In this document: positions 1 to 64,000 of the stretch, piece after piece | Position numbering within the stretch: the first letter of the stretch is position 1 | How the letters are laid out: each line of letters opens with the position of its first letter | Assembly (NCBI GenBank): GCA_015178975.1 | Contig: WHVD01000140.1 | Span: forward strand, 1 to 64,000 | DNA: 64,000 nt | Source of the DNA: Hysterangium stoloniferum | Taxonomy: Eukaryota; Basidiomycota; Agaricomycetes; Hysterangiales; Hysterangiaceae | Reading direction: 5' to 3' | Made by a program: the position numbers and the translations under genes | The notes under the pieces: generated by a model | Database searches by the model: none | The model's input: the letters and a program-made list of their open reading frames with translations, nothing else | What the model was told of the DNA's origin: nothing

Positions 1-740
1 TATCTGGACGCAATTGACTTCAGAACGCTTGCAGTTTATACCTCGAAGAACTGACGATGTACTACTGACGAGATGTACTATTTTGTTTAGCCCAAGGAGC
101 CCCTCATACCTCTTTTATCTGCTCTTTTTGCCTTTTTCCCGTTGTCTTTATCTTGTACTAAATAGCTTGTGTATATTGTAACAAAAAGAACACTTAAAAA
201 TTTAACCTACATCCAGCCTACTGAAAGATAATTTTTACTTTCAGTTGCGTGGAAATACTACACCAGTTTATTGACAGAGCTGTGAAGCTCGTCAAAGTCA
301 ACGTCGACTGTTGCCCGATGACTGTTAGTCCTCTGCTGCCTGAAAGGGATACATCATTCCTTTAGTCCCTGTGTTATAAAGTCACGCGTTCAATTGTAAC
401 TTAGATTTAGTGACTTGGTACATTAGCTACATGCTGTGTGCCACTTTAGGTCCATAGTTCACATTGGTGAATCTTTGTTTGCTCATTCATGTCTGTCTCT
501 GTGTCTGAGCTCCTGCACTTTTTTCTTTGCATCCACCTCCCTTTCTCATTCTAACATGTGAGTGGTATGACAGGTGAATGTACAGCAAGAAATAATCTAT
601 CCCACCAATCTGTGTGAGCTTTGAACAGATTGCCTAATACTCTGCCATTTCTATAGTATAGTCATTAGGTTGTGGTTGGGATGATACTGCTTAAATATTG
701 GCTTTGGAATCTACACTCATTTTATAAGATCTAAATACTA

Positions 741-1240
741 TGTCACAACCGTCACAAGTCACAAAACTGTCACAAACAATCAAAGGTAATATTTGACAAC
801 TCTTCGACACATTGAATTCGACTTGACAAACCCGAACATTATTCGACATCATTGAATCTCTTTTGACATGTCTCATTTCGACGTCATGTATGATTTCATT
901 ATTAGTTCATAACATAGTCATAACGATACGAAGAAAAGCATAAAAGGGCTACGAAAGGAGTGAGGGAAGTCAGTTGAAATATCTGTATATTAGTGATATT
1001 AGTAATCTATCTTGTCGTAACTTCTTCGACAAATACTTCCATGAGTTCTCGCGACTGGTAATAGCCTCTTACTTCATCAACAGGGTGAATATATACTTCG
1101 TTGAACAAGGCTTTTGGGTTCAATTAGTAGAATATTATTCGACTTTATTGAAGAATAATCGATTCATGACAGTGCATAAGAAAGTAATATTTGCACCTCC
1201 CATTGATGCATCCCAGACCATATATGTAACTACAGTTTTC
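741..1240 (+). mobile_element. Solo-type LTR, family A copy 1
   Basis: Starts TGTCACAA and contains a TATA-like CATAAAAGGG followed by the motif GAGTGAGGGAAGTCAG. The same sequence occurs in opposite orientation at about 2,165-2,693, with many CpG sites of this copy replaced by TpG or CpA. No coding body lies between the two copies, so they are either solo LTRs or the ends of a collapsed element. The 3' edge is approximate. Confidence 0.5.
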
Positions 1241-1540
1241 AACAAGTAGAATATTATATTTCTATGCCCTGCTAAATTGGCCCTTTTTTTGGCAGCTCAT
1301 TCAGTTTTGTATTGGAAATGGTGATGAAACACCCACCTCTCCAGGGGCAGTTCACCCTTCTCCTTCTACCAAATACTTGAAAATACATATTTGCTCAGTG
1401 AGGCTGATGCATGATTTAACTCATGTATGTACACCTAAACTATCACCCAAGCTATCACATCAAACTCATACTATTTTTCAATATTTTGGTTGTATCAGAA
1501 ATCACTCTAGCATATTCAATCCTTTTATCAAAAGGCATTG

Positions 1541-1652
1541 TTAGAGTGTATTTGCAACTAATGAAATATATTAGCAAACTGAATTAGTTCTTGATATTCA
1601 CGAGGTACACCATTCAGTTTGCTAATATATATCAGTTGCAAATACACTCTAA
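1541..1652. mobile_element. MITE, family 1 copy 1
   Basis: A ~112-base hairpin. The left end TTAGAGTGTATTTGCAACTA is mirrored by TTGCAAATACACTCTAA on the right, and the arms continue inward with a TTAGCAAACTGAAT / ATTCAGTTTGCTAA pair around a ~30-base loop. The same termini recur at 32,934-33,030 and 60,059-60,116, so this is a small family of non-autonomous DNA elements. Target-site duplications are not clear. Confidence 0.8.
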
Positions 1653-2164
1653 TAGCTGTAAGAGGAATGAGAGTATTTCAGTGAGCTTTTACCTTCTGTA
1701 AAATAAGTGGTGGCTAAGGTAAAGTACACTCTAACAAAATATTTCACAGAAAAGGCAATGTCAATATACATAGTGGCACATAGAAAATACTAGAAATGTG
1801 TCAGAGAACAAAGGGACAAAGGGAAGCCTATGAGCAAAGTTCTTTGTACTGTATATCACCTGAAAGATCCCCAGTTCCAAATCTCAATTAGAGGGTGAGT
1901 GTGGTATAAACCCCATTGATCACTCATGGGATCCTTAACCAAGTTACAGCTGTTCCAGGTACATAGTGTGGAGTTCAAAAATCAATAAACATTCTGCTTT
2001 GTTTCCAAAAATAAATTGCCCTGTAACTCCACAATGGGCAAGAAATAAGATAAAATAATTTGTATATACCATATGTATATACATATGGGGCAATCTATTC
2101 CCCTATTCAGAACTTCTTATTTCCTACTATTTAGAATTTTGGACCTCCAAGAAAGAATCAGCTC

Positions 2165-2693
2165 CCCCACTACAGTTATGTGTATTTTTGGTTTGAAACT
2201 TGGTTCAAGTGATTTTATTGACATGAATCAGATTTCACTTAATAAAGTCAAATAATATTCTACCAATTGAGTGCAAAAGCCTTGTTCAACAAAGTATAAA
2301 TTCATCCTGTTGATAAAGTGTGAGGCAAATATAGGACACAGAAGCACACAAATAATTAAGTCAAAGAGATATCAGAAAGAAGTTGAAAGGGTAATACAAT
2401 ATTAAAGGTACAGATTATGGTACAGGTTTTCTGACTGACTTCCCTCACTCCTGTCATTGCCCTTTTATACTATTTATCATTTACCTATGATGATAATGTG
2501 ATATCAGAATGAAATCATCATTGATATCAAACTGAGACAAGTCAAAGATTAGTCAAAGACTAGTTGAAGAATCTCAAAAGATAGTTGAGTCAGAAGTGGA
2601 GTCAGAAATCAAGTTGAAAAATCAAAGGAATGTTGGAGAAAGTCAAAGGAAAGTTGAATTGAAATCAGAATTTGAGCTTGTAGGTTTGTGACA
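2165..2693 (-). mobile_element. Solo-type LTR, family A copy 2 (inverted)
   Basis: Read on the minus strand it begins TGTCACAAAC and follows copy 1 (741-1,240) through the TATA-like TATAAAAGGG and GAGTGAGGGAAGTCAG motifs. It is almost free of CpG, unlike copy 1. The far edge is approximate, where similarity fades. Confidence 0.5.
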
Positions 2694-4259
2694 CATATAT
2701 TATATATACATGTCTCAACAAGATGCAGGTTTATACCTCACAGATAGAATAGGAAGGCCTCACTTGTATGCAGGAGTAGTATACATACATAGCAGGCTGT
2801 ACTACAGTTATTGGTCTTGGGAGATACAACTGAGACCTCAAATTAATAATATAATATAAAATACATAATTCTACTACCAGTGGAAGCTCCCATTTTCACT
2901 TTATCATTGTGCATCATGGAGATGTTGTCAAACTGAGGTCAAACACAACCTGTCACAGTGTGACATTTTTTTTCTGGTCATTTCTCTGCTAAGTACATGG
3001 GACCAAAATGAAGGTTGAGCAGTTCTGGCACATCCAGAGTTTCCACTATTTCCACTAAACCAACATCCAGTCAACAGCACTACTGTTGATCCTACAAATA
3101 TTATTGAGGGTTGTAGGTGTGAAGAGTGGTAGAAGTTCAGACTGTTCTATATACGAAGAAATGAGTAGAATAGGAAGATGGATGATTCGAGTGGAGGCCT
3201 CAACTGCTATAGTTCAAGGCCTGAAGTGTTCAGTAGTTCAGATAATGCTACCTATATGGTAGCTGACATGTTACCCTGATCACCGCTCATAGTAGACCTA
3301 GTTTTATGTCTTACGAGTGGTGGTGCTTGGGTAAAAAGTGTGTCTGAGTTCTAATTGGTGCCGAGTGCACCCACAAGTATACACAATGCTTCGAACTAAT
3401 GAAATGATCGAATATTCGAAGAATATAAAAGATAGATAAATATGAATAGAATGTGTAAAATATAAATAAAATAAAAGGAGTGTTTTACCACAATGAAACT
3501 GTGGTAAAAGCATACTCCTCACAGTAGGATTCATGTCCCTTCTAGCCATTCACTGCAGTCTGAGTCCAGTACAAATGCAAATTTGCAATCCACTAAGCCC
3601 AGTGAAAAAGGCTCTGAGGCTACTTGTCTCCTGTGCCTGAGCTTCAAGAGGATGGTGGTGGGAGTATCTATGATCTAGGGCAGGACATGGAGTAGGTCAT
3701 AGCCAACATCTGTGAAGATCAGCATATCCCTGATCCAATAGACAATGAGACAAGTGGCCATCTGTTTTTGTTCAGCTTCAATGGATAAGAAGACAGCCTA
3801 TCCCTTTAGGAATCAGGCAAACTGGGATACTTTGGTTAAAATATACCCAGCAGAGATTGCAAAAAAGGGTGAGAATGCCACAGCAGAGGTTGTTTTTCCT
3901 GAAGCAGTGAGTTGCTTTTTAGTTGCTTTGTCATGATTATACTGACTACAATAGTTTCCCACAGACTTTGAGCTTTCAAAGAGCTTTGGGTTGATAAAAA
4001 GAAAAACTCTGGACCAATCAAAAGCAAAATGAAGGGCAAGAAAGGTCCAACAATAAATTATTTTATTGATTTGGACACCAAGCCAGTTAATGCAGAAGAG
4101 CATGCCAGTTATACAAGGCCATACAAAGAACACCCAACCCTCTGTTTCTCATGCATCAGCCACCGGACCCTGCCAGGACCCACGCACATCAAAGCCTGTC
4201 TATGTCTGACCCCGTTCCACACACCAGTCACTGGGCTCCACCTGGATAACCCGACAGCT

Positions 4260-4790
4260 CTCTAACTGAGCCCCATTCCCATTATGGTCTAATGACCTGG
4301 ACTCTGCCTCCATTCCATTCCTAATACCTAATTTGGTGTTTACTTATCTCATTTCATGATTACTTGTTTGGATCTCATTATTACTGGATTTGGTATAACA
4401 TACATTCCACAGTCTATATAGTCTGGCAGATGTTGTACATACAATCCAGTCAGAAAATCAGCTTAGATTCCCCCAGTAATCTCAGTACATTTTCCACCCT
4501 ATTTCCTCTCTTTGAAACACACTGCTATTTACCTCATCGGAGCCCATGGGCTCCAACCTATCTCTTGCTCAACCTCCAACACATCAATGCCTGACTCTCG
4601 ACCTCATTGGAGCCCGTGGGCTTCCCGACTGGTCATTCGACCTATCAACCCCTGACCTATCAACTACACCTGGACTCCTTGGGTTTCCTGTCTGCCTGTT
4701 TGAAATTGGACACTATGATCTTGCAAGGGTGCAGCCTATAAGCTGAAGCCAAGTCCTACCAGAATACCCACAGGTTTCACCGGAAACCCT
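4260..4790 (+). mobile_element. LTR fragment, gypsy-like family B/C
   Basis: Shares the block GCTGAAGCCAAGTCCTACC near 4,742 and the TCTATATAGTCTGG motif near 4,413 with 44,705-45,220, and the GCTGAAGCCAA block with 5,031-5,562. It is probably a diverged relative of the same LTR lineage. No coding part is attached and the edges are approximate. Confidence 0.4.
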
Positions 4791-5030
4791 CCACTAAGCC
4801 CTGGATGCACCTTAACAGGTGTACATAAGTACAAGTCTTTGGTAACTACATATATAGTTTGTACTACCAATCAAGACCATAATAAAACATTTGGAAATGT
4901 CTTTTGAACATGGAGAATAATAACAAGCAAGTGAATACCTGTCAAACTTGACAAGATGCCAAATATGGGACAAAGGAGGTTCAAATTGGAACATATTTGG
5001 AAATTGACTAGAGATTCCTATGAGCAGAAT

Positions 5031-5562
5031 TGTTATGACCCGTTCCTGGATGTTTCAATATCCGACTTCCAACCTCCAACTATGGAACATCATAGTTACT
5101 GTATCTTCCACATTCTTCCCTTGTTCCACATTTGGTAATTTGTCCGTTGACAAGTATTCACTCATTTGTCTATTACATTCCCATTTCAGAATATTATCTC
5201 CCCGATATGTCTTATTGTATTCCCGTTTTAGAAATACTCCTATTTCCGTCTTATTATGGTCTTAGTTTGTAGTACAATAATGAGAAGACTTATATTAGTT
5301 TCCGCAAATTTGTACTTTACTTTAGATCTGATATCGACTTAGTTTCTTATTCCCTCTTCTGTCTTTCTGTACACTCGATATTCGGAACTCTTCAGAACTC
5401 TGAATATCTGTATCTTCCATTGTAAGTCTCTCCTCTGAAATTAAGGACTTTGAGCATTTGTGTAGAGGCACAGCACATAAGCTGAAGCCAACGTCCTGAC
5501 CCTATCTGATAGTTCCCGAATTCCCAGTGACTTTCCAATAGTTCCAGAATAAGTTCCTGACA
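5031..5562 (+). mobile_element. LTR, family B copy 1
   Basis: Begins TGTTATGACCCGTTCCTGGA and ends before ATGGCACTTAACA. The same two ends occur in opposite orientation at 13,820-14,339 with the same adjacent TGGCACTTAAC, which may be a primer-binding site. The region downstream is decayed. The lineage is probably Ty3/gypsy, an inference from LTR style and the nearby zinc-knuckle remnant. Confidence 0.55.
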
Positions 5563-6649
5563 TGGCACTTAACAAGAATATTCTATCGGAATCTGATAAT
5601 GCCTGGGAAAAGGTCCTAATAGTGGGTGTGGAAGGGAAATACCAGTCAGTCTCATCATCAGAATAATATTCACTTGGTTGGAGAAAGAGTCCTGCAGTGA
5701 CCCTGGCCATTGAGAAGGTGAGGATCTGATGGTTTGCCACATCATGCCAAGTGTCAGTCATTTTCATGGGGCAGGATTCAGCATGGTGACCAGCATAGAA
5801 CACTTGGCATCAGAAACAGCCCTCATGTTCATTGAATAGCTTACACTCTGCTTCAGTGAGATTTGTAAGTCTAGTCATAGTTGACTTAGACAATGTGGAA
5901 GTGGTGGAAAGGGAATTCGTAATCCAGGATGCTAGGCTCTATTAAAAATAGTATGAGTTGACTCTATTGCAATACACAATATACAAGGGTTTAATAAGCT
6001 TGTAATAAAAGTACTTTGTGTCTCAATATCTTGTGTCAGTTAGTGTAGCACCTCCTGACAATATAGGTTGGATGCTCTGGGAGGTGTATAGTGGTTCTGA
6101 CACACATTAACCTCCAAATGCATGGTCCACAATTAGCATCTTCATATGAAAAGTTGCAATAATTGGTGGACTCCCCCTATAAAAAGGTGTGTTTCATCAT
6201 CAAATTTAACAGGCTCTTCTGCTCTGGGCAATGCAGGGCATGGGCAGTGTTATTAGCCATGATCTGTTCTTGGACAATTTCTTGCTGCTCTCATACACAC
6301 TCTCCTTGACCTCATTGGCCAGCTCGGTGGACATAACAGGTTCTATGAGAAGATTTCTCTTCTGCACCTTATTGAGATTTGCCTCGAGCTATGCCTTTAG
6401 CATGGCCAAGGAGATAGCAAAGGGCTTTACAGAGGTTGCGAGAATCGCATTAAGGTTTTCTATCTCGATTTTCCAGTTGATGAATTTATCCTCGCCCTGT
6501 GAGAATCTCTTTACGCACAACGTGAGCCCGGTTTTTCGCGAGAGTCAGTGTTGGGAGTTCATCCAAATCCTGATCCAGTGCGAGGGTATCAATATATGTT
6601 TGGTCTCCTGGTACCAGGCCATCAGTGGCTCCATCATTGCGTCCGCCAC

Positions 6650-7691
6650 ATAACTGACCATCTCATCCAGTTTCTTGTCTCCGAGTTTCATGAATCAGTA
6701 GCATGCGGCTGACCAATTCTGGTGTACAAGTGGTGTGTATTGGCCCACGGTAAACAAGGGGCATTCCTTGAACGTCCCGAGGTTAAGTCGCTATCCGAGG
6801 GTATCGGTGTCAACGGTGCCAGTGGCGGTAACCCTAGTCTGACTCTGCCAGCACGAGTAAGAAGCGGTGTTGGTGTGGATGGGATTTGAGGTAGGTTTAT
6901 TACAGCGGTTCGGTAGCGGCGATAAAAATATTGTGAGTTATCGATTTCAAAAAAAAAGTGAAAGGCTGTGGATAATCAGCCTCAACTCGGTGGATGGAGA
7001 CAGGATAACGCGTTGGACTTGTCGAAGCCATACTATGAGTGATACAAGGTATTCGACAACATCGTGGTAACCGTCTCAGCCCCCTCTCACAAAATGATTG
7101 AAATTGGATCCACCCTTGCTCCCGTTGCGTGTACGGTCTTCTTTCGCCGTCATATGGTATCGTAGTAACCCTCCAGGATTACACTAGGTTGTCAATGACA
7201 TCAATGAAATGAGGCCGTCATCAAGCTGGGCTGCCCGAGATATTGCTATGAAATCTCGGTTGAAAGCTAAGGCCTTAGAACAGATCTATACGAAGGGGAA
7301 TAGAGGGCAAGTGTCGTCCCTCTTAGGACGGTTCAGTAAGAGGAGTGTTAAAGGTTGTGTAGGCTCTGGGCTACACATATCATTCCAATTGGGCACCATA
7401 GAGTGTATTACTTGAGGAAAGGTTAGAAGAACTATGGAAACGTCTTCATCAGTAACATCATCTCGGTCCGGAAGACTCTCGGAGGTCCCCTCGAACGCCG
7501 TAATAAAAGGGATGGAGCCTCGAGCTCACTTAAAACCATCTCACTGATGTTGATACCCCCGACTCCTCTCAATTCCCCTTTTAATTGCAAATGGGAAAGT
7601 GTCATGAATTGTAGATATAAAGACTACAAGAAATTCTGTTTTCAGTCGGACCAACTAGTGGGTGATTTCCGACATACATAGTGCCAGGAGC
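6650..7691. other. Unassigned 1-kb stretch
   Basis: CpG-normal sequence between the LTR debris and the DUF6534-type gene. Short open frames on both strands give no recognisable motif, no repeat copies were noticed, and no RNA gene is evident. Confidence 0.4.
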
Positions 7692-10600
7692 ATGTCATTG
7701 TTTCCTTCTCTGCCCGACCGCGTCACACCTATCCCCCAATCCTACTTTAACGATGCTTATGGTGTGTATCGAACCCGTGGACCTACCCGCAATCAGGCTA
7801 ATGATTATTGGCAGGCGGGTCTTTGATCAGTTGCATGGTTATGCTCCCATTGTATGGAGTGTCTGTGCTACAGGTATTTTGAATAGATAACTACTTATCC
7901 CATTGAACATTTGACTATAATTACCTCAGACGTACATGTACTTTTTAAGCTATGAAAGTGATCCACTTCTCCTTAAACTATTGGTGAGCAGAATAGAGCC
8001 TTGCATATTATTGCGCCCTGAATATACACATAGGTCTTTGTGTTGGAATACGAAGTGAGTCTCGTTACAAACAGATAAGGACTACAATACATGTATCGTC
8101 CTTATATGTATACGTCTAGTAACTGCTTACTAATATAGGCGTATGGTCTGTGCTTCTTGCTGCTCGCATATCAGATTCCCCAAAATCCAACACACTCCCT
8201 CGAGCACAAGGAGATCACACTAAATCAGAGCACTCCCTTAAACATATCCTTGAGTTCATTTGCCTGAACTCCATGAGATAACCGCAACATCCTCCAAATC
8301 TCTCAAGTGCACTCCTTGAACCTCACGTACTCCCATACAGTTGTCCATCGTTTCGACTCCCAATCTATCCTGGATATTACAGGTGATAATGGCAAGTGGC
8401 GATGTTCGACAGCGATCCAGGACAAACTTGTTAAATAGTAAAGTGGTGATTCAGCCCTTTTCACGGGTGCGCAATGATAAACGCAGATTATAAGAGTTGT
8501 CGGTGTGCGAATGTATGTAGGCGTGAATGAGTGTTGTAGTATCGATGTGATGTGTGATAAATAATAAACAATGTGCAACGTTCAAAGGGGGACAGTCGGT
8601 TTCTTGATATGTGGTGGTTCAATTGGACATTTGACACTGGTATGCTCAGCAGGTTTGACGTTAATGTACTTGGTGGCATTGACATGGTGTTGCACCATCT
8701 TCTCGTTGGCCAGTCCTGACATTGTTTCGCCTCCGTAACGTCCACAGTGGATCATTGAGATCCTATATGGCCATTGCCATTGCGTTTTTGAACGACGTTG
8801 AGATTTCAGGTAAGTTCTTGTCCATTTTGTCCTGGGGCTGATTATCTACGTGTAGCAAGGCTGCGACGGCAGCAACATCTCATGGCAAGTTCTTCTGGGC
8901 AGTGCTAGGACACTGGTGTCCCTTTTAGCCATGCCTTCATTGCTGCTGATTGAATACGCAGGTATACGCTAACGGTTTGCGTGCGTGATAGCCTCGACCT
9001 GATGGTTCCGATTCCAGCGTGTGTGGACTTTCCGAAATCTTCGAGCAGGTCCATGCAGGTGCATCGACCATCGTGGATGTGGACAGTCGTCCCTGACCAT
9101 CGCGACTCGAGCCCTAGTGCTCGTAATACTCCAACACACCCCCTCGAGTGTAGAAACTCGAAAATATACGATGCACCCCCTCAAAACTAGCTTGCCATGA
9201 ATCCCTGAGTTCCGTCTGGATCTCCATTCCATGCAGTGTTGAGGTGCAAACGATCCCAAATGTGTGTGAGTTTGTGCACTGGTGAAAAAATCGGTCGCCA
9301 GTTGTCGTCGTCCTGTGTGGTGTGCCTCAAAGTAAGATTCTTGATTTTCTTCTTCCAATTCGTCACCCCATCATCAACATTCCCTTGCCCATCCAACCCA
9401 GGTCAGCATTCCCTCCAGTAGGGCTCTTCCATCCCTCTGGCTCACGATGAGACTGCAATCGGCCGCTACCTCAGTCATCCACTGGGTGTTCCTACGTGCC
9501 ATACTTTTGCATCCATCTCTATCGCAGCTGTCGTTGATTATGATATTGGCGGTAATTGTGATTGGTGGTGCCTCGAAAAGGTGAGGACTTTCATTGATGC
9601 CCGGAACTGCCTGCGGGTCTTTGTACATCGAGTCGTCTCGATTCGAGGTCTCGTATGTTTGCAGTTCAGCTGTGGTTAACAGGAGCCACCCGTGATGCGT
9701 GTGACGTAGACAGCGGTTCCTGGCTGTTGCATATGTGGCAGTCCCTGCATGTTGTGACGTGAGTCCTAATGCTCGCTATCCCTTGCTATCCCAAATCTAA
9801 CGCACTCCCTCGAGCATGAGGGACTCGCAGTGACCATTCCCACTCCCTCAAATGATAAATCCATACCGTCCAATTTTCCCAGTCCAAGTTTTCCTCACTG
9901 CAACTTCATCCTGATGCACCGTATCTCTCCAAGACATGATAGTCATAGCATTCCCTCTGGTGAAGACAGCTTGTCTTTCCAGCTCACAATCGACCTGTCG
10001 GGTTGGCCATCCTCAGGCTCAATGGCTCTGGGATTTTCGGCACCTCAGTCAGCCAGATCGTCGCAGCGTTATTGGGAGCGTGTGCAGGATATTACAGTTT
10101 TGAGTGTAAATTCTTGTTATGGTAATGACTGTAGAATTAGTGGTAGTATGTGAAGAGTGAAGTTCGCACAGTTAATGACAATGCGTGGAATGGCGGTTTG
10201 TGCAATGGGATTAAAGGTGGTCTACAACAGCACCTAGCTTTGGTGAACGGTAGCTAACCGTGATCCGTTTGTGTTTTGTGAAGTTGACATTTCGAATGTG
10301 CAGGAGTACGCTCCCGGGGCCCATAACCTGTTGGAATACGAAGTGAGTCTCGTTACAAACGGATAAGGACTACAATACATGTATCGTCCTTATATGTATA
10401 CGTCTAGTAACTGCTTACTAATATAGGCGTATGGTCTGTGCTTCTTGCTGCTCGCATATCAGATTCCCCAAAATCCAACACTTTGTTGTGTGGTAGGTTA
10501 AGTCAATTTGTGATTCCCTCAGAACGCTGCCTCACGCTAGTCAGGATTATGGAAACTTTCCATGCCGTATTCGGTAAGTATCATTATTCATTTGACATCT

Positions 10601-12292
10601 GTGCATCCTTGAACTCACAAAGCGACACAGTATGTCACGCTGCATACTACTACACTGTACGTGTGCGCCGCCGGAGATCTCCCGACAGATACTGAAGATC
10701 TAATGTTATAGATCCTCAGCTACAGCAATCCATTGCTGTTGACAAACTGTGAATGGTGTGTACTATAATCATATACTTTCCGGGCTCGATACCCCAAACC
10801 CCAGGAGACTGATTAATTCTAGGTCACTCTATGTCCGTTTGATCTAATCCTTTACGAATCATCATCCATCCTGATCTTCGGTGCCGTGTCTCAGGTAGCA
10901 ACTTGCTGTGGGGTAAGCCATTCTACTGATCATGATATAATAGATATGAAGAATTTAGAAACCGTTTCAGGTTATCCTTTGCTTCCTCATCCAAATGTAA
11001 GTGTATAAGTATGTCAAAATATGACACATACAAGTGTTGTTCCGCATTCATAGTTCAATGGCAGATTTTTCTCAAAAATGGTATGTCAAAGTAAGTCAAA
11101 CGTTACAACACTTTTTTGATAGAACCATTGCTGAACTATTTTTCTGACAGCGACCAAAAATAAATGGAGATTCATATGTATCGCTGTATTTGTGCGCTGT
11201 TCTTATAGATCACACCGTATTTGTTCCGGCTGATTAGATCACCTAGGGTGTTACAACCATCGTACAACTCGGTCAGATAACTTGGCCTAATACAGATTTT
11301 ATGATCCCTGACCAACCTTTTAAACAGTGTTTACAGTTCGTATGTGTTTTCGATTATCAGCTCATGGTTCCTTTGCAACCACTGCTTATTGACCTTTGTC
11401 TCAGTGCTCTGTGTGAAAATGTGGGAGAAATTTTGATATCTGTGTCTTTGTCTGTCGCTCATTTCTTTATAAAAGGTTCCAAGTCTGGGGGGTGCCTGCC
11501 CAAATACGTGACACGGTGGTAAGATTATTAGCTTGGACTTATTACGGATCATTGACTGTCTTGTAGTATGTGGCTATGCTTCCTCTGTTTACGTCTAGAG
11601 TGGTGGCAGATTGTTACACGACGGTCACTCTTTGCATAGTACTGTACCGCATGCGCCCCAGGTTTAAAAGGTATGGCCGTTATCCTCGACAAATAATTAA
11701 CATAAAGACGTTGTTTAAGCTCGAGTAGGCTGGTTGGCACGCTCATTATCTTCGCAATAAATAGATTCATCTTGACCACGTACGTAGCCCTCGACTTGGC
11801 ACTCGTTTGTCACTAAATAAATGTCGTTGATGTATTCCTTGCAACCCATCAGGATCGTTGTCGTTGTAACAACAGCTATACTGAGCATTCCCACAGGGCA
11901 TGATTTTCATTTCGCCACTCTCATGTCTACCTAAATACAGCTGCTGGCTCAGCCTGATACAAAATGGGCGATGTCTATTGAACTCATCACTGTACACCGT
12001 GCGTTGCGAATGATTCGGCGCACCACGGAACTAATATAAGCATGCGATTGCAGTTTATGTCAACAGTTTTCTCGCCACTTTAAATGCTCGTAACCACCTA
12101 CGCAAAATTGATACCCCAGGCGAACACATTTCCACTCCGCAGACCATTGGCGTTGGTACTAACGCAGTCGAGAGCAGCGCAATAAATGTCACAGGGACGA
12201 CCTCCGAGAGTGAACTTGTCCCAGTGCACAATGTCGGTCTTCGTGGGTCTAGCCACACTGAACTAGAAGCGACACCGCAGTTTGAAGCCTGA
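7692..12292 (+). CDS. DUF6534-type seven-helix membrane protein, split by an LTR element in intron 3
   Basis: The N-terminal exons close in phase: 7,692-7,761, 7,815-7,873 and 7,930-7,983. They encode a short polar start, then a first helix with the family signature LYGVSVLQTYMYF followed by the acidic YESDPLLLKLL. After the inserted element, exons near 10,540-10,573, 10,631-10,656 and 10,712-10,755 give RIMETFHAVF, CHAAYYYT and a YSNPLLL loop. A later exon near 11,730-11,800 carries a helix with LIIFAINR. The last exon, 12,054-12,292, has the diagnostic YVNSFLATLNAR and a soluble tail ending at TGA. The family is common in agaricomycetes; its function is unknown. Middle exons (10,790-11,730) are not fully resolved and one phase mismatch remains, so the gene may be slightly decayed. 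The order of motifs makes the family call fairly safe. Confidence 0.6.
8041..8192. repeat. Left 152-base LTR of the TRIM-like element
   Basis: TG...CA ends with 7-base inverted termini (TGTTGGA / TCCAACA). Preceded by CTTTG. Confidence 0.92.
10329..10480. repeat. Right 152-base LTR of the TRIM-like element
   Basis: Near-identical to 8,041-8,192 and immediately followed by CTTTG, the right target-site copy. Confidence 0.92.
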
Positions 12293-13020
12293 AAATTGTC
12301 TGAATAGCACCGAAATCAACGGAAGCTATCCACTCTCTTCGGTGAGCTGGGTACAGGATAACTTCCGATTACCTCAATGTAATACGCTTCAGCGGGTGTT
12401 GATCACTTGTGGCATGGTCCCAATAAGATGTATTATGACGGCATGTAAAATCAGTCAGGTTATACTGATAACCGACATCCCTCAATCTTTCTATCCCAGT
12501 ATTTATATACACGTATTCTGCAGGCTGCTCAGTAGTTCCAGGAAAAACTTTTTGATAAGAATAACCCGGAGGAGAACAACAGTAGTACACCCACGTGGCC
12601 TTCGAAGGCTGATAAGATGTTTGTTATACGGCTCAGAGATGGGCTAGTTTTTGGTTTGTCGAACGTTTGGATAAATCTGGGCCATGCAGCGTAGCCGATA
12701 TCCAAGACTCCGTTACTAACCGGCTCTTTCTAGAACAGGGCAACAAGGAGGAAATACATTTATGTACACACTGCTGGAGAGCCTTAGTTTGACTTGAGAA
12801 TAGGCTTATTAAATGAATAGATCCTATAAATAGGTCCACTGACCGCAGTCTACAAATGATCGAATACCGTACCAGGAACACCCTCAACTCACGGCATCGC
12901 TTCAAGATCGATGACATTGAGGTTTGAAGTTACGTCAGACATGCATCCTACATCCTTGGCAAAGTCGACACCATTCGACCTCCTTCGTGCTCATGACTCT
13001 ATTTGTTTATTTCTTCTTCC
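12293..13020. other. Unassigned stretch downstream of the DUF6534-type gene
   Basis: Short open frames on both strands (for example minus 12,369-12,590 and 12,633-12,917) show no family signature and no convincing splice chain. Nothing else was seen. Confidence 0.35.
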
Positions 13021-13819
13021 GCGAGGGGTATGACAGGTGAATGTATAGCAAGGAATAATCCTATCCATCGGTCCGCGCTGAAATTTATCAGTATATCATT
13101 CTTGCTATGCATATTGTCATCCATTTGCCGTCACGGTCGGCATGATACTTCTCAAATATAAGCCTCGAAGTCTACACTCGCTTATAATATTTAAATACCA
13201 TAAGAGTAAGTAATATCTCAATATTTGTAGGCGCTAGCGAAGGCAAATAGCTAAGGTGCAACTAACTAAAAGGGCTCGCATTTACAGTATACTTACTACA
13301 CACACCTTTTTAGCCAACAAAGGAGAAGGTAATGGCAATAAAGTGGGACATGGAAATTACTAGAGATGTTGGTAATCAACCTGACATTCCTAGAATATTA
13401 TAGAATATCATGGAACATACTTAACATAGCTTTAGTAATATCTCTGTCATCCCTTCCAGAACCTTCTCCTCATAGATATATATAATCCCCAGTAGTTTAC
13501 TCATAGATAGAAGCCAAGTTATATTCTAATATCTACTGTGGTCTGCGCAAGTTCCCAATAAGAGATGTTTCAGAGAGGGGCGAAGCTGGGGGATTGAGCA
13601 AAGTCTGTTACATGTCACGAAACAATTCATGGAAATTATAAAGTTTTTTTGAGAATGTTCAATTTTTTGGAATTGCATAGGAAATTTTATATATTCTAAA
13701 TAATTCTCCACTCAATTTCCGGATTGAACAATATAACAGTTGTTGGGGCATTCTCAATGCCAGAATGTAGTGTTGGACTCCTTTGTCCATAAAGAATCCC
13801 CCTTTGTCCTTTGCTGTTA

Positions 13820-14339
13820 AGTGCCATGTTGGGAACTTATTCCAGAACTATCAGAAAATAACTGGGAACACAGGAACTTCCAGATAGGGTTAGGAGGCTT
13901 CACTTATGTGCTGTGCCCCTACACAAACACTCAGAATGTCCTTAATTTCAGAGATGGGATTTATGCTAGAAGATTATGGATATTCAAATTTCCAAAGAGT
14001 TCTGAATATCAAGCATACAGAAAGAAAGAAGGAATAAGAAACTAAGTCGATATCATAACTAAGGTAAAGTACAAATTCACAGAAACTAATATAAGTTCTT
14101 TCATTATTGTACTGCAAACTAAGATCACAATAAGATGGATTAGGGAAGTATTCCGAAACAGGAATACAACAAGCAAACAATGAATACTTGTCAGCAGACA
14201 AGTTTCCAAATGTGGAACAAGGATCAGGTTCAGAAGTTTGGGAACTAGAAATGTTCCATGGTCAGAAGTCAGGTCAGAAGGTTAAGGAACATTACAGATA
14301 ATTATGGAAGATTGAAGTATCCAGGAATGGGTTGTAACA
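13820..14339 (-). mobile_element. LTR, family B copy 2 (inverted)
   Basis: On the minus strand it starts TGTTACAACCCATTCCTGGA and ends before TGGCACTTAACA, as family B copy 1 does at 5,031-5,562. The flanks, about 13,625-13,790 and 14,375-14,520, are themselves inverted copies of each other, so this LTR sits inside a larger inverted arrangement. Confidence 0.55.
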
Positions 14340-14837
14340 TTTGCCAGCTGTGGACTAAAAATATCACATGTTTGGGACATATTCTGGCATTGAGAATGCT
14401 CCTGAAACTTTATATGGTTCAATTTTGAAAGTTTCCAGAGAATTATCTAGAGTACATAAAATTTGCCATGCATCTTCAAAAGGATGAAGATTCTCAACAA
14501 ACTTTATATTTTCCATGAGTATTAGAGGATATTCTGAGACCAAGAATTTCGGTCTCAGCTTTGTGTCTGGCAGATTATAAAAGCCACATGAGGGTAATAT
14601 AAGAGCAGTATCTGCCGCAGGTGCAGACAGACACTAGAATGAGTAATGGGGAATAAAACCACTACTGTATTGAAATCCACATGTACATGATATATACTAA
14701 TGGAGAAAAATGGGATGTGGACAACAATGGAACTAACTATTATCAAATCACAGTGTAGGGAGTCTTACTCCCTTACAGTAAGAACACACTTTTCACCATC
14801 CTCATGGCCAAAAAGTGTTGGTAATCAACCTGACATC

Positions 14838-15746
14838 CTTATAATCACTGTGAAAACCCCTTTCTCCAAAATATTTTAGGATCTGTAGTAGAGCCTTATC
14901 TTATATAAACCCCAATAATCTCTATTGGATCCTTATAAAATTTAAAATTGGCTAAGGATCCAAAAGGTAGGTGGAGGGTGATCAGATGTACATAGAATCT
15001 TTTAAGTATCAACCATATCATTAAATATAAACTCCTTCAATTTTGTATAGTCCAGTGGGAATCCCTTTATCTTTCCTGTGACTTGTCAGAGGATGATCCA
15101 ATTAAAAATCCACAAAAACCCTGGATATGGTTGCAGGGTTTAACATCACATAGAACATGTGCATAATCAATCAATTTAAAATCCCATTCACATCCTTGAA
15201 TTTGATGGACTTACAAAATGATATAGAATCTGTTAGATGGTCCACAATTGAGTTAAACTTTCCTTTGTCCCAATATAAACTCCCTTGGTTCTCCACATGT
15301 TGGAACAAAGGAGAGTTTAACTCAATTGTGGACCATCTAACAGATTCTATATCATTTTGTAATTCCATCAAATTCAAGGATGTGAATGGGATTTTAAATT
15401 GATTGATTATGCACATGTTCTACATATGTGATGTTAAATCCTGCAACCACATCCAGGAGTTTTGTGGATTTTTAATTGGATCATCCTCTGACAAGTCACA
15501 GGAAAGATAAAGGGATACAGAATCCCACTGGACTATACAAAATTGAAGGAGTTTATATTTAATGATATGGTTGATGCTTAAAAGATCCTATGTACATCTG
15601 ATCACCCTCTACCTACCTTTTGGATCCTTAACCCATTTTAAATCTTATAAGGATCCAATAGAGTTTATAGGAGTTTATATAAGATAAGGCTCTACTACGC
15701 CTCCGAAAATCCTTTGGAGAGAGGGGTTTTCCCGGTGAATATTATA
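14838..15746. mobile_element. Large palindromic foldback element
   Basis: Two arms of about 430-445 bases, about 14,838-15,273 and 15,300-15,746, are near-perfect reverse complements around a ~26-base spacer. The outer ends read CACTGTGAAAACCCC on the left and the complement of CACCGGGAAAACCCC on the right, plausible terminal repeats of a DNA transposon. The element interrupts an LTR (see 13,371-15,910). Because of the symmetry, both strands show almost the same 81-residue open frame; I do not think it is coding. Confidence 0.8.
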
Positions 15747-15929
15747 GAATACCTTGGAATACACTTAACATAGCTTTAGTAATATTTCTGTCATCCCTTC
15801 CCGCACTTTCTTCCCGGTAGATATATATAACCCCGCAGTAGTTCACTCACAGATACAAGCCAAGTTATATATTCTAATATCTATTGTGGTTTACGCAAGT
15901 TCTCAATAAAACTGCCTGTTTGACATAAA

Positions 15930-17934
15930 AAAAAATCAGATGCACCAAGAGGATTTCCGCCGTGGAAAGATCTATGAGAAGTGTTAGCGAAATTAATTTA
16001 AAAACAGATGGATAAATTGCGTTAGCAAAAAGTATCAAATTTGACATACTAGGCACGGACCGTAGTAAGTATAAGAGAGGGCCCTCCCAATATAACTGGT
16101 GAAAGCTACTTAGAAAAAGGTCCTGGGATATTTGACAATGAGGCTAGCATACTTCGCGGAAAAATGTGTTACCGGGTTTTAGTGCGTATTAGTAGGGAGA
16201 CCTCTTCCTGCTTGAGACCCACTAGTAGCTTTGCTACTATGCGTAAATGCATTTCCTTGGGTGGCAATTATGTGACAGATATTATACGGCTGAATGTCTA
16301 CATGTCTACGAAATCCAGTCCTGTACTCTACAAGAGCCTGGCATGAGCGAGTGAAATTTAGCAGTGAAATTTAGCTGGAGTTTTTCATCCAGTAGCTTGG
16401 CTACTTGGCTCTTCCCTCTAGCTCCACAAAAAAATGTGATCATCCACAAGGTAACACTACTCTTCCATGTAGTTACCACAGGTTGTGCTACCTGAGAACA
16501 ATGGGGCACTTATATAAAAGTAGCACCGTTCACGCAACTACTCGTCTGTTTGCCCTCTCTTACAAACTGCAGAGGTCAAACGGAATATATTTTGCCTTTC
16601 ACTTGACTTTACTCTGAGCTTCAAGATTTGATTTCAACAGAGAAATGTTGTCGGTAATAGTTCATACTAGTCTCGCTTAATTTATTAGCTTAATTTAGAT
16701 ACTCCCAACCTACCCCTTCATTGTTTTACGAAAAGATCATTTAGGTTCTGTATGACGATTCACGTGAATGGGCACCAGTTTACATAAGAATGGGGGGTTT
16801 GCCCCTATTCCATTGGTGGGAACTGCAAAAAATCTCAGAGAAGATGAAACCTTACTTGGGGGGCCATGAACAACTTCAAGATCGATAGTCGGTAAACCAC
16901 CATTTTTGTGTAATGCTGTGGTGAACGACAAGGTTATAATTTAAGCTTGTGCGTGTGCTTGCGAAAAAAAGTGGATCCAGGTTAGTTGGTGAGGTGCTGA
17001 CGGCAGTGCCAAGTTGACTGCGGAGCTTGAGCCTCTCAGTGTGAATACATTTATTTCACATCTCGCTGGATAATCTCCAGCTATCTCATACCGTATCCCC
17101 TTTTCAACCGCTTGTGGGGGTAGACCACCTGTCGGGTCGGGCTTCACGATCAGGCGGCCTCCGATTGGTTGGGTGTGCTCCAACTGATAGTTAATAGTTC
17201 TCACCATTATGACACCGTGCCCTCCCAATGAAAAATATTCTCCCATTCTCAACCAATACGATCCGTGGTGAATGCTGCGGTTTTTCTTTCTCTACCAACT
17301 TGAACACTCTCCTCCGATAGTCGCCAAGACCCGTGGAATTCCTGTCTATACCTATGATTTCCCGTTGATATATCTTATACTTCACCGCATTGGCCAGTCC
17401 TAATTGATATATACTAGGTCTTTCTTGCCCATTCTCCTCTAGAGTCGTCCCTCATGTCCAATTTCCTAGCGCATCCACACGCGAAGGCACCAGTCAGGGA
17501 CAAACTGGCCCAAATTTACGATGACTCTGTAGAACATCTATCAACTGCCCTGTCAATTCAAGAGAAAGATCTTTCGCTCTCCTCTCGTTCTATCGGTAGG
17601 CGATCATTGTCACAGTTCATTTGTTCTGCAAATTAACGCCAGACAAAGGCGTTGTGATCGCGTCGTGTTTAGCGTATTTCTCAAATCAATACTCAATCAG
17701 TGCAGTGGGTGAGTTACTTCCCAAATATATTATCCTGTCCTGAACAACCATAGCGGTTCATCTTTATGCCGTCAATGACGCGCTGCACAATCTTAGCGAT
17801 TTCCTCTGGTTTATCAACGGAACAAGTCTTGTGGTAATGATAGTTGGTCCTGTCGTTGTATGCTCCAGTTCGAAACGCGCGATCTTTTCTCTTCTCAAAT
17901 ACTGTAATAGGCATATTACGCAAACTTTAAAACC
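15930..17934. other. Mostly unassigned; possible minus-strand coding at 16,737-17,385
   Basis: Three consecutive minus-strand open frames (17,385-17,191, 17,252-16,941, 16,931-16,737) look protein-like in composition, but no family was recognised and no splice chain could be closed. A further minus frame at 17,923-17,714 ends with a short Cys-containing tail and abuts the truncated MFS gene. The rest, 15,930-16,730, shows nothing. Confidence 0.3.
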
Positions 17935-20418
17935 AGAAAATGGATCATTCTAGGTGGTTTGATATTTGGCGTAGTTGGACAGCTTGTGTCTGGTCTTGCT
18001 CGTGGAGTCCATTTTCTAATCATTGGACAAGCCTTAGTGGGAGCCAGTCTGGCAACACAGGTTAGTGCATTATTTATAATTATGGTCAATTGAAACTTAA
18101 AAATTCTAGCCTCTCATGGTCACCATCCCAGCGGAAGTATTGGCACAAAATAAACGAAGACTTGCCCAATTAGCTACTAATATGGCTGGAGGTTGGTATT
18201 TGAAATTCATTCTCTCCATAGAGGAAACTAACAACCAACCAGGGCTTGGAGGGCTATCTGGAGCAATCCTTGGGGGAGGTGCGGAAATCCATGCCATAAT
18301 TCAGTACATATTTGAAGTTGCCCCTCTCACTTGTAGTTATGCTGAAGCCGCACACTACGGTAATTTCGTTATATTATATTATTTATTTCCTGACTTCTAC
18401 CACAGTCGGATGTCCCATTTGCGTGGCCAGTGAGTAGATCTCTGTCGGTACTGAATACATATCTAATCCGAGATTCAGTGGCTTTTCAGGGTTGGAGCAG
18501 CTGTATGTTGAAAAAAATATTGTTCCATTTTTCTTGATATATATATTCTCCCGACCATTTAAAAGCTCTACGGTGCCACATTAGTGCTTTTTGCGGTAAC
18601 ATATCAACCTTTACAACCCCGCGTCAGCGTCTCGCAGATTAAGCCGAAGTTCGATTGGATGGGAGTAAGTACTCGTACTATCTGGAAGTATACATTGGAT
18701 TTTGATTATTGAACAGTGGTGTTTGCTTGGATTGGGCATCGTTCCTCTCGTGACTGGATTGACTATCGGTATGTTCACCCGACCGGACGTCATAGCCATC
18801 ACTTCAGTCTAATGCGTTTCTATTTAGCCGGCGAACCCTGTTAGATACCATTAATTATGAGTTCATTATCCATGAGCTTAACTATTAATATTAGCATCTT
18901 GGGGCGGACTTGATGTCATTATCCCCCTGACAGTCGGGTGTAGTTCCACCGTCCTATTCGTGATATGGGGTAAGACCTTTTATTTTGCAGAAGTAAATTA
19001 TTGATGGTATTTTAACACGTGAACAATAGAAATATGTGGTACTACCACTGGACTATTCAATCATGATATGGTAGGAACAGGTCATACACCATTCGGCATG
19101 TGTTGACTTACCTAACAGTTTAAACATGGCCGGAACTTCCCAATTACTTGTTTGTTTAAATGAATCTATATGCAACATATATTTTCAACTAACTATTCTT
19201 TTGATCAGTGGCACTTTTCTTTTTGGAAGGAGTACTTTTCGTTGTGTTTTTAGTGTGGTGTATGTTATGGGAAAGGCCCCTGTGACACTAAACTGACCAC
19301 TACGGACATTTCCTTGCTAGATAATCAACAGGTGTATGAGCTCTTTGTAGACGATCCACTTCTGCAAGGGCTGCGTTTGTGAGTGTTTTATTCTCACACC
19401 GTGGACATACAGTCTAAATCATGGACAAGTGCTGTTTTCTATGGTGCTATTACACTTCTAGCCCCCTTGGTAGCCGTTTATTGTGCTAAGACAAAAAGCA
19501 TTAAATCCGCCTTGGTGGTCGGTTACGTGGTCATAGTTGCAGCAGTCATATTAATGGCTACTTCGACTCTCCAAAGTGGGAAGCTTGTGATCTTCTATGC
19601 GTGAGTCTCAAGCTTTTATCACACATTAGCACCGCTGTCCTAACAAAACCTTAGTGCGTTGGCGGGAATTGGCCTAACAGCACCCCTAGTCACACTGATG
19701 ACCAGTATCCAGTTGGCGACACCAGTAGATCTAATGTATGATTTTCCCGAATTTTTTTTCAGAGACAATTTTCATGAGTGTGCTATAGCCATGCTGTCAT
19801 CCCTCTTGCCACCCTTATGAGAACTCTTGGGATTGTGGTCGCGAATGTGTACGTCAATATATATATTCATTCCATGTCCAGAATCTGACCACGCTGTTAG
19901 CCTTTCTGACATGTGAGTTGCTTTATTATTATTTACCAACCAGTGTATATTCTAACATAAAGTGAATTCTAGAGTGATAAACACAGTGTTTGACATGTCG
20001 TTGCGGGAGCGGCTATCGAACGCTTTGCTGCCTCTAGGTCTGACACCGCAAAACATTGATGAACTATTTTGGGCGTTCCGTGCTCGAAGCGAAGAACTCG
20101 TCGATATAATCGGGGAGAAAGAGTATGTCAATACTCACCACTTGTCCCATTTCAATGTAGATTGATAGCCCCCTTTGTAGAGGATTTTCGGCTAAGGTGA
20201 TTCAATTGGCACATGAGGTATCGAAAGATGCTCAATTAGCAGCGTTTCGTAAGTTTACTAGTACTTCTGGTATAAGACACGTCTTGAAATATCATACAGA
20301 ATTCGTTTGGATAGCAGTGGCCGTATTAGGTGGTCTCGCAGTGATAGGCAGTTTGGCCATGTCTCCGGTTGCCAATCCCATGCCCGAAAGGACAGCACCG
20401 ATCGTAAGGCCATTTTAA
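17935..20418 (+). pseudogene. MFS transporter (TRI12/siderophore-efflux-like), 5' truncated
   Basis: Exon by exon, the sequence follows fungal 14-helix MFS transporters. It opens with RKWIILGGLIFGVVGQLVSG and IGQALVGASLATQ (17,935-18,061). Then come a VTIPAEVLAQNKRR loop (18,119-18,195), LGGLSGAILGGG (18,243-18,283), helix exons around 18,570-18,665, 18,716-18,770 and 18,896-18,969, GLFNHDM near 19,051, and a helix near 19,210. A long exon (19,383-19,602) ends in SGKLVIFYA. TLMRTLGIVV lies near 19,811, and the last exon, 20,197-20,418, has the helix FVWIAVAVLGGLAVIG. Introns are short. The first ~100 residues (helices 1-3 before the Arg-Lys-Trp after motif A) are not found upstream, where unrelated minus-strand sequence begins. 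I call it a truncated copy; a distant first exon is possible but less likely. Confidence 0.65.
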
Positions 20419-21117
20419 TCCCGACTTGCTGGTGGTCGCTAAGTAAATATTTAGACGGTACTTCAGGCTGCGCCCGAAGAACCAAGTCCTCCGTATTCCC
20501 TGGGGCCGTCGCCACGAACATCGGGACATCTCACTATAATCCAGGGAAATGAGAAACACCAAGTTGACAGCGGTAGCGAATATTAAACAGAAATTATGAT
20601 TTCCCTGGAGATTTTCACTTGTAGTATCAGCAAACGAGATATTTTGTGAATGAGTTTTTCTAGAGTTTCCATATGTATTCAGTACTGTAGGGCAATGGCA
20701 TTCATTGTCACATCTTCCGGGGTGCGTATTACTTGGCTTAGTGGTGCGATTGAGTGACTCAGTCACTTTGAGTGCAACATATGACCAATCGTGACAACAC
20801 GTGACTAACGTTGGCCAACAGTAACTGTAGTAACTTCAGAACATCAGGGGACCGCTGTTACTACTATAGTGCCTTTCAAGGAGCTTTTTTATCGTCGGAG
20901 AATTTTATTTGTAAAGGATATAGTGAGTTTCAAGCTATGACTGAGTCGTCTATTCATGAAAATCGACATTCACTCATACCAATAGACTATCCATCTGACC
21001 TTGCTTGATTAGACACATATCTGGATATTCAGCCGTGTTTGACTCCAAGATATATACCCGGGTTTTCCCTAGATTTTTCGTACCTTATAGCGAAAGAAGC
21101 AGCGCCAAAGTCCAATC
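20419..21117. other. Intergenic stretch between MFS copy and Obg GTPase gene
   Basis: No supported gene. Open frames here lack motifs. It presumably holds the promoter of the GTPase gene; no clear TATA element was seen. Confidence 0.4.
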
Positions 21118-23028
21118 ATGTCAATCCGGAAATTACTGCGGAACCCACGAGTAACTTCGCAAATATATCTTGCATATGATGGCCATATTCACCCTTCGCT
21201 TGTTCTGCGACGTGTGCTTAGTACAGAATCTGAGATTGGTCAAGGCGGTATGGAAGAATCCAAGGGCTTCAAAGACGAACTCTCTGCGGACGCATTAAAA
21301 AGAAAACGGCATATAGAATGGAAAAGACGACAAAGAGTGAACCATTTGTTCGTATTTATTTAACATTACAAATACCAACGAACGCTTTCATGACGCAGGG
21401 AACAATCTTTTTGGACAACGTCATAATCAATGTTCGCAGTGGCACGTCTTTGCTTCTCCTCACCTTTTTTTCGCTCTATAACAATAAATTAATGCACAGG
21501 GAAGGGTGGTGATGGTTGTGTTGCATTTCATCGCGAAAAATTCAAGGCGCTAGGTCCCCCATCCGGTGGCAACGGCGGAACTGGCGGGTCGGTTTATGTC
21601 CAGCCGGTACCGCATCTTACCTCCCTGTCCGGTATTTCAAAACGCGTATTTGCTGGCCCGGGAGCTAACGGGCATGGAACATGGCTCCATGGACGCACTG
21701 GCGCAGACGTCATTATCCAGGTGCCGTACGGTACGATTGTCCGTGAGCTCACAGATTCACGACGGGCCAAGGACGCCTGGGAAGCCGAGGAAGAATCCTT
21801 CGATGATCTAAAATTAGGATTACAAGAACGACAGGAAAAACGACGACAACGCCGCTGGTTGCATTATCCGCAATACGCAGAAAACAATGTTGGGAGAGAC
21901 GACTTTCGGGAGGCCGAAGCGCGTCTGGCATCTGAAGAGAGACAAAGGCATTTGGAAGAAATTCAACGGAGAAGAAAACCGTTATTTGTTGAATTTGAAG
22001 GGATAGATATTAGCCCTGAGGCCGAGGCGATTAGAGCGCAAGAGAAAGCAAACCAACCACTCGGTCTGCCGAGGTCAAAAAGTAAAGGTGTCCTCGTCGC
22101 GGCAGGTGGCGCTGGCGGCTATGGAAATCCTTACTTTCTCTCTTCAACCAATCGATCACCCAAGTTTGCATCGAGAGGGCAAGAAGGAACGCGTGTCACC
22201 CTCGAACTCGAACTTAAGCTTATCGCGGACGTCGGCCTTGTTGGTTTCCCTAATGCAGGAAAGAGCACCCTACTTAACGCTCTAACTAAAAGACGAGCGG
22301 AAGTGGCTGGATACGCATTCACCACATTGAACCCTCAAATCGGTACAGTGCGGGTATTTGAGGGCGGCGCTTTTGACGGAGGTGGCGTCATCGAAGATTC
22401 TTCTGTGGTGCGGGAACGTGAACGGGAGTTGCTGAGCCAAGGGTTTGAAGAAGGGGCGAGACGGCCACGTAGACACGCGGAAGCACAGGATGAAATATTC
22501 CGCTTCACTATTGCAGATAATCCGGGCCTCATCGCCAGGGCGTCCGAAAATGTTGGTCTGGGTCACAGTTTTCTGCGCAGTATCGAGCGTGCCAGTGCCC
22601 TAGTATATGTTGTCGACCTCAACGGTGATAAGCCGTGGGAGGAGCTACAAACATTGAAGAATGAGCTTGAAAGTCACAAGGAAGGGCTCAGTTTGAAATG
22701 TAGGCTTGTCATCGCAAACAAAGCGGATTTAGTGGCCCACGTTGAAGAAGCATTAGAGGCTTCTAGCCAACTAAGTGTGGCAGAATCGATGGCAATACAG
22801 ATGGCTCAGGAAAAGTTGAAGTATTTGGAAACTTGGGTTCAAGACAAGCTCGGATATCTGCCAGTTGTTCCTATATCGGCCAAGTACAACCAAAACCTCC
22901 GGCGCGTTGTAAAGTTGTTGAGCACTTACGTAGACGATTCTCGCCGGGAGCAGGCAACGAAGCACAAAGTTGATCAGGTACAATTCTGCATTGATCTAGC
23001 TGAAACGATGGCTTATATCCGCTCATAG
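21118..23028 (+). CDS. MTG2: Obg-family GTPase, mitochondrial ribosome assembly type
   Basis: Model: exons 21,118-21,351, 21,399-21,438 and 21,500-23,028; phases close and give about 600 residues. The N-terminus is basic and plausibly a mitochondrial targeting sequence. Exons 2-3 hold the glycine-rich Obg fold (GGDGCVAFHREKF, GGNGGTGGSVYV). The G domain follows: G1 GFPNAGKST near 22,240, G2/switch I FTTLNPQIG, G3 DNPG near 22,519, G4 NKAD near 22,720, and a C-terminal G5 region with PISAKY near 22,872. An acidic and basic insert separates the Obg fold from the G domain, longer than in bacteria. Mitochondrial Obg proteins (yeast Mtg2) help mature the large ribosomal subunit; that role is inferred from family. 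The second intron has a weak GTGGCA donor. A possible last intron (GTACAA at 22,979 to CAG at 23,061) would shorten the C-terminus slightly. Confidence 0.9.
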
Positions 23029-24660
23029 CTGCATACCGTTACTAACGAGTCGTATCCACAGTAGCTTTCAGAATAACATGGAGCCATTCAAGCCCCCATG
23101 AACAAGACTGATGCATCGGCACATCTGTTAAATCGGAGTACAATTGAGGTCCTTCGGGTTTCTTCCGACCTAGCAGTTAAATGATATGACCTGAGGGTGA
23201 AGAGGTCCAAGTCGGGAATACACTACAATATCATCGATACAAATGCGTCGTTAACATTGTGCAGAGATAAAGTGGACGAGTTTAACTAAAGAGAATGGAT
23301 ATACACAACCCGAAAGACAGCCTGCCATTCTGAATCACAATGCGAGTGGAGATATGTATGTTACCCGTCCGGAAATTTCAGTAAAGTCCTCTCAGGAGGA
23401 CTGAATCGAGGCAGTCCATTATTCACCCAACCTTCAGGTGCAATTGGCACCGATGGAGCATTCACTTGACGTTCTCCAGTTCCATCTTCTTTTGTGGCGG
23501 GATGACCGTCCGTTATCACCATGTTAATCTGCGAGCTGGACGGCCCGAAAGCAGCTGGATATGAGACAAAAAAAAATGAAGGCGGTATTGGTCCAAGTAT
23601 TGAATCCGTCTGTTTGTGGTTGCGCTGGGGGAGCCGGAACGGGTGACCAGAATATGTCCTAGGTGGCTTGGGAAGATGCGCTAATGCTTTGCTACATGTC
23701 CTTGAATTGTGTAGCTACGTTTTGGAATAATTAAAACCCGTAACAAGTATTTATTTCGTTAGCCGGTGTCGGCTATAATGAAACTACAAGTCGCTCAACA
23801 AAAGTTCACTTTTGCAATTCAGATATTTATTTATAAGGGAATTTTGAGAAATTAATCTGATATTTTAAAAATATTAGAAGCTCTTTGCTTCTGAAATATC
23901 TTAAAAAGTAAAAAATGTTTGAAGTCTATCCAAGCCAGACTCTGGGTTGTCGGTTTTGGGCGCTCACATGACTCAACAGATAGCATCACACTTGGGCCAG
24001 ACACCAGGTACAGCGTCCAGTTGCACAAGTTAATTGCAGAACTCCCTAATGCGCCTACCGACAATATAGGACATGTCTAAATCGTTTGATGACAATGTCA
24101 TTTCCGAAGCGAACTGGTATACTAGACGTTTTGGGACGAAGTATTCTAGAACACGAATTTAATTCTCGTCATTTTCAACCTTACCTTAAATCCAACTGTC
24201 CTGTTTGATAATAAGTATGATGTCCAACAGAAGACAGTTGGGTGTTTGGCTTCCAAAAAATGGCACGGTCAACTGGACATTATTTTGTAGGGGCCGTACG
24301 CAGATACATATCCAGCCCCGAGACGGCTCTGATAATTCTAGGCGTTTATACTCATTTGCCTGCCAGTCTCGCTCGTATTACGACCACCACTGGGAGTATC
24401 ATGGAATAACAGCCATTATAATGGCAAAAAGTATGAGTAATTACCTAAATGAGAGCGCTACTCTGCCTGCCAGTGCTGAAAGCCTCCATTAGAATTATAT
24501 CGTGAATAATCGACGACTGGCTCTCAGGCGCCATCATTCAGTCGTGAATGAACAAAAATTGCGAACTGTGGGAGAGTGAAAATATTGAGACGAATGCGTA
24601 CTATCTTTGAGAACACGGCATAGCTACTACCCGTTAAGAATCAGTTCCGCTACAACTTTG
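23029..24660. other. Mostly unassigned; possible terminal exon on the minus strand 23,361-23,720
   Basis: On the minus strand, a frame running from about 23,720 to a TAA at 23,361 is open for over 110 codons without a start. It reads as a Pro/Ser-rich C-terminal tail (VITDGHPATKEDGTGER, WVNNGLPRFSPPERTLL). This looks like the last exon of a multi-exon gene, but no upstream exons were confidently joined. The rest of the stretch shows no motif. Confidence 0.3.
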
Positions 24661-25195
24661 CATATCAACAAAACGTAGCCTTTGCGAGAACGTCGCTGCA
24701 GAACTGGATATCTGTCAATAACGCATTCGGTGCTCCACTACCAGCATTGAGGGTGTTGACGATCTGAATCACGACCTTGTTTGTGACGTCTATGACAACG
24801 AGGTCAATAGAAGGTCCTGGGGGTACTTTTGGTAAGGGGAGCCAACAAGATGAGGGGTAAAGAGGAATGGAAACGGGGAATGGATGGTGTCATCTCCAAT
24901 GCCGGGGCAGGCCTATCATGAATAGATACAATAATGCCAAATTAGTATGTAGGCCCATTCACATCATGCGTAACGTAACTCAAGGGTAGGTTCTGAGTCG
25001 CATGATCCTCTAGAGATGACCCCTTCCATTGCGACGCCAACCATTGCCGGAATTCCACGCTCACATCGACTCGGTGGTACAGATCCCCTAATTCATGCTC
25101 GCTTCTTTTCTTATATGGCAATCCCAAGCCATTTGATTCGTCCAGAACGGCTTGCAACAGCGAAAGTAATATAACGGAGAAATTAGATTGAGTCC
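24660..25195 (-). CDS. Fragment of an unrecognised gene
   Basis: Two protein-like minus-strand segments lie in a row. 25,157-24,942 contains YKKRSEHELGDLYHRVDVSV and EFRQWLASQWKGSS. About 24,850-24,670 contains PSIDLVVIDVTNKVVIQIVN and NALLTDIQFCSD. Residue composition and CpG-rich codons favour real coding sequence with an intron between. I do not recognise the family. Upstream and downstream exons are not resolved, so completeness is unknown. Confidence 0.35.
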
Positions 25196-27400
25196 GGGAA
25201 CATTGACGCGGTCAATTGGTTATTCTGTGTGAAAAAACCAAAACATATATCAAAGCGTATAAATCTGGATTTGATTATAATGACGTGTGGAATGGAGGCA
25301 CGGGTGTTATTAATTGCAAGAGAGATCGGAAGAACCTTAAGAAACATGGTCATACTAGGAATAGTAAAATTGAAGTATCCTTCTTACATCGCCGATATCA
25401 TAAAATCGAGTAGAGCAAGCAAAATCAAGAAAAACTGACCTTTTTGGCAGCCTTCCAATTCTTTCCACACCCTCCCGCGTCTTCTTCATCATCTTCAGAT
25501 ACCTAATTTATGGCTGAAGCGTTCTGTCGGACTTATCACCTTCTTTTCTCTACCTTTCCCCTCCGCTGTTGCCATCGCTGTTGCCATCATTTTAGCTGCG
25601 GATGCTTTTTTTGGCTGGAACAGCGAAGGACTGCGTTTTGTGGAGTGCGATAGGCGCCTGATGTGCATTTACTTTGTTGTAGGGAAGCACGAGCGGCTTG
25701 TTGCGTCACGTTTTGCAGGTGGACACCTAGCATGCCTTGATTCGGTTGCACAAGGCGAGCCATTTGACTATATAAAGGAAGAAGACAGCAGACCAAACAC
25801 CTCAACATACTGCAGACAGCCGTAACACGGGGATGGAATCTGACTGTGCCCCAATGCACTTAAATTGCATGTAAAAAACATAGAAAAGGACGGTTTACGA
25901 TTCTAAATTGACATGGCGTTGCGATTTGAGCTGGGGGGAATTGGTAATTTGAGGCATCTAATGTTGCATATCTGGGGTGCCCAGCGCCAATTAAAACCTG
26001 ATTTTGTTAACAGTTGGCAGTGTCCAGTCGTGCATAAAAGACGTCGTTACGTTATTTGACAGTAGCGAGGTGATAAGAGCAAGGAATCACAGCACAGGTG
26101 GGAAAACAACCAAGACAACCCAGGATACGTGACCGCCGGGGTTCGGATAAGTATTTCAGACCTGTTATCATTTCGATTGCAATCTATTTGCTAGATCACT
26201 TGGATCAGAATCTACTATACGCGTACCCTGATTATCGATAAGCATATATGAACACGATCACACGCTACAGCAGTTGGAGCTGAGCTATGCAAGCCGACGT
26301 GTTTTGCTGTCAACAACAGCAACTCACCACTGCTGACTCCACAGCCTCAACTGTAGCTCCCCGACTCGTCGATGCTTACATAGTGTCCACAAATATTCCC
26401 TCCTGAGTGACTTCCGCTTGATTTCAGATCGTTTCTTGTTCTATGAGTGTGCAACTTATAATGACTACTTTGTAAAGGAGTATAACTCCCTGCACTGTGA
26501 TTTGGTAATATTTGGTTTTGTGTAGGCACATGCAGGGTTGACGAGAATAGTTTCTCATTGTTCTCCACTTATATATAATCCGTCCATGTGTATTTTTAAC
26601 AGACTAATGGTTTGTTCCGTGACTCATTCTACTATCTGTAGCAAGGCGATTGGGGAACGGGAATGTTGAAGTACGGTCTGGCCGGAGGCTAAAAAAAAAT
26701 GGATGCCAGCTACCATTTGAGAATAGTATTATCTGCTTCCTTAGCCTTAGCTACCGTTTGAGCAATACTACCTCATCGACGCTGACTCATCCCCGGAAGA
26801 TTCCGTCAAAGCCACTGACGCCCAAGAACCCTGATGCCCACGTGACCGAAAATACCATATATGGAAATAGAATTTCTACCGGAAAATAATTCTGCCCTGG
26901 CTTACTAATGTTTCCAAATGATTACCCGTCAAAGCTTTCAAACGGTTCAGGAACTGTTGTTTAGAAACCGGTGTATCAAGCCTAATCGACCTTGAACCTT
27001 AGTGCTCTGTCAATGAAAAATTTGCATGCCCAATGGAGGGGGCAGATGGATGTTATTAGTCATCGATCGAATGATGATTATCGTATAGCAATCACAATAA
27101 ACATACGTTGCTCGGGCACGTTTTGCTTGAATCACACTGACAACTCAAATCACCTGACCCCGCACGTTCCAGGTCAGTAATGACCCACACATGGTCAAGG
27201 TAGAATAAAGGACTAGTGATGGAATCGCCAAGTACAATCCGATCTCCTCATGGCTACTACCGACTGCCCAGAAAACTTTGTACCCTTAGTGGGTCAATTG
27301 TGGGAAAAATTGGTTGAATGTAATATATATATACATTTAACAAGTATTAATGATAATGGATGCCACGTGTTGAGATCCGGAGAAACCGTCCCTCCCATTC
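25196..27400. other. Unassigned 2.2-kb stretch
   Basis: No supported gene. A TATA-like CTATATAAAGG at about 25,769 lacks a recognisable downstream coding region. Open frames at 26,650-26,889 (+) and 26,568-26,347 (-) carry no motif. Confidence 0.35.
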
Positions 27401-28709
27401 TCAAAAATGAGAAAGAATGGCCAACGCTTCTTGAAGCGCCTGACCTACCAACGGTCGCCTCGAGGGGTCTGAACTTGTCATCCGATCGAGAAGAGCCACA
27501 TACAGAGGCGCTTGCTGGCGAAGTTCTTGCGACAAAGGATGTGTGCTCTGTTCGTGTCTTTAGTATAAAGGATTGGTTGGCTACCAACGTCGAATACAAC
27601 GTACTGTGGTTTCATCCTGTTCATTCTCGATTTGGGCCTTGACGTGTTCCTTCAGGGTTTGTCCCAAGGCATAAACCTTTTTAAGGTAAAATACGGTATG
27701 TAAGGATATTCATCTTCGATCGATAACGCCAAACAGCAGACTTACATCGCAAGCGAATGGATCCACGTGACGGCATCGTGCTTTGACTTCTGGAATGCCG
27801 CTGTAGGTTGGGGGGAGACAACGCACGTCAATAAGGGGGGTAGTCTGAGATATACGCATCGAGAACTCGAAGTCAATGTAAGCCAACCGATAATTGAATG
27901 CATGCAAAAATGGCGTCTTCGGTCGGTTGGCGATATGGTTGACTAAGATATTCGATGGGTAAATATCTAGATGCGCCACCCTTTGCTTGTGCATGTATTC
28001 GAGACCCTAGATTGGGAGAGCATGCATAACGTCAGCCTAGCAGTAGGGCGAGCTAGAGGCTATGGTAGTCACCTGAAAACACTGTATTGCAATCGATATA
28101 AAATCTTTAATCCTAGCCACAGGAACGCATTGTCGGAGAGTGAGCTCCCATGCGGGCATCACGATAATCGTGCACTCTCCTGCCGGCAGTATATCCAACA
28201 CAGGGATCGTATGATTATTTACATCCTGCCGCGCATTATGTCCAGACAAACGCTGTATGATCGCCACTTCATTACTATTTGAAAGAGCTATTTTGAGGAC
28301 GACAAAACGCTGGTATCGATCATATCCCCCCATGAGGAATGGATGCTGCCAAAACTGTCAGCATATGCAGAAGTAATATTAATGAACGGGGGAAAAATAT
28401 CCCTCGTCCTAGAATATTGACTAGTGCCTCACCGCTCTGGGACCGCCCCACCGTACACCATTGCGTCCTGCTGTCGCCGCAGCGAATGCCTCGTGCACTC
28501 GCGGCGAGAACGGGTTTGCGGCAGATTTTAAATCCGGCGAACGTTGCGTATCGCCATTCCATGCTAGCTGATACCCTCGTGAGGCCAGAAATGGTTGTAG
28601 ATGCTCCCAAAGTGACCCGTGCTGTTCATGGGCCTGTCGAGATCGTCGATCCTCCTGAAGCAGGGCGGCGAGATGTGGGGGTAAAGGAGATGCCTAAGGT
28701 CACGGTCAT
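27401..28709 (-). CDS. Fungal protein kinase-like protein with degenerate HRD and DFG motifs
   Basis: Read from 28,709 downwards. An N-terminal extension typical of an agaricomycete kinase-like family (LWEHLQPFLASRGYQL near 28,600) comes first. The ATP-binding lobe follows with VVLKIA and NHTIPVLDILPAGE (28,310-28,165) and VMPAWE. The catalytic loop is HLDIYPSNILVN (about 27,975) and the metal site YIDFEFS (about 27,880). Then come a Pro-Glu and DPFACDVSLL segment, VYALGQTLKEHVKAQ (about 27,670), and a terminal DPSRRP near 27,445, ending at TGA 27,403-27,401. The HRD Arg is Leu and the DFG Gly is Glu, while the catalytic Asp, Asn and metal Asp are kept, so activity is uncertain. Short introns separate the pieces. 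The exact start and first intron are not resolved. Confidence 0.65.
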
Positions 28710-28749
28710 TTTTGAATACGTAGGAACTGCACATGGTTGAACATACCAT

Positions 28750-30380
28750 TTGAAGGGGCTCTTGTTTCGTTTCGAAGGACTCTGAACCCTTCTAATTTAT
28801 ACGGTGCAGAGTCCAGATAGAGGCATGGCCTCGACAAGGTAGTTCATATTGTTTCTTAGCCTGTGCTTGGTCTGTGCATATTACAATGGACGAGTGAAGA
28901 ACTGCGTTTGGGGTGGTTAACTGCGTGTGATTCGAAGGGTGAAGATTCCATTCCATGGTATGCATTCCCGTTTCAATGCTATATGCAACTCATAAACAAC
29001 GCGATTGAAACGGACAAATAAAACTGGTCTGCTAGCCGACACTGACACTGCTCGCTGGGGAGTGTATGTGCTTGGCTGATTTTAGGCCCTCCGCCTGGGA
29101 TCCGCGCCGCCAATGGTCATTCCAGAGATACAGACTTACTAAGTGCTAACGACAACTGTAGATTTCAGGCAGTTCCAATATCCCATTCAAAAATTGCCGT
29201 CGAGCACGATACTGTAGCCCATCTCAATTGGAGATGGTTGGCTGTCGGCTGAAGCCGGGCGAATCAATTTGTTAACCAATCAGGGATATGATCCCCAGTG
29301 CCCAAGAAGTCCGCTGCCGTCTACACCGGCGTGGCCCATCGCTCAACCGCATTCAAGTACGAAGCGACCTCGTTCTGAATTCAGACAGGTCTGTACGTCG
29401 GGATGTGAAACGTCACTCGGTGTGTCTCCTGATTTTAAATCACTGTCAAGGCAGAACTCAACACTGCCCCATCGGTACTCCGTCGAAACCCCGATCTCTT
29501 GAACACCACAGGCTGTCCGTGAAGATCGGACAAGAGCTTGATTTAGACTTGACTCGGGATTTATCCACTCTTTGAATGTGGAGAGCATATTAGATTCTCC
29601 GTGAGTTATGTGTAGCTGACAAAGGACCAACCAGTCATCAGATGTACAGGATCGGAAGAGCAGGACGTACCGTCGCGTAAAATGTTAAGGTTAAACCTTG
29701 ATTAAGTAGTGGGTCGATGCGGAGCCTAAACAGTCGGAGTAATTAGGCTGTCTTCTGATAAGCTTTGCTAGAAGAGATCCATGAACTGCTACATATGGTA
29801 GATCCCAGGTTTTTTTCCATGACACTCGGAGAAGCAAGACAAAAGCTTCAGAAAAACTATTGGGTGTATTTCATATGTTAAGTAATTATTCTAGGTACTT
29901 AGTACATTAGTAGTGGCACAAGAATATATGTTTTTATTGAATTATCGAACATTTGGGGCACGTCAAACGCCTGGTAAATAATTCAAAGTATCCATATCAA
30001 TATCCCCTTAAACAACCCCCGTAAATCCTAATTTTTTCAGGGACGCAGAATCATCTACACTCGATTTATTTTCCATAAGAAAAAATAGTTACCGTCGCAG
30101 TGTTGTTAGCAAGGCATCGATCCGAAAATGAGCTTCTTGGCTTTGTGAGACACGCCCTACCAAAAAATTCCTATCGTGTTTTGTTGGAGATATTGCCGCC
30201 GTCAAATCGAACGCATTCTCCATTTCAGCCCTGTTTGCCCCTATCAGCCTCTCGGTCGACGGTCGACTATCTTGCCAATCTCGTGGAAGTAGAAACAGCA
30301 CATGGGCTGACTGGGATTTTATATATACTGCATTCAAGCTTACCCAAGTTGATGTAAAGCTTTTAATTTCAACCCATAAG
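28750..30380. other. Unassigned stretch upstream of the kinase-like gene
   Basis: Open frames on both strands at 29,269-29,630 overlap each other and show no motif. Nothing repetitive was noticed. Confidence 0.35.
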
Positions 30381-31800
30381 CGGAACACAGTACAACGAGA
30401 ATGCAGGAAGTATTAGACTTTCATTCGAGCAAGCGATATTGTACATGTTGGCGGGATTGTCATTCGAAACGAATATAGTGCATCGGGATAACCCGCCATG
30501 GGCACGAATAAAATGATATCACATATCAATGTGCTCCGTGTGAGAGCGGATTCGAGGCTTTTGAGGATTGAGATTACAGATTGATTATAGCAGTGGATTG
30601 TGATGGTGCGAATGAGCAGGCGAGCGATTTCAGCCATAAAGGCATGGATCTAAAGTGCGTCCTTGGCTGCATGCGTTACCGCAATATACTCGGCCTCCGT
30701 AGTTGAAAGCGCAACGATGCCTTTTAGAGCTCTAAGATATGGCGCCTCTATCTGTGACGAATACATGACCTGAAATAGATGTTTACATTCTTGCGGTAAA
30801 TTCATCGAGTCCATTCTTCGATCCATCCCGTCCGTCCCCGAGCACAAGCCACTGACCTCTTGTGCTTTTTAGATATATAGAAACCCTCTTCATAGCTTCC
30901 CAGTGTAGCCGGCTGAAGTCCTGCATAAATTGCGAGGGTAATGAGACAACAAATGCGGTATCAGGACGAGTACCGAGCGCTGTGTATATTAGTGAGCCCT
31001 TAGCCTCTCGATAGGTTACGTACTTCATTCTTCGTGTTGGCGGAGTGTGCTAGGGATCAAGTGCAGTGATCAACAAGTTTGGCATCCTGTCACTAAAACA
31101 CATTAAGATTTCGTCGATATGCACTCGTTGTGAAAACGAAATACTTCATGCATATCAACTCTCTCCAAGTCCTTAACTTTGAACTCGGCGTGAAGTTGGT
31201 TTTGGAATTGTCCAATGACTGCCTTCGAATTCCCTGGCCACTGCCATATCATTGATATCTGTGGCAACAATCAGTGCGTCTTCATCTGAATATCTAGGTG
31301 GAACACAGCATGTTCTACCTGACAATGACTTGAAACCGATCTTGAACATGATTTGTAGAGGAAATCATACCATTCGGGACCACCCTTGCTTCATTCCTTT
31401 TAGATGAAAAACAAAATGTTCCTGCCTGGAGCTTTGGGAGCTTTTGGGCACTTCATATAAATTGTCTCCGTAAGAGGGGTATTGAGGTATGCAGCCTCAA
31501 CGTCGGTCTGCTCGAGGTTCCAGTAATTTCGATAATAATACGGATGGCAGTCTGTTTAACTGTGGCGAGAACATTTCATTGTAATTGATTCCTTCTGCCT
31601 GAGAAAACTCTTGCGTGATAAACCTAGACTCGTAGTCAGTCATGCTGCCGTCCGCGCTATATTGCAAAGTATTACAACCCTGCTGCCAACAATACTTGCG
31701 CCGTTTGGCGGTTCGACAAGTTCCCAGATCCCGTGGTTGACATGGTGCTTGCATCTCCTTTTTTCAAGTGACATTTTTCACCTCGGCCGGTCTTTTCACA
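30380..31800 (-). mobile_element. Ty1/copia retrotransposon fossil (Pol fragment)
   Basis: Minus-strand segments are recognisable as copia Pol. The reverse transcriptase region carries a DYESRFITQEFSQ-like block near 31,640 and a YREAKGSLIYTALGTRPD block near 31,005. RNase H has the hallmark LSTTEAEYIAVTHAAKDAL near 30,700, with a more decayed tail towards 30,400. LTRs were not found, and Gag and integrase are not clearly recognisable although 31,800-32,450 may hold remnants. It is broken in several places and of moderate age. Confidence 0.85.
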
Positions 31801-32930
31801 GGCCTCGCCTCGTCAATATTCGCTGGTGGTTCATCTAGGTTATGAATAGCCACTACCATGGCGTTCTCGAATGCTGTTGATATCACAAGTCAAGTTCTCA
31901 TGAAGCCCACTTTCGAGTTACTTATTGGTGCGCGGCAGTGCTGCAACAGCCACGACGTCTCGTGGCGTATTGTCTTCAGCTGGCGCAGGAGGTACCTGCA
32001 TACCTTTAGGAAAAACTGGACCTTTATACGTCCTTCGATCGATCCTTGGCTGCCGTCAACATCACAAATGCATTCATTGGTTTTTTTTAGCTCTGTGGCC
32101 TCGTCTCGGATCTAGCTTTGATGTGGACGTACGCTATCAGCAGTGCAACAAATTTTCTTGGATCTCCACGAAACGGAATGACGTCGATTTAGCTGTGACG
32201 GAACGGTCGCAGAATTTTCCATTAGGACATAGCTATGCAAGTTCCCGGGAAAACACACCCCCAGGGCATAGCTGGCAGATTGAAGACATGGCTTTCCGGC
32301 GGTTCTATGATTCTAACTTTCTTTTCAGTCTGGACCGTATTTGAGGGAAATGAACTTCCCTTTGAATCTGGGGCGCTCAGTGCCAGATTATCGAAAGTCT
32401 TCATAGCAATGGCTGTTCGTCTCTAGGGCTGCGCCACGGCAGCTCTTGTGGTAGAGATTCAATTTCTGGGAAGATTTAGGTGCGGCTGCATTAAGCTCTT
32501 AGTCAAGTAATTGTTTCATCAAAAGATACATACCAGGCACCGGCGTTTTTTTGAGGTCCCTCATACTTTCTCAATTTTCCCAGAAGTCCGACGGTTGACC
32601 CCAATGGAGTGCGTCGTCTTTCCCAGGCCCAAACTTCGATACCTTTCGTCACTGCCAGGTGGGAGTGCGGTGTTCGGTACATTTGTATTCATATTTCACA
32701 TCACTTTACATGAATTCTGAATATTATATTACATCACATAGAAGCAGACCAATAAATCTGGCGCCTTGATGCCAGTGTTAAATATCTAACCTCTCCATAA
32801 TCTGTACTATATTTTACCCTTGCTGGGGTGGAAACGGGGAACTGGACGACAGCGCCAGGCCGAGCCTATAGCGACTGCGGGGGTGTTATGTTAGTCCCTA
32901 CATCATGCAAGTCAGGTTACATTAGAGAGT
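31801..32930. other. Possible copia remnant and unassigned sequence
   Basis: Directly upstream (in element orientation) of the copia Pol fragment. It may derive from the linker and integrase region, but no diagnostic motif was seen. From 32,450 on nothing is recognisable. Confidence 0.3.
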
Positions 32931-32933
32931 ATT

Positions 32934-33030
32934 TGCAACTAATATATATTAGCTAAACTGAATTGTTCCTAATATGAATATCAGGAACCAATTCAGTTTA
33001 GCTAATATATATTAGTTGCAAATACTCTCT
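32934..33030. mobile_element. MITE, family 1 copy 2
   Basis: A ~97-base hairpin with essentially perfect arms. AGAGAGTATTTGCAACTAAT on the left is mirrored by ATTAGTTGCAAATACTCTCT on the right, and both continue through TTAGCTAAACTGAATTG. The loop is about 12 bases. Flanks read ATT on both sides, a possible 3-base target duplication. It is the best preserved of the three copies, so probably the most recent. Confidence 0.88.
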
Positions 33031-33511
33031 ATTACACGAAAACGGCGGAGAATATGTGTTAGAAACCCGCGCGGCTACGTCGTATGGAGTCGCTGCCGAT
33101 CCGGTGCATCATTTTGTGCCTGTTATGCTGGACTGGGGCCAAGGGACCTGGCAGCAGTGCTGCATGGGGAGTTGAAGAGCAGAAGATGGGAATTGTGGAG
33201 GACGGCGGGGATGAGGTGGGGGGATTTATTGGACGAGGAAGAGAGCGATGCGGAAATACCCGGATCCGGGGACGATCATGTAGATACTAGTCCAGGAGGT
33301 CTTGTTCACAGATGTCTCGTAGCGCAATAATAATGCCATTGTGCATTAACTTTAGGGTGCCTAATTTTATTATCCTTCCAAATAACAAACTTCAGTATCG
33401 CCGTGACATTATTATCGCTATTATTGTCGGAGATTGAAAATGCTTAGGTAAAGCTTTACAGTTGCCCCGAATTCTACCCTCCATCTCCACCCACAGCAAG
33501 TCTCCTCCGTA
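33031..33511. promoter_or_regulatory. Upstream region of the eL27 gene
   Basis: No supported gene, although a plus-strand frame (33,016-33,330) starts inside the MITE and is therefore doubtful. The stretch just before 33,512 is pyrimidine-rich (CCATCTCCACCC, TCTCCTCC), as is common ahead of ribosomal protein genes. No exact promoter element can be placed. Confidence 0.35.
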
Positions 33512-34164
33512 ATGGTTAAAGGTCAGCACAACGATCCCAATCTCAACTAAGTACCTTTATTAACATGTTTCGCAGTCTACAAGCCCGGCAAGGTGATTCC
33601 CAATAACCCATCATTCCCCATGACAAAATTTTAACTCGTATGCTGCGCGATAGGTCGCCATCGTCCTCCAAGGACGCCAAGCAGGCAAAAAGGTAGTTGT
33701 CATCAAGCAACTAGATGAGGGAACAAAGGAGCGTCCCTACCCCCACGCTGTTGTCGCTGGAATCGAGCGATACCCCCGGAAAGTCACAAAACGCATGGGT
33801 GCAAAGACCCTTGCGAAAAGGAGCAAGGTTAAGCCTTTCATTAAGGTGTGTGGTTGCAACAAATGTAGGAACAGAGAGAACATCCACTGAAGGTCGTGGT
33901 TTTAGACGGTTAACTACTCGCATCTCTTCCCCACCCGTTATCAACTCGAACTCGAGGGTCTCAAAGGAACAGTCTCGACAGATACGTTCAAGGAGGTCAC
34001 ACAGCGCGAGGATGCAAAGAAGACCGTAAAGAAGTTGTTAGAGGATAGATATCAGCAGGGAAAGAACAGGTGGTTCTTCACGCCATTGCGGGTGCGTCGA
34101 TCCGCTGTTCCTTTACGCTGCACTTGCATTTTATCTGACTTGCCTCGTTTCCGCCCAGTTCTGA
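33512..34164 (+). CDS. RPL27: 60S ribosomal protein eL27
   Basis: Five exons close in perfect phase: 33,512-33,521, 33,576-33,592, 33,654-33,845, 33,906-34,091 and 34,159-34,164. They give 136 residues, the standard length for eL27 in yeast and animals. The protein starts MVKVYKPGK and continues [15 protein letters not shown], the family's KOW-like segment. It then has [29 protein letters not shown] and [10 protein letters not shown], ending in the conserved [12 protein letters not shown]. The last exon encodes only Phe and the stop. eL27 is a structural component of the large ribosomal subunit. All four introns have GT-AG ends and are 54-67 bases long. There is no sign of decay, so this is an active housekeeping gene and a reliable anchor for intron size. 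Confidence 0.96.
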
Positions 34165-34890
34165 GTGCTTCTGTGTCTGTGTGGGCCTATGACATGGGAT
34201 TATGATGTACCTAACCTAAGCCACTATGCTGCTATCCAAAAAACTGCATTCTTTTTGCATCCTCAATATGCACGTGTATGACGCTACAACGTTCAATCTC
34301 AAATGAAGATTTTTCTTACTGCAGTCACTCAGCGTCCACTCAGAAGGGAATCAAGATATGCTCCCTCAGTTTGGAACAGGTAACTAATGTAGACCCATCA
34401 TTTGCGACTACTTTAAGTACGCGGCTGCGAATAATTTTCTATTTTTTCAAAGTTCAACTCGTACACCCAACGATACATCTGATCCCTATCCGTTGTCGGC
34501 TGTTCATAGTCTGCTCATCATTTTGCCAGCTTAAGGGCCATGCGATGAATGCCTCTACTCTGTATCTGTGGGTCGCAGGCAACGGTTCGGTGTAAGCCAG
34601 AGTTGGTTTTCGCACGTTAGGCGTGGCCTATCGTCTTCGACAATGTCTCCCATGCCTCATAAATCTACCTGCAGAAATTAATGGTTCGAATTCCCCGCCA
34701 GACGTCTAGCAACCATATACCATACTATTCCCAGTTACAGATTCCTAACATTTTCTAGACAGCACAAAATGCAACTAAGAACAAATACTCGCTGGTCTGA
34801 TACAAGCGTGTGGATATCGACTGAATATATACCATCCCTTCGTCGGAATTGCCCTGATTCACAAAAATTCCGAGAATTCGGCCAGGGGCC
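34165..34890. other. Unassigned stretch between eL27 and the carboxypeptidase remnant
   Basis: It presumably includes the eL27 3' UTR. The frame at 34,278-34,595 (+) shows no motif. Confidence 0.35.
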
Positions 34891-35250
34891 CCGGCAGTTT
34901 AATTGGAGAAGGGAATTCGCCTCCCTCCTGGCACCCCTACACGGATCCAGCCAACGACTGAAAAGTGCAAGCGCTTCAACCGGTTTATTTTGCGGCACCA
35001 TGTGTCCTGCCCCGTAAACTGTGGCGAATGTAAGACCATTCGCCGAGCGAGCCTGTCCAAACCATTGCAAAGCACGTGAACAGCGGTCATTAGAGACCTA
35101 TTAATAATAGGGAAATAATTTCCGAGGTCATAAGGAGACGTGCAAGAGACAAACCCAGTTGCAGATGAAGTCATTGGTCTCAGCAAAAAGAAGTACCTTA
35201 ATACTACGCTCCAAAAGCTGTGCCAGAGGATATCTCGACATGTATGTATG
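34890..35250 (-). pseudogene. Serine carboxypeptidase (S10) C-terminal remnant
   Basis: On the minus strand, a segment near 35,030-34,940 reads TFATVYGAGHMVPQNKPVEA followed by LALFSRWLDP. This is the conserved C-terminal block of family S10 with the catalytic-His context GAGHMVP. Upstream, near 35,180, ETNDFICNW matches the region around the catalytic Asp (usual form GDADFICNW). The nucleophile region (GESYAG) and the rest of the ~450-residue enzyme were not found, so only the last ~100 residues survive. I call it a truncated pseudogene; a distant 5' part is possible. Confidence 0.65.
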
Positions 35251-36970
35251 TATAATAATCCAGATTCATTGCTAATCATGGTTGACAGTGTCTGAGCAAC
35301 CTGTAAAATTACCAACAGCAGGATCGACCCCCAGCCTATCACGAATTTCAGGCTTGTTTAAATATTGTTCAAGTCTAAATTAACACACTCAACGGTTTTT
35401 CTTCTGCCATTGAACTCACCGTTTGTCATCCCCGCAATCGTCAAGCACTCCTGCCTACAGGAATCAAAAATAAGCCACGCTTATCCCGCTGACGTACGTC
35501 ACTCCATCTATACTACCTAAGTCGCGTTTTGTTGCTTTATTCGAATGCTATGATTAAGATAGGCAGGATGTGTCAATATGGTATATTCGAAAGCAGATAT
35601 ACTCTCCAAGTTCTGCACGCTCACACAATTATCCAATATTAAAGGCCAGGGTGACCTATCCGGGCATTGATTACGTTCTTATTCACACTATTCACACTAT
35701 TCAGGACAATGGTGTATCTGGAATATTTTCAGGGAATGTCCTTGTTATGATTCTTATGAGATTTCAACATTCCGCTCCTCATCCCATCCAAACACCGCCC
35801 ATTACACCTGGAATACACAGCGACAGCCACAACTAACGGGGCCAACAGGACCACCCCGGCGCAGAAGCCGGTGCGGGTCTACACAATCCCTTCGTCCGCC
35901 GGACGTAATAAATGCAGCCCAACATTGATAAGGGAGGTGGGGAACAGCGCAATTGAACAGGCTGAGCGGTCTGCCAATTCATCGGGTATTGGCTCCGCCT
36001 TAAGAACACCGCATAGACTTCTATTATCTTCAGCCTTATTTAAACAAACGAGTCCGTGATGAAATCGCCACGCTTCACTGCTCTCCATGCCTTGCTCCAC
36101 ATTACGAATTTTACTCATCATTGTCGCGGTACAGTTTGGTATGACCTTGTGCAGCCTAACCCAAGGTGATTGTCAGTGTATTCTCTCAGCCATAGCGACA
36201 TCGCCCTTTTGAACTGCTCAGTAGCACAGCCCAAGTCGTCGGATACCTCCTCCGGGAAGAAAAGCCCAACAATGGCACTAGGTGCCTCGCCAGATAACAC
36301 TTTCTTTTGAAATACAACCCGGTGATTCTGGATATGGTGAGCTATCTTTCCAATCGGACTGCACGTATACATTCTGAAACCGGAAGGAGAATGCAACCGA
36401 GAGTATCATCGTAAACCCTGCTCTGCCTTTTGTGTATGTGATGTCCGTGGGCTTCTGTGGCTTCGCCACTTGGAACTGTAACTCGGAGTCTGGTCTGAAC
36501 TATTAGTCTCGCAATGTAATTCAGATATATTTCAAATTTTCGAAAATAAATGTGAAATACCCTTCCGTTGTTTTCACGCAACTTTGTTTCTACTCTTCTT
36601 GACAGAGGGCCTCTACCAAGGACTCCACCTCCTAGTAGTTGTAAAACACCTGGAGGATCATAGTATAATGATTGACAGGAGTACACTCGATTTCAACGGG
36701 AGGGCATATGGGACAGGAAGTGTACATCACGGTCCCCGTTTTCATCGGGCGCATGATTGAAGGTACTTTTTCCAGGCAATACATTGCTCTCCCCACTAAC
36801 GGCCTCCTTTGTCATCACATCCCTGTGACTTCCATTATATATCACCTTCAATAAATAATGTCAATATTTCAATATTTATATGTGGACTTGTTGTGTTGAT
36901 TTCTATTATTATCATTATCATTATTATTCCATATCATCTTGCTGGGTATACATCTTTCATAAACTCCCAT
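35251..36970. other. Unassigned; possible hypothetical minus-strand gene 35,879-36,470
   Basis: On the minus strand, adjacent frames look protein-like: 36,469-36,278 with KGRAGFTMILSVAFSFRF, 36,396-36,118 with APSAIVGLFFPEEVSDDLG, and 36,121-35,879 with KAEPIPDELADRSACS. They could be joined by short introns, but I recognise no family and the phases were not closed. 35,260-35,870 and 36,700-36,970 show nothing. Confidence 0.3.
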
Positions 36971-38108
36971 TCATTCTCCTTTCAGCTTACTCTTGACCGC
37001 AAAGACTTCTTCGGTCGTCAATCCAACCACATCACGAGCGTACACCTCAACAGCTGCGAAAAGAGTCGTATCGTCTAGCTCGGTCGTGAGGCTATCTTGG
37101 TATGTCCTTTGAAATGCGCTGAGGAATGCTCTAAACGTTTCAGGCCTAGCGAACATAGCATTGAATCCAATAAACAAGACAGAGTGAAACATACCGAGAA
37201 GTAAGCATCTCAAGTGCGCCGGTGGGATCTTCGACGAAGGATGGATCCACCATGAACTATTAAAGTGTATATCGCAGCGTGAATACAAATCTAGCGAGTA
37301 CCTGAGCAGGAACATGCGTACAGATGAAATCACCCTATCCCACTGCTGCTCCAGGCCAATCTTGGATAACGCATAATCATTAATGATAGTTGAAGATGGT
37401 ACTTCTGCGAGCTGTGTAATAAGAGTTATTTACAGGAATTTAACAATTTAATACCTTCATCTAATATGAAGGAGACTCACCAGTAAAATTACTGCGACAA
37501 GAACCCCTGTTCGGTCTTTCCCGGCTGTATGGTTCGACGGAAATGGAAGTGAGGAAAATATATACGAAAGGTCGCAGCCTTCGAACATACTTACCATTGC
37601 AGTGAAGCAATATCGCCTCGTCCTTCTCAGTCCGAATAATCCGTCTCAATACTTTCGCAATGGTGTCTTTTCCACCTTTCAAGAGAGTTGTATACATACT
37701 CATGAACGACCCCATAGGATCGGCCTTGTACGCAGCAAATATAGCACGGGTACGGGACGGCGCGTACATGTGATCGCGATCGTTGTCTCGACCAAACAGC
37801 CCTTCAGCACTTTTACCATCCTCCTTTGTCTCATCTGCTCTTTTCTCACTGAGCATAGGAGCCCATTCAACATCCACTCCGTCGATCACCTTCAATGGAC
37901 TCCCGTAGCGCTCCATGTCCCCTTTGGATCGCAAATCAAATATTGTGCGGATTTTATATTTCTGTGCATCGGATGACGTGAGTTGCAAGATTTCCCCCGA
38001 GCGGATGAGTTGGGGTGAGGTTGATGAGGTCGGAAGAGGGACTCGTCGGATGTTGAGCACATGGGGAAGAGGCAGAAAAGGATCTGAGAGAGGGGTTGGA
38101 ATGGCCAT
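36971..38108 (-). CDS. Tyrosine/serine protein phosphatase, Y_phosphatase3 (DSP) family
   Basis: Exons 38,108-37,595, 37,524-37,481, 37,411-37,322, 37,256-37,195 and 37,145-36,971 close in phase and give 294 residues. The N-terminal third carries the family pattern NIRRVPLP, an LIRSGEI block and TIFDLRSKGD. The catalytic CX5R P-loop is assembled across intron 1 as HCNAGKDRTGVLVAVIL: Cys nucleophile, Arg phosphate binder, with the following Thr in place. It is followed by a helical C-terminal lid with PETFRAFLSAF and GLTTEEVF. Members dephosphorylate Tyr or Ser/Thr residues or other phosphorylated substrates; the substrate here cannot be told. Length is usual for the fungal family. The gene looks intact, with five exons and 50-73 base introns. 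Confidence 0.88.
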
Positions 38109-41100
38109 AGCTTAATTATCCAGTGACTCAATTTTCATGGTCTTTAAATATGGTCCAGCTCCGCATACTGCGGGCTCACTGGGATTTCCATGGAGTTGGC
38201 GGCTTGACATCCGCAGTGTCTGAGTCATAGCGGCGGGTCTGCAGGATGCCGGAAGTTGGGAGTCGTCATCTATCAAGGATATTAAAGGAAATCACTCTCA
38301 TTGGCTAAAACGAAGAGCGTTCCGAGTCCCTGCCGTCGCCGTGATGGAGCTTTTGTCACAGGCCACAGTGACAGCAATATTTGGTGTCAGTCCTCTTTGG
38401 GAAGATATATTTCGAGACAATCTTTATACTAAGTATTTTTGACTTCATTATACCGTTTCATTCCAAATGCGTAACCTGAGACCCATACTCTCTGCCAGGA
38501 CAGTTCCTGTTTATTTTTCTTGGTTTCTGAATGAACAATGTTACTGTAACTGCATCCAAGTCTCGCTATCATTCTGTCTTTATTCTATGTTGAAATATAT
38601 GTATAGTGGGCGAAATATATTTTTAGAAGACGATCGAGGATGTACAAAGAGTGGGTGCGAAGATCCTTTGTGCCACTGTTTCCTTGTTCCTTATTCCAGC
38701 ATAGTTAAATAGCATCGAAGTCCTCTCATAACTTTACCAATGGTTGCAATACAGCGATCATGGCTTTTCCAAGGTTAATCACGCTAAAGAGCATGGGTGC
38801 TGTTTTTATAATGATTATAATTGTTTTACAAATGCCATCAGTGAATTCTGTCAGCTGATCAAAATGATCTCACAGAAACCGTTAGTACTGCAGATGGCAA
38901 AATTTCCCAACTCTCTATATCGGTGACACTCAATTGGCACATGGTAAACTGCTGGAAATAGATGCTTTCATCTCGTGACTGGGAGATGAGGATCCTAACT
39001 TAAATGGAAACCCTCCTCAGCCAGAACTAGCAGCGACCGGCACCTCGAAGCTGGGTTAGATGTGGCCACCAGGTGACCTACAGTATTTCATAGGGTGGGT
39101 AATTCTTCTTTAACTCATTTCATGTGCCGTATTTTAAGCCAATTCTTGATGATAGAGATGTTCTGGTTTAAATCTAAGAGATGTAGGGATCAACTTGTAA
39201 GCAGTTTTTACATGTGCCATGTCTATACTGTTTATAAGTTAAATTACCAAGTGTTTAGCTATTGTTTTAACCAAAAATTATCATGGATTGTTGCCCTCGT
39301 TTTGACGACACATGGCTTTTGCGAGCACAATCAGACATGCTCAAGAGATTGGATTGATATATTCTTCTTGACTGTTTTCAAGTTCTCGGATGAAGCATGT
39401 GTCTTTTATCTCTGCCGTACATCGTCCTTATTAATTAATACTTGCAGATTTCCATTAGGGAGCGGCATTGTACATAAAGAATTTTCTCTATCTCTTTGTG
39501 AGGACACATCTGTATTGGACCATGCCATGTAAGCTCATTCGATACAGACACGGTACTCAAAGTTGGTGTGGTACCGCTCGTTTTCTATCGTTATTAGATC
39601 GTGTCGTATATTCACAAGACCTTTGTCTGATATAATATTGATGAGGTCGATTTCAGCCAGCTACACAAGTGACAGGATCAATTTTCTCTCACCTATCTTG
39701 GATTACAGCTCGGCTCTCATGAGATGTGCGAAAAATGTGCACTCCTCTGAAGTTGTTAAATAATCCTTCCTCTTCATTAAATGTCGTGCAATGTTTCAAC
39801 TCGACGCTTATGGGTACGACTACATATCTCTTTAGGAAAGAGAAAGGAAGGGAAAAGGGAAAAAAATTTAACGCCGGATGTTTAACAGTATTCCAACTGG
39901 TGCCGGATAAAATCGCACATGCATACATGTTAAATTTGTAAGCGAAGTGAGCGGTTGGAGTCGCATAGTAACTGGGATTGCTAATACCTGGGTTCGTTGC
40001 CTCATTTTCGGTATATAATACTCGTAGTTGTTGACTTTTCTGGGATTTGGGTTAGCGAGAGATTACGAACATTAGGGCTCGGCTCGCTGCGGTTGGGAAT
40101 CACCGCATATTTTGGGTTACATAAGGTCTATTTGTATTTGTTTAGTCCTTTACAACGAGTACCATCACCTCACTCAGACAAACGGAAAGTTATACGGTCT
40201 AGGAGCAGCACCACCAAAACTTCAACAGTAGTTACGTCTGACCCCCGTGCGTTTGTAACCCTTCAATACTACTTGTACCACCCCGCGTTTGTCCCTTTGA
40301 GATCTGCTCGTACTCTTGTTGGAATATAGCGCGACACATTTGTGTTATTTGAATCCACTACAGTCCACAACTGTCGCATATATGCGATGTCAACAGTGTA
40401 TTATATCCTATTGGTCTGAGTTAAAAAAGTTTTTCATCAGTCCTCGTTTGCTTTATACGAGACTGAGTATATTTGTTATAGCTTCGTGTTACAACAACTC
40501 TCATGTAAAATTCTACAGTACACATATGACATGACTGAAGTTACAAAACGGCAAGATGTACTAGGAAGCGAGCTTCACATCTTTCAAACCAACGAGAAAA
40601 AAGTAATTATCGACCGCGCCAAGCCCAATTGATCACCTGACCCGGCAAGCTGCTGATATTCCCTATCAAAATTACCCGTTTCCCTACATGTGAAGGATCA
40701 CGTTGCGACGTTATTTCTTGGAGGAAGCACTCGATCTATTATTATGCTACCCTTCGCTTTGTGACATTCTCTTTTTAATTCATATTGCTTGTCCTCGCTG
40801 ATTCCTTTCATATGATCACTGATCCTCCCTTTATTCTCCTCTTCGGCTTTCTTCCACCCTCACTACGTCATAATCATATCACGGGGTTGTGTGCGTAATG
40901 ATATCTGTTGGTACCTTGTTTTTATACTACCGCCTCCTACCGAACCAGCCAAGAGCAACAGTGACAACAACTACTATGTTTTTCCCATACTAAATCTTCG
41001 CCCAGAAGAAGGCTTTACTGAGTTATCCGGAACAACATGTTATATTAACTAGTTGTTTCTTATATAGGTCGTCCCACTCATTCTTTCACCTGTGCCATAC

Positions 41101-41220
41101 CACACCCGCTCCGTGAACACTTGCGTTTCATTCAACCAGACAAGTTAGAAGCAAGTCAAATTAGCGTCAACCTATTCGTACCATATGGGACGCTCGGCTT
41201 GCTCATGCTTTGCCCACACA
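38109..41220. other. Long unassigned stretch
   Basis: Three kb between the phosphatase and nuclease genes. Several plus-strand frames (38,467-38,712; 39,095-39,532; 39,997-40,329) have no motif, no splice chain and no convincing codon pattern. No repeat copies, RNA gene or element ends were noticed. The last few hundred bases should hold the nuclease promoter. Confidence 0.4.
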
Positions 41221-43208
41221 ATGTTCATTGCCGCCCTTCTCCTTTTGTCCCACGTTTGTATGGCCAGCAGGGAGAACACGTTTTCCAATACTTCAATTGC
41301 GTCCACACCCTTCAACTTCCTCTACAACCCCTCGTTTGTGCTAGATAGAAGGCAGGAGCTGCAATGTGAGATACCGGGAGGACGTACGTATTTCCCTGCA
41401 CATAGAATTTCTGCGACTTAATCGTTCCTCACCAGCGATTTGTGATTCCATTCATTGTTGCGCGCCTGGCCAACAGTGTGTAGGTACCAATCCCCATCAA
41501 GTAGTAAGAATACATGTTTAAATTTCGTCCCTAAGTGTCCATCCGGGTGTTGTCCAACTACTTCTACTGTGAGCTTTCTCGTTAAATCTTGTTGTACTCA
41601 TCCAACTTTCCATTCAGTGCTTTGGAATTGGTAATAGGTATGCATTCTTTCCATTTTTTTCATCCCAAACCTAATGCAGGTGATCGCAGATGCTGCCCAA
41701 AGACAAGCCAAAACTGTGTACGTTTCAGATTGCTTCATCGACCACCATCATCATAAATTTTCCAGAGTGGCAAGGCCTGTTGTCCACCTGGCACCTCTTG
41801 CTGTGGGAGCACATGTACGCCTCCCTATCACCAAAAATCTTCATTTACTTATCATATCTACCAGGTTGCCTGGCTGGCGAGAACTGCGAGCGCGGGGAAT
41901 GCATTGATTCAAGTACGCCAGCACCAGGGATAAACCCGCATGATACTAAAAAAATTAATATCCAGCACTAAAAGACAAGGTTATCCGCTTTGAGCTCGAC
42001 CCCAGGAACAAGGAAGTCCTCAAAAATATGTGCAACGGTGCGCTGTCCCCGGTTTTAGTCCCGGAATCACTGAACATGGACCGGCTCTGGCCATGCAGGA
42101 ATGCGTGGTAAAAACACCGAGACATTGACCTACCGCGGCACCGACAGATCCGAGCGCTCCGCCACTCGCAAAGAGGCTGGTTGTGTCAAAGGGTTCTGTG
42201 CAAAGCAGATAGCGGCTGGTCTCGTTCCCGTCACCTTCAATTCGTGCGACGAGGTGGGTTGAGGGGGTTCTATTGAAGAATATATTTTTGAAGCATGCTG
42301 ACTGTCTGTCAACTGCTCCGTAGTATCCCCCCGCAAGTTCTCTGGAAGGCGGCAACGCGCGCAATCCCCTCCAGCGGGCGGTTAACTGTATCCCCGCCCG
42401 GGAGAATAGCATTCAAGGCGGGCAGTTCGGCGGGTTCCAGTCGACCCTGCGCAGGCTCGGGATAACTTTCCAGCGTGGGGACAAGTTTGTCATCAGTATC
42501 AATTGTGACGACGTTCTTGGCTCGCTTGCTCCACGGGGTGTAGGGCTCGAGAGGAGGGATGACGGGGATACAATCAGTATGTCTGGGAATGAAAGTAAGT
42601 GCGTGGAAGTTCGTGGTGAGGTTGAGATGCTGACGCATGTGCATGAAGCTGTGGATTCGACCCTAGTGTTTGAAGAGAATCAGAAGCTCCGCTATCTACT
42701 TGTACCCTTGGGGGATTTGGCTCCTGGAACGTGAGTACTGAGGATTCGCGGTGAGCTATCAATTTATTGCCCCTTTCAGCTACAAGGCGCGTATCAACTG
42801 CCTCTCAGGCTCGACCGTCGGCGCATACGTGCTCGACAATGAAGGTTTTAATATCACAGCGTGTGTCTGCATTCTTTTATCACCAAATTCCGACTGATTG
42901 CCTTCCTCCGTAGCAACGACGCAGGCATCATAGCCAACCAAGCGCAGGAATACGACTTTAATCTAGATTTCGATACACCAGGAGTCGGCGTCCTCATTGG
43001 AACGATGAACAATAGTACCAGGATTACGTGGACTTTTGAAGGAACCGAAAGCAATGGGACGACCACGAGCACTACTCCTGTCTCGTCGACTGCACCGGTC
43101 TCTGGTTCAGCCTCAGCGTCGTCTAATATGGCGCAAGTGAATAATGTGCCCTCCGGGTCGATGTCGATCATGTGGCTATTTGCGTTCTTTCTGTATATCG
43201 TGTCTTAA
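41221..43208 (+). CDS. Secreted Cys-rich NucA/NucB-type deoxyribonuclease with GPI-like tail
   Basis: Twelve exons close in phase: 41,221-41,383; 41,436-41,479; 41,536-41,568; 41,618-41,630; 41,680-41,717; 41,766-41,814; 41,865-41,912; 41,966-42,037; 42,099-42,253; 42,324-42,730; 42,780-42,860; 42,914-43,208. They give 465 residues. A signal peptide (MFIAALLLLSHVCMA) opens the protein; an ATG 36 bases upstream would add 12 residues. Residues ~55-155 hold five Cys-rich modules (HCCAPGQQC, CPSGCCP, RCCPKTSQNC, ACCPPGTSCCGSTC, CLAGENCERGEC). The NucA/NucB block follows: MCNG, LTYRGTDRSERSATR, CDEYPPASSLEGG and NCIPARENSIQGG. The C-terminus is Ser/Thr-rich and ends in a hydrophobic segment (MWLFAFFLYIV), as in GPI-anchored proteins. 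NucA/NucB proteins are secreted DNases; activity here is inferred. Outside the cell or on the wall it could use or defend against DNA. Confidence 0.82.
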
Positions 43209-43489
43209 TATCTGTCTATTTGTGGCCAGTGTATTGAAACAATTTTCTGTGCTTTTAAAACCCTGCATCAGGTCATAGGTGTTCATGATGAAACTTACGG
43301 CGAAATCCCATGTCGAAGTAAGATTAGGGTTGCCACCCATACCGTATATCTCATGTGCACTAGGCTTGACGGTGCGGCACGGTCACTAGATGGCCGTAAT
43401 AAGGTCATACGGGCCAGTGTGGCTCATAGAATAGGTTCAGCCAATAAATAGCTTTGCAAAAAGGTACACATCTGAAAGCTAGAGAGTAA
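43209..43489. other. Gap between nuclease gene and hAT remnant
   Basis: 3' flank of the nuclease gene. Nothing recognisable. Confidence 0.4.
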
Positions 43490-44250
43490 GTCCTATTCAT
43501 TACATTATAAGATCATCTGTAGCTCCACCTGTGAGACGTAAGTGTTGCATGACAAGCATTAAAGTTCGGATAGTATCCAGTCCAAGACCACCTGGCCACA
43601 ATGAAATGGTATCCCACCCTCCAGAAAATATTCTCTCAACAGCAACAGCAGAACCTTTATCCATTGATATCAATAATCGTGGCCAGAAGTGTAGTGGAAG
43701 ACTCACCCGGTATAGCCAAGAGATCACGGGCAAATACAAGGAGATTGGGGTGGGTTTGGTGCCAGCTAAGGGGATTGCATAATTCAAAAATTTCATAGAG
43801 GAGCTTGAAGAACTCGTCAAGCTCGTCCCTCGTACCACGGGGTTGTTACTTGTAACGGACAGTAAAGTTTACTTTCTGTGGAGAGTCATCTTCGACAAAA
43901 GTTGTTGCGTTTGCTGGAAGGGGGTCAGGGCAAGAGGGAGCAGCATGCTTCCTACATAATTCTCCCTGAAGTATTGATGGAATGACATCTCAGCGGACTC
44001 GAGACATTCTGTAGGGATTGTATCAGTGGCAAAATCTACTTTCGCCGCTTCATATGATATATGGGGTTAAGCACCGGCAAGATGTTATTTGTGAAATATA
44101 ACAATAATATGGTAACAAAGACTTACATGCAGCCCAGGTATATAATGGTGACTCGTCAAACTTGTAGTGCTTGGGACATTTTATTGAAATTTGCAAACTC
44201 TGAAATGACACTTCCATAGGCTGAAGAAAAATTGTTGAGTCATCTTGGTG
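43490..44250 (-). mobile_element. hAT DNA transposon, 3' part of transposase
   Basis: On the minus strand, 43,900-43,500 encodes the hAT C-terminal dimerisation domain. NPLSWHQTHPNLLVFARDLL is followed, across an apparent intron (GTGAGT near 43,720 to AAAG near 43,669), by SAVAVERIFSGGWDTISL and DTIRTLMLVMQHLRL, then a stop near 43,498. The usual Arg-Arg-rich stretch after DTISL is altered. The catalytic DDE/RW core and BED zinc finger were not recognised upstream, although 43,900-44,250 may hold decayed parts. No terminal inverted repeats or 8-base target duplications were found. It is an inactive relic. Confidence 0.75.
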
Positions 44251-44704
44251 ACTGTTTCAAGGACAACGATTGGTAGCCTAACTTTTAAAGCCGCCAAGGG
44301 TGATTGATGTTACAGCTGCCCAATCAGCAGTTTCGAAGTTTTCTATCAAATGCTCAGGGTCTGGAATGTCTGAAAGGGTGATGGGTTGTCCTAGACAACA
44401 GAGATAAGTGCTTATGGGGTAAGATCCAGTGCCCAGTGGGTTTCCCGATCCTAACATGGCTCTGCTATGTAATATTAGCACTGGATTCCATAGGAATTTG
44501 CATCGGGCATGTACATTTCAAACACAATGTTATCTTTAAAACAGACATGAAATTCCTCCAAGGTGGGTGGTACTCCAAAGAGACAGTTCTCCTTTGAAGA
44601 TCCTCAACAGGAACCATCAATTCCTTTTTCAATGGGAAATATTTGAGGTGGCAGGAAGCTTGATTATCTGTAGATGCTTGTAGATCTCTTGTCCCAATCC
44701 ATCC
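44251..44704. other. Unassigned, CpG-poor
   Basis: Between the hAT relic and an LTR fragment. Minus-strand frames 44,481-44,278 and 44,725-44,465 carry no recognised motif. Probably transposon-derived, given its CpG poverty. Confidence 0.35.
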
Positions 44705-45220
44705 CTGAGTCTGTTTGACATGCATTCATTCATTTGTTTATTGTGTTCCCCATACTTGTTCCTATTTCATCTTAATCCTTATTCCTAGTATGGTCTTCCC
44801 TGCATTGTTCTTGTTCACCCTTTTTGTCTTTTTGTCTTGCTGGATTAGTAGTACAATAATCACTTAGTCTATATAGTCTAGGATCCATTTGTACTTACAA
44901 TCCAATCAGAGTATTGACTTACTACCCACCTAGTATCCACCCAATTGCTTGCTTGATATCTCCTTATTACACTGGCTCATAGCATATTATCAGAGTCCCC
45001 AGGTTTCCTGACTCTCACATAGTGTATTCTTGGACACCACAGGATACCTGACTCTCTCACATAACATATTCCCAGACTCCCTGAGTTATGTACCTGCATC
45101 TCTCTGTCTGAAATTGGACCCAACAATCATGTGAGAGCACAGCACATATGTGAGCTGAAGCCAAGTCCTACCCATCCCCAGTTCCTTTCAGAGTTCCTGA
45201 TTGCTTATTTTTGTACCTTT
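44705..45220 (+). mobile_element. LTR fragment, gypsy-like family B/C
   Basis: Shares the GCTGAAGCCAAGTCCTACC block (near 45,155), GTAGTACAATAAT (near 44,850) and AGTCTATATAGTCTAGG with LTRs at 4,260-4,790 and 5,031-5,562. CpG-poor. Edges are approximate and no coding body is attached. Confidence 0.45.
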
Positions 45221-45507
45221 GCCCTCCTGGGTCTTCTTGACTCCTGACTCTCATCCCTCATACTCATCAGGACCACTTTGGCCTTGACACTTACAGTACT
45301 CAAACATCCTGACTTAACCTCCAATCTCAGTGCATTCTCAAATCTGAGAATAGACTAAATACCCATTTGTTTGAAACAAGGACAACTGAACATTTTGTGG
45401 CCAGACCCAAATCATGAGATTTACCAAACCAAGTGGAGAGTTGTTCTAACTGGATCCAAGCCTTGGGAATAAGCAGCAATGTCATGGTTAAATATTGTAG
45501 TCCTGTA

Positions 45508-45721
45508 GGGTAGGCAACTTTTTTGGATATGCTGTAGTCTATAGGATTTGTCTAACTTTTCAATATGATTAATATAAAAGAAAGAACCAGAATTATGTTG
45601 CTTGTCCATCTATTGGGTGGCAACTTTTTTGGATAGGCTGTAGTCTATAGGATTTGTCTAACTTTTCAATATGATTAATATAAAAGAAAGAACCAGAATT
45701 ATGTTGCTTGTCCATCTATTA
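45508..45721. repeat. 107-base tandem duplication
   Basis: The sequence from GGGTAGGCAACTTTTTTGG at 45,508 to CTTGTCCATCTATT is repeated directly from 45,615 (GGGTGGCAACTTTTTTGG) with very few differences. There are two copies with a period of 107 bases. Divergence is low, so the duplication is recent. No coding potential. Confidence 0.9.
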
Positions 45722-46274
45722 GGTGGAAATCTCCTGTCAAAAAGATAGTGTTCATGTCATAGTTTGACCTGATTCACAAATTCAGTATATACTTTGAGAG
45801 CTCTCCATTTTCTTAGAGATTGTTTGATAGACTAACTTGAATGGAATGTATATTTCAAACTATATAGATATGTAATACTTAATTGAATTGAATACATTGT
45901 TTTTTTAAAGTATGTAGATAGCCTTCATGGTTAATGTTTAGATACATACAGGGAGACAGTGATAAGCAGGAACGAGGCTGACGGCGACGTTTGGGTGCAA
46001 ATAGCAATCAACTACATATGGTTTACAGAATTAAAGAATGTTTAATTACTTAGAAAAAGGTGCCCCTATGATCAAATAATTTGATATATCAGAGAACAGC
46101 AATCACATGACTGGGCCAGACATTGGCAGCAGCAACCAAGGAAAGGAGGACTTCCAGCATTTCCATAGAACCCATTGTTGTTGCTGTAGCAAGTATTATT
46201 CCATTATTCACCTGTATGGACAACACAAATAGCATCATGAGAAGAAAGATCTTGACCACTTCCAAAGAAATTAT

Positions 46275-49200
46275 TTAATGCTCTCCCTGCAAGTGCTGCC
46301 CATATGGACCTGCCCGGATATTGGGATCAACACCATGGGGAAGGAGGGACTCAACCTTATCTAAATGATTTTTTACTGCAGCTGCAATGAGTGCCATCAC
46401 TTCATCACCAGCCTGGACATTAGGATCAGCACCATGGGCAAGGAGGATCTCAAGGACTTCCAAATGGCCCTCTACTGCAGCTGCAGTGAGTGCTGTCCCA
46501 TATCCAAAAGCCTGGACATTGGGATCTGCACCATGGGCAAGCAGGACCTGAAGCACCCCCAGATGACCCCTTGTTGCTGCTGCAACTAGTGCTGTCCCAT
46601 ATTGACCTGCCTGGACATTTAGATCAGCACCATGGGCAAGGAGGACCTCAAGCACCTCCATATGACTCCCTGATGCAGCTGCAGCAAGTGCTGTACCATC
46701 ATCACCTGCCTGAATATTGGGATCAGCACCATGGGCAAGGAGGACCTCAATCAATTCCCTGTGACCCTCTAATGCAGCTGCATTGAGTGCTGTTCCATAA
46801 AGACCTGCCTGGACATTGGGATCTGCATGATGGGTAAGGAGGACCTCCACCACTTCTGTATGACCCTGTGATGCTGCTGCAGTGAGTGCTGTCTCATGTG
46901 GACTTTCCTGGACATTGGGATCAGCACCATGGGCAAGAAGGACCTTGATGACTTCCATATGACCCCGTAATGCAGCTGCAGTGAGTGCTGTGCCCTGAAA
47001 ACCTGCTTGGATATTGGGATCTACACCATGGGCAAGGAGCACCTTGATCACTTCTACATGACCCCCTGATGCAGCTGCTGTGAGTGCTGTCCCATGCTCA
47101 CTCGCCTGGACATTAGGGTCAGCACCATGGGCAAGAAGAACTTCAAGCACCTCCATGTGACCCTCTGATGCTGCTGCAGTGAGTGCTGTCCCATTATCAT
47201 CACCTGCCTCAACATTGGGATCAGCACCACCATTCAATAAAGCTTCTATCACACCATGCAATCCATAGTATGCAGCCACATGCACTGGTGGTCCCAGTTT
47301 CCTCCAGTCATGTTTGTCCCAGAGTCTGAATTGTTGGCTTCCTTTTTCAAAAAGCTTCATTATTAGACTGTGGTACTTATCCAAAGAGTCATCTCTACCA
47401 GCTTTTGCATGAAAAACCCAATGTCTACTGCTATATGTTTTCAGAGGATACTGATCCTTAAGATCTTGTTCATGTGTAACAGATGGCATCAAAGTGTCTT
47501 GAAACTGAAGCAAATAGACTAGACACATCTTTGTGATGTTTGTGTGTGCCAATTGTGCTTCAAGGTGAAGGCTTGGAGGTGGTCCTCCACTAGAAGTATC
47601 CATCATAAGATACTCCTTTACTGAGAAGTGTGCCAATTTGACAGTGCCTACAAAAGGTATATTAATATAGTCTCTTCACTGCAGATTATACAAGACCCAC
47701 CAGCTGACTGTACAACTAGACCTGCACAGACATTCAACAGATTAGTTGGATTTTTGTATACAGCTTCATGGTTGAAGGGAGGTTTGGAGTCACCAACTAC
47801 ATAATCCATGTTTATTCCTGTGATCTGGGCCAACTCTTTTACTTTTAAGGGTTCAAAAGAAAAGGCCAACCACTGCAAAAATTTCAAGACATCTTTCTGC
47901 TTCCTCTCCGGAATCTTGAGAATGATCCTTTCATAAGTTTCAGAGAGTGTGGCTGGAAGTCTGCCCAGCTGCTCGCGTAGGTCAAAAACACTGTCACAGT
48001 CAGAGAGCCCTTTGAGTTGCAGTGCAACCCATCTGAACCTAACAGTGAACAAGAAGATCAGTATTAGAGATGACATAATATCAAAGATTTACTGACATTC
48101 CATCTGCACCATTATTCAATGTAGTGAATATATCATTTTGGAGACTTAGAGAGAATGAAGAGAAGGCTTGTGATTGTAAAGAACCACGGATATATGTTGT
48201 GATGTCATCATTATTCTCTGCATTATGTAGAAACAAGCGTTCTGTGTTTAGTTCGTCCATTTCTCCTCGGCTGGATATATCTGGTCGAACAGTTACTAGG
48301 ATGTGTATCTTTGAATCATTTTGAGTCAATAAGCCTTTGATCCATGTGATTACTTGGGAATGCTCTGAGCATTCATCAAGTGCATCCAATATAATGTAAA
48401 CATCTTCAAACATAGTGAGTAAATCACTGAATACTCTCTGAAGTGATCCCAGAGATGGTTCTTCAGCTCCATTTTTATTGAATTTAAAGATTTGGAGCAG
48501 AACCTTAGGAGCATCAAAGCAAATTAGAAGTAACTGTTTGATGAGAGATCTGATTAGTTTGTGATAGGATTGGAAATTCTCTTGGGAATCCCTAGAATCA
48601 AAGAAGAAGTAGACTACAGCTCGTGATGGATTATTAACACAGAGTTCTTGAACATTGATAACAATTGATGAACTACAGCGAAGGGCAATTTTCAACTAAT
48701 AAGAGCCTGCTCAAAAGCAGATAAACTTACCATAAAATTGTTTTCCCAGATCCAGCTGAAGATGGAATAGTAAGGCGAGAGGAATCCATAAAAGTGACAG
48801 ACCAACATACAAGTACCATATACCCAGAGACACTGGTTGACACCTTCCTTCCATTGTATGAATTGCCTGCTATTGAGAAACCAGGAGCCTGTATTTTCCA
48901 TGCGTTCCTCCTGTGCAGTATTCAAGGTTTTTGATGGATTTGGGGCAGATAACCATTCATCAATATCTTTGCGGAGTTCTCTGGTCTCTGAAGTTTTTAT
49001 GTTAGTCTGTGAAAAGCCATTAGGTTTCAAGTACAATACCCGGGTTGTTGCACCACTGATAGCCTTTGCACAATGCCAGGCTGTTTTTTTCCCAATTTTT
49101 GTGAATAGCTAACGGTGCCTGGTCAGTCATTTGTTGGAGAAGCCGAGTGATGGAATCATATCCCTCATCAGCATTTGAGTCAAAATGGGCGAGTCCCAGG

Positions 49201-50195
49201 TGATCCTTATGGATTGCAATCACTTGAGTATCAACAGATCCTGGAACAACAGCGGAGCTAACAGGAACATACTGTAGAATGATTGGGTTAAAGGTTCAAA
49301 AACGAATGCTCAGAATACAAAACCACTTACCCCTTTTGATGAACCATCCGGTCCCAGAGTATGATATGTCTCATAACAAAAGACAGTGCGAAATCTGCTA
49401 CTGATAGCGTTGTAATCATGTATCTGCCGCTGCAGCATCTCAGAATGCAACCCCAAGTGCTTTATAATCGGATCATTGGTTAGGGAGGTAAGAGAAAAGT
49501 GTTCTAAGAGAGATTTGGTCCAACTTGTAAGATTAATTCCCTGATGAGGAGTGCCTAAATAAATGATGCCATAGGTTGACACTTCAACCGCTTTGTGTGC
49601 AGGCAGATGTCCGATATGAGTTGTATTTGCATGTATGAGGGCCTTAAAAATATGGGATAAGAGACGAGAAAAATATTCACGAAAGGATTGGGCACACTTC
49701 TTTGAGGATTATACCACCGAAACTATGCGCAATAAAGATCAATGGTCTCTGCTACAAATAAATAGACCATTAAGGTTATCTCATATGCTCACAACGAATG
49801 GCATACATACATTCGTTTTTGAATCCTCTCTGAAAATGGACAACTTCGCGAAGAAGTCAATGGCTAAGTCATGGAGAGCTTGATTGGTTCTATTCACACC
49901 ACGAGTGCGTGCATCATAACCGTAGGTTAGAATCCTGGAGGTGGAAAGGGTTTTAGGCAAGAGATCACGAAGCCAAAGAACATTATTAGGAGCTGTAAAG
50001 GATCCCTCACGATGCCCGTCGAGGCCGTGGATGGCAACGATACTAGAAGGGGTTGTGACAAGGTACGTCGTCAGGTATAGATCAAATGACTTACTCGACG
50101 GTAGGGGAATCCCCCCCAGGCGCAAGAACTTCTACCCCGAAGTTATATCTGTCGGGGGGTGTGTTATTTGTAGAAGGTGAGAGGACGGTAGACAT
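46275..50195 (-). CDS. STAND/NLR-type receptor: alpha/beta hydrolase - NACHT - ankyrin repeats
   Basis: Nine exons on the minus strand: 50,195-50,095; 50,042-49,811; 49,748-49,698; 49,642-49,331; 49,271-48,817; 48,755-48,731; 48,672-48,097; 48,038-47,701; 47,647-46,275. All junction phases close except inside exon 5, where the frame slips by one base at an A7 run (T7 at 49,084-49,090 on +). Allowing that, it is about 1,150 residues. The N-terminus is a SesB-like hydrolase: DIVAIHGLDGH, RILTYGYDARTRG, nucleophile elbow IAHSFGGIILKE, YLGTPHQG. A linker (EWLSAPNPS) leads to NACHT: Walker A GSGKT (split by an intron), FFFDSRD, Walker B YIILDALDECSEH, VTVRP. A winged-helix-type segment with AHFSVKEYLM precedes about ten 33-residue ankyrin repeats. 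Such proteins act as intracellular sensors in fungal self/non-self and programmed-cell-death pathways; the ligand is unknown. The slip may be a sequencing error or a real lesion. Confidence 0.88.
46300..47270 (-). repeat. Homogenised ankyrin-repeat array in the NLR gene
   Basis: About nine to ten ~99-102 base units encode GTALTAAAS.GH.EV..VLLAHGADPNVQA-type repeats. Units are nearly identical except at two spots: the residues after AAA (SEG, SGG, LRG, SQG, LEG, SGS, TRG, VEG, VKN) and the five after DPNVQ (ASEHG, AGFQG, ESPHE, AGLYG, AGDDG, AGQYG, AFGYG). High internal conservation with confined variation is a known mark of fungal NLR repeat domains that evolve by unit shuffling. The array is almost free of CpG. 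Confidence 0.85.
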
Positions 50196-52125
50196 GTTTA
50201 ACAGTAGTCAAAGAAACAGGGGTAGTTGCTGTGGTAAAAACGTCACGTACAATGTCACACATATTACAAACATTCAAATAAATAGGATACAAGTACTAAA
50301 TCCCCAGAAAAGACAAAAGAAAGACAAAAGAAAGACAAAGACATGTAGTAAGACTGACCATCCCCACGTTCATTTAAAACCAGGATTAAGTATCCCATAA
50401 TTCCCACGGTATGTGTTACATTGAATGTCTCGCTTGAGCTGAACCAGCAATCAAATATGGACCCCTGAGCAGCGAATGTCGTTATCACTCTTACACAGAC
50501 GCATATTCGCAAAAGCGGCTGATTAGGAGTACGGCAATAGCCAAATGGTCTGTTCCATCCACTATCCCATAGGACTATATCATGGCCACGGAGTCGCAGT
50601 ATTCACGGCAGTCGCCGTCCCTGCCCCACTCATTTCAGCATTCGGAGACCTCCCACGTTAACAACATTTGCGCTTGGATGCTTTAGTCGTAAAGTCTCTT
50701 GCTGAGCTCCGTATCTCCATGTGAAGATTAACTATATCTGCACCCTTACCTTATGTTTGTGCATTCTTCATTGCTTCGAGCGCAGTTATCGCTGATGCAC
50801 AATCGTAGAGTATGTTCATATGAGGGAGGCTGTGACTAATCCCTGCGTAGAATCCTCTTCGCACTGATACGAACGTTATCTGTTGATCCCCAACATGGCA
50901 CCACCCCGGTTCACAACCCTTCTGCCACGCCTAGTGCAGGGTATACATATCAAGGCGCCGAAGCTAGGCCGTGTCATTGGGCGTATACCACTGAGATTTC
51001 CTTTGAGCCATATCGAGTTTTGTTCATAGTCCGAATGCCGATCGCACGACTCCAGTTAATGGTTTAAAGCCAACCGAATTTATACACAATTATATATGAT
51101 GTTCTTCAGGTTGTCGAACCTTTACTGGGCCTATACGATCTTTGATTCCATCGTGACGGAGATCATATAACGTATTCATCCTACCCCCATGAAGCAGTCA
51201 AGAAGCCTTCCCGGCGATTCCAAGATTACAAATTTTCAGTTTGTGAGGTATTCGAACCCCCCAGACTTGTGGGGGTCATCTCTCGCGACGATCCTAACAC
51301 ATCGTGTCATAACAGCACCATCTACTTCCTGAATCCCCTCAAATCTATCTCCCTCAAATGTCAGTTGAGCTACAATCACAACCATAAGCGCCGTCTGTAC
51401 CTTCGGTTCCATCTTACTGCCTAGGTTATGTTCATGTCTAGGATGATGTGGCGAGTTTAACCCGCCCCTATCGACAGCGTCGCCATGACGCACTGTTTTG
51501 GTCGATTCGCAGATGACGAAGTATACTTGTTTATCCAGGGTACCGATTAGTTAGTAAGCTATGGCTTCGCCCGGCCACCCAACGTCACCCCTTATCGCCC
51601 TCCACAATCTTACCGTTGAATCCGCTGCTCCTTTTCCTCAGACTTTCAACAATTTCAACAACGTTTTGCCATATAAAGAATTTTCGTAACATACTTTTGG
51701 AATATTGCCTTGGAGTGGGGCCCTCTGTGGTTTCAGACAAGGAAATCGCCACTTTGATATCCAGTCTGAAGCACATGCGGATGTAATGGATGATTTGATT
51801 GTATACTGTCAAACCAAGGGATCACTTGGGGTCACACAAGATAAGCACGATAAGGGCATGTCGGCACTTTTTCTGTAATAGCGTTTATACGACACGGTTG
51901 TAGTGCTTGGAAACGCGATTCTCAATCTCCCTATTGATCTCGCTAGGGTCTCAAGCACGACGTGGGGCTGTCCGTGCATGCGAAAATGTAGCAAAGTCGT
52001 GACTTTCGAAATGCAAGCTCGCCCTCTCTTAATCGCGTGAGCCTGACTGGAATAGACTATTTATGAATGTGTCACATCAGGAAGACAATTAACAGTGAGA
52101 GGGAGTACGGGAGGAACTGGTTACA
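50196..52125. other. Unassigned 1.9-kb stretch upstream of the NLR gene
   Basis: It should contain the NLR promoter just above 50,195, but no clear TATA was seen. Minus-strand frames at 51,994-51,809, 51,812-51,585 and 51,493-51,236 look mildly protein-like (KMEPKVQTALMVVIVAQ; SKSMLRKFFIWQNVVEIVES) but match nothing I know, and no splice chain was established. Confidence 0.35.
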
Positions 52126-52129
52126 AAGC

Positions 52130-52905
52130 AAATGGCGAGCTTCTACACAACTTGTCAGGTATTCTCATATAGTTGGTCGTCCACCCGTCAACGCTCCGTT
52201 GGACATCCGCCAGGCTTAATACCAATTCCCATTCGTGGATCCTCGGAATTATGCGGTGACTCAATTGACCAACGCCACATTAGACGCCCGGGAAGATCGA
52301 TTAATTGATTTGTCAGAGATCATAGTCCACTCGCAACTCATCCTTGCTCTCAACCCCAACAACTGAAATTTTAAAACCCTCCAGAATCTACGCCATGGTC
52401 ATCAAAGCTATGGCTCACAACATTGGATTTTGCCAATGTTGTTATTCTCCTTCTTGGAGTCATTCATGCAGTCAAAATAGTTGCCCACCCAAGGCACATT
52501 GTAGGTTCATCTTTCTCGTCTCCACACATAACCTTAATGTCCCCTGTATAGTATTCTGCAACTTTTCCATTACCCTCAAGCTGCTGAACATTGCCCATCT
52601 CTGTCGCTTTGCGACATACACTCTCACTGTTTCCCTCGCCTCCTACATTAAGATGTGTGGATATAACCTTCACATCTTACTCGTTATCTCTTGGTTCCCA
52701 CTCCATCAGTGGAGCATCCTGAAGTTTCTCAGCTTTGTGGTGGAGAAGCTCTTTGGTCCATCGCTGCTTCCTGCACCTGTAGCGGATATTTCTTTTTCCT
52801 CAAAATTCATGGCACTTTTCAAGGTTGTGACTGGAGTGAAGATTGAGCCGTATTACGCGAACGTTATTGTCAACTTGTTGCCTGTCAGTGTCTCCTTGCG
52901 CCCCT
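52130..52905 (+). repeat. Duplicated module X, copy 1
   Basis: Direct repeat of 54,971-55,745 with high similarity, starting AAATGGCGAGCTTCTACACA / AAACGGCGAGGTTCTACACA and running about 775 bases. It contains the two-exon membrane-protein coding segment described for copy 2 but carries small length changes that disturb the first exon frame, so this copy may be a pseudogene. A long frame, 52,344-53,000, covers most of it. Confidence 0.8.
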
Positions 52906-53039
52906 GTCAGGGGTTCTCTATGGAAGATATTGCCTGCCGGCCCAAGTCCGATGCCCGCAGATGTTATGGATCAGGTCATCAGTTTGTTCTCCGGTATTGA
53001 ACACTCTCTTGAGGCAGAGGCTTTCCCCATGGTTACTTC

Positions 53040-53580
53040 AAGGTATATCCCCATTCCCTCATTTATGTCCTGGTCATTGACAAGCTGCACATTCAGGATC
53101 ACAGCAACGTTCGCATATGTTGTAGTTACACTACTTATGGTAGTGTATCTCCGCAGACCCATTTGGAACATTTGCCATCAAGCTTTGTGCTTTGTGGCAC
53201 GAGCCGCGTGAATGGTGTTGTTTTGGTTGCTCAACATTGCAGCGACGATTGGGTTTAAGTTGCTGAAATCTGTCTTGGGATGTATCTGCACGGTCTCAGC
53301 GTACCGGTCATATTCTCTTGCAGACGACCTCATGTCACCCCCCTTGTCCCCATCCTCATGACCCGCAATCCTATCGCCATTCGCCGCGCGTACATTCAAG
53401 CCACAGCCAACGGCATCAACACATTCAGTGGAGCACAACAGGGCGCCCCTGAGAACATCGATCAGGATGATGTTTTCAATTGTGAAGAGATGTCCCGGTA
53501 CATGAGCACCTCTTCCAACGCTGAACCCATTATACCCACTGCCGCTGCCACTGAAGCAGACCCCACCCCACCTGCCACCA
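53040..53580 (+). repeat. Duplicated module Y, copy 1
   Basis: Starts with GGTTACTTCAAGGTATATCC and recurs from 53,874 to about 54,430. It encodes hydrophobic segments and then the Thr/Pro-rich repeat unit once (INTFSGAQQGAPENID, EEMSRYMSTSSNAEP). The module ends abruptly where the inverted copy of module X begins, after CCACCTGCCACCACA. Confidence 0.75.
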
Positions 53581-53583
53581 CAT

Positions 53584-53865
53584 CTTCATGTAGGAGGCAA
53601 GGAAACAGCGAGAACGTGTATCGGAAAGCGACGGAGATGGGCAATGAGTTCAGCAGCTTGAAGGTAATGGGGGCGTCGCGGAATACTATACGGGGGACAT
53701 TAATGTTATGTGTGGAGATGAGGAAGATGAACCTACAATGTGCCTTGGGCAACTATTTTGACTGCATAAATGACTCCAAGAAGGAGAATAACAACATTGG
53801 CAAAAGGTCCAATGTTGTGAGCCATAGCTTTGATGACCATGGCGTTGGTTTTGGAGGGTTGTAAA
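53584..53865 (-). repeat. Inverted partial copy of module X
   Basis: Reverse complement of about 55,230-55,512 (and 52,365-52,650). It is placed between two module Y copies, so the locus reads X - Y - inverted X - Y - X. The copy keeps the first exon's reading frame (ANVVILLLGVIYAVKIVAQ on the minus strand), unlike copy 1. Confidence 0.8.
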
Positions 53866-54055
53866 CTTTCAGTTGGTTACTTCAAGGTATATCCCCATTC
53901 CCTCATTTATGTCCCGGTCTTTGACAAGCTGCACATTCAGGATCACAGTAACGTTCCCATATGTCGTAGTTACACCACTTATGGTAGTGTATCTCCGCAG
54001 ACCCATTTGGAACATTTGCCATCAAGCTTTGTGCTTTGTGGCATGAGCCACGGGA

Positions 54056-55021
54056 ATGGTGTTGTTTTGGTTGCTCAACATCGCAGCGACGATTGGGTTT
54101 AAGTTGCTGGAATCTGTCTTGGGATGTATCTACACGGTCTCAGCGTACCGGTCATATTCTCTTGCAGATGACCTCATGTCACCCCCCGTTGTCCCCATCC
54201 TCATGATCCGCAATCCTATCGCCATTCGCCACGCGTGCATTCAAGCCACAGCCAACAGCATCAACACATTCAACACATTCAGCAGAGCACAACAGGGCGT
54301 GCCTGAGAACATCAATCAGGGTGATGTTTTCAATTATGAAGAGATGTCCCAGCACATGAGCGCCTCTTCCAACGCTGAACCCATTATATCCACTGCTGCC
54401 GCCACTGAAGCAGACCCCACCCCATCCGCCACCACCGACACTGTAGAAGACCCCACCCCATCCGCCACTACCACCACTACAGCAGACCCCACCCCATCCG
54501 CTACCACAGCTACTGCAGCCGACCCCACAGCAGACAGCATCAACACAGTCGACGGAGCGCAGCAGGTTGCCCCTGAGAACATCAATCAGGACAAGGACGA
54601 CGTTTTCAATTATGAAGAGATGCCCCGGCACATGAGCGCCTCTTCCAATACCGAACCTATTCTATCCACTGCCACTGAAGCAGACCTCACCCCACCCGCC
54701 ACCACTGACACTGCAGCAGACCCCACCCAATCTGCTACCATAGCTGCTGCAGCAGACCACACAGCCGACAGTATCAACACACTCAGTGGAGCACAGCAGG
54801 GCCCCCCTGAGAACATCAATCAGGACAAGGACAACGTTTTCAATTATGAAGAGATGTCCCGGCACATGAGCGCCTCTTCCAACGCTAAATCTATTCTATC
54901 CACTGTCGCTGCCACCGAAGCAGACCCCACCCCACCCACCACCACCAACACCGCAGCAGACCCCACCCTTTACAAAGCAAACGGCGAGGTTCTACACAAC
55001 TTGTCAGGTATTCTCATATAA
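54056..55021 (+). CDS. Hypothetical protein with hydrophobic N-terminus and Thr/Pro-rich tandem repeats
   Basis: An open frame of 321 codons. The first ~60 residues are hydrophobic (MVLFWLLNIAATIGF, then SVLGCIYTVSAY), suggesting membrane segments. The rest is three tandem units of about 75-95 residues. Each has SINT, a GAQQ..PENINQ block, NYEEM..HMSASSN, EPI, and an acidic Thr/Pro spacer with DPTP.ATT repeated one to four times. The start codon is uncertain and the frame may be the 3' exon of a longer gene whose upstream exons lie in module Y (53,874 onward). I do not recognise the family. The repeats look like a stalk or secreted tail. Its end runs into module X copy 2. Confidence 0.45.
   Translation: MVLFWLLNIAATIGFKLLESVLGCIYTVSAYRSYSLADDLMSPPVVPILMIRNPIAIRHACIQATANSINTFNTFSRAQQGVPENINQGDVFNYEEMSQHMSASSNAEPIISTAAATEADPTPSATTDTVEDPTPSATTTTTADPTPSATTATAADPTADSINTVDGAQQVAPENINQDKDDVFNYEEMPRHMSASSNTEPILSTATEADLTPPATTDTAADPTQSATIAAAADHTADSINTLSGAQQGPPENINQDKDNVFNYEEMSRHMSASSNAKSILSTVAATEADPTPPTTTNTAADPTLYKANGEVLHNLSGILI
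54240..54965 (+). repeat. Tandem coding minisatellite (three units, plus one in module Y copy 1)
   Basis: Units begin near 54,250, 54,535 and 54,770 with a CAGCATCAACACA-type start. Each contains GAGAACATCAATCAGG and CACATGAGCGCCTCTTCCAA. An extra unit lies near 53,420. Unit length differs mainly by the number of ~24-30 base CCCACCCCATCCGCCACC subrepeats. Confidence 0.85.
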
Positions 55022-55745
55022 TTTCTCGTCCACCCGTCAACGTTCCGTCGGACATCCACCAGGCTTAATACCAATTCCCATTCGTGGATCCGACAGCAAA
55101 TTATGCGGTGACTCAATTGACCAACGCCACATTAGACGCCCGGGAAGATCGATTTATTGATTTGTCGGAGATCATAGTCCACTCGCAACTCATCCTTGCT
55201 CTCAACCCCAACAACTGAAATTTTAAAACCCTCCAGAATCTACGCCATGGTCATCAAAGCTATGGCTGACAACATTGGACCTTTTGCCAATGTTGTTATT
55301 CTCCTTCTTGGAGTCATTCATGCAGTCAAAATAGTTGCCCAAGGCACATTGTAGGTTCATCTTCCTCGTCTCCACACACAACCTTAATGTCCCCCGTATA
55401 GTATTCTGCGACTTTTCCATTACCCTCAAGCTGCTGAACTCATTGCCCATCTCCGTCGCTTTCCGATACACGCTCTCGCTGTTTCCCTCGCCTCTTACAT
55501 TAAGATGTGCGGATATGTTCTTCACAAGTTACTCATTATTTCTTGGTGCCTACTCCATCAGTGGAGCCTCCTGGAGTTTCTCAGCTTTGTGGCGAAGAAG
55601 CTCTTCAGTCCATCGCTCCCTCCTGCGCCCGTAGCGGATGTTTCCTCTTCCTCAAAATTCATGGCACTTTTCAAGGTTGTGATAGGAGGGAAGATTGAGC
55701 CGTATTATGCGAATGTTATTGTCCACTTGTTTCCCATCAATGTCT
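54971..55745 (+). repeat. Duplicated module X, copy 2
   Basis: Direct copy of 52,130-52,905; see there. This copy retains an open two-exon coding segment. Confidence 0.8.
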
Positions 55746-56077
55746 CCTCACAGCTGAAAGGTGAGCCAGTCATCTGTTTATTTAGTAACCCATCCTGTAA
55801 TCTAACCATGTCCATAGCCTCGCCCCTGTCAGCTGGGGGATGCTGGCTCAGAGTCCGATGCCTGCAGATGTTCTGGATCAGGTCATCCGTTTGCTCTCCG
55901 GTGTTGAACACTCTCTTGAGGCAGAGGCTTACTAGAGGTCGACCAGTGGAGGATAGTCCCACGCCACGGAGGGTTAAACCATTTCAGTGCATACTGAAGG
56001 GTTTGTGGGATACGGGATTATGTCTTGTGGTGCGGCAGATGGTGACCTGCTTCATATCGTCATCCTCGTCCAAATAA
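55247..56077 (+). CDS. Hypothetical membrane protein (module X coding segment, copy 2)
   Basis: Exon 55,247-55,350 joins in phase to 55,402-56,077. A further optional intron, 55,761-55,817, is a multiple of three, so the frame stays open either way. The first exon encodes a helix (FANVVILLLGVIHAVKIVAQ). The second has HYPQAAELIAHLRRFPIHA, a second hydrophobic stretch (YVLHKLLIISWCLLHQW), a Pro/Ser linker (SPSLPPAPVADVSSSSK) and KIEPYYANVIV. The equivalent segment is conserved in the inverted copy, supporting this strand and frame. Function unknown, not recognised. The true gene probably starts further upstream (an open segment at about 55,100-55,217 has NYAVTQLTNATLDARED) but that link was not resolved. 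Confidence 0.45.
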
Positions 56078-57433
56078 GAACGGCGCAGTTTCATTCAACC
56101 CATTTGGCAATTTGAGAATTGTGGGATCTGAGCCGTTCTTGCATCCTCAGCTGTCGGCGACATTTGTGCTCGGCGTTTGATCGATCGTGTCTAGTTGGGC
56201 CTGAGTTAACGAGCTGCGAATATCACTGTGCTGGTTGATAGAGGTTGTCGTATGGTTGCTTTGGATCCTTATAGCGGCTCACGATCGATGTCAGGCCTCA
56301 ATGATTGTCTGATTTGGTCCACTCGGGTGCTTACAGATATATAGATATCGTGACCTATCAAATAATACTTCTTAAACTGAAATATCTTTGTTATTCAATA
56401 TCTACAGTATAATATCCTACCCTACCTAGTTTCCATCTTGCTTAGGTTTTCGCTCCTGTCATATCTTTTTGAAGTCTTTCACAATCACAAGGCTCTCACA
56501 CGGTGCCAACTGGTACATAAACCCAAGTTAGAAATCTGTGCATACATGCTATTATGTATTGATTCCAAAAGTGTTCTTATAGGTTTTCCTTCATGCTAGC
56601 ACGACGCCCTGTCTTTTGACATTTCCTTCCGTAAGATGTCTACACACCAACTTGAACATCGCCCCGGCAAGTGCTACTCATCACTTTCAATCCATAATTT
56701 CGCAACACTCTGGGAGCAAAGAACAACCAAGAGCTGTACCTTTCGACGTTAATCGTGATCCAGGGCGGAAATATAGAGGGAATGATTTCCAGAATTGTTG
56801 AAAGGCGAGACGATATATACCTTGCAGGAATCCATGATATTACACGCATCCAAATTAGAACAACTTGAACTGACAGCAACGGAAGGCGTGCTCTTAATCA
56901 TGGGATATTTGATGAACTGTTTTGAAGAATTGTTCGGGGAATAATAGATGCTATCCAATAGGGACGACTTAGGGTCAGAGACGCTGCAAAGGGCTAAAAA
57001 CAAAATGAAGTCAGTTGTAAAGATAATGCGCTTTGAACTACGTATTGAGATTACAACAAGAGAGGCCGGTGGCTCTTTATACTACGAGTTTAGGAGTCAG
57101 GAGCCAACGGCTGAGGAGAAAGATACAAAGGATTATCTCGCTTGACTTTCTAGGCCCTATACCCCAATTTTTCCAAATGGTCGTGATGAACATTAATGCC
57201 TACGGGGAAAAAACCTACGTTGCCGGTCAGCACGAAGGTGCAAAACCGACGAAGGATCAATGCAGTTAAACAAATCAGCCATTGATGTGATCATCTCACA
57301 GCCCGAGGGAGGACAATAAAGCACGAAAAAAACCCCTGATACACGCCATTCTGCCCTATATGACACCAGAAAATTTACACAGACACTTTGGGTCGATGCC
57401 GTGATACATGTAGTGATACACAAAGTCAAAAGT
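56078..57433. other. Unassigned stretch; possible small minus-strand coding at 57,003-56,640
   Basis: The minus strand near 56,960-56,800 reads as a short Ser/Asn-rich peptide (SIYYSPNNSSKQFIKYPMIK) followed by a GTATAT donor. A TATA-like GTATAAAGAG lies at about 57,084 on the same strand. Too weak for a gene call. 56,078-56,600 is AT-rich and shows nothing. Confidence 0.3.
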
Positions 57434-58752
57434 TTAACATCCCATTTGTATGCCATTGTATGGACCACCATGGTCACTCGTAGAACCTTCAAAGATGTTT
57501 CCAACGTCGCCGGTAGTACAAAGGTCAGATGTGTTGTCGTCACCTGAGGTGGTCGGGGGTTATGAAGTTCACAGCTGAAAGAAAAAAATGGAAAAAATAG
57601 AGACATACCCGCGCATGCATCCCAAGCTCCGCTATCTTGAATGTGGATTTCTCCATGGGGGTGATGGAATCCCAGGAAGCGACCTGAGCAATAAATGTGA
57701 ATGACGAAGAAAGTGGGAGTGACTGCCGACACCTACCAGGAAGAATAGGAACGAGATCCTCCCTGTTGTTGATGCGTGTCAAGTCGGGGAAGTGGGCTTA
57801 CCAGAGGAGGGATCAGTCTCGCCAAGGATGACCCTATCGAAATACCTTACCGTCCAAGTACTGCGCAAACGCGAGATTTCCGACTCGCGGCATGCCATAT
57901 CCAACGACTTTGAATTGGATATTCGAAGGAAGGTGGAGAGGAAGGAATACGGCGTCGATCAATGCAATTGCGGCGCCCAAAGAATGGCCAACGATCGCAA
58001 CCTTAGTAGCGCCGTGGGCGGATAATGCCTTTTGGACGGCAGCAAGAACGCCAGGGGCAGATCTATAAGGAAGACATGCATTGTGAAACTAATGGAATAG
58101 TATATTTTTTTTGAAAAAATTACCTGGCTTGAGTGTCCTTGAACCCGCTGTGGACTTCCAAGCCAGATGTCCCCGGAAACATTGTTTGGTCCAAACCGGT
58201 GAGGATAATGTCAGCATCAGTGAGATCAGCCACCCTTTAAATGTCGTGAAAAATAGGTGAATTGTCCGGGAGGCAAAACACATGTTGTTGCAACGTACAA
58301 TTTGCTCGTATCAGTTCCTTGGTGACTGACTATGACGGTGGCTAAGGCCGGATCAAAACCGACAAACCCTAGGCGACCGGTGAGTATTCGTCGGTAGATT
58401 CTTATGCGATCTAGTGTATTTACAAAATTGTGTCTCGCTGCCATCTCCTCCTGAAGCCACAGGTATGAAGCCCGGATTGGCATTACAGTTTGCTGCCGAA
58501 GAAACGCGTTAAAGTTGATGATATTCCCGGACGTGCAACGCGTATTATTATACCTCCACAAGACCAATTGATAGTCGTGCTCGGCTGACAGTACGCCGTG
58601 CTCGCGAAATGGGTGAATGGCGAAAACGAATTGATCTGAGCCGTCGAGACGGCTGTTACAGCTCCTTGGCGAGGCAAGACGAGTCCATAAGTGAATGGAA
58701 TAAGTCCAAGTCCAAAGGATATGAAGGAGAGCATTAATTCCCCGGCGACCAT
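57434..58752 (-). CDS. Secreted class 3 lipase
   Basis: Eight exons on the minus strand close in phase: 58,752-58,554; 58,492-58,424; 58,368-58,299; 58,234-58,124; 58,062-57,851; 57,796-57,737; 57,683-57,609; 57,543-57,434. They give 301 residues, the usual family length. A signal peptide (MLSFISFGLGLIPFTYG) is followed by FASTAYCQP and CGANCNANPGF. Next come FWFVGFDPALATVIVSHQGT, the nucleophile elbow VAIVGHSLGAAIA (Ser), INNREDLVPILPGR (catalytic Asp region) and FHHPHGEIHI (catalytic His). The C-terminus (DACAGDDNTSDLC) has the paired cysteines typical of this family. It should hydrolyse tri- or diacylglycerols outside the cell. A TATA box and a duplicated 30-base upstream element precede the start. 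The gene looks intact. Confidence 0.92.
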
Positions 58753-58796
58753 ACTCGAAGCCTGATCACGATCCGGAACTCAACTCAATGACTTGG

Positions 58797-58803
58797 TTTT
58801 ATA
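58797..58803 (-). promoter_or_regulatory. TATA box of the lipase gene
   Basis: TATAAAA on the minus strand, about 45-50 bases upstream of the lipase ATG at 58,752, in the context GGTATAAAACC. Confidence 0.6.
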
Positions 58804-58850
58804 CCATTCCGACTCTCCATCCGCTACCGCCATAGAACAATGTCTATTAT

Positions 58851-58913
58851 GAGGCATGCCAATTTGACAGGCCATCCAATCTTGAGGTATGCCAATTTGA
58901 CAGGGCCATCCAT
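58851..58913. repeat. Duplicated 30-base element upstream of the lipase
   Basis: GAGGCATGCCAATTTGACAG (58,851) is repeated as GAGGTATGCCAATTTGACAG (58,884), each continuing with GCCATCCA. The two copies lie 100-160 bases upstream of the lipase start and could be a duplicated regulatory site. Confidence 0.6.
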
Positions 58914-59624
58914 TAAAAACCATGTAAAATCGAGATGGGAGAGTCATCGGTCATTGGTCATTGGATGTGAATGTATGCTGGTAATGCCACTCGTCCGAAA
59001 AAGGATTCAAAGTCCAGGTAAATTTAACTACCAACGTGAGTGAGAGTGCCGTGCGAACTAGTTGTCACTATCCCATGTTGCAACGTCGTCACGTACCATG
59101 TGTACACGCTATGATGGACGAAGGTAAGATGAGGTTGGATAGGTTATGTTATTATTAAGGTGGCAGGACACGCGTGGATGTCATTATAATCCCCACCCCG
59201 GCGTGGGAGGCGACTGGGCATCTGCCTAGTCAGGCATAGCCGGTATGCTAAAGACCGGCAGGTAGTGTAGGACTCACCGGTCAAAGTCAAAATATCCACT
59301 AAAACTCCCTGATGGATGCTTAATGCAAAAGCCGGCCGAGTTCATACAATAAACTTTGCATTGGTGACAACTTTGGATTGCATTACCCTGGCAAGCACCG
59401 TATCTTCTACCCATTTGGTGATGACAATAGCCAATGATCAGCTAAAAAGTTCGTATGGACCCACAGATTTCATTATTTCCCCGCCGAACAATGATATGGC
59501 AAGGGCGCATGAAAAAACTATGTTACCTGCCATTAACATGACTAGACTATCATTGACCTGGGATTCTCCTCATTGAAAGTTTTGATCGGATAGGTTGACA
59601 ACGCCAATTTGAAGGCAGCAGCCG
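58914..59624. other. Intergenic stretch between lipase promoter and minisatellite
   Basis: No gene supported. The frame 59,316-59,576 (+) has no motif. Confidence 0.35.
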
Positions 59625-60175
59625 ATTACATCGTTCTGGACTGCATTTTTATTATACATGGCAATGCTACTTCTCGAATATCAGAAAAGCCGTATTGCTT
59701 TCAACTCTGACGCTCAAAAACGCCAGAAATATTATACCGTGGAATGATGACATTCTGGACTGCAATTTTATTATACCTGGCAATGCTACTTCTCGAATAT
59801 CAGAAAAGCCGTATTGCTTTCAACTCTGACGCTCAAAAACGCCAGAAATATTATACCGTGGAATGATGACATTGCTCTGGACTGCAATTTTATTATACCT
59901 GGCAATGCTACTTCTCGAATATCAGAAAAGCCGTATTGCTTTCAACTCTGACGCTCAAAAACGCCAGAAATATTATACCGTGGAATGATGACATTGCTCT
60001 GGACTGCAATTTTATTATACCTGGCAATGCTACTTCTCGAATATCAGAAAAGCCTAATAGAGAGTATTTGCAACGAGTATTTGCAACTAATGAAATATTA
60101 GTTGCAAATACTCTCTTAATTCTGACGCTCAAGAACGCCAGAAATATTACACTATGGGGTGACAATCAACTAAAT
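59625..60175. repeat. 122-base minisatellite, four to five copies
   Basis: CTGGACTGCA begins each unit at about 59,636, 59,756, 59,877 and 59,999, a period of ~122. Units contain TTATTATACCTGGCAATGCT, CGAATATCAGAAAAGCC and GAAATATTATACCGTGGAAT. The middle copies are almost identical. The last copy is interrupted by a MITE at 60,059-60,116 and ends in a more diverged half unit. Confidence 0.92.
60059..60116. mobile_element. MITE, family 1 copy 3 (short form) inside the minisatellite
   Basis: 58 bases starting AGAGAGTATTTGCAAC and ending GTTGCAAATACTCTCT. It lacks the inner arm (TTAGCTAAACTGAAT) of the other two copies and has a small duplication of GAGTATTTGCAAC near its left end. It is flanked by TAAT on both sides, a possible target duplication. 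Confidence 0.8.
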
Positions 60176-60318
60176 TATTATTAGATGCCTTCAGTGGAAG
60201 GCGTAAGAAAGTAATTTAGTACACTGGAGCCTATATGGTTCGAAGAGGGTAGCGATGACATGCTGTGAATTCTGTGTACGCACTGCCACAAAACTTCACC
60301 CTCTCCGACTGACTGCGA

Positions 60319-60327
60319 CATAAAAGG
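60319..60327 (+). promoter_or_regulatory. TATA-like element
   Basis: CATAAAAGG about 40 bases before the ATG at 60,367. Confidence 0.45.
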
Positions 60328-60366
60328 GCGCTCCCCGTCTAGTGTAAGTACCACTGCTACCCACCA

Positions 60367-61071
60367 ATGTCTACTTTCAACGAGAGGTCTCTGGACAATC
60401 ACGATGTGGCAACGGCTGAGGCCTACCGTGAAGGCATTGAGGAGTTGCCATCCTTAGTTTCCCCAGGTGTATTGAGCTCAGAGGACCAGATCGTTGAGGC
60501 GGGGATGAGGAAAAGATTCCATTTGTTGCTCAGGGAACGATGGAGCTGTAACGAACCCAGCCATGATTTATGTTATCGAGCCCCTGATGACGAGCAGCAC
60601 TTGCAGCTGTCTGAAAACCATATAAAAGTTTGGGTTGACAAGTTGGTGAGTACAGTATAATGATATTTCCATGTGATCTGGGCCTCATCCTGCACATTTC
60701 AGTGTCAAGGCGAAACGAGCTGCAATGACCCACCAACTATTGTTAAGATGTTAGGGGTATCCACCGACACGCCATCCAACCTCAGCCTACATTGCAGTGA
60801 TGCCTGGGGAATGGTCTCGCAGTATGACGGGACACCTTCAAATATTGAAATTGGCCCAGGGTATTTCTGTGGGTTGGGGATGGAACGGATTGGGATGGGC
60901 GCCCTTTTCATTGCAAAGAAAGCTTCGCTGATGGTAAAGCTGACAATGTACAGGGGGGTCACAATTCATTTGTTTCGAGACGACGGGGCCGCTGGCAAGT
61001 ATCTACACAAGCATCTCACGCTGCCAAGACTGGCAATGGTAGTTCAAGAGAGCATTGACTTAATGGGGTAG
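60367..61071 (+). CDS. Hypothetical protein, two exons
   Basis: Exons 60,367-60,645 and 60,703-61,071 close in phase (GTGAGT donor, TTTCAG acceptor) and give 215 residues. The N-terminal half is charged and helical (ATAEAYREGIEELPSL). The C-terminal half begins with CQGETSCNDPP and continues with mixed beta-type sequence (YFCGLGMERIGMGALF, LMVKLTMYRGVTIHLF). No domain recognised. It is followed at 165 bases by another unknown gene on the same strand, and the two could be one gene if an unrecognised intron joins them. Confidence 0.55.
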
Positions 61072-61235
61072 GGATAACTCAGCGTCAATCTTGAACACAC
61101 TCGAAATACTCACGGCTGAGTCGTAGACCCATATACCCGCTTCAAATTCGACAACGAGCGGCGGGGGTTTTACGGTTATATCCGAGCTTTCCACCTCATC
61201 TAGAGCGGAGTAGCAAAGGTCACACTACCCAGATT

Positions 61236-62234
61236 ATGTCCCTTTTGGCTTGGGCCTTCACGTGGTGTCATTCTTTAGATTTGAAGACTTCAAATGCGAT
61301 TATGTCATCACTTTACAACGCTTTAATCAACTTACCGCTGCACACCAACTTTGATGAGGTTGCATCAACATTTGTCATACAAATCGCCCAAAATGTACCG
61401 TCCTTTGATAGTGGGGATGGTGCCCTCATTATGGGGCTTGCGTCTATCGTGGAAAGAATCTGCCACGTGCGTCAATTATCTGTAGAGGAGCTCACTGCGA
61501 TCAGAGGTTTAATTGAATTCCTGTTACAACCGTGCGTCGCTACATGACATCATTTTATCCCGACCACCAAAACCATAACAGACAACATCGCCCGCGACTA
61601 GATTCCTTTTATAGAGACCTTATACCGCTTCTCGTGTGTTGCATCTACCAAGATGCATGGTTTCGAGATATTGCTGGAGATGTATTGAAGGTTGCAGTGG
61701 ACGACATAAACGTGAAAATGGCGTCATTTATATTTCATATTGATTTTGGGACATCAATAGAGCTGTCTTTGAGTATTCACTCCTTGTACACCTTCTTCGA
61801 CGACAACACGCTTCTCACCGATCACATCGACCAGCTGAATGTGGTTTCCTCGCTCGTTAAGCCCATCGTACGGTACGTTCACGATACTTTATTTTCCAGC
61901 ACCGTCTTACATCCGCTAATGAAATTGTCCTACCAGTCTGATTCTGATGGAAGCGAGTCCATATGACAGGCTCTTGGACTCTGCCGGGTTAATAATGACG
62001 GTTACTCTGAGGCTGATAATTAGATCTTCCGAGCGTGAATCCGCGTGTACGACAGTGCGCAGCCTGGATACTATCCCCATTCTCGTTTCTCTCCTTCCAC
62101 ATTGTGACACAATGCGCAGCTCGACCAATTCCCAATTCAGCCTTTCCGCGCTTGAACGTTTGGATCTCACCGCGCGTGATTTCCTTTCGATCGTCGCCAC
62201 ACCTTCCACCCGTGTGGCGGTAGGGCCTAGTTAG
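61236..62234 (+). CDS. Hypothetical all-helical protein, three exons
   Basis: Exons 61,236-61,531, 61,615-61,872 and 61,937-62,234 close exactly in phase and give 283 residues. The sequence is helical throughout, with repeated leucine-rich amphipathic segments (SSLYNALINLPLHTNFDEVA, LIPLLVCCIYQDAWFRDIAG, SSLVKPIVR, TLRLIIRSSERE, SLDTIPILVSLL). That is suggestive of a HEAT/armadillo-like fold, but I see no signature repeat. Function unknown. The start could lie upstream if it is joined to the preceding gene. Confidence 0.6.
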
Positions 62235-62605
62235 AACTCCGTATCATTGTTGGAGGGAATATGATTACCCTGACGTAGGTCTTACACCATCAATTGGACA
62301 TAACTCCTACGAGGCGTAGATACAAAATGTAACACATTCATTTTATTGGATATAGCTTTGGAAAATTGAAATCCACTTGATTTTTTTGATGAGACAATGT
62401 CCTTGAAAACTAATCTGAACGACATATTGTCAATCGACAAGAGACAACATAGAATCAGCTAAGAAAGGGTTAGACCTAAAACAGTCCTGTAGCTTAGTAG
62501 TTGACTGAGATTTGAGTTCTTTTTTCAAATGTGAGTTTGACTTGGGGATATGTTATTGGAATTCTTTCTTTTTTTGTGTCAACCTTGTTTTGACGATTGA
62601 GTAGC
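62235..62605. other. Intergenic, AT-rich
   Basis: 3' flank of the helical-protein gene. Nothing recognisable. Confidence 0.4.
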
Positions 62606-62858
62606 AGCCGTCTCGACGGCTCAGATCAGCTTGTTTCTGCTATTTACCATTTCGCGAGTACGGCATACTGTCAGCCGAGCACGACGACCAAATGGTCTTG
62701 GGGAGTATAATACGTATTGCACACCGGGATATCATCAGCAAATTGTGATGCCCATCTGACCTCAATACCCGTGGCTTCAGGAGATGGCAACAAAACACAA
62801 TTTTGTGACTACACACAAGTACTAGATTGCATAAGACTCTACCGACGAACACTCACTT
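62606..62858 (+). pseudogene. Lipase gene fragment (duplicate of exons 1-2)
   Basis: Matches the lipase gene at about 58,650-58,385 in inverted orientation: CAGCCGTCTCGACGGCTCAG, ACTGTCAGCCGAGCACGAC, GGTATAATA-like intron 1 start, and GTGGCTTCAGGAGATGGCA of exon 2. It continues into intron 2 (CTACCGACGAA). Both exon and intron sequence are copied, so it is a DNA-level duplication, not a retrocopy. It is shortened and diverged and cannot encode a lipase. It lies about 4 kb from the source gene. Confidence 0.85.
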
Positions 62859-63125
62859 AAATTTTCTGTTTTACCTGATATACAGGATGGCTGATCACTG
62901 ATGCTGCCGCTCTCCAAAGTCTCATTTCAAGGCATTTTCATTACAGGTTGAAGTCCCAAACGGATACGGAGAACGTACTCAAAATCACCGAAACAAACAA
63001 ATAGACAAGTGGATGTCACAAGCACATTCTATTTCCCCTGGGCACGCCCATTAATAATAGATGCACTACATCAACCAGATCGTCAACTTCGGCCGCATAT
63101 GACTCATTTCAGCTATAATTCATGC
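62859..63125. other. Short unassigned stretch
   Basis: Between the lipase fragment and the partial gene at the window end. It may contain its 3' exons or UTR. Confidence 0.35.
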
Positions 63126-64000
63126 CTACTCACCTCTCGGACAAGAAACGTCCAATATCACTCTCAAGCGTAGGTCGCAGACTGGCCATTTTCTCGTTCT
63201 TGCGCCGTAAGAGTATAAGAGAACGACTGTCTGACCGTAGTAATAAACGCTGGTGAATACCTTATCTCTCATTGATACTGAAATGATGAGACGGACCTGA
63301 TTCAAGATGGACATTGGAAGCTGGAGGCTCGTCTATTACAACACTTGGTCTTTGTGATAGGATGTTTTGCATCGTGGCAGCTTTTGATAATTGAATTAGA
63401 AGGGGACGGTGCCGGCTACAGAATGAACACTCACTTTGCATAACCATCTTTTTGACGACTTTTAACACGCCTAGAGTACTTGTACCCTGTGGTATCCCCA
63501 ATGTGGCACATATCTCAGTCATCGCCGTTCGCTCCAATTGCACTTTATTACTACCATCCACTTGAAACTGAGTGATCGCCCTTCGTAAGGTATCAACATA
63601 GCCCGAGAGGGCAGACTCTTTCTCTCGACAAAACTTCCCGACTTCGACTTCCAAGCCCGCACTGGCAATGTTTGCTTGCGAGGGATATTGGCTCTTTGGG
63701 ACTTCTTCATTTCCTGGCATGTCCTCAGGCAACTTCTCTGTTCCTTGCCATGTGCACTGCATCTACCGCCATAACGTAAAATGAACTGATGATCGGATGC
63801 ACTGTTATTGTACCAACCTCGCAAGACGCCTGTCCAATGAGGTGTCGATAGAGAGATAATAATCCATGGACATGTTGTGCTTCATTTACCTAAAGCACAA
63901 ATACAAGGGAAATATTAGGTCCACAATTTACGTTGGTGGACTAAATACCTGGCAAAAAAAATACGCACCAAGTCATGCTGTAACCGATCCAAGTCCAATT
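63126..64000 (-). CDS. Hypothetical protein, partial (5' end beyond window)
   Basis: Minus-strand exons 64,000-63,969, 63,889-63,818 and 63,762-about 63,300 join in phase: LDLDRLQHDL, then VNEAQHVHGLLSLYRHLIGQ, then MQCTWQGTEKLPEDM onward. The main exon is helical (SGYVDTLRRAITQFQVDG, LERTAMTEICATLG) with a possible coiled coil, then a tail ending near 63,300. A further short exon is likely at about 63,200-63,140 (MASLRPTLESDIGRFLSE), but its junction was not resolved. The upstream part is cut by the window edge. No family recognised. Confidence 0.5.

What the first reader, a model, noticed from the sequence alone, without database searches (positions are those of the whole stretch)
46275..50195. 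Hydrolase-NACHT-ankyrin receptor with internally homogenised repeats
The gene combines a SesB-like alpha/beta hydrolase (IAHSFGG elbow), a NACHT switch (GSGKT, LDALDECSEH) and about ten nearly identical ankyrin units. Differences between units are confined to two short surface loops. In fungal NLRs such high internal conservation is linked to rapid repeat shuffling and recognition of variable partners, so this may be an allorecognition or defence locus specific to this lineage. Its neighbours on one side are transposon relics.
Basis: partly seen in the sequence, partly recalled or inferred. Interest (0 to 1): 0.75.

Follow-up and report, generated by a model that had tools for sequence, protein, structure and literature searches.

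The report
Fungal immune-type receptor with ankyrin repeats
This is an intact gene for a fungal NLR-type receptor (hydrolase, molecular switch and ankyrin repeats), one of a family in this genome whose repeats vary greatly in number and show signs of diversifying selection, a known kind of presumed self/non-self sensor.

Summary
The order is SesB-like hydrolase, NACHT, ten ankyrin (ANK) units. It belongs to a family in a 111 Mb fungal genome; I compared 14 long members. Exons 1-9 are under purifying selection (dN/dS 0.23-0.47 in nine members). "Internally homogenised" is wrong for this copy: its ten units average 61.5% amino-acid identity, the eight core units 70.6%, the best four-unit block 72%. 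Eleven of the other 13 members do reach 85% in such blocks, with 16-53 usable units. In seven stop-free paralogs nine ANK positions have piN/piS above 1, strongest in the first helix and the beta-turn. Blocks are copied within genes; no exchange of blocks between genes was detected. Against the sister C11 the exons are 90.5% identical, the best array window only 79.8%. Best reading: a fungal NLR of the NACHT-ANK kind described by Dyrka et al., a new member of a known kind, with an old, unhomogenised array. Ligand, expression and strain variation are untested.

The parts
46275..50195 (-). whole gene, ten exons, 1139 aa
   Evidence: splice sites shared in an alignment of 14 paralogs; no in-frame stop
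49040..50195 (-). exons 1-5 (50195-50095, 50042-49811, 49751-49698, 49642-49331, 49271-49040): SesB-like alpha/beta hydrolase, nucleophile elbow IAHSFGG at residues 118-124
   Evidence: elbow motif invariant in nine aligned members; sub-threshold DUF676, PGAP1, Abhydrolase_6 and Hydrolase_4 matches
48811..48987 (-). exon 6, ends inside the Walker A motif
   Evidence: donor GTATGT in 14 of 14 members
48731..48755 (-). exon 7, a 25-nt micro-exon that carries the core of Walker A (GSGKT)
   Evidence: 25 nt in 14 of 14 members; GSGKT in nine of nine aligned members
48097..48672 (-). exon 8: rest of NACHT, Walker B ILDALDE
   Evidence: NPHP3_N profile positions 40-164 in the genome search
47701..48038 (-). 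exon 9: region C-terminal to NACHT
46275..47647 (-). exon 10: linker and whole ankyrin array, stop codon included
46302..47294 (-). ten ankyrin units of 33 residues; the first and last are divergent edge units
46119..46202 (-). degenerate ankyrin unit beyond the stop; W and C11 align through this 3' end, with gaps
51538..52899 (.). unclassified repeat upstream of the gene, at least 12 near-full-length copies elsewhere at 84-88%
   Evidence: 40 of 51 candidates scored, list cut

Best explanation
The gene encodes a fungal NLR (STAND) receptor. The ankyrin solenoid is the sensor: residues of the first helix and beta-turn on its concave face contact a partner or foreign protein. Binding frees the NACHT domain to exchange nucleotide and oligomerise. 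Oligomerisation activates the N-terminal SesB-like serine hydrolase, which probably acts on membrane lipids and leads to a local non-self or cell-death response. Sensor diversity arises by birth and death of whole genes and by gain and loss of repeat units within each gene, with diversifying selection on the contact positions. Shown here: gene structure, domains, family, purifying selection on exons 1-9, repeat-number variation, within-gene copying of blocks in 11 of 14 members and excess replacement at specific positions in seven paralogs. Inferred from the family: ligand binding, oligomerisation, hydrolase output and biological role.
For: Ten-exon open frame with its nine introns at positions shared by the paralogs. 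Intron lengths differ between W and C11 in 7 of 9 introns, while each of W's exons 1-9 keeps frame against the A-clade member C399b. dN/dS 0.23-0.47 over 36 pairs of nine members, and 0.24-0.27 for the eight pairs with the window gene. Elbow, Walker A core and ILDALDE kept in nine of nine aligned members, with variation next to them (C/S after Walker B, D/T in HKDH). Nine unit positions have a bootstrap lower bound of piN/piS of 1.00 or more (position 13 only just); the two strongest, 10 and 32, are also the two strongest in each of two clades. A unit's nearest neighbour is in the same gene for 0.69 of 188 and 0.84 of 160 units, against 0.20 and 0.18 after shuffling labels. PMC4986451, sections 13 and 17 read in full, describes the same kind of ANK evolution in Podospora NLRs.
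Against: No expression, ligand or strain data. The window copy's own array fails an 85% internal-conservation test and shows no recent block duplication. Five of 14 members are disrupted in exons 1-9 or at their start by my models, and C544c stops before its array, so the family also decays. Clustering of units by gene does not hold in every gene: the nearest neighbour lies in another gene for 26 of 38 units of C399c, 7 of 7 of C51, 13 of 30 of C399a and 5 of 10 of W. The hydrolase assignment rests on motifs and on Pfam matches below their cut-offs. The first 806 residues match no solved structure.
Confidence: 0.7

Rival explanations
1. The window copy is a retired member: an intact but no longer diversifying receptor whose array has contracted and is drifting, on the way to loss like its sister C11.
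For: Few units (10). Highest synonymous spread among units of the eight genes tested (piS 0.371 against 0.130-0.266). No recent block duplication. Sister C11 has lost AHS of the elbow and carries a frameshift and stops.
Against: All ten exons open, nine GT-AG introns, motifs kept. W-C11 dN/dS 0.26, though that pair includes a recently broken gene.
Confidence: 0.3
2. The receptor has a fixed internal partner (guard or housekeeping role) and is not itself diversifying; only the two amplified clades act as variable sensors.
For: No young internal duplication at this locus (best self-window 0.803).
Against: Array content differs from C11 far more than the exons do: 2 of 10 units have a counterpart at 0.85 or more among the 8 usable C11 units (two C11 hits were dropped), while the exons are 90.5% identical.
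Confidence: 0.2
3. Diversity is produced by splicing of 3-nt micro-exons, as reported for the Tuber melanosporum NACHT-ANK family (Iotti 2012, known to me only through PMC4986451 and PMC9815663).
For: AG-NNN-GT occurs at the hypervariable codon in 25 of 366 units, 4 of 10 in the window gene.
Against: 341 of 366 units lack it there. GTAAG occurs in 0 and GTATG in 3 of 366 units, while 5 of the window gene's 9 introns begin with one of them. The window array is one open exon.
Confidence: 0.03

Closest known systems
Fungal NLRs with highly conserved ANK repeats, e.g. [quoted passage not shown]
   Same: NACHT-ANK core, variable unit number (among paralogs here, among strains there), replacement excess on inner helix and beta-turn
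   Different: Different N-terminal domain (SesB-like). The window array is below the 85% internal-conservation criterion. A paralog here has 53 usable units; the paper names 21 ANK repeats in its highest-count highly conserved ANK protein.
SesB-like/NACHT/ANK architecture, e.g. the Metarhizium anisopliae entry in table 2 of PMC4986451 (passage read)
   Same: Same domain order
   Different: There in an ascomycete; PMC9815663 (passage read) calls SesB-like domains almost missing from basidiomycete NLRs. This genome looks basidiomycete, judged by recalled features.
Tuber melanosporum NACHT-ANK (nank) family, as described in PMC4986451 and PMC9815663
   Same: Expanded NACHT-ANK family in one species
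   Different: Tuber family reported to use many codon-sized micro-exons; here the window array is one exon and splice signals in the units are rare
Podospora HET-E/HET-D (NWD) receptors (PMC4986451, PMC12222747, passages read)
   Same: Repeats homogenised within genes, with selected surface codons
   Different: WD40 repeats and HET effector there; exchange between paralogs is reported there, and none of blocks of 396 nt was detected here

Membership tests
fungal NLR (STAND receptor) | NACHT or NB-ARC switch with Walker A and B | tested here: met
   Pfam NPHP3_N and NACHT over cut-off; GTSGSGKT and ILDALDE
fungal NLR (STAND receptor) | C-terminal superstructure-forming repeats | tested here: met
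   five generic ANK models over cut-off
fungal NLR (STAND receptor) | N-terminal effector domain of a known class (SesB-like) | tested here: inconclusive
   HGLDGH, elbow and LGTPHQG motifs the same in nine of nine members and HK[DT]H kept (role of each recalled), but all Pfam hydrolase matches lie below cut-off; no SesB model was tested
fungal NLR (STAND receptor) | ligand-induced oligomerisation and effector activation | not testable with these tools
   needs biochemistry
NLR repeats with high internal conservation (over 85% across 100 aa or more, PMC4986451) | over 85% identity over at least 100 aa within the gene | tested here: not met
   window gene best four-unit block 72%, by my own proxy for the paper's criterion; 11 of 14 members reach 85% in the same test; C11 and C51 also fail
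NLR repeats with high internal conservation (over 85% across 100 aa or more, PMC4986451) | replacement excess on binding-face positions | tested here: inconclusive
   met in seven paralogs; the window gene alone has too few units, though its most variable positions are largely the same
heterokaryon incompatibility (het) gene | polymorphic among strains and triggers cell death on fusion | not testable with these tools
   no second strain held
Tuber-type micro-exon NACHT-ANK family | arrays spliced from codon-sized micro-exons | tested here: not met
   by sequence only: 25 of 366 units have AG-NNN-GT at the variable codon, 0 of 366 have GTAAG; no transcripts seen

The most novel reading that the evidence does not exclude
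A basidiomycete has built a receptor repertoire from an NLR architecture (SesB-like/NACHT/ANK) reported as nearly absent from that phylum. About 28 loci appear to share the P-loop intron, arrays reach 53 ANK units, and each locus amplifies and contracts its array on its own, with no detectable exchange of blocks between paralogs. Array length and contact residues would then be the segregating non-self specificities of the population.
Probability: 0.2. Interest if true: 0.65.

Novelty: new member of a known kind. Interest (0 to 1): 0.4.

Why it matters
It adds a large, internally comparable family in which one assembly shows arrays at different stages: recently amplified in two clades, old in the window gene and its sister, dead in several copies. 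If strains confirm polymorphic arrays, it would test whether repeat gain and loss inside each gene can supply recognition diversity in a fungus whose NLR class is little studied.

Tried and rejected
The first gene model had stop codons because one intron was missing, and searches placed the exon 6 donor six bases too early. The missing intron was added, the donor corrected. For some searches the protein or coding part is therefore two residues short at Walker A; the stretches used lie before that point. I did not repeat them.

The suspicion that the array end of the window gene is a recent frameshift was dropped: W and C11 align there, with the same GGGCAGCACTTG stretch, so it is at least as old as their split. 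Exchange of repeat blocks between paralogs was sought in ungapped windows of 396 nt. Of 91 pairs, three had an array window more alike than the best exon window, by 0.013 at most, and those three join distant clades. Exchange of single units is not excluded: several genes have many units whose nearest neighbour is in another gene (C399c 26 of 38, C51 7 of 7, C399a 13 of 30), which shared descent could also explain.

Unit statistics use 366 of 391 domain hits; 25 were dropped for stops, gaps, low score or incomplete ends. In the six members that break or stop before the array (C11, C51, C399c, C157, C377b, C544c) the units counted lie beyond the first stop of my model. The bootstrap treats units as independent, which they are not. 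The selection test pools seven members (234 units, none beyond a stop); the window gene and those six were left out of the pool. Three more distant members (C522, C531, C57) have unhomogenised arrays, mean identity 0.52-0.57 over 7, 16 and 13 full units.

The taxonomic placing (agaricomycete) rests on recalled rDNA signatures in L029 and on 21 matches to PF20152, which I recall as a basidiomycete family. No database of fungi was available to test it.

Full report
Gene. On the minus strand from 50195 to 46275 there is a ten-exon gene. Introns were placed by aligning the window gene (W) with 13 long paralogs from the same genome and taking splice sites shared across them. The final model gives 1139 residues without a stop; its nine introns are GT-AG and 52-59 nt long. 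Exon 7 is only 25 nt and carries the core of Walker A. Pfam gives NPHP3_N, NACHT and ankyrin models above cut-off. The N-terminal 311 residues match four hydrolase families (DUF676, PGAP1, Abhydrolase_6, Hydrolase_4), all below cut-off, and no NCBIfam model; the SesB-like label therefore rests on conserved motifs and on recalled knowledge of the family. The first 806 residues match no chain in the PDB at E up to 10. The ankyrin exon matches ankyrins and designed ankyrin proteins.

Family. A DNA search found 92 matches in the 111 Mb genome; only 40 of 77 candidates were scored, so this is a lower bound. I compared the window gene with 13 long members on C11, C399 (three), C537, C12, C51, C544 (three), C377 (two) and C157. 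Eight of these 14 (W, C399a, C399b, C537, C12, C544a, C544b, C377a) run without a stop from exon 1 into the array, and none of their usable units lies beyond the stop; seven of the eight have the aligned ATG (C377a has ATA), and in C544a the donor of intron 1 was not resolved. By my models C11, C51, C399c, C157 and C377b are disrupted, and C544c stops after 843 residues, before its array. NPHP3_N is found at 63 places in the genome. In 28 of them the match begins at profile position 36-40, as it does in the window gene (40), which I read as the same intron after the P-loop without checking each. Pairwise dN/dS of exons 1-9 among nine members is 0.23-0.47 (36 pairs), so these exons are under purifying selection.

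Array of the window gene. Ten units of 33 residues were usable out of 11 domain hits. Mean pairwise identity is 61.5% (amino acids) and 72.1% (nucleotides); the eight core units give 70.6% and 78.6%. Most variation in the core lies at positions 32, 33, 13, 10, 9 and 5, then 16, 17 and 31. No two units are identical in DNA, and 5 of 10 have their nearest neighbour in the same gene. The best internal match over 396 nt is 0.803.

Arrays of the family. Usable unit counts are C537 53, C544b 39, C399b 38, C399c 38, C377a 36, C377b 31, C399a 30, C12 22, C157 19, C544c 19, C544a 16, W 10, C11 8, C51 7. The best four-unit block against another block in the same gene is 85% identical or more in 11 of 14; C51 has 75%, W 72% and C11 61%. 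The strongest internal copy is in C537: 0.997 identity over 396 nt at a shift of six units. Mean identity against lag peaks at lag 6 in C537 and C399b and at lag 5 in C12, as expected if blocks of several units are duplicated. The nearest neighbour of a unit lies in the same gene for 268 of 366 units. The figure is far above shuffled labels within each of two clades, but not in every gene: for C399c it is 12 of 38, for C51 0 of 7, for C399a 17 of 30. In 88 of 91 gene pairs the best array window is not more alike than the best exon window; in the other three the excess is 0.013 or less. So homogenisation appears to be mostly internal to each gene; exchange of single units is not excluded.

Selection. 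In seven paralogs (C537, C399b, C399a, C12, C544a, C544b, C377a; 234 units) the array has piN 0.156 and piS 0.173. Positions with a bootstrap lower bound of 1.00 or more are 5, 6, 9, 10, 13 (only just), 21, 24, 32 and 33; the strongest are 10 (2.81) and 32 (2.14). In the usual ankyrin numbering, recalled, these two are 14 and 3, at the end of the first helix and in the beta-turn, on the face that binds targets. PMC4986451 reports selected and polymorphic ANK positions in Podospora mostly on the same two elements (section 17 read in full).

Sister copy. W and C11 differ by dN 0.067 and dS 0.253. Their exons are 90.5% identical, but the best 396-nt window of their arrays is only 79.8%. Units 0 and 7 of W are the only two of ten with a counterpart at 0.85 or more among the 8 usable of 10 C11 hits. 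Neither gene shows an internal copy as young as the split (0.803 and 0.808). I infer that the two kept different units of a longer ancestral array. The 3' ends of the two arrays align, so that end is old. C11 has lost AHS of the IAHSFGG elbow and carries a frameshift and stops.

Surroundings. Downstream, 40026-40227 and 44668-45181 are dispersed repeats (capped). No RNA family reached its gathering score in the window.

Known work. The Podospora and general fungal picture is from PMC4986451 (passages, and sections 13 and 17 in full). PMC12222747, PMC9815663, PMC12258605 and PMC3321046 were read in passages only. Iotti 2012 on Tuber was not held; what I say of it comes from PMC4986451 and PMC9815663. 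I saw no title or abstract start on this family in those listings, but the species is unknown to me, so this is weak evidence.

Verdict. The window gene is a sound, intact member of a known kind of fungal receptor. The finding's central claim, high internal homogeneity, is wrong for this copy and right for most of its paralogs.

Noticed in passing
21493-23028 (+): Open frame of 511 aa with GTP1_OBG and MMR_HSR1 matches, an Obg-type GTPase.
   Followed up: partly
36971-38111 (-): Tyrosine phosphatase (Y_phosphatase3) gene split over two open frames, probably two exons.
   Followed up: partly
51538-55922: Composite repeat region with many copies elsewhere and inverted copies at 52360, 53579 and 55212; no Pfam domain in three ORFs.
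   Followed up: partly
40026-40227: Short dispersed repeat, 87-92% identical copies on many contigs (capped).
   Followed up: no
45508-45726: Tandem duplication of a 106-bp unit, 97% matches, just downstream of the gene.
   Followed up: no
59624-60054: Tandem array of a 122-bp unit, 3.6 copies, 96% matches.
   Followed up: no
48731-48755: 25-nt micro-exon carrying the Walker A core; its length is not a multiple of three, so skipping it would shift the frame. Possible splice control point.
   Followed up: partly
L023, L024, L025: More distant SesB-like/NACHT/ANK members on C522, C531 and C57 with unhomogenised arrays.
   Followed up: partly
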